Positions 1-38,891 of a DNA stretch of 38,891 nucleotides are shown here, piece after piece (the stretch's first letter is position 1; each line of letters starts with the position of its first letter). Both the position numbers and the translations under genes were made by a program. The notes under the pieces were generated by a model that worked only from the letters and a program-made list of their open reading frames with translations, made no database searches and had not been told where the DNA came from. This DNA is from an uncultured Eubacteriales bacterium (lineage in GTDB: Bacteria; Bacillota; Clostridia; TANB77; UBA1234). The DNA lies in contig CASDSU010000017.1 of assembly GCA_949283575.1 (NCBI GenBank), forward strand, positions 1 to 38,891, given 5' to 3'.

Positions 1-79
1 TATTAATAAAGAATAGTATTTATAGATAATAATATTAGGGATAAATAATTAATATAAAAAAATAACGGAGGGATAAAAC

Positions 80-2392
80 GTGAAAATTTCGGAAATTAAA
101 ATGACTAAAATTAATAACGAAGATAGTCGTATGAAAGCAATAGTAACTTTAACTTTTGATAATTGTGTTACAATAAGAGATATTAAAATTGTACAAGCTT
201 CTAACGGATTTTTCGTGGCAATGCCTGCAAGAAAAAATAAAGAGGGTAATTTTGTGGATGTATGTTATTCAATTAATTCTGAATTTAGAGAGTATGTTTC
301 AAGAGAAGTTTTAAATTTATATAATTCAGAAAAAACAGAGCATATATATGAAGGAGAGTTTACTAAGCCTAAGATTGAAATTTTAGTTGAACCTATAAAT
401 GATAGTGATGTTATAGTAGCTAACTTAAAAGTTACATTTGATAATAATTTTTGTATTAGTGGTGTTAAAGTATTAAAGTTAAAAGATGAGAATAATAAAA
501 TTATTTTTGCGTTTCCTAGCCGAAAAACTATAGTGGGTGAAATTATACATATATGTGAAATAGTTGGATATTATGATGAATATTATTCTCAACTTTTTGA
601 TGCTTTTGAAAAAGAGATATCAAAGAAAAGTGGTGCAAATATTCAAGTGGAAAATGAAAATTTGAAAAAACATAAATTGATTGCATCGGTTTTCTATCCT
701 CAAACTATTGGAATGATAATTGATAATATAAATAATGCTAAAGAACTTAATGAAAAAGAAAGTATAATTAAACTTATTTCTGAAAGTAGTAATAAGTTTG
801 AAGAAATTAATAATGAAGTTATTGTTTATTTTTATAACGATGCAAAAGTTGTTTATATATTTGAAAATAATAAGTTACAAAGTGCTGTTGGGACGTTGGA
901 AGATGGTAAAAGTTATGCGTTTGACAGAAATATAGTGGAAGACAAAAAGGCAAAATTAGAAAATAAAGATGAAAGTACTTTAAAAGAATTCTCTCAACAA
1001 ATAGAAGGATATCCAACATTTAAATTTTACTTTCCTGTTAATTTGGGAGAATACGTTAAGGTGGCTCCAACAGTTTTTGAAATCAAAGAAGATAAAACTC
1101 AAAAAGTACGTGTCATGATTTCAAAGTGCGAGAATGGTGAAAATGGATTTAAACTAGGAGCTAGAGAATGGATAGAAAAAAACAAAAAAGAAAATAGTAT
1201 GGATGAGATTTCACATAGAGAAGAGATGATAAATAATACTCTTATTGAAGCATATGTTTTGAAATATACTAATCGTAATGATCTGCCTTTTAAAATATAT
1301 AAAATGGGATATGTAAATGGATATAGAATTACTATTTCAGGTTGGCAAATGGACAATACAGAAGAAATAATAGATAATGCTTTTAAAAATATAAAGGTAG
1401 GGACTAATGAAAAAAGTATGCCAGATAAATCTAAAAATATTGCAGAAAATATTGAATCTGAAAATGATAGTTTGAATATAAAAGAAACAAAAAAATATTG
1501 TGAAACATCAAAAGAAGATGGATTAAGAGAACTTTTGAAAAGTATATTAGATAATAATTTGATTAATCAAGAAAAAAGAATATTATCTTCTGCAGAAATT
1601 TTAAATATAATGCTTTGTAATCTTATGAATGCAAGAAATTTTCTTGATGAGAATAAGGAAAGTTTAGCCAAAGAACCTACAGATATAAGTAAAAGACAAA
1701 GAGGAACGTATGAAGATTTTTGTAATTGTATAAAACAAAAGAAATATGAATCAGCATATTGGGAACTTGTAGATTTTGTTGACGATTATGGTGATAGCCA
1801 CAATAATGAAGTTTCTGTATGGGAATCAAAATTTTTAACTCATGAGGTTGATGATTTTAGAAGTGCAGTAGAACCGCTACTACATGGAATTACATATTAC
1901 AGAACTCAAAATGTAGGAGATGAAATAAATTTTGGAGTTTTAGGAAAATACAGTTTTTCAGAAATTGAATCAGATAGTGATGATGCAATAAAAAGTGTTA
2001 TAAAACTACTAAATGAAAATATAGCTGTATTCGATTCTAAAGTTTTATTTTATATGTTTTCTAATCTTAAAGATACCGCATACCCTTTTTGGGAGTACAA
2101 CAATTTTTACAAATTTTTAACTGTTAAACCAACATGGGGTAATACTCAATTTTCAACAAATATTTATAATATTGAAATTACTCCTGAAAATATTATGGAC
2201 GTTTTAAATTCAAATTTTAAATTTATTATTATGGAAAAAATTAAGGATGATATTTTGATAAAAAATGTCAATATAAATGAGAATTTGAATATGCTTTCAA
2301 TTGAATTTGAAGGATTTTGTAATAAATTTAATGCTTTAATTGAAATGGATTATAAGAATAATTTTGAAGTGGTAAGTTTTCACGCTTCATAA
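80..2392 (+). CDS. Tandem SpoVG-domain protein with long unrecognised C-terminal region
   Basis: 770 residues. The start is GTG at 80, preceded by GGAGGG at 67-72. Residues 1-84 read as a complete SpoVG domain: the MKISEIKMTKI start, MKAIVTLTFDN, and the FFVAMPARKNKEG core matching the family's AMPSRK signature. Residues about 97-180 form a second, more diverged SpoVG-like copy (VTFDNNFCISGVKVLK, FAFPSRKTIVGE). SpoVG is normally a stand-alone protein of about 85-100 residues, a site-specific nucleic-acid-binding regulator in spore formers and other Firmicutes. Residues about 195-440 resemble no family I can name. They end in a segment (KIYKMGYVNGYRITISGW) that could be a small alpha/beta domain. 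Residues about 475-770 are acidic and unrecognised. No signal peptide or membrane segment is visible, so a cytoplasmic location is inferred. Function unknown; nucleic-acid binding by the N-terminus is an inference from the family. Confidence 0.85.
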   Translation: MKISEIKMTKINNEDSRMKAIVTLTFDNCVTIRDIKIVQASNGFFVAMPARKNKEGNFVDVCYSINSEFREYVSREVLNLYNSEKTEHIYEGEFTKPKIEILVEPINDSDVIVANLKVTFDNNFCISGVKVLKLKDENNKIIFAFPSRKTIVGEIIHICEIVGYYDEYYSQLFDAFEKEISKKSGANIQVENENLKKHKLIASVFYPQTIGMIIDNINNAKELNEKESIIKLISESSNKFEEINNEVIVYFYNDAKVVYIFENNKLQSAVGTLEDGKSYAFDRNIVEDKKAKLENKDESTLKEFSQQIEGYPTFKFYFPVNLGEYVKVAPTVFEIKEDKTQKVRVMISKCENGENGFKLGAREWIEKNKKENSMDEISHREEMINNTLIEAYVLKYTNRNDLPFKIYKMGYVNGYRITISGWQMDNTEEIIDNAFKNIKVGTNEKSMPDKSKNIAENIESENDSLNIKETKKYCETSKEDGLRELLKSILDNNLINQEKRILSSAEILNIMLCNLMNARNFLDENKESLAKEPTDISKRQRGTYEDFCNCIKQKKYESAYWELVDFVDDYGDSHNNEVSVWESKFLTHEVDDFRSAVEPLLHGITYYRTQNVGDEINFGVLGKYSFSEIESDSDDAIKSVIKLLNENIAVFDSKVLFYMFSNLKDTAYPFWEYNNFYKFLTVKPTWGNTQFSTNIYNIEITPENIMDVLNSNFKFIIMEKIKDDILIKNVNINENLNMLSIEFEGFCNKFNALIEMDYKNNFEVVSFHAS

Positions 2393-2443
2393 TATTAAGT
2401 GAAAAAACAAAAGTAAAAATGTTAAATATAAGGAGCAGATCAT

Positions 2444-2795
2444 ATGTCTGATGATTTAATAGTTCAAAGACTTATAGAAATTTATAATCAAAAAATTTTG
2501 ACAAAACAAGAGATGAGTATTTTCAAATATTGTATGGATTATCTAAAAATAAAAATTCTGGAATTGAACCTAATAGCTTAATACAAAGAATTGAAAATGC
2601 TAGAAATTATAGACTAGAGGAAGTAAAAGGCAGAATGGAATGCGTCAAAAAGAAGGAAAAGATTATTTTTTAAGATATGCTCAGAGCGAGGATTATACTT
2701 TTTCTCAAGATGACAAGAAAAATTTTATATTATGGTCAGGAGATAAAGATGCGGCAAAAGAAGTTTTAGAAGGTATAAAGGAAAAGATAAAATAA
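2444..2795 (+). pseudogene. Frameshifted remnant of an unrecognised small protein gene
   Basis: An ATG at 2444 has a good ribosome site (AGGAGC at 2431-2436) and opens a frame (MSDDLIVQRLIEIYNQ...) that stops at 2579-2581. Coding-like sequence continues in a second frame from about 2523 (QILYGLSKNKNSGIEPNSLI) to a stop near 2672. It then continues in a third frame from about 2636 (MRQKEGKDYFLRYAQ) to TAA at 2793-2795. Read with two frame corrections it would give one hydrophilic protein of roughly 115 residues. I do not recognise the family. The intact ribosome site and the continuity across frames suggest recent decay or an assembly error rather than random ORFs. Confidence 0.55.
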
Positions 2796-2933
2796 GTGCA
2801 GAATATGCGCTAAAAGATATTTCGAAGCCAATAGGAATATCAGTTAATACAATCGATACCTGAAAATTTGAAGTCAAGTTTACCTACAATGTTGACAATT
2901 TGTTGCCAGAGTATGAATATTCATAATAAATAG
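2771..2933 (+). pseudogene. C-terminal fragment of a YhcG/DUF1016-like nuclease gene
   Basis: From 2771 one frame reads KGKDKISAEYALKDISKPIG and runs to a TGA at 2861-2863. A second frame, from 2856, continues with IPENLKSSLPTM to a TAG at 2931-2933. The block AEYAL-(K/R)-D-I-x-K-P-I-G followed by LP(E)xLKxSLPT is what I recall as the extreme C-terminus of the YhcG/DUF1016 PDDEXK-nuclease family. Nothing resembling the catalytic part precedes it, and at least one frameshift separates the two pieces. It overlaps the end of the preceding remnant in another frame, so this area looks like a junction of decayed genes. The family call rests on a short motif. Confidence 0.45.
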
Positions 2934-3032
2934 AATACTATAAATATTATATATACGAAACTTACAAAACTTGATAAATCAAGAAATACAGATAATACTA
3001 ATAATATTAAAAATATAGATAATATTTGAGTT

Positions 3033-3089
3033 TATTGTCCATGTGGTTCGGGGAAGAAGTATAAGAAGTGTTGTGGAGTGAACGCATAG
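3033..3089 (+). pseudogene. Stranded SEC-C zinc-binding tail
   Basis: Codons 3033-3089 read YCPCGSGKKYKKCCGVNA and stop at TAG. CxCGSGxKYKxCC is the SEC-C metal-binding motif that ends SecA and many unrelated proteins. An in-frame TGA at 3027-3029 lies two codons upstream, and the preceding 100 bases are AT-rich with stops in every frame, so no protein carrying this tail can be read. It may be the true end of a deleted gene, possibly one of the two remnants just upstream. Confidence 0.55.
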
Positions 3090-3090
3090 T

Positions 3091-3130
3091 AAAAAGCGAA
3101 GTCAGGAAAGTTCTGACTTCGCTTTTATTT
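3091..3130. terminator. Bidirectional intrinsic terminator
   Basis: A perfect 15-bp inverted repeat (AAAAAGCGAAGTCAG / CTGACTTCGCTTTTT-like) with a 7-base loop is flanked by A and T runs. It lies between the plus-strand remnants and the 3' end of yvcK on the minus strand, so it can serve both. Confidence 0.85.
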
Positions 3131-4087
3131 TTAGGTATTATTCATCAAATATAAGAATATAAGAGAACTTAATTTCAAAGTATCATGTTTGATTGTACCA
3201 TCAGCTGTGGTTAAAAGATCTGATTCGATAAGTTCATATTCAGCTTTTCTAATATTATCATAATCAATAACAACTTGGTCTTTTTGTTCTTCAGTAGAAT
3301 ACTTTTTAAGTAATTCGTCTGGCATAACATTGTTACTAACAATTACAGCGTCTAATCTATCTTTTCCAATATAGCTTTCAAGTACATTAACGTGGTCACT
3401 TACGCCAAAGTTATCAGTTTCACCAGGTTGTGTCATAGCGTTACATACATAAATAACTTTTGCTTTTGCAGCATTGATAGCTTTCGCAACATCTGCGCAT
3501 ATAAGGTGTGGAAGAATACTTGTATAAAGACTGCCCATGCTAAGAATGATTAAATCAGCTTCTTTAATGCTATTTAATACTTCTGGCAGTACATGAAAAT
3601 CTTCCTTATAAAAAATACGTTTATAGTGTTTCTTTGCATATGTAATTTCTTCTTCACCTTCAATAATCTCACCATCGTCAGTTTCACCCATTAGAGTAAG
3701 ATAATCTTCAGAAAGTGGAAGAACGGTGTGTTCGATCCTTAGCAATTCACTCATATATTCTATACTTTTCTTTAGATTTCCAGTTTCTTTGAAAAATGAT
3801 GTTAAAATTAAGTTTCCCATAGAATGACCATTTAAATCACTGTATGTAGACATTCTGTATTCCATTATATTTTTTACCTCATCAGGTAATGTAGAAAGAT
3901 TGCTAAGTACATGCCTAATATCTCCAACAGCAGGAGTAGAAAATTCTTTTCTAAGTCTTCCTGTACTTCTACCATTATCAGAAACAGTAATAATTGCAGT
4001 AATATCTACAGGAAAATATTTTAAGCCTTTTAATACATTTGAGGCTCCAGTACCTCCACCAAAAACTACTATTTTTTTCTTTTCCAT
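3131..4087 (-). CDS. yvcK: YvcK family protein (UPF0052/CofD-like; gluconeogenesis and morphogenesis factor)
   Basis: 318 residues, matching the usual YvcK length of about 317-330. The N-terminus has the glycine-rich Rossmann-like signature VVFGGGTGASNVLKGL (about residues 7-22), followed by TVSDNGRSTGRLR and VGDIRHVLSNLS. Members bind UDP-sugars (UDP-GlcNAc in B. subtilis) and are needed for growth on gluconeogenic carbon sources and for normal envelope synthesis. This role is known for the family and not shown here. The ATG at 4085-4087 is preceded on its strand by AAGGAGGAATTT. Elsewhere yvcK often sits with rapZ and whiA. Here it follows a HAD phosphatase gene by 32 bases and is the last gene of a two-gene minus-strand unit. 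Confidence 0.93.
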   Translation of the reverse strand: MEKKKIVVFGGGTGASNVLKGLKYFPVDITAIITVSDNGRSTGRLRKEFSTPAVGDIRHVLSNLSTLPDEVKNIMEYRMSTYSDLNGHSMGNLILTSFFKETGNLKKSIEYMSELLRIEHTVLPLSEDYLTLMGETDDGEIIEGEEEITYAKKHYKRIFYKEDFHVLPEVLNSIKEADLIILSMGSLYTSILPHLICADVAKAINAAKAKVIYVCNAMTQPGETDNFGVSDHVNVLESYIGKDRLDAVIVSNNVMPDELLKKYSTEEQKDQVVIDYDNIRKAEYELIESDLLTTADGTIKHDTLKLSSLIFLYLMNNT

Positions 4088-4119
4088 AAATTCCTCCTTA
4101 ATATTGAAAAACAGATTGA

Positions 4120-4749
4120 CTATAAAACTATTTCAGATAAAGTTTTATACTCTTTGATGTTTGAATTATCAATTTCTTTACTAGAATATTTATTACCTTC
4201 TCGTCTTATTCTTATTACTTGAATTGGATTTTTAGAATATAAACCTAATAAATCTGAAGGATTATCATCAATAAAAATACCATCCTCATAATTAATGTCA
4301 AGAGTATATTTAGGCACAGAAGTAATATAAAGAGCATCGAAATAATTAGCAATTCCAGAGCCAGAAATTTTTGCTGATTGATATGTTAAGCTGTTTGCAT
4401 CATGTGAAAGAATATATAAATTATGACCAGCTTCTTTTAATTTTTTTAAAAAATCGATTGAATCTTCATAAAGAAAATCTTCAGTGTTTGCAATTATATG
4501 GTTTAAATTTTTTCTAACTTTTTCAGAATCTAGGTTATATTTTTCCGAAAAGTATAAAGCAAGTTCATAAATATTATAAATATTATAAATATGTTCTCTA
4601 TTAAACATACTTTTACATTCAGCATAAACTTCATCAAAATTTAACGAACTATGTTCTTTAAATATTTCATTAGAAATAAGTGTAAGCATAGCATTTGTTA
4701 AAAGTGGTGTATTAAATAATGTGTTATCGAAATCGATATAATATTTCAT
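4120..4749 (-). CDS. HAD-superfamily hydrolase
   Basis: 209 residues. HAD motif I is DFDNT at residues 6-10 (nucleophile D6, acid D8). Motif II is the serine of ILSHDAN near 113. Motif IV is IFIDDNPSDL near 158-167. A helical cap lies between motifs I and II. HAD enzymes of this size are Mg2+-dependent phosphatases acting on small phosphorylated metabolites; the substrate cannot be told from sequence. Its ribosome site (AGAAAGGAG on the minus strand) is followed directly by ATG. It is first in a unit with yvcK, 32 bases downstream. Confidence 0.85.
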   Translation of the reverse strand: MKYYIDFDNTLFNTPLLTNAMLTLISNEIFKEHSSLNFDEVYAECKSMFNREHIYNIYNIYELALYFSEKYNLDSEKVRKNLNHIIANTEDFLYEDSIDFLKKLKEAGHNLYILSHDANSLTYQSAKISGSGIANYFDALYITSVPKYTLDINYEDGIFIDDNPSDLLGLYSKNPIQVIRIRREGNKYSSKEIDNSNIKEYKTLSEIVL

Positions 4750-4874
4750 AAATTTCTCCTTTCTGAATATATCACAGGTTTAATAATATCATAAAAAGGT
4801 GAAAAGTGAAATAATTATATGCTTGATTGATATAAAGCGAAATACAAGGTGTTGCTTTTTTTAAGATGAAATTT

Positions 4875-4903
4875 ATTTACAATATTTGACAAAAATGTTA
4901 TCC
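4875..4903 (+). promoter_or_regulatory. Candidate sigma-A promoter for the SPFH operon
   Basis: TTTACA and TATCCT, 17 bases apart, lie just upstream of the ATGGAGGAG ribosome site at 4921-4929. The -10 is imperfect, so confidence is moderate. Confidence 0.4.
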
Positions 4904-4937
4904 TAAAAATGACAAAAACAATGGAGGAGATTTTTTT

Positions 4938-5747
4938 ATGGGATTTATAAAAGCTTTTACAGGTGCATTAGGTGGAGCTTTTGCAGATCAATGGAAGGAT
5001 TTTTACAAACCAATGGATATGGTTCCTGCTACAGCATGGGAAAGATTTAAATTTGGAGGACAAGCTGCTTCAGAACAATTAGCATTCTTTGTTAATTTGA
5101 AATAGATTTCTAGAATTAGATTTGGAACACAAGAACCATTATATTGGAATGATTCTTACTTAGAATTGAAAGCGGGTGGTATGGCTAGAGGTACTTATTC
5201 TTTAAAGATATCTGATCCATTATTATTTATAAAACAATTCGTACCAGCAAAATATTTACAACCAAATGCTCCAATTTTTGATTTTAATGATATGGACAAT
5301 GAGGCTGGAAATCAATTGTTTGATGATTTCTTAACTTGTTTAACAGGTGCTTTTGCGAGATTTTCACAACAAGCAAAGGCCAATAATTCAGATACAATGG
5401 ATCATATCCAAGCTAACCAAGACAGATTTGCACAAACAATGGATGAGGAAGTTGAAAACACATATGTTTGGAGTACAAATCGAGGAATAAAAATATCAGG
5501 TGTTAATTATGATCAAAAAACTCAAGAAGCATTAGATGAAATTAGAAAACAAGATACAGAATTAAGAAAAGCTAGACGTATGGGAGCTGTTAGTAATGTT
5601 CCACAGCAAGCACCTCAAGCTGATGAAGATAAGGAAGATGAAGAAGATCCATACAAAAAAATTAGAAAATTGAAAAAATTATTAGATGAAGGAATAATTT
5701 CTCAAGAAGAATTTGATAAAGCTAAAGCGAAACTTTTGGGGGTGTAG
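4938..5747 (+). pseudogene. SPFH-domain/SHOCT protein gene, disrupted (YdjI-like)
   Basis: The frame opens at ATG 4938 (ribosome site GGAGGAG at 4923-4929) with MGFIKAFTGALGGAFADQWK, the characteristic start of the SPFH/virion-core-like (YdjI) family. It stops at TAG 5103-5105 after FVNLK and continues in the same frame to TAG at 5745-5747. The stop sits where homologues have a charged residue (as in FVNLREI...KFGT), consistent with one base change from GAG. About 60-70 residues of the N-terminal beta-rich part, normally between DQWKD and the RFxFGG segment, also appear to be missing. The last 33 residues (DPYKKIRKLKKLLDEG...EFDKAKAKLL) are a SHOCT domain. Intact proteins associate with membranes and pair with the zinc-ribbon gene that follows. 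A TTG at 5166 could start a shorter product, but no ribosome site precedes it. Confidence 0.8.
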
Positions 5748-5750
5748 CCG

Positions 5751-6729
5751 ATGTTAGAAAATTCTAACGCTATTTCTTTAAATGCAAATACTGGAAAGTT
5801 AAGATGTAATTTTTGTAGAAATGAATTTGAACCAGAAAAAGTTGAAGGTTTGGAGACTGATATAAGCAAGTTAACTGGTAATATAATAGGTTCAGGAGCT
5901 CAAGATATAGCTCAAGATACTAATGATGTTATTACATTTAAATGTGAGAGTTGTGGCGCTGAAGTTGTAATTGATACGTCAAAGGCACCACAAGCGAGAT
6001 GTCATTGGTGTAGAAGTATGTTATCCGTAAACGAACAAATTCCAAACGGAAGCATTCCAGATGTTGTATTGCCATTTAAATTATCAAAGGCAGATGCAAG
6101 AACACAAATTGATAAGTTTGTTAATAAGAGAAAATTTTTTGCTAACTCACAATTTAAAAAAGAGTTTACAACAGAAAATATAATGGGTGTGTATTTCCCT
6201 TACATGGTTGTCGATGTCAATTCGGAGGCTTTTTTAAGAGGTAAGGGAGAACGTCTTGTTAGAACATATACACGTGGTAGTGATGAAAACAAAAAAAGGT
6301 ATTATGATGCTGATTTGTATAGAGTTGAACGTTATTTTGATTTGACAATAAAAGGTCTAACTGTGGAATCAAATTCTGATAAGATAAAAAAATCAGATAC
6401 CAATACAAATAACGTTATAAATGCGATAATGCCATTTGATACTGAAAACTGCGTTAAATGGAACGCTAGACATGCTGCAAATACTTCATTAACTATGTAT
6501 GATAGAGGTGTACGATGGGAAGAAGAAAGGCTTGATATTAAAGGAACACAATGGAAAGCAGCGTATTTGCCAGTATGGTTATATAGTTATCAAGAAGTGA
6601 AAGATGCTAGTGGGAATTATATATTTTGGAATCATGTATAGCAAATATCGAAACAAAGATGCTAGACATTTGCATGAAACAGAAACTGAAAAAGAAGTTT
6701 CAAATATTTCAAATATAATAAACGATTAA
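5751..6729 (+). pseudogene. TFIIB-type zinc-ribbon membrane protein gene, frameshifted and deleted near its 3' end
   Basis: The ATG at 5751 follows the SPFH frame by three bases, with GGGGGTG as ribosome site. The open part is 296 residues, to TAG at 6639-6641. It has two zinc ribbons (CNFCRNEF near 19-26; CESCG near 66 and CHWCRS near 84), then a conserved beta domain ending PVWLYSYQEVKD. Homologues continue here into a membrane segment and a YRN...RH.xE.ET tail. That tail is present in another frame from about 6620 to TAA 6727-6729 (MYSKYRNKDARHLHETETEK), with the membrane part missing. The gene has therefore lost sequence and frame near its end. Partner of the SPFH gene upstream; both halves of the pair are damaged. 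Confidence 0.75.
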
Positions 6730-6747
6730 AAAGAGAACTAAAAATAA

Positions 6748-6782
6748 ATAAAAAGGTGTTATTCTTATGGCACCTTTTTGTT
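6748..6782 (+). terminator. Intrinsic terminator after the SPFH pair
   Basis: AAAAGGTG (6751-6758) pairs with CACCTTTT (6771-6778), followed by T residues. Confidence 0.7.
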
Positions 6783-6809
6783 GTATAAAAATATAAATAA
6801 TGATATAAT
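6781..6809 (+). promoter_or_regulatory. Sigma-A promoter of prfB
   Basis: TTGTAT (6781-6786) and TATAAT (6804-6809) are separated by 17 bases, about 40 bases ahead of the prfB start. Confidence 0.65.
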
Positions 6810-6847
6810 CAGCAAATATTTAATAACTGAATAAAGGATGTGATTAG

Positions 6848-7955
6848 ATGTTTGAACTTGAGGAAAAACTTAAAGAATTAAAAGAGTTCGAAAAAAAGTT
6901 AAAAGAATTGGGTGAATCTCTTTGACATTTCTAATAAAATTAAAAAATTATTAGAATTAGAAGAGCAAACAAAAGATGCTGATTTTTGGAACGACATGGA
7001 TAATTCGACAAAAGTTTTGCAAGAAATAAAAATGTTAAAAAATAAAGTAAATGAATTTAATTCGTTAGATTCGTTTATACAAGATACAGTAGTCTTAATA
7101 GAACTTGGAATAGAAGCAAATGATGAAAATGTTGTTAGTGAAGTAAGACAAAATATTAAAGAAATAGCAAAAGAATTAGAAAAATTAGAAATTTCAAACT
7201 TACTATCTGGCAAGCATGATTCTAGTAATGCAATTATAACAATACATCCAGGTGCTGGTGGAACAGAATCACAAGATTGGGCAGAAATGCTATATAGAAT
7301 GTACTCAATGTGGTGTGAAAAAAATGGATATAAGCTTGAAGAACTTGATTATTTAGACGGAGATGTTGCGGGAATAAAAAGTGTAACGTTTAGTGTATCA
7401 GGTGATAATGCATATGGATATTTAAAAGGTGAGAGTGGAGTTCATAGATTAGTAAGAATATCTCCATTTGATTCTGCAGGAAGAAGGCATACATCATTTG
7501 CATCAGTTGAAGTGATTCCAGAAGTTTCAGACGATTTAGATATTCAAATAGATCCTAATGATTTAAAAGTAGATACGTATCGTTCGAGTGGAGCTGGTGG
7601 ACAACATGTAAACAAAACAGAATCTGCAATAAGAATAACTCATATTCCAACAAATATAATTGTTTCGTGTCAAACACAACGCTCACAAATTCAAAATAGA
7701 GATAAAGCAATGAAAATGCTTATTTCAAAATTAATGGAATTAAAAGAACGCGAAAATAAGGAAAAAATAGAAGACTTAAAAGGTGTTCAAAGAGAGATTG
7801 CCTGGGGAAGTCAAATACGTTCATACGTTTTTTGCCCATATACAATGGTAAAAGACCACAGAACAAATTTTGAAACAGGAAATGTTGATGCGGTAATGAA
7901 TGGAGAGATAAGCGATTTTATGGATGCATATCTAAAAAATGCAATTGAAAAATAG
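6848..7955 (+). CDS. prfB: Peptide chain release factor 2, with programmed +1 frameshift
   Basis: Starts at ATG 6848 (AAAGGATG upstream). The first frame, MFELEEKLKELKEFEKKLKE..., ends at CTT TGA (TGA 6923-6925). Translation resumes in the +1 frame at GAC 6924 and runs to TAG at 7953-7955, giving about 368 residues. CTT-TGA-C is the canonical autoregulatory slip site: low RF2 lets the ribosome slip past UGA. The upstream stimulator is weak (TTGGGTGAA at 6909-6917). RF2 releases peptides at UGA and UAA. The SPF tripeptide that reads the stop codon is present (VRISPFDSAG), and the catalytic GGQ lies in SSGAGGQHVNKTES near residues 249-251. No secA or hpf lies directly upstream, unlike B. subtilis, although hpf is about 5 kb downstream. 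Confidence 0.96.
6920..6926 (+). promoter_or_regulatory. prfB: prfB +1 programmed frameshift site
   Basis: CTTTGAC: CTT is decoded, then T6923 is skipped so that GAC is read. The in-frame UGA is the RF2-specific codon, making a negative feedback loop. This explains why the two frames of prfB do not join directly. Confidence 0.93.
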
Positions 7956-7959
7956 ATAG

Positions 7960-7995
7960 AATGGACAAAGGGATGTTTCTCTTGTCCATTTTTAT
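7960..7995 (+). terminator. prfB terminator built from a dispersed palindromic repeat
   Basis: TGGACAA (7962-7968) pairs with TTGTCCA (7982-7988), followed by a T run. The 27-base unit matches 23651-23677 at 23 positions, so this terminator seems to be a copy of a repeat family seen elsewhere in the window. Confidence 0.75.
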
Positions 7996-8007
7996 TTTCT
8001 AAGATAG

Positions 8008-8050
8008 ACAAAAAGAAAACGCATACAATCAGATTAATGGATTGCATGCG
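8008..8050 (-). terminator. Terminator hairpin of the ncRNA
   Basis: An 11-bp stem, CGCATGCAATC/GATTGTATGCG in transcript orientation with one G-U pair, is followed by TTTTCTTTTTG. Confidence 0.88.
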
Positions 8051-8250
8051 CCCCCTAGTTTTCTGAGCAGTACATTAACTTGCTCCTTCCACATTAAATT
8101 TTTATACTCCTAAACGCCATCCATACACATCAAGCCCCGAATCGCACCTCAACGGAATCTTCTCCTCGGCACCTAGAGCTTATAACCTCGATATCCGTGG
8201 GGCATCCCCCATCGTTACCGGGAACCAATCCATACTTCAGGTTAGAGTAT
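8010..8250 (-). ncRNA. Structured non-coding RNA gene, about 240 nt (possibly raiA-motif-like)
   Basis: A stand-alone transcription unit on the minus strand. The promoter is at 8257-8285. The interior is G+C-rich and unlike the surrounding AT-rich DNA, has no usable ORF, and ends in a strong hairpin plus U run (8008-8050). The 5' end (TATACTC...TAA) can pair with a 3' segment (TTTAGGAGTATA), closing a large domain. Inside it, GGGG-GATG-CCCC is a tight hairpin nested in a GTAACGAT/ATCGAGGTTA-type stem. It does not show the tRNA-like end of tmRNA, the SRP helix 8 motif, the RNase P core or a T-box. Its size, the clostridial context and the hpf (raiA) gene about 5 kb away make the raiA-motif RNA a candidate, with 6S RNA another. 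The family assignment is inference; the RNA gene itself is well supported. Confidence 0.82.
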
Positions 8251-8256
8251 AAAATT

Positions 8257-8285
8257 ATAATATCACAGTTTACATAAGATGTCAA
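8257..8285 (-). promoter_or_regulatory. Near-consensus sigma-A promoter of the ncRNA
   Basis: Read on the minus strand: TTGACA (8285-8280), a 17-base spacer, then TATTAT (8262-8257). The expected start is near 8250. This is the strongest promoter match in the window, which fits an abundant RNA. Confidence 0.85.
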
Positions 8286-8416
8286 GAAAATATTTTACTT
8301 TTTATATTATTTCTTAATTTTGTGTTTTACCAAATTGATGCAATATGATATTCTATTGTCTGGAAATTATTTGTGATTTTACAAATGAATGATTACATAA
8401 GTTGGGGGTAATTATT

Positions 8417-11400
8417 GTGGAAAATAACGAAATAATTTGGAATGAAGTTGTTGACTTTTTTTCAAAAAAATATGTAGCAATAAAAGCGGCATTAGGAGGT
8501 AGCACAATTGATATACAAGGTGATAATGTTAATGTAAATTTGAGTTCCAAAAGTAAATTTATGCTGGAACAACGTAACTCAGATAAACTTATAGAAGAAT
8601 ATATTAGAAATTCTTTTGGAAGAAATGTTCAGGTTGTTTTTAAAGAACCTGAAGTTATTGAAGATTCTCTGAGTAAAGAACAAGAAATTATAAGGAATCT
8701 ATTAGAAAAACAAAAAAGTGAACATGAAGAGAAACAAAAAAATCTTTCACAAAATACATCTGCTAAAACCACTACAAAAAGTGTTCCGAACTCTAACACA
8801 CAAATTAAAAATGAAAGTGGAAATATAAATGTTTCTAATACGTCTAATATTCCTATGAGTTCTGAAGAATATGCATCGAGTATGCCTCAAAAATCTAATT
8901 CAGAGTCAAAAGATACTTTTAGAAATAATAGAAAAAAAGGTATGGAATTTATTAAAGATCCAGAGATGCTTATATTTAAAGGTTGGAAAGTTCCATCAAA
9001 TCCAAAAGAAATCAAGATTGCAAATCTTTCGCCAGAACAAAATGAAATTATTTTAAGTGGCAAAGTTAGTAACTATGATAGCAGAGAAACTAAAAATGGT
9101 GGTTTTCTGATTTCTTTTGATATATATGATGGTTCGAGTTCGATAAACGTAAAAGCATTTTTAAAAGCAAATGAATATGAGGAAGTTCATCCTAAAATGA
9201 AAAAGATTCCAGCTGTTCGTTTGGTTGGAACTTATGAATATAATAGTTTCTCAAAAGAGTTTGGTGTTATTGCGAGCATGATAGAAGAAACTACTTTTGA
9301 AGAAAAGAAGAGAATGGATAATTCGGAGGAAAAGCGTGTTGAGCTTCATCTACATACACAAATGAGTCAAATGGATGCTGTTTCATCAGCTACTGATTTA
9401 ATAAAAACAGCGATTAAATGGGGGCACAAAGCTATTGCAATTACTGATCATGGTGTTGCTCAAAGTTATCCTGAAGCGAAAAAGGCTGCTAAGGATTCTG
9501 ATATAAAAGTTATTTATGGTGTTGAAGCCTATCTTGCGCCTGATAATGTTACTTCAGTATATGAAGCAAAAAGTACAGAATCTTTAGATGATTTAACTTA
9601 TTGTGTTTTGGATATTGAAACAACAGGTTTATCAAGACAAACAGAAAAAATTACTGAGTTTGGTATTATGAAAGTGAAAAATGGTGAGGTTATAGATACG
9701 TTCGAGTGTTTTGTAAATCCTGAAAAACCAATTCCACCAAAAGTTGTTGAGGTTACACATATCACAGATGATATGGTTAAAGATGCTGAAACAATCGATA
9801 AAGTAATGCCAAAAGTGATTGAGTTTGTTGGTGACAGTATTGTTGTTGCACATAATGCAAATTTTGATGTTGGCTTTATAAGACATAACGCTGAGCAATT
9901 AGGTCTTAAATTTGATAATACATTTATTGATACATTGGCACTTGCAAAAGAAATATATCCAGATTTTAAAAAGTATAAATTAGGATATATTGCCGAACAA
10001 TTAAATATAAAAGTTGATGTTGCACATAGAGCGCTTGCTGATGTTGAAACTTTGGTTGCCGTATTTAATGTTATGCTTGGTGTTCTTAGAGAAAAAGAAA
10101 TAACAACACTTAATGATATTGATGTGAAACTCGCCGAAGATGTTAATTTCAAAACACTTCCAACGTATCATGCTGTTATTCTTGCATCAAATAAAACAGG
10201 ATTAAAAAACTTATATAAATTAATCTCATATTCACATGTTGATTATTTTTACAAAAAACCAAGAATTTTAAAGAGTTTATTAATGAAACATTCTGAGGGA
10301 TTAATATTGGGAAGCGCTTGTGAGCAAGGTGAACTTTTTAGAGCAATTGTTGATGGTAAATCAGAAGAAGATTTAGAAGCAATTGCAGAATTTTATGATT
10401 ATTTAGAAATTCAACCAATTGGAAACAACATGTTTATGGTTAGAAATGGTACGGTTCCTAGTATTGATACATTAATAGAATTCAATAAAAAAATTGTTGC
10501 TCTTGGTGAAAAAATGAATAAACCTGTAGTTGCAACTTGTGATGTTCACTTTTTAAATCCAGAGGATGAAGTTTATAGAAGAATTCTTCAAGCTGGTCAA
10601 GGATATGATGATGCAGATGAACAAGCACCTCTTTATTTTAGAACAACTGAAGAAATGCTTAAAGAATTTCAATATTTAGGACAAGAAAAAGCATATGAAG
10701 TTGTTGTAACGAATACGAATAAAATAGCTGATATGTGTGACAAAATAAATCCAATAGCAGATTATAAAGCGACTCCACACATTGAGGGTTGTGAAGAAAC
10801 AATAAGAAATATAACAATGAAGCGTGCTATTGAATTATATGGAGATCCGCTTCCTGAAATTGTTCAAGCTCGTATAGATAAGGAACTTGATTCAATTATA
10901 AAAAATGGGTTCTCCGTTATGTATATTATCGCTCAAAAACTAGTTAACAAATCAAATGAAGATGGATACTTGGTTGGTTCAAGAGGATCTGTTGGTTCAT
11001 CATTTGTTGCAAATATGACTGGAATAACAGAGGTTAATTCGCTTCAACCACACTATAGATGTCCAAACTGTAAGTATTCAGATTTCACAGACTATAATAT
11101 AAAAAATGGATTTGATCTTCCAGATAAAGAATGTCCAAAGTGTGGAACTATGTTAGACAAAGATGGAATGGATATACCGTTCGAAACATTCCTTGGTTTC
11201 GATGGAGATAAAGAACCTGATATAGACCTTAATTTTTCTGGAGAATATCAAGCGAAGGCACATAAATATACCGAAGTTATATTCGGAAAAGGAACAACAT
11301 TCAAAGCAGGAACAATTGGTACAATTGCTGATAAAACAGCTTTTGGGTACGTAAAAAAATATTATGAGGAAAGACATATTCCTGTAAATGTTGCAGAAAC

Positions 11401-12646
11401 AACAAGATTATCAGTTGGGTGTACGGGTGTAAAACGAACGAGTGGACAACATCCGGGAGGAATTATTGTTGTTCCAAAGGGTAATGAAATATATGAATTC
11501 TGTCCAGTTCAACATCCTGCTGATGATGCAGAGTCAAATATCATAACAACACACTTTGACTATCACTCAATAGACCAAAACCTATTGAAACTAGATATTC
11601 TAGGTCATGATGATCCAACTATGATAAGAATGTTACAAGATTTAACTGACGTTGATCCACAAAAGATTCCGTTAGATGACAAAGATACAATGTCAATTTT
11701 CTCATCTACGAAGGCTTTAGGTGTTACACCAGAACAAATTCACTCGGAAGTAGGAACTTTTGGTGTACCTGAGTTTGGAACAAAATTTGTTCGTGGAATG
11801 TTGCTTGATACAAAGCCGACTAAGTTTGAAGAGTTGTTAAGAATTTCTGGTCTTTCTCATGGTACAGACGTGTGGCTAAATAATGCACAAACACTTATTC
11901 AAGAGGGGACCATTCAACTGGAAGATGCGATATGTACTAGAGATGACATAATGATATATTTAATAAAACAAGGTTTGCCACCAAAACCTTCATTCAAAAT
12001 AATGGAAAGCGTTCGTAAAGGAAAAGGATTAAGTGAAGAACAAGAAACAATGATGCGTGAAAATAATGTGCCAGAATGGTATATAAATTCATGTAAGAAA
12101 ATTAAATATATGTTTCCAAAAGCACATGCTGCGGCATATGTAACAATGGCGTTTAGAATAGCATGGTTTAAAGTGCATATTCCACTTGCATACTATGCAT
12201 CATATTTTTCAATTAGAGCAGATGCGTTTGAAAGTGATTCAATGATTTATGGAAAAGAAAAAGTTATTAATAAAATGCGTGAAATAGATTTGCAAGGAAA
12301 TGCTGCTACAGCAAAAGATAAAGATATGTATGGTACATTAGAAATTGTTTTAGAGATGTATGAAAGAGGATTTGAATTTTTACCGATAGATTTGTATAAA
12401 TCAGATGCTAAAAAATTCTTGATTGAAGATGGTAAGATAAGACCTCCACTAAACAGTATTGCGGGTCTTGGAACTGTTGCTGCTGAAAATATTCAGCAAG
12501 CAAGAAATACAGGTGGAACTTTCATGTCAATAGAGGAATTAAAATTAAGGGCTGGTGTAGGAAAATCAGTAATAGAAATGTTAAAAAATGCCAATTGTTT
12601 AAAAGGAATGACAGAAAGCAATCAGATGAGTTTGTTTACATATTAA
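8417..12646 (+). CDS. polC: DNA polymerase III alpha subunit, Gram-positive PolC type
   Basis: 1409 residues from GTG 8417, preceded by GGGGGT at 8404-8409. An in-frame TTG at 8402 lies before that ribosome site and is unlikely. Order of parts: an N-terminal domain; a charged linker (about 95-165); an OB fold (about 190-290); a PHP domain starting VELHLHTQMSQMD near 308, interrupted by a DnaQ-like 3'-5' exonuclease (CVLDIETTGL near 396; VAHNANFDVGF; HRALADVETL). Then come the polymerase palm with zinc-binding CPNC and CPKC near 881-908, the EPDIDLNFSGEY catalytic acidic motif near 932, and the FPKAHAAAYV fingers motif near 1232. It is the replicative polymerase of low-G+C Firmicutes, acting in the replisome with the beta clamp. 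In many Firmicutes it follows proS; here it follows the ncRNA. Confidence 0.97.
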   Translation: MENNEIIWNEVVDFFSKKYVAIKAALGGSTIDIQGDNVNVNLSSKSKFMLEQRNSDKLIEEYIRNSFGRNVQVVFKEPEVIEDSLSKEQEIIRNLLEKQKSEHEEKQKNLSQNTSAKTTTKSVPNSNTQIKNESGNINVSNTSNIPMSSEEYASSMPQKSNSESKDTFRNNRKKGMEFIKDPEMLIFKGWKVPSNPKEIKIANLSPEQNEIILSGKVSNYDSRETKNGGFLISFDIYDGSSSINVKAFLKANEYEEVHPKMKKIPAVRLVGTYEYNSFSKEFGVIASMIEETTFEEKKRMDNSEEKRVELHLHTQMSQMDAVSSATDLIKTAIKWGHKAIAITDHGVAQSYPEAKKAAKDSDIKVIYGVEAYLAPDNVTSVYEAKSTESLDDLTYCVLDIETTGLSRQTEKITEFGIMKVKNGEVIDTFECFVNPEKPIPPKVVEVTHITDDMVKDAETIDKVMPKVIEFVGDSIVVAHNANFDVGFIRHNAEQLGLKFDNTFIDTLALAKEIYPDFKKYKLGYIAEQLNIKVDVAHRALADVETLVAVFNVMLGVLREKEITTLNDIDVKLAEDVNFKTLPTYHAVILASNKTGLKNLYKLISYSHVDYFYKKPRILKSLLMKHSEGLILGSACEQGELFRAIVDGKSEEDLEAIAEFYDYLEIQPIGNNMFMVRNGTVPSIDTLIEFNKKIVALGEKMNKPVVATCDVHFLNPEDEVYRRILQAGQGYDDADEQAPLYFRTTEEMLKEFQYLGQEKAYEVVVTNTNKIADMCDKINPIADYKATPHIEGCEETIRNITMKRAIELYGDPLPEIVQARIDKELDSIIKNGFSVMYIIAQKLVNKSNEDGYLVGSRGSVGSSFVANMTGITEVNSLQPHYRCPNCKYSDFTDYNIKNGFDLPDKECPKCGTMLDKDGMDIPFETFLGFDGDKEPDIDLNFSGEYQAKAHKYTEVIFGKGTTFKAGTIGTIADKTAFGYVKKYYEERHIPVNVAETTRLSVGCTGVKRTSGQHPGGIIVVPKGNEIYEFCPVQHPADDAESNIITTHFDYHSIDQNLLKLDILGHDDPTMIRMLQDLTDVDPQKIPLDDKDTMSIFSSTKALGVTPEQIHSEVGTFGVPEFGTKFVRGMLLDTKPTKFEELLRISGLSHGTDVWLNNAQTLIQEGTIQLEDAICTRDDIMIYLIKQGLPPKPSFKIMESVRKGKGLSEEQETMMRENNVPEWYINSCKKIKYMFPKAHAAAYVTMAFRIAWFKVHIPLAYYASYFSIRADAFESDSMIYGKEKVINKMREIDLQGNAATAKDKDMYGTLEIVLEMYERGFEFLPIDLYKSDAKKFLIEDGKIRPPLNSIAGLGTVAAENIQQARNTGGTFMSIEELKLRAGVGKSVIEMLKNANCLKGMTESNQMSLFTY

Positions 12647-12677
12647 ATAAAGTTTACATTATTTATAATAGGAGTGA

Positions 12678-12704
12678 CGTATTTCAAAAAAAGTTCTTTG
12701 AAAT
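12678..12704 (+). terminator. Possible weak terminator after polC
   Basis: ATTTCAAA pairs with TTTGAAAT around an AAAGTTC-type loop. There is no clear U run, so termination is uncertain. Confidence 0.35.
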
Positions 12705-12755
12705 ATAACCTTTTATGATATAATGTATTCGTAAGTAGGTTACGGAGGTGATATC

Positions 12756-13142
12756 GTGATAGGAGACAACGCGTTTTCATTGTTTTTAGATAAGGCTTTT
12801 GCTTTTTTGACAAAAGGGATATCTTGGATTCTTGAAAATATAGTTGCGGTTATCTTTTTTAATCATACGATTGCATTAATTCTATTTTTTATTATGATTA
12901 ATGCTCTTGCGATTATCTTAGTTAAGAAAGATAAGGAATTTGCACAGTCAGGCGTTAGAAGAGTTAGAGAAAGTACATTACTTATTATAGCTCTTGTAGG
13001 TGGAGGTTTTGGAGAATACTACGCGATGTACAAGTATAAGCATAAAACTCTACATAAAAAGTTTTTGTATGGAGTACCAATAGCTATTATGCTTAACACG
13101 ATGATGTTAACATATTCGCTTACACTTACACTTTTGGCGTAG
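12756..13142 (+). CDS. DUF1294 family membrane protein
   Basis: 128 residues from GTG 12756, with the strong ribosome site GGAGGTG at 12744-12750. Three or four membrane segments are visible (about 25-50, 70-90, 105-127). The second half has the DUF1294 pattern: RRVRESTLLIIALVGGGFGE, then MYKYKHKTLHKKFLYGVPI. The N-terminal 30 residues are an extra amphipathic stretch. Function unknown for the family. TATAAT at 12717-12722 gives a likely promoter, and hpf begins 27 bases downstream, so the two are probably co-transcribed. Confidence 0.78.
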   Translation: MIGDNAFSLFLDKAFAFLTKGISWILENIVAVIFFNHTIALILFFIMINALAIILVKKDKEFAQSGVRRVRESTLLIIALVGGGFGEYYAMYKYKHKTLHKKFLYGVPIAIMLNTMMLTYSLTLTLLA

Positions 13143-13169
13143 CTTAAGTACAGTAAAGGAGGAATTTTT

Positions 13170-13700
13170 ATGAATATCAAAGTAGTAGGAAAAAATATCG
13201 AGATAACAGCCGCAATCAAGGAATATATTGAAAAAAGAGTAGAAAAACTTGAAAAATTTGAGGCTAAAAATACAGATGTTACTGTAGTATGTAGTGTAGA
13301 AAGAGAAGAGCAAATTGTAGAAATTCAAATAAATCAAAATGGTGAATTTATAAGAATTGAAGAAAAAAATAACGATTTGTATGCTTCTGTTGACCTTGCA
13401 ATGGATAAAGCAGAAAGACAACTTAGAAAAGAAAAAGAAAAAAGAGTAGATAAAAATAGAGAAGAATCATTAAAGGAAAAAGTTTTAGGAATATTTAGAG
13501 GTGGAGACGAAGAAAATATAGGTAAAGTTACAAAAACAAAATGTTATGACTTAAAACCAATAACATTAGAAGATGCTAAATTAAAATTAGAAGACAAAAA
13601 AGATATACTATTTATGCCTTTCGTTAACGTTGAAACAAAAGAAGTAAATGTTCTTTATAAAAGAGAAGATGGATCTTATGGTATAGTAGTACCAGAATAA
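13170..13700 (+). CDS. hpf: Ribosome hibernation promoting factor, long form
   Basis: 176 residues from ATG 13170, with ribosome site AAAGGAGG. Residues 1-100 are the S30AE/YfiA domain (MNIKVVGKNIEITAAIKEYI...RVEKLEKF; ASVDLAMDKAERQLRKEK). A charged linker follows. Residues about 118-176 are the C-terminal dimerisation domain (KCYDLKPITLEDAKLKLE...FMPFVNVETKEVNVLYKREDGSYGIV). Long HPF binds the 30S decoding region and dimerises 70S ribosomes into 100S particles in stationary phase. Probably co-transcribed with the DUF1294 gene. This is the gene often called raiA, relevant to the ncRNA at 8010-8250. Confidence 0.95.
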   Translation: MNIKVVGKNIEITAAIKEYIEKRVEKLEKFEAKNTDVTVVCSVEREEQIVEIQINQNGEFIRIEEKNNDLYASVDLAMDKAERQLRKEKEKRVDKNREESLKEKVLGIFRGGDEENIGKVTKTKCYDLKPITLEDAKLKLEDKKDILFMPFVNVETKEVNVLYKREDGSYGIVVPE

Positions 13701-13809
13701 AATTTTTCTAAAAAATACCATGATTAAAAAGTCATTTTATGCACAATATATTAATGAAAAGATTAAGAGTCTTTTCAAAACAGTGTTATAATACTCGGAG
13801 GTGAATGAA

Positions 13810-14013
13810 ATGGCAAGATCATCAAGTTATGAAGTTCCAGGTGCTAAAGATGCAATGAACAAATTTAAGCAAGAAGTTGCTAATGAAATTGGTGTAAATT
13901 TAAAACAAGGTTACAATGGTGACTTAACATCAAAACAAGCAGGAACAATTGGTGGAAACATGGTTAAAAAAATGATTCGTCAAGCTGAAAGTCAAATGTC
14001 AAACAACAACTAG
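13810..14013 (+). CDS. Small acid-soluble spore protein, alpha/beta type
   Basis: 67 residues. The true start is ATG 13810, eight bases after GGAGG at 13797-13801; the GTG at 13801 overlaps that ribosome site. The protein has the SASP core: PGAKDAMNKFKQEVANEIGV, with the GPR protease cleavage region at KQEVANEIG, then GDLTSKQAGTIGGNMVKKMI. These proteins coat and protect spore DNA and are degraded at germination. A CATTTTA box at 13733-13739 resembles a sigma-F/G -10, but I could not find a convincing -35. Monocistronic, with a strong terminator after it. Confidence 0.95.
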   Translation: MARSSSYEVPGAKDAMNKFKQEVANEIGVNLKQGYNGDLTSKQAGTIGGNMVKKMIRQAESQMSNNN

Positions 14014-14036
14014 TTATAAGTTTAGATGATTAAATA

Positions 14037-14083
14037 AAAGAACCTTGATAGGTTAAATTAAACCTATCAAGGTTCTTTTTTGC
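14037..14083 (+). terminator. Strong intrinsic terminator of the SASP gene
   Basis: A 17-bp perfect stem (AAGAACCTTGATAGGTT with its complement) has a 5-base loop and a run of six T. Confidence 0.92.
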
Positions 14084-14182
14084 GTTTTATATAGGTGTAT
14101 ATTTAATAAAAAGTACATTTTGGAAGAAGGAATCGTATTAATTTCCAAAAAATGAGATAATTTACATAATTTTGTTGATTTT

Positions 14183-14211
14183 TTATTATGATTATGTTAT
14201 TATAATAACGG
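14183..14211 (+). promoter_or_regulatory. Candidate promoter of the SLH/Ig-like gene
   Basis: TTGATT and TATTAT, 17 bases apart, are followed by the ribosome site AGGAGG at 14238-14243 and ATG at 14250. Confidence 0.55.
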
Positions 14212-14249
14212 TGATGCAATTCACGAAAGATTATTTAGGAGGTTTATTT

Positions 14250-16781
14250 ATGAATATTTTTAAGAAAAGAATATCATTAATATTAAGTATAGCAATGCTA
14301 GCTACAGCAATATTACCTATATTTGTTGTAAATGCAGCAAGTACAGTTAATTATGACTTAACATTAGATGGTAAAGAAATTTCTTTCGGTTCAACATATG
14401 AAGTTGAAGGTGGAGAGAAAGTTGTTTTTGAAGCTAGCGCTACAAAAGGCGGAAGAATTACAACAATGTCTTACCAAATTGATACAGGCACAACAAATCC
14501 TTCAGCTGGTAGTAAACTTACAATAACAATACCAACAGGTAAAGCTGGAACAACAAAAACAATATATTTGAATGCCGGTGGAAAAGACGTTGATGGTAAC
14601 GTAATCCAATTAGGTTGGAAAAATTTCAAAGTAAAATATGTAGAGCCAGAAACTGAAGAAGATACAACACCACAAGTTAGTATGACAATTAAAATGGGTT
14701 CAAAAACTTTAGGTGAAGGAAGCAAAGTTGAAGTTGAGGGCGGAGAAAAAATAACAGTTAGTGCAAAAAGCACAAAAGCTGCAATTGAGAGAATAGGATA
14801 TTACTATTATGTAGGTTCAAGTGCAACTAAAATTACAGATATATATGAAGATAACATAACAATAACAGTGCCAACAGGTACACCTGGTTCAAAAAGATAT
14901 TTATATATCGAAGCTGTTGCAGAAAATGACAATGGTGAACCAAATACAATAACTAAAACAGGTTGGGTAGAAATTATTCTTAACTATAAAGAAGAAGAAG
15001 AACCTATAGAACCAACACCTTCAACAAAAGATCTTACAGTTGCTCATGCAGGAAAAACATTAACAGCAAATTCAACAACAGAAGCAAATCCTGGTGAATC
15101 ATTAAAGATAACAGCAACACCAACAGATGAAGTTGTTAAGTTATATTTTAGATGGGATTCAGATAACTGGTCAACAGTAGCAAATACTGGAAGCTATTCA
15201 ACAAGAGTTCCAAAATACTTTGAGCCAGGAACAACACACACATTGTATGTAAAAGCTGAGTATGAAGATGGAACAGTATTATCTGAGAAGAAATATATCT
15301 TCAGAATACCAGAAGAAGCTTCAGATATCACAATGAACGTTAAATTGGAATCAAAAACAATAACAGCAGGTAAAACATATGAAGTTAAAGGTGAAGAAGA
15401 AGTTGTTGTTACAGCATCTGTAACAGGTTCAGAAGTTGATTATATTAAATACTACTTTGGTTCTGATGATGCTGAAAAAGTAAATAAATCAAAGGCTACA
15501 TTTGAGGTTCCAGATAAAAAAGCAGGAACTACATTAAAATTATATGTTGAAGCTGTAGCTGAAGATGGTTCAACAACAGGTACAAAAACATATACATTAA
15601 AATTTGTTGATGTAATCGAAGGCGAATTAGACATTGAGCCTTGGATGGAAGAAAATGATGAAATTACAGAATTATCAATCAATTTAAGAAATGATTCTGA
15701 AGAAGAAGAAAAAGCTAACAAAAATATTTATGCATTAGAAGAAGTTGTTACATATTTCATTGATTACAAAAATGGAACTGGTGATGATATAACATCAAAA
15801 GTTACAATTGAATTTGAAATTCCATTAGATTTCGACGTTGTAGATGCTGATGGCGGAGACGTTGACGAAGATGATAGAATAATCACATGGGAATTTGAAG
15901 ATGGTTTAGAAGAAGATGAGGCTGAAACATTAGTTGTAAAACTAAAATATACAGGATTCACAAAATCAAAATATGATAATGAAACAATTTATCCATCAGC
16001 TGCTATTTTAAAAGGTAAAAAAGAAATGGATAGATCTACAGTAATCAATTTAATCGTTGAAGAATATGATATGGAAATTGATGAAGTTCATGAGCCATAT
16101 ATGCATGGTGATGAAGAAACACCTACATTCAGACCAGACGATCCAATATCTAGAGCTGAAGGTGCATTAGTACTTGCAAGAATTTATGGACTAAACTACA
16201 AGAGCACAAAAGTTACTGATACGTTCTCTGACTTAGATGATACATATTTAGAAGCTCAAAAAGCTATTGTTGCTGCTTCAAAAGCTGGATTAATCAATGG
16301 TTATACAAATGGAACATTCAAACCAAATGCATCAATGACAAGAGCTGAATTTATTAAAATCTTAGCTTGCATGGTAGAAAGCAATGCTGAAGATGAAGAA
16401 ATTGAAGGCTTAGAAATTAAAGATGTTGAAAACAACATTAAAGTATATGCTGATTCTACAAGATATTACATTGTTGATGGAAAGAAAATTTATTCACACT
16501 GGGCTCTTGAAGAAATCACATTATTAGCTAGATTAAATATGTTACCTGTAACAGAAGATGAGCCAGAACTTGAATTAGATGAAGAAATCACAAGAGCTGA
16601 AGTTGCTCAATTAGTAAACTTATACTTATTAAGAGCACCAGCAAGTGTTACATCTAAGACAAAATCAGGATTTGATGATGTATCAAAGAAACATGATTTG
16701 TTCGCTGATATTATTGAAGCAACAAGAGATGATCATACATTCTCAATGAATGAAGATGATGGAACAGAAAACGCAGAATAA
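14250..16781 (+). CDS. S-layer-homology surface protein with Ig-like repeats
   Basis: 843 residues from ATG 14250, seven bases after AGGAGG; the reading frame is open further upstream but without a signal or ribosome site. A signal peptide is clear (KKRISLILSIAMLATAILP..., cleavage after VNAA). Four Ig-like beta repeats of about 100 residues start near 33, 143, 260 and 360. Each has an S-K-x-L/I-x-x-G...EV-x-GGE opening and a T(L/I)YV-x-A-x-x-D close. Residues about 459-590 resemble a conserved-repeat (DUF11-type) domain. Three SLH motifs fill about 613-805 (TFRPDDPISRAEGALVLARI; NGTFKPNASMTRAEFIKIL; ITRAEVAQLVNLYL) and should anchor it to secondary wall polymer. The protein is highly acidic. 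Its role may be as an S-layer or surface adhesion component, but the binding target is unknown. Confidence 0.9.
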   Translation: MNIFKKRISLILSIAMLATAILPIFVVNAASTVNYDLTLDGKEISFGSTYEVEGGEKVVFEASATKGGRITTMSYQIDTGTTNPSAGSKLTITIPTGKAGTTKTIYLNAGGKDVDGNVIQLGWKNFKVKYVEPETEEDTTPQVSMTIKMGSKTLGEGSKVEVEGGEKITVSAKSTKAAIERIGYYYYVGSSATKITDIYEDNITITVPTGTPGSKRYLYIEAVAENDNGEPNTITKTGWVEIILNYKEEEEPIEPTPSTKDLTVAHAGKTLTANSTTEANPGESLKITATPTDEVVKLYFRWDSDNWSTVANTGSYSTRVPKYFEPGTTHTLYVKAEYEDGTVLSEKKYIFRIPEEASDITMNVKLESKTITAGKTYEVKGEEEVVVTASVTGSEVDYIKYYFGSDDAEKVNKSKATFEVPDKKAGTTLKLYVEAVAEDGSTTGTKTYTLKFVDVIEGELDIEPWMEENDEITELSINLRNDSEEEEKANKNIYALEEVVTYFIDYKNGTGDDITSKVTIEFEIPLDFDVVDADGGDVDEDDRIITWEFEDGLEEDEAETLVVKLKYTGFTKSKYDNETIYPSAAILKGKKEMDRSTVINLIVEEYDMEIDEVHEPYMHGDEETPTFRPDDPISRAEGALVLARIYGLNYKSTKVTDTFSDLDDTYLEAQKAIVAASKAGLINGYTNGTFKPNASMTRAEFIKILACMVESNAEDEEIEGLEIKDVENNIKVYADSTRYYIVDGKKIYSHWALEEITLLARLNMLPVTEDEPELELDEEITRAEVAQLVNLYLLRAPASVTSKTKSGFDDVSKKHDLFADIIEATRDDHTFSMNEDDGTENAE

Positions 16782-16813
16782 TAAAAAGCTAATAGATATA
16801 AATTTATAATTCA

Positions 16814-16854
16814 CCAAAAGACTTGGGGTAGAGATACTCCGAGTCTTTTTTTAT
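16814..16854 (+). terminator. Intrinsic terminator after the SLH/Ig-like gene
   Basis: AAGACTTGGGGTA pairs with TACTCCGAGTCTT, one bulge, followed by seven T. Confidence 0.85.
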
Positions 16855-16895
16855 ATAAGAAAATTTTCGAAAATGAAAATTTCAATAGCACAATA

Positions 16896-16924
16896 TTGAA
16901 CTTTATGTAAATCTATGGTAAAAT
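16896..16924 (+). promoter_or_regulatory. Sigma-A promoter of the Pro/Thr-rich protein gene
   Basis: TTGAAC (16896-16901), a 17-base spacer and TAAAAT (16919-16924). The promoter is AT-rich like the host DNA although the gene it serves is not. Confidence 0.65.
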
Positions 16925-16988
16925 AATATCTGGATTTATCCGTTTTAGCGTACAAACTTAGTTATTAAGTAAACGAGGAGGTTATAGT

Positions 16989-17951
16989 ATGCGAAGAGGA
17001 ACTAGCGAGTTTAACCCCTGGAAAACGTTGCTGTTGATGATTGTCGCCGTAATTCTTTTGCTGTTGATAGTGAACTATCTTACAGCTCCGCGGCTTGATG
17101 TCATTCAGGATCAAGTAACACCAACACCTGAAGTGACAGTAACGGCAACACCTACGGTGCCTACAGTTGTAATTTTTGTTACTCCTGAGCCCACAGTTGA
17201 ACCTACAGCTACCCCGATGCCGACCATTACCCCAATGCCGACTATTACTCCGGTACCTGAAAATCCATCTGGTGGGCAGCAGCCGACTGAAGTTCCCACG
17301 GCTACGCCGACGATGGAGCCCACACCCACACCGACGATGGAGCCTACACCCACACCGACGATGGAGCCTACACCCACACCGACAGCAGTACCTACCGCCA
17401 CACCGACCGCGGTTCCCACGGCTACACCGACGGCAGTACCTACACAGGTACCTACGCCCGAGAACGACATGGTAGACCTTTCTACTCCTCAGGTAGAGGG
17501 GATGAAAAACCTTGAGCTTCTGAAGAGTGAGCTTGAAAAGATGTGTGTTGGAACGGATGTCCTTATTACTAGGGACGATGCACCGACATATGATTTGGCT
17601 ACTCTTGTAGATTTGAGCTGTGTCAACCAGTACGAAGCTTATGACGCGTTCTGTAAGGTGTTTATGAATAACCTTGCAAACTGGATGGCAATCAGTGGTG
17701 AAGGTGGCCGTTCTTCTACTGAAAGACTGGAAATTGCACTTTCTTCCTCGATATGTCCTAACTGTTCTCGAGTAATTCTCGATAATAACGATACGGCTTA
17801 CGAAATCATGCACAATATCTTGTATTCTGTGAATGATGAAGCTCAGATGGAAGAAATGAACAAAATCATGTTCAATTTCCTGACGAACTACACGATTGGC
17901 GCGCCTTATAGCAGCCATGAACGTTTGCTTCTCGTATGTCCTGGGCATTAA
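16989..17951 (+). CDS. Membrane-anchored Pro/Thr-rich protein of foreign composition
   Basis: 320 residues from ATG 16989, with ribosome site GAGGAGG at 16975-16981. A single membrane helix lies at about 13-31 (LLLMIVAVILLLLIVNYL) after a short basic N-terminus, so the rest is probably outside. Residues about 43-160 are almost pure Pro/Thr/Val/Glu, a wall-spanning stalk containing seven 8-residue repeats (99-155). Residues about 160-320 form a compact domain with five or six cysteines (KMCVG, LSCVNQYEAYDAFC, CPNC, VCPGH), which I do not recognise. The gene is visibly richer in G+C than every neighbour and uses CCG, ACG and GTA-type codons that are rare around it. It sits as a single-gene unit with its own promoter and terminator between two SLH genes. 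Confidence 0.85.
   Translation: MRRGTSEFNPWKTLLLMIVAVILLLLIVNYLTAPRLDVIQDQVTPTPEVTVTATPTVPTVVIFVTPEPTVEPTATPMPTITPMPTITPVPENPSGGQQPTEVPTATPTMEPTPTPTMEPTPTPTMEPTPTPTAVPTATPTAVPTATPTAVPTQVPTPENDMVDLSTPQVEGMKNLELLKSELEKMCVGTDVLITRDDAPTYDLATLVDLSCVNQYEAYDAFCKVFMNNLANWMAISGEGGRSSTERLEIALSSSICPNCSRVILDNNDTAYEIMHNILYSVNDEAQMEEMNKIMFNFLTNYTIGAPYSSHERLLLVCPGH
17286..17453 (+). repeat. 24-bp tandem repeat, seven units
   Basis: Seven consecutive 24-bp units inside the coding sequence encode T-x-x-P-T-x-x-P octapeptides. The three units from 17310, 17334 and 17358 are nearly identical (ACGATGGAGCC...), and the others are diverged. An array of this kind is prone to copy-number change by slippage, which would alter stalk length in steps of eight residues. 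Confidence 0.9.
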
Positions 17952-17956
17952 GAAAA

Positions 17957-18000
17957 ACGACCAAGAGGCCTAGATTAAAAATCGAGGTCTCTTTACTTTA
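17957..18000 (+). terminator. Intrinsic terminator after the Pro/Thr-rich protein gene
   Basis: AAGAGGCCT pairs with AGGTCTCTT (one G-U), followed by TACTTTA. Confidence 0.65.
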
Positions 18001-18047
18001 TATAAAAATTAATTTCCTAAAAAAGTAAAATTATGAAGTATTTACTA

Positions 18048-18076
18048 TTGATTTTATTATTTATTATAGATACAAT
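18048..18076 (+). promoter_or_regulatory. Candidate promoter of the transglutaminase/SLH gene
   Basis: TTGATT (18048-18053), 17 bases, TACAAT (18071-18076); then GAAAGGGG as ribosome site ahead of ATG 18109. Confidence 0.6.
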
Positions 18077-18108
18077 AATAATAGTATACGAGCGAAAGGG
18101 GTTCACTA

Positions 18109-19704
18109 ATGAAGAAATTTTCTAAAATTTTGTTATTAGCTTCACTTTTAATTACTACATTAGCAGGTTCGGTATTTGCTAATGAGAATCAATATATTCT
18201 TACAAAAGAAATGGTTTATGAGAGCACAAGAAAAGTTGCATTACCTTCAGGTTTTGTTGAAGTTTTAATAGGAAATACAAATTTTACACAATATCAAAAA
18301 GATAATGAAATTATGATTACACCATTACCTGATGAAATTAGAGAAGATGAATATGGAAATCAGTATGCATATTTTGATATTACAGGTTTATTACCTGGAC
18401 AAAAATTTAAGGTAACAATAAAGAGAGATTCTGAAATTCAAGTGTATGAGCAAATAATTCCTACGAGAAGTGATACAGAAATAAATTCTGAAACAGAAAT
18501 GTATCTTGAACCTTCTAAAAAAATAGAGTCTGATGATCCAGAGTTAATAGCTAAAGCTAAAGAATTGACAGAAGGAATAACTACTGATTATAAAAAAGCA
18601 CAAGCAATATTTGAGTATGTGAATGTTAACATGTCATATGATACATCTACGATGTATGCTAATAAAGGCTCAATATCAGCTCTTAAAAGTATGAGAGGTG
18701 TTTGTGAAGAATTTACAACGTTATTTGTTGCTATGTGTAGAGCTCTTGACATACCTGCTAGAGCGGTGGAAGGATATAAATTAGAAGATGTGTACGCGAG
18801 TGGTGACACAAATAATAAGAGCGGAGATGATTTATATCTTGGAAAAGGAATAGTAAACCACGTATGGGCTGAGATATACTTAGCAGAGTTTGGTTGGGTT
18901 CCTGTTGAACCAACTGTTATATATACAGTTAATGGAGAAAGAAAGCCATATCTAGATTCATTCTGTAAATTAGAAACACCAGAGTATATGTCAATTGGTA
19001 TATATAATCCAGATAGAGCTAATAGAAGAATTAAAGGTGTAGAAGAAGTTAAATATGATGAGAATATTATTTTGAAAGACAAAATCGCACCTGAAGCACA
19101 AAATACTTTTCAAGATATAGCTCATGTTAATTGGGCAGTAAAAGATATTCAAACATTATATGCAAAGGGAGTAGTAAAAGGTTATTCTGAATATGAATAT
19201 AGACCAGATAACAGCATTTCTAGAATTGAATTTATAACAATGTTATCAAGAGTTTTAAAATATTATGATACTCAATATGAAGAACGAGGTTTAGTATATT
19301 ATTATCCGGATTATGATGAAACTACTCATTGGTCAAAAGAAGAGTATGATTTCTTACTTAGATGTTATCAAATAATAAACCCAAGTGATCTTTCATCAAT
19401 TGGATTTGATGCCTTATCAGATGTATTTGGAACAGGTGCTTTAAATCCAGATAAGGCAATAACAAGAGCAGAAGTTGTTGCATTGATGGATATGTTTTTA
19501 GATTCATCAACAGATTCGTCAATATCATTTTCGGATGTTAATTGGTCAACAAATTTCAGAAGTAGCATTGAAAAAGCTGCGGCAAATGGTTTAATAAATG
19601 GTTACCCAGATGGTACTTTTAGACCAAACGATTCTATAACAAGGGCTGAAATGGCGGCGATATTAGGAAGATATATATCAGGAAATGTTTATAGTATGAA
19701 TTAA
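18109..19704 (+). CDS. Transglutaminase-like surface protein with SLH anchor
   Basis: 531 residues. A signal peptide is clear (MKKFSKILLLASLLITTLAGSVFAN). Residues about 150-275 form a transglutaminase-like cysteine peptidase fold: catalytic Cys in SMRGVCEEFTTLFVAMCRAL near 198, His in NHVWAEIYL near 250, and the third position in GWVPVEPT near 267. That last position is Glu where most members have Asp. Three SLH motifs follow from about 333 (FQDIAHVNWAVKDIQTLYAK; a central diverged one; NGYPDGTFRPNDSITRAEMA). The family includes peptidases and cross-linking enzymes acting on wall or surface proteins; which activity applies here is not known. It ends in a 12-bp hairpin terminator at 19728-19765. 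Confidence 0.9.
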   Translation: MKKFSKILLLASLLITTLAGSVFANENQYILTKEMVYESTRKVALPSGFVEVLIGNTNFTQYQKDNEIMITPLPDEIREDEYGNQYAYFDITGLLPGQKFKVTIKRDSEIQVYEQIIPTRSDTEINSETEMYLEPSKKIESDDPELIAKAKELTEGITTDYKKAQAIFEYVNVNMSYDTSTMYANKGSISALKSMRGVCEEFTTLFVAMCRALDIPARAVEGYKLEDVYASGDTNNKSGDDLYLGKGIVNHVWAEIYLAEFGWVPVEPTVIYTVNGERKPYLDSFCKLETPEYMSIGIYNPDRANRRIKGVEEVKYDENIILKDKIAPEAQNTFQDIAHVNWAVKDIQTLYAKGVVKGYSEYEYRPDNSISRIEFITMLSRVLKYYDTQYEERGLVYYYPDYDETTHWSKEEYDFLLRCYQIINPSDLSSIGFDALSDVFGTGALNPDKAITRAEVVALMDMFLDSSTDSSISFSDVNWSTNFRSSIEKAAANGLINGYPDGTFRPNDSITRAEMAAILGRYISGNVYSMN

Positions 19705-19727
19705 TTAAGAAGTTAAATAAAATAATC

Positions 19728-19765
19728 AGATATGATGTATTACTTTCAATACATCATATTTGTTT
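19728..19765 (+). terminator. Intrinsic terminator after the transglutaminase/SLH gene
   Basis: ATATGATGTATT pairs perfectly with AATACATCATAT around a 6-base loop, followed by a T-rich stretch. Confidence 0.85.
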
Positions 19766-19800
19766 ATTAAGAAAAAATATGTAATAAAGAAGGAGCAAAG

Positions 19801-20685
19801 ATGTATAAATTTGTAGCGATTGATATAGACGGTACTTTGCTAAATTCAATGGGGAAATTATCTGAACGAACTAAAGAGGCCGTGAGAAGAGTTATAAATA
19901 ATGGAGTAAAAGTTGTTCTTACATCAGGTAGAGTGACTAATTCTGCAAAACAAATCGCAGATGAAATAAACTCAGATAGATATATGATTTGTGATAATGG
20001 TGCGTCAATATATGATAGAAGTGAAGATAAAGTGATTTTTGAAGCGCATATTGATAGAGCAACGGTGCTTCAAATATTAGATACATGTATAGAAAATAAT
20101 ATATATTACATGGTTTTTACTCCTAAAAGAATAATTGTTAAAGATCTAAAGCATATGGCGCTAGCTTTTTACAGGCAACGTCATAATTGTAATGATGAAT
20201 CAACAGGAATAAATGAAATAGTATATGGTGGAAGAGAATACATAGAAGAGATTGATGAATCTTTTACACGAATTATAGTTTGTGATCAAGATAGACCTGT
20301 TTATAATTCAATTGTGAATAAGTTAAAGGCATATGAAAATGTAGATTTAATGGCAGCTCCACATGTATCAAATAAGAAGATAGTGGAAAATGGGAAAGAA
20401 ATTTTTCTTAGTTATAGTTATGCCGAATTATTACCTAAAAATACAAATAAGTGGATTGCTATAAAGATGCTAATTGAACAGTTAAATATTAAGCCAAGTG
20501 AGGTTATAGCTATAGGAGATAATTTTAATGATATAGAAATGATAAAACATGCAGGTTTAGGTGTTGCTATGAATAATGGATCACCAGTAGCTAAGGAGGT
20601 TGCAATGGTAGTTGCACCATCGAATGATATGGATGGGGTAGCAACAGTATTAGAACAATATATTTTAGCTAATAATAGGTATTAA
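19801..20685 (+). CDS. Cof-type HAD hydrolase (phosphatase)
   Basis: 294 residues from ATG 19801, with AAGGAG about nine bases upstream. Motif I is DIDGT (nucleophile D8, acid D10), motif II is the TSGR serine near 41, motif III is the lysine of KWIAIKMLIEQL, and motif IV is IAIGDNFNDIEMI near 236-248. The large C2-type cap between motifs II and III marks the Cof/YidA subfamily, which dephosphorylates sugar phosphates, FMN or PLP; the substrate is not predictable. The gene is intact and is immediately followed by a palindromic repeat element, which may end its transcript. Confidence 0.92.
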   Translation: MYKFVAIDIDGTLLNSMGKLSERTKEAVRRVINNGVKVVLTSGRVTNSAKQIADEINSDRYMICDNGASIYDRSEDKVIFEAHIDRATVLQILDTCIENNIYYMVFTPKRIIVKDLKHMALAFYRQRHNCNDESTGINEIVYGGREYIEEIDESFTRIIVCDQDRPVYNSIVNKLKAYENVDLMAAPHVSNKKIVENGKEIFLSYSYAELLPKNTNKWIAIKMLIEQLNIKPSEVIAIGDNFNDIEMIKHAGLGVAMNNGSPVAKEVAMVVAPSNDMDGVATVLEQYILANNRY

Positions 20686-20691
20686 AAAATT

Positions 20692-20880
20692 GGAAATTGG
20701 GACGGTTCCTTTTTCAAAATTCAGCGAAAACAAACAAAAAAAGTATTGTTTTTAAGCCTCGGACAACTCATTATTCATTGCAAACATGATGCAATGAAAA
20801 TGAGAACTCGGCGACAAAAAACAATACTTTTTGCTGTCTTAAACAGTTTATATTTTGGAAAAAGGAACCGTCCCAATTTT
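20692..20880. repeat. Palindromic (MITE-like) element, about 190 bp
   Basis: The whole element folds on itself. The outer arms at 20694-20720 and 20852-20879 match at 27 of 28 positions (core GGGACGGTTCCTTTTT). Inner arms of 16 bp at 20738-20753 and 20817-20832 are perfect. The apex arms at 20767-20782 and 20790-20804 close on a 7-base loop. It carries no ORF. It fills the space between a plus-strand gene ending at 20685 and a minus-strand gene ending at 20884, where it could terminate both. Shorter relatives lie at 28383-28439 and 23651-23677. Confidence 0.85.
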
Positions 20881-20883
20881 TAT

Positions 20884-21150
20884 TTATTGCTCGTTTATTT
20901 TATATGATGAATTGCAAATTGGACAAGCAGCAGGTGAATTAATACCAATATGAGTATGGCCACACTTGCTACAAACCCAAACAATATTTTTTGTTAAATT
21001 AAACGTCTTTCTAGAAGAAGTAACTTCTTCAGATATTTGTGTCTCTTGGATAGGTTTTAATTCCTTAGATATATTTGTAAAAAGATTAGAAAAGGACAAA
21101 TTTTTACCTGCCAAGAAAAAGTGTTTTTCGTAAGTTGATGTATGACTCAT
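20884..21150 (-). CDS. Rubredoxin-like zinc-ribbon small protein
   Basis: 88 residues. The ATG at 21148-21150 is used because AAAGGAGGGAGC lies just upstream on the minus strand; a longer in-frame TTG start would overlap that ribosome site. The first 50 residues are unremarkable. The C-terminus (about 58-85) is WVCSKCGHTHIGINSPAACPICNSSY, a pair of CxxC knuckles as in the rubredoxin domain at the end of rubrerythrins. It lacks the four-helix ferritin-like di-iron domain, so it is not a complete rubrerythrin. A metal-binding role is inferred; the function is unknown. Confidence 0.78.
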   Translation of the reverse strand: MSHTSTYEKHFFLAGKNLSFSNLFTNISKELKPIQETQISEEVTSSRKTFNLTKNIVWVCSKCGHTHIGINSPAACPICNSSYKINEQ

Positions 21151-21252
21151 TAAGCTCCCTCCTTTCAAACTAGCAAAAATATTATATCATATTTTTCCAT
21201 TTATGTATATATCTTGGAGATATAAAATATAATAAGACAAGGAGGTAAAAAT

Positions 21253-21639
21253 ATGGAAAATAAAGGGAATATTTTTTTGATTACAAAAGGAGTTTTTGTG
21301 GGATATTTACTTACAATTATTCAAATTTTAGTTTATTCAATAATATTAGCTAATACATCTGTTTCTGAAAAAACAATACCGATATGTGTCTTTATATTTA
21401 GTGTTTTAAGTGTTTTTATAGCAAGTTCAATTGTTTGTATAAAAATAAAAGAAAATGGATTGAAAAATGGAGGATTAGTAGGATTATTTTACATACTTAT
21501 AATTTATATAATAGGTAGTATTCTTTCAGGTAGTTTTTCCTTGACAACGTATTCAATAACAACGATAATATTTAACATATTGCTTCGGAATGATAGGTGG
21601 AATCGTTGGGGTAAATATGTCAAGATAACTGTTGAATAA
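21253..21639 (+). pseudogene. TIGR04086-like membrane protein with a C-terminal frameshift
   Basis: ATG 21253 has AAGGAGGT upstream. Four hydrophobic segments of the TIGR04086 type are present (residues about 8-32, 42-62, 74-96, 98-112), with GGLVGLFYILIIYIIGSIL as the recognisable core. In the open frame the protein ends in a charged tail, RNDRWNRWGKYVKITVE. One base out of frame, from about 21588, the sequence reads GMIGGIVGVNMSR and stops at 21626-21628. That matches the glycine-rich ending expected of this family. A single inserted base near 21586-21588 explains it. The lesion affects only the last helix, so a partly functional protein cannot be excluded. Confidence 0.65.
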
Positions 21640-21695
21640 GACAAATACAATATTATATAATAATTTTGTTAATAAACATGAAAGAGGTTGATTTT

Positions 21696-22376
21696 ATGAT
21701 AACGTATGAAGAGATTAAGAATGATGAAGAAATAAAAATATTAATAGAAACTGTAGAAAGACAACTAGTTGAACTAGGATATACAGAGCATGGTTTAAGA
21801 CATGTATGTTTAGTTGCAGAAAGAGCAAGTACAATACTTAGAGAATTAGGTTATTCAGAAAGAATATGTGAGCTTGCAAGAATTGCGGGATATATGCATG
21901 ATATTGGAAATGCTGTTAATAGAAATGATCATGCACATACAGGTGCATATATTGCATATAATCTTTTAAAAGAAAGAGGAATAGATTTAAAAGAAGCTGC
22001 AGAAATTATGATGGCTATAGGAAATCATGATGAAGGAACAGGAACTGCTGTAAGTCCAATATCTGCTGCACTTATTCTAGCAGATAAATCAGATGTTCAT
22101 AGAACAAGAGTTAGAAGTGGAAATAAATCTAGATTCGATATACATGATCGTGTAAATTATGCAGTAGAAGAAGCTAAGATAGAAGTTGTAGATGCTCCTA
22201 ATGGATTTCATAATTGTAAAAAAGAGGTAATACTTCGTTTAAAAATAGATACAGAAATTTGTCCAGTAATAAAGTATTTTGAGATATTCTTGCAAAGAAT
22301 GCTGATGTGCAAAAATGCTGCAAGTTATCTTGGAATATGGTTTCACTTAGAAATAAACGGTTCAACACTTCTTTAA
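21696..22376 (+). CDS. HD-domain phosphohydrolase
   Basis: 226 residues from ATG 21696, nine bases after AAAGAGGT; upstream in-frame codons have no ribosome site. Metal ligands of the HD fold are visible: H36 (GLRHVC), H68-D69 (GYMHDIGN), the histidine pair in DHAHTGAYIA and NHDEG, and a late Asp in ILADKSDVHR. Such proteins are Mn2+/Fe2+-dependent phosphohydrolases of nucleotides or related substrates; the substrate here is unknown. It lies 57 bases after the TIGR04086-like gene. It ends in a hairpin shared with tyrS on the other strand. Confidence 0.85.
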   Translation: MITYEEIKNDEEIKILIETVERQLVELGYTEHGLRHVCLVAERASTILRELGYSERICELARIAGYMHDIGNAVNRNDHAHTGAYIAYNLLKERGIDLKEAAEIMMAIGNHDEGTGTAVSPISAALILADKSDVHRTRVRSGNKSRFDIHDRVNYAVEEAKIEVVDAPNGFHNCKKEVILRLKIDTEICPVIKYFEIFLQRMLMCKNAASYLGIWFHLEINGSTLL

Positions 22377-22384
22377 AAAATAAG

Positions 22385-22416
22385 TTTAAAGGACGCCTTT
22401 AAGGGCGTCCTTTTTA
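22385..22416. terminator. Bidirectional intrinsic terminator
   Basis: AAAGGACGCC pairs with GGGCGTCCTTT across a TTTAA loop, with T and A runs on either side. It separates the HD-domain gene from convergent tyrS. Confidence 0.92.
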
Positions 22417-22420
22417 CGTA

Positions 22421-23626
22421 TTATTTCATTTCAACTTTATGGAATGTTTTCTTTCCTTTTTTGATAATTATATGTTCATCAATCTTTTTAATCATATAAT
22501 TTGAATCCGTTATTTTTTCATCGTCAATTGAAATTCCACCTTGATCTATTAAAATTCTCGCTTGTCCTTTTGAAGGTGCAAGCTTTGTTTGAACTAATAA
22601 ATCTGTAATTGAAATAGGTAATGAATCAATCACCGTTGTAGGCATACTAGCTATATCACCTTGACCACCGAACAATGCAGCAGCAGCGGCTTCAGCTTGT
22701 TTTGCTTTTTCTTCGCCATGAACAATTTTAGTTATTTCATAAGCTAATACTTTTTTAGCTTCATTGATTTTTTCGCCCTCAACATTGCATAGGCTTTCTA
22801 TTTCATCCATTGGTAAGAATGTTAACAAGCACATTACATTTCTTACGTCAGCATCTGCAATATTTCTGAAGTACTGGTAAAATTCGTATGGTGATGTTTT
22901 ATTTTCATCAAGCCATAAAGCACCTTTTACTGTTTTTCCCATTTTAACACCTTCAGTAGTTGTTAAAAGTTTAAATGTAAGACCGAAAGCAGTGCCGCGT
23001 TCCATTCTTCTAATTAAATCAGCACCTGCCAAAATATTAGACCATTGATCGTTTCCGCCAAGTTCTAAGCTACAATTATATTTTTTGTATAAAACTAAGA
23101 AATCATAAGCTTGCATAAGCATGTAGTTAAATTCAAGGAATGACAAGCCTTTTTCCAATCTTTTTTTGAAGCATTCCGCTGTAAGCATTTGATTAACAGA
23201 GAAGTGACATCCGATATCTCTGATGAAATCAACATAATTTAATTTTAAAAGCCAATCTGCATTATTAACAATAACAGCGGCATTATCACCCTCGAAGCTA
23301 ACAAATTTAGACAATTGTTTTTTGAAACATTCAACATTATGTTCGATTGTTTCTTTAGTCATCATAGAACGCATATCCGTTCTGCCAGAAGGATCACCAA
23401 TCATAGCAGTACCGCCACCAATAAGAATAATTGGCTTATGTCCAGCTTTTTGCATATGAGATGCAACCATCATTGAAACGAAATGACCAACATGCAAACT
23501 ATCAGCAGTAGGGTCAAAACCAATGTAAAAAGCAACTTTTTCTTTTTCAAACCAATCTCTTAAACCATCGTGAGTAACTTGCTCTATGTAACCTCTTTCT
23601 TCTAAAACATCGTAAACATTTCTCAT
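22421..23626 (-). CDS. tyrS: Tyrosyl-tRNA synthetase
   Basis: 401 residues from ATG at 23624-23626 (AAAGGTGG upstream on the minus strand). A longer in-frame extension runs into a repeat and is rejected. It is a class I enzyme charging tRNA-Tyr with tyrosine. The HIGH signature is HVGH at residues 45-48 ([13 protein letters not shown]). The KMSKS-type loop is [11 protein letters not shown] near 229-233. The tyrosine-binding [12 protein letters not shown] and GGNDQW motifs are present. The C-terminal 60 residues are an S4 RNA-binding domain ([20 protein letters not shown]). No T-box leader is visible upstream, which is unusual for a Firmicutes tyrS. Instead, a palindromic repeat (23651-23677) lies within the leader. 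Confidence 0.96.
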
Positions 23627-23650
23627 AAAAAAACCACCTTTCAAAATTTG

Positions 23651-23677
23651 TGGACAAGGGGACGGTTCTTTTGTCCA
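23651..23677. repeat. Short palindromic repeat in the tyrS leader
   Basis: TGGACAA and TTGTCCA arms enclose GGGGACGGTTCTT. It shares the GGGACGGTTC core with the elements at 20692 and 28383 and the arms with the prfB terminator at 7962-7988. Confidence 0.7.
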
Positions 23678-23700
23678 TTTTTGTCCAGCTTTACCTAACA

Positions 23701-23728
23701 AAAAAGAGTCGTTATAGACTCTTTAATA
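23701..23728 (-). terminator. Intrinsic terminator upstream of tyrS
   Basis: On the minus strand AAAGAGTC pairs with GACTCTTT, followed by T residues. It ends the transcript of the zinc-ribbon/HTH gene, so tyrS has its own promoter. Confidence 0.8.
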
Positions 23729-23747
23729 TTCCTTATATAGATCTAAT

Positions 23748-24005
23748 TTAATATTGAATAGAACTAAATGATGTTGGATTAATTTCTGAGCTCATATAAT
23801 CGTTATCTTGCATATATTTTTGTATTGACTTAGGAGAAACACCTGTTGTAGCAGAAACTGCTGATATTGAATCAAAAGATGCATTCTCGTCAAAATAAGT
23901 TTTTAATAAAGTCATATCGTAATTAGCTTTGTTAGCGCATGAACTGCAAAGTGTTGCTTCTGATGTGATAAAAGAACCACAATTTGAACATTTTTTTATC
24001 TCCAT
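23748..24005 (-). CDS. Small zinc-ribbon/helix-turn-helix protein (YvyF/TIGR03826-like)
   Basis: 85 residues from ATG 24003-24005, with TGGAGGAATT upstream on its strand. An N-terminal zinc ribbon (IKKCSNCGS...LCSSCANK) is followed by a winged-helix-like stretch (SISAVSATTGVSPKSIQKYMQDNDYM) reminiscent of MerR-type DNA-recognition helices. The arrangement matches the flagellar-operon protein YvyF, but no flagellar genes are visible in this window, so only the architecture is claimed. Own promoter and terminator; monocistronic. Confidence 0.7.
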   Translation of the reverse strand: MEIKKCSNCGSFITSEATLCSSCANKANYDMTLLKTYFDENASFDSISAVSATTGVSPKSIQKYMQDNDYMSSEINPTSFSSIQY

Positions 24006-24078
24006 AATAATTCCTCCAATCATATGTTTAGTGTTCCTTATAAATGCAAATTTATTACTGTTTCATAAACTTTAGACG

Positions 24079-24107
24079 ATTATATCATATGATAATTTGA
24101 TATGCAA
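24079..24107 (-). promoter_or_regulatory. Promoter of the zinc-ribbon/HTH gene
   Basis: On the minus strand TTGCAT (24107-24102), 17 bases, TATAAT (24084-24079). Confidence 0.7.
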
Positions 24108-24127
24108 GATTATACCTTAGCGTAAAG

Positions 24128-24156
24128 TTGACTTTTTTGCTCAAAATTGATATAGT
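24128..24156 (+). promoter_or_regulatory. Promoter of the prepilin peptidase-rnhA operon
   Basis: TTGACT (24128-24133), 17 bases, TATAGT (24151-24156). It is divergent from the promoter at 24079-24107. Confidence 0.7.
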
Positions 24157-24215
24157 TTAGGAAGTTATGGTATCATTTAAATACTAAATTAATGATGAAG
24201 TAAGGAAGGTTTAAG

Positions 24216-24935
24216 ATGTTAGAAATTTTTTTAGATGCAATGGTAGTTTTATTTGGATTAGTAATTTCGCCATTTATGGTAGGATTAGTAGATATGTTCT
24301 GTGATGAAGAGAAAATTACTTTTAAGTCTATTTATGAGAAAAAAAGATTTGATCCTAAATATGCTACAATAACACCGATAGCTTTATTAATATTGTTTAT
24401 AAAGTTTGGATTAACATATCAATTTGGTGTTTACGCATTTTTGACAATTATTTTGATAATGGATGCATTTGCTGATATAAAAGCTCAAATAATACCTAAT
24501 GGTTTGAATTTTGTTGGCTTTTTAGTGGGTGCGGTTTTGATATATTATACACTTATTAAAGACGCGATGTTGGGAATTGATATGTTGGGTGGAATGCTTA
24601 CAGGCGCTGGTATTTTTGGACTTATTGCATTAGTTGCCTATGTGATATACAAAAAAGAAGGTATGGGACTTGGTGATGTTAAATTAATGGGAATGCTTGG
24701 CATGTTCTTTGGAGTATTTAATACAATTCAAATATTTGTACTTTCTTTTACTATTGGAGCAGTTGCAAGCATTATTCTTATTGCGACTAAAATAAAAAAG
24801 GCTAATGATTATATGGCATTTGGACCTTTTATTGTTGTTGCAAGCTTTATAACAATGTTTGTACCATATACTATAATGTTTCCAAATTACTTGAATTTTA
24901 TAAATTCGTTGTGTAATTTAATTTCAATCGGTTAA
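24216..24935 (+). CDS. Type IV prepilin peptidase (A24 family)
   Basis: 239 residues, polytopic with about seven hydrophobic segments. The two catalytic aspartates of the A24 aspartyl proteases are present: ADIKAQIIPNG near 86-96 and the GxGD motif KKEGMGLGDVKLMGMLG near 146-162. The family cleaves class III leader peptides of pilin-like proteins at the inner face of the membrane. The N-terminal part is short (about 70 residues) and lacks the CxxC...CxxC zinc motif of the N-methylating domain, so methylation by this protein is doubtful. First gene of a five-gene operon. No pilin genes occur in the window, so its substrates lie elsewhere. Confidence 0.88.
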   Translation: MLEIFLDAMVVLFGLVISPFMVGLVDMFCDEEKITFKSIYEKKRFDPKYATITPIALLILFIKFGLTYQFGVYAFLTIILIMDAFADIKAQIIPNGLNFVGFLVGAVLIYYTLIKDAMLGIDMLGGMLTGAGIFGLIALVAYVIYKKEGMGLGDVKLMGMLGMFFGVFNTIQIFVLSFTIGAVASIILIATKIKKANDYMAFGPFIVVASFITMFVPYTIMFPNYLNFINSLCNLISIG

Positions 24936-24952
24936 ATAAATGGGAGGTTAAC

Positions 24953-25639
24953 GTGGGAATAATAAAGACTAAAGATGAAATTGAAAAATTAAGAAGAGCA
25001 GCTTTACTGGGTGATAGATGTTTTGAGCATATTTGTAATTTTATAAAAGCAGGAATGACAGAAATACAAGTGGCGAAAGAGATAGATGATTTTTTTGTGA
25101 AGAATGGTTCTAGTGGAGTTTCTTTTGATACTATTGTAGGTGCAGGAAAAAATTCAGCACAAATTCATTCTACGCCAACAGACTATATAATTCAAAAACA
25201 AGACATTATATTGTTAGATTTTGGCTGTGTTTTAGACGGATATTGTTCTGACATGTCTAGAACAATATTTGTTGGTGAACCAACAGATAAGCAAAAAGAA
25301 ATCTATAAATTAGTTCAGGATGCACACTATAATGCAACAAAAAACATTAGAATAAAAGATATTGCTAAAAAAGCAGATGAGTACGGCAGAAAAAATATAC
25401 AAGAGGCCGGATTTGATTATGCACATGCTCTTGGACATGGTGTAGGAATCCAAGTCCATGAGAAGCCATTAATATCTTATAGAAGTGAAGAAATTTTAGA
25501 AGAAGATATGGTATTTACAATTGAACCAGGAATATATATAGAAAATGAATTTGGTGTTAGAATAGAAGATACAGGAGTCCTTACTCCAAATGGTGTTGAG
25601 TTATTTTCAAAATCTAAAAGAGAAATAATTATATTATAA
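24953..25639 (+). CDS. M24 metallopeptidase (Xaa-Pro aminopeptidase-like)
   Basis: 228 residues from GTG 24953, with GGGAGG nine bases upstream. It is a pita-bread fold with the five metal ligands in order: Asp in LLDFGCVLDGY, Asp in CSDMSRTIF, His in ALGHGVGIQVHE, Glu in TIEPGIYIE and Glu in RIEDTGVL. It lacks the N-terminal creatinase-type domain usual in PepP/PepQ. Its C-terminal half is closer to Xaa-Pro peptidases than to methionine aminopeptidase, but a methionine-aminopeptidase-like role cannot be excluded. Second gene of the operon, 17 bases after the prepilin peptidase gene. Confidence 0.88.
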   Translation: MGIIKTKDEIEKLRRAALLGDRCFEHICNFIKAGMTEIQVAKEIDDFFVKNGSSGVSFDTIVGAGKNSAQIHSTPTDYIIQKQDIILLDFGCVLDGYCSDMSRTIFVGEPTDKQKEIYKLVQDAHYNATKNIRIKDIAKKADEYGRKNIQEAGFDYAHALGHGVGIQVHEKPLISYRSEEILEEDMVFTIEPGIYIENEFGVRIEDTGVLTPNGVELFSKSKREIIIL

Positions 25640-25673
25640 GTCAGATAAAAACATTTTAGAATGGAGAATATGA

Positions 25674-26669
25674 ATGAAAAAAAGCAATGATATGGGTTTT
25701 TTTCGTAAAATAAGATTAGCAATTTCTGATTTTAGAATATATCCACATATTTTAAAAACAGAAAGTTTAGCAAAAAGCATTGGGCACTTTGCTTTATTCA
25801 TAATGATTATAACTGTTCTTATATCAGCTAGTTATGCGATAAGAGCATTTGCTAGTTTTGATTTAATGTTAAATAAATATAATGAACAAATACCGGAGTT
25901 TGTTTTAGAAAATGGTGTGCTTAATGTTGAAGTGCAAGATGCGATAATAGTACAAAATGATTTAGTTGCGATAGTTGATACTGATTATAAATATGAAGAA
26001 TGTACAGAACTAGAACAATATTCAGAATATGATAGATATAAAAATAAGATATTTATAAATTCTGATGCAATAACTTTTGAAAGTTCATATGGTAGTAATT
26101 CAACTGAAATTTCGGATGAATTGGCTGTTACACAATTACTTTTGGAAGATATTTCAGCAAACTATACTAAATCAACTTTTTATGAATATGTAGTTGAATT
26201 AAAAGAATCGATATCAATGAAAATAATGGTATTTTTAGTTGTTTTCATAGCCATATTCTTTGCGTATGGTCTTTCAAAGCTATTCGAACTTATTTTATAT
26301 GCTGTTATGGCATCTTTATTTGCAGCGATTTCAGGAATGAAGCTTAGTTTCAAAAATTACGTAAAAATGGCCGTATACATCGCAACATTACCATATATAC
26401 TTGAAACGATTTCATTTATGTATATTGGAAAAATAAGTGAGACAGCGTTCTTGGTTTCCAATATATTAGCATATGTATATATCTTCTATGCAGTAAGAGC
26501 GGTAAAATTGGATGCTTTCTTGATAATTATAAACAAGTCAGGGAAAATACAGAAAAGTAAGAATGGTGGAACTTTAATTAGTATTGAGCCTGAAGATGAT
26601 AATGCAGAATCAAAGACTGAAAATAAATCAGAACAAAATTCAGAAGATGAAGATAATTCGCAAAAGTAA
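25674..26669 (+). CDS. DUF1189 family membrane protein
   Basis: 331 residues. A first membrane segment lies at about 40-62 and three or four more between about 180 and 285. Between them is an extracytoplasmic loop opening with the DUF1189-like phrase IPEFVLENGVLNVE. The C-terminal 45 residues are acidic and probably disordered (SIEPEDDNAESKTENKSEQN). Function unknown in the family. It starts at ATG 25674 and is third in the operon, 12 bases before tmcAL. Confidence 0.78.
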   Translation: MKKSNDMGFFRKIRLAISDFRIYPHILKTESLAKSIGHFALFIMIITVLISASYAIRAFASFDLMLNKYNEQIPEFVLENGVLNVEVQDAIIVQNDLVAIVDTDYKYEECTELEQYSEYDRYKNKIFINSDAITFESSYGSNSTEISDELAVTQLLLEDISANYTKSTFYEYVVELKESISMKIMVFLVVFIAIFFAYGLSKLFELILYAVMASLFAAISGMKLSFKNYVKMAVYIATLPYILETISFMYIGKISETAFLVSNILAYVYIFYAVRAVKLDAFLIIINKSGKIQKSKNGGTLISIEPEDDNAESKTENKSEQNSEDEDNSQK

Positions 26670-26681
26670 TGGAGGAAGAAT

Positions 26682-27920
26682 ATGAATATATGTGGAATTA
26701 TAGCTGAATATAATCCTTTTCATAATGGACATGCATATCATATTGAACAAACAAAAAAAGAAACAAAATGTGATGCAATAGTTGTTATAATGAGTGGGAA
26801 TTTCATTCAAAGAGGTGTTCCGGCACTATTTGATAAATGGACTAGAACGAAAATGGCTCTTCAAAATGGAGCAGATCTAGTAATAGAACTTCCTTCATAT
26901 TATGCAACATCTAGTGCTGAATATTTTGCACAAGGAAGTGTTGCTTTATTAGATGGGCTAGGTGTTGTAAGCAATATTTCTTTTGGTAGTAATACTAATG
27001 ATTTGGATGCATTAAAAAGAATTGCTAATGTATTATATTTAGAACCTGAAAATTATAAAAAGTTATTGCAATCTGAACTTAAAAGAGGTACGTCTTATCC
27101 AATAGCTCGAAGTAATGCACTTAAAAACTTTTTAAAGAAAGAGTATAGTGCTAAATATATAGCGGATATTTTGCTAGATTCAAACAACATTTTAGGCATA
27201 GAATATTTGAAAGCGTTATTATATTCTAATAGTCAAATAAAACCTGTTTTGATTGAACGAAAAGGTACTTCGTATAATTCGACAAATATTGTAGATAACA
27301 TGTGTAGCGCTACTGCAATAAGAGAACTTTTGGAAAGAAATGAATTGAAAACTGTAGAGAAGGTTATGCCTGATGAAAGTTTTAAATTGATGAATCAAGA
27401 AATTATACATGGGCGTGCACCGATGTTTTTGAAAAACTTTGAAAAAGAAATTTTGTATACATTAAGAAAAAGTACAACTGACGATTTATTAAATATTGCA
27501 GATGTTACAGAAGGCTTGGAAAATTTACTAAAAAAAGCTTCAAATGATGGTATGGAATTAGAATCAATAATAGATATAGTAAAAACTAAAAGATATACTA
27601 GAACGAGAGTTCAAAGGATTTTGTTACATACATTGCTTGATGTTACCAAAACAGATGTTGAAGATTACAAATATAATCCTCAATATATTAGAGTATTAGG
27701 ATTTACGAAAAATGGAGAAAAAGTATTGTCGCAAATAGGTAATTCATCTAATTTACCTGTTGTAACATCTGTTGGAAGGTTTTTAAAGAATTCTAATGCG
27801 ACATCTAAAAAAATGTTAGAAAAAGATATAATGGCTACTAATATCTATACATTAGGATATCAAATACCTAAATATAGAACAACAAACTTAGATTATACGA
27901 TGCCTGTTGTTACAATATAA
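26682..27920 (+). CDS. tmcAL: tRNA(Met) cytidine acetate ligase (YlbM family)
   Basis: 412 residues from ATG 26682, with GGAGGAAG upstream. The nucleotidyltransferase motif is MNICGIIAEYNPFHNGH (H14, H17), followed by MSGNFIQRGVPALFDKWTRT and the GADLVIELP segment. TmcAL uses acetate and ATP to make N4-acetylcytidine at the wobble base of elongator tRNA-Met, aiding AUA/AUG discrimination. Length and motifs fit the family well. Fourth gene of the operon. Confidence 0.92.
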   Translation: MNICGIIAEYNPFHNGHAYHIEQTKKETKCDAIVVIMSGNFIQRGVPALFDKWTRTKMALQNGADLVIELPSYYATSSAEYFAQGSVALLDGLGVVSNISFGSNTNDLDALKRIANVLYLEPENYKKLLQSELKRGTSYPIARSNALKNFLKKEYSAKYIADILLDSNNILGIEYLKALLYSNSQIKPVLIERKGTSYNSTNIVDNMCSATAIRELLERNELKTVEKVMPDESFKLMNQEIIHGRAPMFLKNFEKEILYTLRKSTTDDLLNIADVTEGLENLLKKASNDGMELESIIDIVKTKRYTRTRVQRILLHTLLDVTKTDVEDYKYNPQYIRVLGFTKNGEKVLSQIGNSSNLPVVTSVGRFLKNSNATSKKMLEKDIMATNIYTLGYQIPKYRTTNLDYTMPVVTI

Positions 27921-27938
27921 TATAGAGTTGGAGGGTAT

Positions 27939-28376
27939 ATGGACGAAGTAATTATATATACTGATGGTGCGTGTTCTGGAAATCCTGGACCTGGAGGTTG
28001 GGGGGCGATTTTGATGTATAAAGGTACTGTAAAAGAAATAAGTGGTGGTATGAAAGATACGACTAATAATCAAATGGAACTTACTGCACCAATTGAAGCT
28101 CTAAAGCTTTTGAAACGCCCATGTAAAGTGAAGATATATAGTGACAGCGCATATCTTATTAATGCGTTTAAAGAAGGATGGATATATAATTGGCAAAAGA
28201 ATGGTTGGAAAACTGCAAACAAACAAGATGTGAAAAATAAAGAATTATGGGAAGCAATATATTCGTTTACTAAAATTCATGAAATTGAGTGGATAAAAGT
28301 CAAAGGACATAGTGACAACGAATATAATAATCGTTGTGATGAAATGGCGGTTGATGCAATAAAAAAATTTAAATAA
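27939..28376 (+). CDS. rnhA: Ribonuclease HI
   Basis: 145 residues. The four catalytic acidic residues are D9 (YTDGACSGNPGPGGWG), E47 (NNQMELTA), D69 (YSDSAYL) and D134 (NRCDEMA), and the basic protrusion handle is present (WQKNGWKTANKQDVKNKELW). The enzyme degrades RNA in RNA-DNA hybrids with Mg2+, removing R-loops and primers. Last gene of the operon, 18 bases after tmcAL. A palindromic repeat immediately follows and may terminate the transcript. Confidence 0.96.
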   Translation: MDEVIIYTDGACSGNPGPGGWGAILMYKGTVKEISGGMKDTTNNQMELTAPIEALKLLKRPCKVKIYSDSAYLINAFKEGWIYNWQKNGWKTANKQDVKNKELWEAIYSFTKIHEIEWIKVKGHSDNEYNNRCDEMAVDAIKKFK

Positions 28377-28382
28377 GAAAAC

Positions 28383-28439
28383 TTGGAAATTAGGACGATT
28401 CTTTGTAATTTTGAAAAAAGGAACCGTCCCAATTTCCAA
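28383..28439. repeat. Short palindromic (MITE-like) repeat after rnhA
   Basis: The arms at 28383-28404 and 28414-28439 pair closely (TTGGAAATT...GGAACCGTCCCAATTTCCAA). They match the outer arms of the 20692-20880 element, with the interior lost. A short T run follows, so it may act as a terminator. Confidence 0.8.
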
Positions 28440-28544
28440 TTTTTTTGCAGATTGTTTTTGATTTTATAATAATATAGCGGTCTATTTATTTTGAGAATGA
28501 ATAAAATGTAGTACAAGTTATTCTAAAATAAATAGGAGGTACAA

Positions 28545-29285
28545 ATGATAGCAGAACCGATAATAAAAAATAATAATTTTTTAAAGAATGAAGATAAGAA
28601 CTTTGAAAATATTGAGAAAAGGGAAGTTCCGTCAGTAATTAAACATAAAGATGGAATAAGAGAAAATAATAGAGAACGCATTTTTAATAATAGAAATATA
28701 CGAAAAAATATAAAGAATGATTCGAAAGAAAAGAAAGATGAATTAGTGAATTTAAAATTTTTTGCTATAATAATATTTATAATTGGGATTGTTGTTGGAA
28801 GTATAAGCTATAGAACTTTAATTGATGATCCAATTATTCAAGAAGATATTATTGATAAATTTTCTAATACACCGATGGGAAATGTAGAAGAAGTGATTGT
28901 AAAAGAATCATTATTGAAAAATCTTAAAACAATAATAGTGTTTTGGATTGCGGGAATATCAATAGTTGGAGCACCATTAATTTTGATTTTGTGTTTTTAC
29001 AAAGGTTTTTCAACTGCGTTTGTGATTGGATCTTTTTTATTAAAATATGGATTTATTCAAGGTAATATTTTTATTTTTAAACATATTTTCCCATATTATA
29101 TTTTTTCAATACTAGGTATAATAATTCTTACATCTAGCTCATTAAAGGTTTCTTTAAATGTATTAAAAGAGAAAAAGGATATTAGATATGAAATAATTAG
29201 ACATTCTATAGTAACAATCATATCTTCAATATTGTTTTTTGTTTCTGCATTAATTGAAGTAAAAATAGTACCAATGAGTTTGTAG
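28545..29285 (+). CDS. spoIIM: Stage II sporulation protein M
   Basis: 246 residues from ATG 28545, with AGGAGGT upstream. After a charged cytoplasmic N-terminus of about 70 residues, longer than usual, come five membrane segments. The SpoIIM core is clear: a first helix with VVGSISYRTL, then FWIAGISIVGAPLILILCFYKGFSTAFVIGSFLLKYG. SpoIIM is the membrane scaffold of the SpoIID-M-P complex that thins peptidoglycan and drives forespore engulfment. A 15-bp inverted repeat of AT-rich sequence (about 28485-28533) overlaps the leader. No neighbour belongs to the same pathway. Confidence 0.88.
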   Translation: MIAEPIIKNNNFLKNEDKNFENIEKREVPSVIKHKDGIRENNRERIFNNRNIRKNIKNDSKEKKDELVNLKFFAIIIFIIGIVVGSISYRTLIDDPIIQEDIIDKFSNTPMGNVEEVIVKESLLKNLKTIIVFWIAGISIVGAPLILILCFYKGFSTAFVIGSFLLKYGFIQGNIFIFKHIFPYYIFSILGIIILTSSSLKVSLNVLKEKKDIRYEIIRHSIVTIISSILFFVSALIEVKIVPMSL

Positions 29286-29590
29286 ATATTATCAAGCTCA
29301 AGCCTTACTCCTGTAAGGAATGGCGGATTTACATAAAATTACAAATTATGTTCGAAGATTTTACATAAAAAATTGATAAAAAATACTTGCAATATAAGAT
29401 TAATTTGTATAAAATAACCTTGTCAAAAAGTAAATAACATAATAAATGTAGTAGTGTTATGAAATGCTACTACATTATAATAATTTTCGTAATTTTTTAT
29501 GTAATAGATTTACTGAAGATAAATGTGGTACACATAAACCTAAGGGTTGTCCAGGAAATTATGTAAAAACGTTAAAAAGGAGTATGTGGG
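29286..29590. other. 305-base intergenic region between spoIIM and xerD
   Basis: It contains a promoter-like TTGCAA-17-TAAAAT (29387-29415). About 30 bases further on is a hairpin of ATGTAGTAG with CTACTACAT (about 29446-29476). A 48-codon cysteine-containing frame (29464-29610), without a ribosome site, runs into the xerD start. I see no annotated RNA family. Confidence 0.5.
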
Positions 29591-30475
29591 ATGGAAAAAA
29601 ATTTAGTTGAGAGTTTTTTAGATTTTCTTCAAAAAGATAAGAAATTATCAGATAATACTTTACAATCTTATAATCGCGATATCAAATTATATTGTAATTA
29701 TTTAGAAGAAAACAATTTGGATCCTGTTAAAACAAGTGAGGAGGATTTGACAGAATATTTAGAAGCTTTGAAAGAGAATGGTAAAGCTGTCTCTACAGTT
29801 TCAAGAAACTTAGCTTCACTTCGTTCTTTCTATCAATATTTATATAGAACAAAGGTTGTGTCTGAAGATCCTACCGTTAATTTGGAGTCTCCAAAAATAG
29901 AAAGAAAACTACCAAAAGTATTAACTTCTGAGCAAGTAGAATTATTACTAGAACAACCTAAATGTGTTGACTTAAAAGGATACAGAGATAAGGCTATGCT
30001 TGAACTTGTATATGCTACAGGAATAAGAGTAACAGAACTTATATCACTAAATATTAGTGATGTTAATATAGAGAATGGATATATTAAATGTGCTGGAAAG
30101 ACAAAAGAAAGAATAATTCCAATCGGCACTTTGGCTGTCAACGCATTAAAAGAATATATTGACAAATCAAGAAATATTCTTCTTAAAGATGAAAATGACC
30201 AAGCTTTATTTGTAAATGTTAATGGTCATAGACTTACAAGACAAGGTTTTTGGAAAATAATAAAACAATATAAAACACAAGCTAATATCGATATCGATAT
30301 TACACCACATACACTTAGACATTCATTTGCGGTACATCTACTTGAAAATGGTGCAGAGTTAAGAGCAATTCAAGAAATGCTTGGTCATTCAGATATCTCA
30401 TCAACACAAGTATATGCCCAAATCGGTCAAAATAGAATAAAAGATGTGTATATGAAATCACATCCACGTGCTTAA
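29591..30475 (+). CDS. xerD: Tyrosine site-specific recombinase XerD-like
   Basis: 294 residues from ATG 29591, seven bases after AAAAAGGAGT. An N-terminal SAM-like core-binding domain (about 1-85) precedes the catalytic domain. Active-site residues are Arg in ATGIRVTELI near 145, Lys near 168 (GKTKERIIP), H240-x-x-R243 in HTLRHSFAVHLL, His in LGHSDISSTQVYAQI near 266 and the Tyr near 275. XerC/D resolve chromosome dimers at dif during division. It stands outside any mobile element and has a strong terminator, so a housekeeping role is likely; XerC versus XerD naming is uncertain. Confidence 0.9.
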   Translation: MEKNLVESFLDFLQKDKKLSDNTLQSYNRDIKLYCNYLEENNLDPVKTSEEDLTEYLEALKENGKAVSTVSRNLASLRSFYQYLYRTKVVSEDPTVNLESPKIERKLPKVLTSEQVELLLEQPKCVDLKGYRDKAMLELVYATGIRVTELISLNISDVNIENGYIKCAGKTKERIIPIGTLAVNALKEYIDKSRNILLKDENDQALFVNVNGHRLTRQGFWKIIKQYKTQANIDIDITPHTLRHSFAVHLLENGAELRAIQEMLGHSDISSTQVYAQIGQNRIKDVYMKSHPRA

Positions 30476-30477
30476 TA

Positions 30478-30514
30478 AAAAAGCTCTCATCTTTTTGATG
30501 AGGGCCTTTTTTGA
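30478..30514 (+). terminator. xerD terminator
   Basis: GCTCTCATC pairs with GATGAGGGC across TTTTT, followed by six T. Confidence 0.9.
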
Positions 30515-30545
30515 AGCTAAGCGAACACTGGGGACGTTATGCCTC

Positions 30546-30574
30546 TTGCTTTTCTAGAGATGCTGGTATATAAT
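30546..30574 (+). promoter_or_regulatory. Promoter of asnS
   Basis: TTGCTT (30546-30551), 17 bases, TATAAT (30569-30574); then AGGAGG before ATG 30606. Confidence 0.7.
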
Positions 30575-30605
30575 GCTACCATATGAGTTAGTAGGAGGTT
30601 AGATT

Positions 30606-31988
30606 ATGGAAAGAGTATCAGTTCGTAGTTTGTACAAAGAAACTTCTGAACATGCAGGAAAAGAAGTTAAGGTTGCAGGATGGGTTAGAACTGCTAGAGA
30701 TTCTAAGACATTCGGATTTATAGAATTAAATGATGGGTCATTCTTCAAGAATGTTCAAGTTGTTTATGAAAATACATTACCAAATTTTGTTGAATTAACT
30801 AAACTTACAGTTAGTTCATCTATTATTGTAACAGGAATATTAGTAGAGACACCTGAGGCAAAACAACCTTTTGAAATAAAAGCTACTAATATTGAAATAG
30901 AGTGCGTATCACCAAGTGATTATCCACTTCAAAAAAAAGGTCACACGGTTGAATTCTTAAGAGAACAAGCTTATTTAAGACCTAGAACAAACTTATTTAG
31001 TGCTGTTTTTAGAATAAGAAGTATAGCTGCAATGGCGATTCATAGATATTTTCAAGATAGAGGATATGTATATGTTCATGCACCACTAATCACAGCTAAT
31101 GATGGTGAAGGTGCAGGTGAGATGTTTCAAGTAACAACACTTGATTTGGATAGAATTGCAGCTTCTGGTAAAGTTGAATATGACAAAGATTTCTTTGGTA
31201 AAAAGGTTGGTCTTACAGTTACTGGACAATTAGAAGGTGAAGCTTTTGCAATGGCTTTTGGAAACATTTATACTTTTGGTCCAACATTTAGAGCTGAAAA
31301 TTCAAATACCAAAACTCATGCTTCTGAGTTCTGGATGATAGAACCAGAAATGGCTTTTTGCGATTTAGAAGGACTAATGGATGTTGAAGAAGACATGCTT
31401 AAATATATTGTAAGTGAAGTATTAGAAAGATGTCCTGAAGAAATGGAATTTTTAAATAAGCTTGTTGCACCAGGGCTTATTGAAAAACTTCAAAAATTAT
31501 TAGCAAGTAAATTTACAAGAATTTCTCATGAGGATGTTATAACAATTTTAAAAGAAGCTAAGGTTGAATGGGAATTTAAACCAGAGTACGGCGAGGATAT
31601 TGCTAAGGAACACGAAAAATATATTACAGAATATTTTAATGGTCCAGTATTCATAACAAACTGGCCAAAAGATATAAAAGCTTTTTATATGAAACAAAAT
31701 CCAGATGGAAAAACCGTTGCAGCTGTTGACTTAGAAGTTCCAGGTGCTGGAGAACTTATGGGCGGTAGTCAAAGAGAAGAAAGTTATGAAAAGTTGCTTG
31801 CTCGTATGCAAGAATTAGGAATGAAGACAGCAGAATTGGAATGGTACATGAACCTACGTAAATATGGAAGTTGTACACATTCTGGTTTTGGTATGGGATT
31901 TGAAAGATTGCTTATCTATTTAACAGGTGTTGAAAATATTAGAGATGTAATACCATTCTCAAGAACACCAGGTAATTGTGAATATTAA
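30606..31988 (+). CDS. asnS: Asparaginyl-tRNA synthetase
   Basis: 460 residues. An N-terminal OB fold binds the anticodon (VKVAGWVRTARDSKTFGFIELNDGS). The class II catalytic core carries motif 2 (FGPTFRAENSNTKTHASEFW) and motif 3 (GFGMGFERLLIYLTG...SRTPGNCEY). The EFWMIEPEMAF stretch after motif 2 is typical of AsnRS rather than AspRS. It charges tRNA-Asn with asparagine. With AsnRS present, the neighbouring GatCAB probably serves mainly Glu-tRNA(Gln). Monocistronic with its own hairpin terminator; no T-box is seen in the short leader. Confidence 0.95.
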   Translation: MERVSVRSLYKETSEHAGKEVKVAGWVRTARDSKTFGFIELNDGSFFKNVQVVYENTLPNFVELTKLTVSSSIIVTGILVETPEAKQPFEIKATNIEIECVSPSDYPLQKKGHTVEFLREQAYLRPRTNLFSAVFRIRSIAAMAIHRYFQDRGYVYVHAPLITANDGEGAGEMFQVTTLDLDRIAASGKVEYDKDFFGKKVGLTVTGQLEGEAFAMAFGNIYTFGPTFRAENSNTKTHASEFWMIEPEMAFCDLEGLMDVEEDMLKYIVSEVLERCPEEMEFLNKLVAPGLIEKLQKLLASKFTRISHEDVITILKEAKVEWEFKPEYGEDIAKEHEKYITEYFNGPVFITNWPKDIKAFYMKQNPDGKTVAAVDLEVPGAGELMGGSQREESYEKLLARMQELGMKTAELEWYMNLRKYGSCTHSGFGMGFERLLIYLTGVENIRDVIPFSRTPGNCEY

Positions 31989-32002
31989 TAAAAGAAGATA
32001 AA

Positions 32003-32044
32003 AGACTTGGAAGATGGAAATATACTCAATTCCAAGTTTTTTTC
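32003..32044 (+). terminator. asnS terminator
   Basis: ACTTGGAA (32005-32012) pairs with TTCCAAGT (32030-32037) and is followed by T residues. Confidence 0.8.
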
Positions 32045-32069
32045 ATGAAACATTTAACGGATGTCCCTG

Positions 32070-32098
32070 TTGTGTCAATCGCTGAAATGGTATATAAT
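32070..32098 (+). promoter_or_regulatory. Promoter of gatCAB
   Basis: TTGTGT (32070-32075), 17 bases, TATAAT (32093-32098), immediately ahead of the gatC ribosome site. Confidence 0.65.
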
Positions 32099-32123
32099 AT
32101 GTAACCGAATAGGAGTTGATGTA

Positions 32124-32408
32124 ATGATTAGTAAAGAAGAAATCAAACATATAGCTGAACTTAGTATGTTGAATTTGTCTGAGGAAGAAATCCAAAAATA
32201 TACAGTTAACATGCAAGATATTGTTGAGTTTGCAAATAAAGTAAATAGTTTAGATACGGATGGTGTTACTGAATCTGCTTTTGCACTTGATACATTTAAT
32301 GTATTTAGAAAAGACGAGGTTAGGGAGTCGTTTGATAGGGATGAGCTTTTAAAGAATGCCCCAAGTAGTAACGGTGAAGCTTATTCACTTCCAAGTATGA
32401 TGAATTAA
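32124..32408 (+). CDS. gatC: Asp/Glu-tRNA amidotransferase subunit C
   Basis: 94 residues from ATG 32124, seven bases after AGGAG at 32111-32115; an upstream in-frame start overlaps the promoter and is rejected. The sequence shows the GatC pattern: ISKEEIKHIAELSMLNLSEEE near the start, a central MQDIVEFANKVNSLDTDGV, and a C-terminal FRKDEV...LLKNAPSS. GatC is the small subunit that wraps around and stabilises GatA in the GatCAB complex. First gene of gatCAB. Confidence 0.93.
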   Translation: MISKEEIKHIAELSMLNLSEEEIQKYTVNMQDIVEFANKVNSLDTDGVTESAFALDTFNVFRKDEVRESFDRDELLKNAPSSNGEAYSLPSMMN

Positions 32409-32453
32409 TTTATAAAATTAAGCAAATAAAACTAACAAGGAGAGTTTGAATTA

Positions 32454-33899
32454 ATGAAAAATATATGTGAATTAACAGCTCATGAAATTTGTGAAGCATA
32501 TTCGAATAAAGAGCTTAAAGTTACAGATGTTGTTAAAGCTTTTTATGAAAAAATAAAAGTTGATGATGAGAAAATAAAAGGTTATATAACACTTTGCGAA
32601 GAGGAAGCACTTACACAGGCAGAGGAGATACAATCAAGATATGATGCAGGCGAAGAAATGGGAGCTCTTGCAGGTGTTCCAATTGCTATAAAGGACAATA
32701 TGTGTACAAGAGGCGTTAAAACTACTTGTGCTTCTAGAATGTTAGAGAATTTTATTCCTCCTTATGATGCAACAGTTATTAAAAAATTAAAGGAAGCTGG
32801 TGCAATTATATTAGGAAAAGTTAATATGGATGAGTTTGCCATGGGTGGTTCTACTGAGAATTCAGCATTTTTTAAAACTCATAATCCAGTCAATTTAAAT
32901 AAAGTTCCTGGTGGTTCTTCTGGTGGTAGTGCAGCTGTTGTTGCTGGAAACTTGGCTCCAATTTCTTTAGGAAGTGATACAGGTGGATCTATTAGAGAAC
33001 CTGCTTCTTTTTGTGGAATAGTAGGCTTGAAACCAACATATGGACTTGTTTCAAGATATGGTTTGGTAGCGTTTGCATCTTCTCTTGATCAAATTGGTCC
33101 TATGACTAAAGATGTTACAGATGCAGCAATTTTATTAAATACAATTTCTGGGCATGATGAAATGGATTCAACGTCTGCTAAATTAGATAAAAAAGATTAC
33201 ACAAAAGCATTAGTAAATGACGTTAAAGGTTTGAAGATTGGTCTTCCAAAAGAATTTTTTGCAGAAGGCGTTAACGTAGAAGTTAAAGAAAAAGTGTTGG
33301 CGGCAGCTAAGAAGTTTGAAGAACTTGGTGCGAGTATTGAAGAGTGTTCGCTTCCAGCTACTGAGTATTGTCTTCCAGCATATTACATTATCGCATGTGC
33401 AGAAGCTAGCTCAAATTTAGGAAGATTTGATGGAATCCGTTATGGATATAGAACTGAAAAATATGAAAATATACAAGATATTTTTAAAAATAGCCGTAGC
33501 GAAGGTTTTGGTGAAGAGGTTAAGAGAAGAATAATTCTTGGTACTTATGTGCTTTCTTCAGGTTATTATGATGCATATTATAAAAAAGCCCAAAAAGTTA
33601 GAACTATTGTTAAACAAAATTTTGACAAAGTTTTTGAAAAATATGATTTGTTACTAACACCAACTGCACCAACAACTGCATTTGATATTGGTTCAAAAAT
33701 TAATAATCCGCTTGAAATGTATATGTCAGATATATTAACTGTTCCTGTGAATGTGTCTGGTGTACCTGCAATTTCAATACCTTGTGGTAATGATTCAGAA
33801 GGAATGCCAGTGGGTCTTCAACTAATTGCTAAACATTTTGATGAAGAAACACTTTTAAGAGCTGCATATACTTACGAACAAAATAAGGAGGTGCAATAA
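32454..33899 (+). CDS. gatA: Asp/Glu-tRNA amidotransferase subunit A
   Basis: 481 residues from ATG 32454. It is an amidase-signature enzyme with the Ser-cisSer-Lys triad: K79 (IAIKDNMCT), the Ser near 155 ([14 protein letters not shown]) and the nucleophile near 178 ([14 protein letters not shown]). It releases ammonia from glutamine and passes it to GatB. The TAA stop overlaps the ATG of gatB by one base, consistent with translational coupling. Confidence 0.96.
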
Positions 33900-35329
33900 T
33901 GGAATATGAAGTTATAATTGGTCTTGAAGTTCATGCTGAGCTTTCAACAAAAACAAAAATATATTGTGGATGTTCTACTGAATTTGGAGGGAATCCTAAT
34001 ACACATTGTTGCCCTGTATGTACTGGTATGCCTGGTGCACTTCCAGTTCTTAATGAAAAAGTTGTAGAATATGCGGTTAGAGCGGGACTTGCTACAAATT
34101 GTGATATTGCAAGAGAGAGTAAACAAGATAGAAAAAATTATTATTATCCAGATACGCCAAGAGCTTACCAAATTTCTCAATATGATTTACCACTTTGCGA
34201 GCATGGACATGTAAATATAAACGTTGGTGAATCTTCTAAAACGATAGGTATAACAAGAATTCATATAGAAGACGATGCTGGTAAATTGGTTCATGATGGA
34301 TATACGGGTGGAACTTTGGTGGATTTAAACAGAGCGGGTGTTCCGCTAATTGAGATTGTTTCTGAGCCTGATATGCGTAGTGCAGAAGAAGCTGTAGCTT
34401 ATGTTGAAAAACTAAAAGGAATTCTTGAATATATAGGTGTTTCAGATTGTAAGATGCAAGAAGGTTCGTTAAGGGCTGATGTAAACTTGTCAATTAGACC
34501 AGTAGGCCAAGAAAAGTTTGGAACAAGAACAGAGACGAAGAATTTAAACTCATTTAGATCAATTGCTAGATGTATTGAGTTTGAAATATCAAGACAAAAA
34601 GAAGTTCTTGAAGCTGGTGGCGTTATTCTTCAAGAAACGAGAAGATGGGACGATGAAGCTGGCGAAGGTTATGCTATGAGAGCAAAAGAAGAGGCTAATG
34701 ATTATAGATATTTTCCGGAACCAGATTTAATGCCGATTAGATTATCTGAAGAATATATTCAAAATATTAAAGATACATTACCAGAACTTCCAGAAAGCAG
34801 AAGAGCTAGATATATTAATGAGATTGGCCTTCCAGAATATGATGCTGGAATAATTACTTCATCAAAGCATTTATCTGACTTTTTTGAAGCTGCCACAGTG
34901 GTTTGTGGAAATGCGAAAGCGGTTAGTAACTGGATAATGACTGATATTATTAGAATTGCAAAAGAGAAGGGTGTAGAGTATAACGAATTACCATTCACAG
35001 CAGAAAATCTTGCAAAACTAATAATGCTAATAGATAAAGGAACGATTAGCAGTGCTATTGCTAAAAAAGTATTTGAAGAAATGGTTGAAACTGGCGAAAA
35101 TCCTGAAAAGATAGTCGAAGCTAAAGGATTAGTTCAAATATCTGATGAGGGGGCTATAAAAGAGGTTGTAGATAGAATTATAGCTGCAAATCCACAATCG
35201 ATAGCTGATTATAAAGCAGGAAAAGATAGAGCTTTAGGATTCCTAGTTGGACAATGTATGAAGGAAATGAAAGGAAAAGGTAATCCTCAAATTCTTAATA
35301 AATTAATTTTAGAACACTTAAACAAATAA
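33899..35329 (+). CDS. gatB: Asp/Glu-tRNA amidotransferase subunit B
   Basis: 476 residues from ATG 33899, with AAGGAGGTG upstream inside gatA. The kinase-like cradle begins YEVIIGLEVHAELSTKTKIYC and contains the zinc-site cysteines (CGCS...CCPVC) and YYPDTPRAYQISQYDLPLC. The helical and YqeY-like tail (about 300-476) binds the tRNA elbow. It phosphorylates the side-chain carboxylate of mischarged Glu-tRNA(Gln) or Asp-tRNA(Asn) and amidates it with ammonia from GatA. Last gene of the operon; a hairpin terminator follows. Confidence 0.97.
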   Translation: MEYEVIIGLEVHAELSTKTKIYCGCSTEFGGNPNTHCCPVCTGMPGALPVLNEKVVEYAVRAGLATNCDIARESKQDRKNYYYPDTPRAYQISQYDLPLCEHGHVNINVGESSKTIGITRIHIEDDAGKLVHDGYTGGTLVDLNRAGVPLIEIVSEPDMRSAEEAVAYVEKLKGILEYIGVSDCKMQEGSLRADVNLSIRPVGQEKFGTRTETKNLNSFRSIARCIEFEISRQKEVLEAGGVILQETRRWDDEAGEGYAMRAKEEANDYRYFPEPDLMPIRLSEEYIQNIKDTLPELPESRRARYINEIGLPEYDAGIITSSKHLSDFFEAATVVCGNAKAVSNWIMTDIIRIAKEKGVEYNELPFTAENLAKLIMLIDKGTISSAIAKKVFEEMVETGENPEKIVEAKGLVQISDEGAIKEVVDRIIAANPQSIADYKAGKDRALGFLVGQCMKEMKGKGNPQILNKLILEHLNK

Positions 35330-35333
35330 TATC

Positions 35334-35372
35334 TCAAACTCGCTTTTTCTAGGTGAAGAGCGGGTTTTTTTA
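35334..35372 (+). terminator. gatCAB terminator
   Basis: ACTCGCT pairs with AGCGGGT (one G-U), followed by seven T. Confidence 0.8.
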
Positions 35373-35400
35373 TTGACATTTTACATAATTATGATAAAAT
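35373..35400 (+). promoter_or_regulatory. Promoter of the G+C-richer small gene
   Basis: TTGACA (35373-35378), 16 bases, TAAAAT (35395-35400). It starts a leader of about 120 bases before the coding region. Confidence 0.7.
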
Positions 35401-35525
35401 ATTAGATGACGCTGTGTGTTATGCAAAAGTGTCACATCAAAAATTGCCTTCATCAAGCTGCGTGCGAAGTACGAGTGTGCTCATGAGGGAACGAAACCAC
35501 TTAAATGGGAGTAGGGAAAGGAAAT

Positions 35526-35867
35526 ATGTCTAGCAGCGAGTGTACATCGACCGCCAAGACCGTCAAGAAGACCAAGAAGGAAATTCAGGCAGAGCTCAAG
35601 GCAAAGATGGATCAGATTGATCTTCATCGGACCGATCCCATGCAGATTTTTAGCATGAAACCGGATGACGTTGCGAAGATTCGAACCGATGGTTCGATTC
35701 AGATTCTGGCTGAACATTTCAATTTCATGAGCGTTGAAATCTATGATGCTCCGACCTTTGTCATTCTCGAAATGGATGGCAAGAAGACGGTATACTCCAA
35801 GCACTCCAAGCAGAGGCTTTTGGGATGCGATGCATTCGTCAAAGCCTATTACGGCGAAGAGGAATGA
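35526..35867 (+). CDS. Hypothetical small protein of foreign composition
   Basis: 113 residues from ATG 35526, with AGGGAAAGG just upstream. An in-frame ATG at 35505 would add seven residues and is less likely. The N-terminus is Ser/Thr/Lys-rich (SSSECTSTAKTVKKTKKEIQ) and helical. The rest, about 45-113, looks like a compact alpha/beta domain with no signal peptide or membrane segment. I do not recognise the family. The gene is clearly richer in G+C than its neighbours and uses CTC, ACC, CGG and TCG codons rare in the window. It forms a self-contained unit with a strong promoter, a long leader and a perfect 9-bp terminator. It resembles the cassette at 16896-18000 in this respect only. Confidence 0.78.
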   Translation: MSSSECTSTAKTVKKTKKEIQAELKAKMDQIDLHRTDPMQIFSMKPDDVAKIRTDGSIQILAEHFNFMSVEIYDAPTFVILEMDGKKTVYSKHSKQRLLGCDAFVKAYYGEEE

Positions 35868-35875
35868 TGTGACCG

Positions 35876-35908
35876 ACCCGGTTCCCTTTATGGGAGCCGG
35901 TTTTTTCG
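35876..35908 (+). terminator. Strong terminator of the G+C-richer small gene
   Basis: CCGGTTCCC (35878-35886) pairs with GGGAGCCGG (35892-35900) with one G-U, loop TTTAT, then six T. Confidence 0.9.
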
Positions 35909-35976
35909 TTAACTTTTCTAAATAAAATAGTTGATTTTGTAAAAGAATATTATATAATAATTATGTTGTTGTTTTT

Positions 35977-36052
<76 letters not shown>

Positions 36053-36058
36053 TTTGAA

Positions 36059-36099
36059 TACAACTTACGGACTAATTAAAGTTCGTAAGTTTTTATTTT
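36059..36099 (+). terminator. Terminator after tRNA-Thr
   Basis: AACTTACG pairs with CGTAAGTT, followed by TTTATTTTTAT. Confidence 0.82.
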
Positions 36100-36147
36100 T
36101 ATATATGAAACTTAAATGTTCTCTTTCTAGGAAGGAGGACATTTTTT

Positions 36148-36432
36148 ATGCTTGAATTTAAAACTATTCAGATTTTAAAGCCAAATACGGAAATACTTGA
36201 AATAATTAATGATTATAAGTACAAAATTAAAAATGGCAAGATTAAAAATCTACTGCATACCAATTTACAAGTCATAGAACCTACTGAATATCTAATTACA
36301 TATCCTACTACTCTCACAATATTAGAATACAAAGTAAATGAAATATATAGTAAACCATTCTATATTAAAGAGCATAAACAAAAATATAATCTCAAAGAAA
36401 TTAAACAAATTTTAAATAATTTTAAAGTTTAG
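36148..36432 (+). CDS. Hypothetical small protein at the start of the mobile element
   Basis: 94 residues from ATG 36148, with the strong ribosome site GAAGGAGGA. Lysine- and isoleucine-rich, no membrane segment, no recognised domain. It reads as a small alpha/beta protein (MLEFKTIQILKPNTEILEII; YLITYPTTLTILEYKV). Its position between the tRNA terminator and the serine recombinase suggests it is cargo or an accessory gene of the element; function unknown. Confidence 0.65.
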   Translation: MLEFKTIQILKPNTEILEIINDYKYKIKNGKIKNLLHTNLQVIEPTEYLITYPTTLTILEYKVNEIYSKPFYIKEHKQKYNLKEIKQILNNFKV

Positions 36433-36544
36433 ACTATACTTTTCATTTATTAACAAGGAAATTAATGAGAAATATTAAAAAATTTCGATTTAGTGTCTGT
36501 TATTTTGCTTTTTAGTTAGGAAACAAGTGAGGAGATGATATTTT

Positions 36545-38335
36545 ATGAGATGTGGTATTTATGTAAGAGTTAGTACAGATGACCAAAGAGATAATGGTTA
36601 TTCTATTGATTCACAACTTCGTATGATTAAAGAATATTGTGAGAAAAATGATTATGGTATTATAGATGTATATAATGACGCAGGTCATTCTGGTAAAGAT
36701 TTAATGCGACCAGAAATGCAAAGATTACTTGCTGATATAAAATCTAAAAAGATTGATAAATTAATTGCTATTAAAGTAGATAGGCTCACAAGAAATAATT
36801 ATGATGGCTTTTGGTTACTTAATTATTGTGAAGAACACGATGTTAAAATAGAACTTATTTTAGAACCCTATGATGTATCTACTGCTAATGGTGAAATGAT
36901 ATTTGGAATGAATTTGGTCTTTGGTCAAAGAGAAAGAAAAGAAATTGGAGCAAGAACGAAACGTGCTATGGAAGAAATGGCATTAGAAAAAATACATCCT
37001 AGTAAAGCACCTTATGGCTATATTAGAAATAAAGGAACAGGTCATTTAGAAGTAGAACCTATTGAAGCACAAGTTGTTAAAGAGATATTTGAACTATGCA
37101 AACAAGGCAATTCAACAAGGAATATTGCTACTATTATGAAAGATAATAACGCTTATTTAAAACAAGGCAAGTGGGCATCTGATAGAGTTTATAAAATACT
37201 AACTAATTCTATTTATATTGGTATCTTTGAATATGGAAAATATAAACGAAAATCACAAGATATTTTAAGAGTTTAAAATTATTGTGAACCAATTATAGAT
37301 GAAATTACTTGGAGTGCAACAAGAAATGTGTTAGTTAAAAATAAACATTCAAATTATGGAGAATATATTCATTTACTTTCAGGATTAGTAAAATGTCCTA
37401 TATGCGGCAATATTATGAGTTCATCAGAATCCTTTAAATATCCAAATGGTAAATTAAAAGTATATTATCATTTAAGATGTAAAAATCATAATTGTAAAGG
37501 TTTTGGACTTCATTATAATACTGAAAAAATCGAAAGCAAATTAAAGCGAATACTAGAGGAATTAACAATATTTATACTTTCTATGGATAATGAAATTATT
37601 ACTTGTAATTCTACCAAAAGTAATGATGTAAAAGAAATAGAAAAAGCTATTGAAAAGTTAAAATTACAAGAAAAAAGATTAGTAGACTTATATCTAAGTT
37701 CTAACTTAGATGTAGAAACTATTAATTATAAAAACGATGTTATCAAAAAAGAAATTGATAAATTAAACAAAAAGAAAATTAGACTTGATCCAGATAATTC
37801 ATCACAAGATTATACAGTAGAACTTATTAAAAAACTAGATTGTATAGAAGAAAATGATAGTCTAATTTTTACTAATATTAGAAATATAAGTTTTACTTTT
37901 TTATATGATTTATTATCACGAGAAACCAAAAGAGATATGATTCATAGACTTGTATCACAAATAGAAATTACTAGAGATAAAAATTATAATATTGAAATTA
38001 AAAATATAAAATTTACAGATGAATTTATAACAAAAAGTAGTAAAGAATATTTAAAATATCTTAATAAAATAATTACCGATAACAATATTGGAATTAAATA
38101 TCAAGAAGAAATTAACAAAGAAAAACTAAAAAAATTAGAAAAAGATTATGAAATTTTATCGGTTATAAAAATGAAAAACAATAAATATTCTAATGAATTT
38201 TTGGAAAACTTTATATCAAAATCCAAAGAACATTTATATATTGATGGCATTATTAGTTGCCCTTATGTTGATGAAAATAAATTAAAAGATATTTTAATAT
38301 TAGTACCTAAAACTAAAATGGAAATAGCAAATTAA
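36545..38335 (+). pseudogene. Large serine recombinase, interrupted by one in-frame stop
   Basis: Starts at ATG 36545. The catalytic resolvase domain begins RCGIYVRVSTDDQRDNGYSI with nucleophile S10, and the RLTRNNYDGFWLL motif follows. The recombinase domain (about 150-240) contains APYGYIRNKGTGHLEVEP. TAA at 37274-37276 interrupts the frame after DILRV, where homologues usually have a Glu, consistent with a single GAA-to-TAA change. The same frame then continues to 38335 with the zinc ribbon (CPICG...CKNHNC), a coiled coil and the C-terminal DNA-binding part. Full length would be 597 codons including the stop. Large serine recombinases integrate and excise mobile elements. The first 243 residues alone lack the DNA-targeting domains, so the element is probably immobile unless the stop is read through or is an error. 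Confidence 0.88.
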
Positions 38336-38357
38336 ATAAAGAAATGGAGAGATAAAA

Positions 38358-38720
38358 ATGAAATTAACTTATACGAAAGTTGGAGATTATTTATTACCTA
38401 ATTTAACTAGTAAAAATCAAAATTATAAAAAGATTAACAAATATGGATTACTAAAATTGGACTATCTGAAAGAAAATAATAAAGCACTTTATACTACTCT
38501 TTTAATGAAAAACGAACTAACTAATTACCTTATTTCAGTCAGTGATGAATGTGAAAATAGATTAAATAATCTGATGGAACAATTTAAAAAATATGATAAA
38601 TTACTTTCTGAAAAAAGTAAAGAAATTAATCAATTAGAATGGACAAAACTAATGAACAACTACAACAATATTGCAGAAGAAATTATTTTAAATGAATTAA
38701 TTTATAATAAAAACGTGTGA
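38358..38720 (+). CDS. tnpV: TnpV-like transposon protein
   Basis: 120 residues from ATG 38358, with AAATGGAGAG upstream. The pattern matches the TnpV family of Tn4451-like clostridial elements: LTYTKVGDYLLPNL near the start, KYGLLKLDYLKENNKALYTTLL in the middle, and LEWTKLMNNYNNIAEEIILNELIY at the end. Its biochemical role is not established. It follows the recombinase by 22 bases and is part of the same element. Confidence 0.8.
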   Translation: MKLTYTKVGDYLLPNLTSKNQNYKKINKYGLLKLDYLKENNKALYTTLLMKNELTNYLISVSDECENRLNNLMEQFKKYDKLLSEKSKEINQLEWTKLMNNYNNIAEEIILNELIYNKNV

Positions 38721-38797
38721 GTACAAACTATAATATTTGTACTAGCCAGCACTGAATTTGTACTCCCGTACAAATTCTATTATGGGAAATTCCCATA
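38721..38797. repeat. Cluster of three inverted repeats between tnpV and the mob-like gene
   Basis: GTACAAA (38721-38727) pairs with TTTGTAC (38736-38742). AATTTGTAC (38755-38763) pairs with GTACAAATT (38768-38776). TATGGGAA (38781-38788) pairs with TTCCCATA (38790-38797). The position just ahead of a mobilisation gene fits an origin of transfer or an operator; neither is proven. Confidence 0.75.
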
Positions 38798-38825
38798 CCC
38801 TTACTTTGAAAGGATAAAATTGATT

Positions 38826-38891
38826 ATGAGAAAAAGAAATATTAAAATTAATGTATTTTTAAATGAAGATGAAAAGCGAATGCTAGTAGAA
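38826..38891 (+). CDS. MobC-like mobilisation protein, partial (cut by window end)
   Basis: Only 22 codons are visible, reading MRKRNIKINVFLNEDEKRML. This opening (MRKRN-hydrophobic-x-x-x-hydrophobic-x-x-E-E-K) is typical of ribbon-helix-helix MobC/relaxosome accessory proteins, which help the relaxase at oriT. AAAGG at 38810-38814 lies 11 bases upstream; an in-frame TTG at 38820 would be better spaced. The identity is tentative because the gene continues beyond the window. Confidence 0.55.
   Translation, partial: MRKRNIKINVFLNEDEKRMLVE

Follow-up and report, generated by a model that had tools for sequence, protein, structure and literature searches.

What is transcribed between the two genes that flank positions 8,008 to 8,285 of this contig (CASDSU010000017.1) from an uncultured Eubacteriales bacterium, and what could the product do? 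The initial annotation saw a structured RNA gene here and suggested a raiA-motif RNA, a 6S RNA or a new class. We compared the locus with known RNA families and with related genomes. The family and its anatomy rest on this comparison, and from them we infer a function. The window, i.e. the whole stretch of DNA that was analysed, is 38,891 nt long; coordinates of the features are given in Table 1.

Table 1. Features of the RNA locus and its flanking genes (window coordinates)
Feature	Position	Strand	Description
prfB (release factor 2)	6912..7955	+	Convergent neighbour, outside the RNA; TIGR00020, 520 bits
Predicted transcript	8008..8250	-	~243 nt; from promoter geometry and terminator; 12 homologues
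Intrinsic terminator	8014..8056	-	17-bp hairpin, then UUUUUGU
Mini-ORF	8055..8075	-	ATG TAC TGC TCA GAA AAC TAG (MYCSEN)
Shine-Dalgarno (SD)	8083..8088	-	AAGGAG; AAGGA in 12/12 homologues, start codon 5-7 nt further 3'
P1, 3' strand	8104..8109	-	GAGUAU; partner 8250-8245
P4a/P4b stem	8132..8181	-	8181-8176 with 8137-8132; 8172-8168 with 8148-8144
P5 hairpin	8154..8165	-	GGA-GAAGAU-UCC; sequence conserved most; paired cells 100%
P3 hairpin	8189..8220	-	GUA..GAUGG-GANG-CCAC..UAY; conserved bulges, GANG loop
P1, 5' strand	8245..8250	-	AUACUC; partner 8109-8104
Promoter	8257..8285	-	-35 TTGACA 8285-8280, 17-nt spacer, -10 TATTAT 8262-8257, TG ahead of -10
polC	8402..12646	+	Divergent neighbour, outside the RNA; NF001688, 1824 bits

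Promoter, transcript and known RNA families

The promoter had been described as near-perfect, and it agrees with the consensus at 11/12 positions; transcription is expected to start near 8250 (minus strand). The homologues described below carry the same promoter type at the same position, most of them with the spacer TTATGTnAA. When the window was scanned for promoters at 9/12, the number of sites was no higher than in shuffles. TTATGTnAA was considered as a regulator site specific to the RNA and was rejected, because the promoter type was found elsewhere in the same genome. The form TTATGTAAA-n5-TATAAT was observed upstream of other genes (L064-L071; contigs C13, C28 and C11 of G000), and some of these loci are apparently less AT-rich than the window.

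The base composition departs from that of the AT-rich host, as the initial annotation had stated: G+C content was 0.456 in the transcript vs. 0.305 in the window, and 1.7% of the window's 237-nt stretches were equally G+C-rich. The closing stem between the 5' end and a 3' segment, the internal stems and the long terminator that it described were also found. The minimum free energy of 8252-8008 (minus strand) was -78 kcal/mol (z -2.9), and folding of the homologue L002 gave z -3.6.

Covariance-model searches against raiA, 6S, SRP and all other Rfam models, the check proposed with that annotation, revealed no family at the locus at the gathering threshold and no credible match there at E<=10. 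Ten homologue loci, searched at E<=1, showed no raiA/ModT, 6S, SRP or tmRNA match. The raiA motif (RF03072) did not match the locus (E<=10) or any part of the genome, the genome search having been run without a positive control. 6S RNA (RF00013), tmRNA (RF00023) and SRP RNA (RF01854) were rejected as candidates: none matched the locus, and the genome has its 6S RNA at C29:1603-1798 (83.6 bits), its tmRNA at C28:52746-53099 and its SRP RNA at C28:63978-64107. Matches of miRNA type near L002 were discarded; they fall on an inserted inverted repeat. The raiA and 6S assignments were therefore abandoned. The gene hpf, which had been cited in favour of raiA, does start ~5 kb away in the window, but the recurrent neighbour of the homologues is prfB. 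A diverged member of one of these housekeeping families (raiA/ModT, 6S, SRP or tmRNA) would share the similar size, promoter and closing stem of the RNA; however, given the negative Rfam searches of the locus and its homologues and the presence of 6S, tmRNA and SRP RNA elsewhere in the genome, we regard this explanation as highly improbable. The locus represents a structured RNA family that is absent from Rfam.

Homologues and the folded domain

A DNA similarity search yielded a 93% copy in genome G005 and a diverged copy in G004, and the near-invariant GGAGAAGATTCCGTTGA, used as query, led to the homologue in G001. Covariance model R1, built from four sequences, detected G006 and G007 in a search of the class and G002, G003, G009, G010 and G011 in a search of the taxonomic family. 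A second model, R2, detected G012 with a weak score; this homologue was accepted on reading, with promoter, P1, P5, SD, ORF and terminator all in place. Of the 13 family genomes examined, 12 thus have a homologue, with one convincing copy each. The remaining genome, G008, is 84% complete, and every family genome that is >=90% complete with <=5% contamination has the RNA.

R2 was run on 287 genomes from the order and on 391 from the class, two overlapping samples, and revealed nothing convincing outside the family; the matches examined there scored <29 bits and fell within other sequence that was mostly coding. In a pattern scan across the genomes of 84,980 species, the model confirmed family members only, and the loci outside the family, including three viral ones, were attributed to chance. 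These large searches used Infernal's stricter filters, which very diverged relatives may escape. No match was found by BLAST against phages and plasmids. Two loci from short matches, L004 (G011:C107) and L006, were rejected on reading. The records that carry names are MAGs of Clostridia recovered from roe deer, sheep and rabbit, the last origin being taken from the isolate name 'Lapin'. The RNA was found only within a single taxonomic family of gut Clostridia with small genomes.

The relatives were examined for compensatory changes in the stems. Column-wise covariation was tested for the P3, P4b and P5 pairs on an alignment of 11 homologues, in which 92.5% of cells were paired and 10 pairs showed two-sided changes, in 29 cells. 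Shuffles gave 9.9+/-3.0 such cells (0/500 reached the observed number), and slid versions gave 1-8. Two-sided changes occurred at 7/11 aligned pairs of P3, whose cells were 98.3% paired; in P5, GGA/UCC is replaced by GGC/GCC in two genomes. P4b is misaligned there and by itself was only 62.5% paired.

P1, P2 and P4 were not alignable column by column, and their pairs were first listed by hand; 407/413 of these were standard, which is a fitted figure. Pairing was also tested without hand-picked pairs, by combining the 5' segment of each genome with the 3' segment from the same genome and, in turn, with the 3' segments from the others. Mean pairing energy of P1/P2 was -13.7 kcal/mol for own vs. 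-8.6 for exchanged segments, and that of P4 was -11.5 vs. -8.8 kcal/mol (0/20000 permutations in both cases). Of two control comparisons, one lay close to chance (5.8% of permutations); the other, which overlapped part of the P1/P2 partner, was also low (2/20000). P1 pairing was complete in 11/11 genomes checked despite differing sequence; two genomes, G003 and G006, have a poor P2. Possible pseudoknot pairing of P5 with the SD was inspected by eye; 4-5 bp can form in several genomes, but they show no consistent covariation, and the pseudoknot is not claimed.

The helices covary strongly among the homologous sequences, which indicates that the structured RNA family is real. The predicted domain is a junction closed by P1/P2, with the bulged hairpin P3 and a P4 arm capped by P5. 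The covarying homologues bear out the initial annotation of a structured RNA gene and, together with the lack of a credible Rfam match at E<=10, its suggestion of a new class.

The mini-ORF and the neighbouring genes

An SD followed by a 6-codon ORF at 8088-8055 (minus strand) had been overlooked in the initial annotation. The SD lies 12-18 nt 3' of P1 in every homologue. The start codon is AUG in 11 homologues and UUG in one, the ORF has 5 or 6 codons in 12/12, and the terminator stem has its first pair at -3 to +1 nt relative to the stop codon in 12/12; counted from the A of the start codon, the stem begins after ~15-20 nt. Part of the SD in the window may be masked by a weak local hairpin. 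When the stretch after the SD was shuffled, 0.6-12% of the trials recreated the arrangement, depending on the genome (mean 5.2%); the product of these rates over the 12 genomes is no probability, because the genomes, which represent four genera, are related.

The predicted peptides are MYCSEN, MYCSKN, MYFQLQ, MYLAAK, MEEILK, MEESSM (twice), MEATL, MEDSSM, MFYSK, MSYFA (UUG start) and MSYSIA. Most residues are unconserved even inside one genus (MYCSEN, MYFQLQ, MYLAAK, MEATL), and closely similar peptides occur in three genera (MEESSM in G006 and G009, MEDSSM in G003). The putative mini-ORF is conserved in length and position, and its sequence mostly is not.

These features could be those of an mRNA for a formyl-peptide of 5-6 residues, a signal or precursor, whose production the 5' domain regulates or stabilises. 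The conservation of SD, start and stop in 12/12 homologues and the recurrence of MEESSM and MEDSSM across genera are consistent with such a gene, as is the precedent of mccA, whose heptapeptide is the product (PMC6495379). However, the drift of most residues within a single genus, together with the finding that no processing enzyme recurs at the adjoining genes, makes a peptide gene unlikely. An RNA that acts in trans through a bound protein or small molecule, in the manner of ModT and 6S, with a tiny ORF that is incidental or only protects the 3' end, seems to us rather unlikely: its folded domain, its promoter of housekeeping type and its position as a stand-alone gene are reminiscent of ModT and 6S, and the same promoter type is present at other sites in the genome, but ORF length, SD spacing and stop position would not be expected to be kept in 12/12 homologues if the ORF were incidental.

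The stop codons of the mini-ORFs were UAA in 7, UAG in 5 and UGA in none of the 12 homologues (window 8055-8057, L002, L008, L009, L012, L013, L037-L041 and L058). All are thus readable by RF1, though the adjacent gene in many homologues encodes RF2. The absence of UGA may be due to chance or to a requirement of the terminator stem.

The gene 3' of the terminator is convergent in 12/12 homologues, and none has a co-directional gene downstream. The convergent gene is prfB in eight (the C-termini were also read), clpX in G001, an HVO_2922-like gene in G010 and G011, and mtaB in G012. Because this neighbour varies, a tie to prfB is not essential. No processing enzyme gene was recurrent among the neighbours of the homologues, and no mccB-type enzyme was found in an operon with the RNA, the nearest neighbours being prfB, polC and others. 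We considered control in cis by a riboswitch or attenuator, in which a ribosome at the stop codon would open the terminator and read-through would control the next gene. The overlap of the stop codon with the terminator stem, known from some attenuators, and the position of the folded domain 5' of the SD are compatible with this mechanism. However, the usual riboswitch or attenuator role is disfavoured because the downstream gene is always convergent and of changing identity, and read-through would yield antisense RNA only. Control in cis is thus very unlikely, and the arrangement argues against a riboswitch or attenuator and for a stand-alone gene.

Other features of the surroundings were observed. 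The apparent start of prfB is an ATG at 6849, and the gene has a classic programmed frameshift site, CTTTGAC, near 6920-6926 (GGGTGAATCTCTTTGAC), so that RF2 autoregulation by +1 frameshift is apparently intact. In G005, a 149-bp MITE-like element (L002:1348-1496), whose 57-nt terminal inverted repeats are perfect, lies between prfB and the terminator of the RNA, directly downstream of the latter. Elsewhere in the window, a 770-aa ORF at 80-2392 has an N-terminal SpoVG domain (~90 aa) and ~680 residues without a Pfam match.

Proposed function and comparison with known systems

The reading that we tentatively favour is a structured RNA, specific to this lineage and acting in trans, whose mini-ORF would dock a ribosome and work in the way of the reiteratively translated mccA. 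The front edge of an initiating ribosome reaches ~+15 to +17 from the AUG. Because the terminator stem starts at +15 to +20, one ribosome would just fit between the SD and the terminator hairpin. Repeated translation in which the ribosome is not released is reported for ORFs of 2-8 codons, and the 7-codon mccA is translated reiteratively, for ~71 rounds in vitro (PMC6495379). Since ORFs of this size can be translated again and again without the ribosome leaving, the 3' part of the RNA would dock a ribosome and hold it while it cycles on the mini-ORF. The docked ribosome would stabilise the 3' end, and docking would place the folded domain on the ribosome, where it may act on translation as a sensor or modulator, and the peptide would for the most part be a by-product.

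Several observations weigh against ribosome docking. The recurrence of MEESSM/MEDSSM in three genera suggests that the peptide is not wholly free to vary and could matter; the weak hairpin may hide part of the SD in the window; P2 is poor in two genomes (G003 and G006); and the mccA terminator sits farther from its stop codon than the terminator here. It is possible, if doubtful, that the RNA represents a new class that recruits a ribosome persistently and that senses or modulates translation instead of serving as an mRNA. Should the docking proposal hold, the RNA would be a natural example of ribosome binding by futile mini-translation. The locus also adds a covarying RNA family, missing from Rfam and present as a single copy in nearly all genomes of its clade. 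We know of no described family that combines a folded RNA with a 5-6 codon ORF of conserved length set against the terminator and a drifting peptide.

The raiA motif, or ModT (RF03072), is likewise a stand-alone structured RNA of Clostridia, ~215-260 nt long, with a sigma-A promoter and a terminator (PMC11706538). ModT has eight stems, two pseudoknots and a broad distribution, whereas the RNA described here has P1-P5 and a mini-ORF, occurs in one taxonomic family and has no covariance-model match. Motifs with uORFs or leader peptides share the structured RNA, SD, short ORF and terminator (PMC8632094, PMC11109978), but are followed by a regulated main ORF; none follows this RNA.

The mccA gene of microcin C resembles it in the short transcript, strong SD, tiny ORF of fixed length and unconserved sequence, and terminator (PMC6495379). 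An ORF of 2-8 codons with an SD, conserved in length and variable in sequence, was found here also. However, mccA has seven codons and lies upstream of mccB in an operon, whereas the RNA here has no operon and its stop codon abuts the terminator stem. To our knowledge, no covarying 5' domain of this kind is known in mccA. Dual-function sRNAs such as VcdRP carry a regulatory RNA part and an ORF on one transcript, but their ORFs are longer (29 aa in VcdP) and their RNA part pairs with the transcripts that it targets (PMC8672173). Of the two components of a dual-function RNA, the comparison of homologues shows a covarying domain and a conserved ORF for the RNA described here, with functions that are putative for both.
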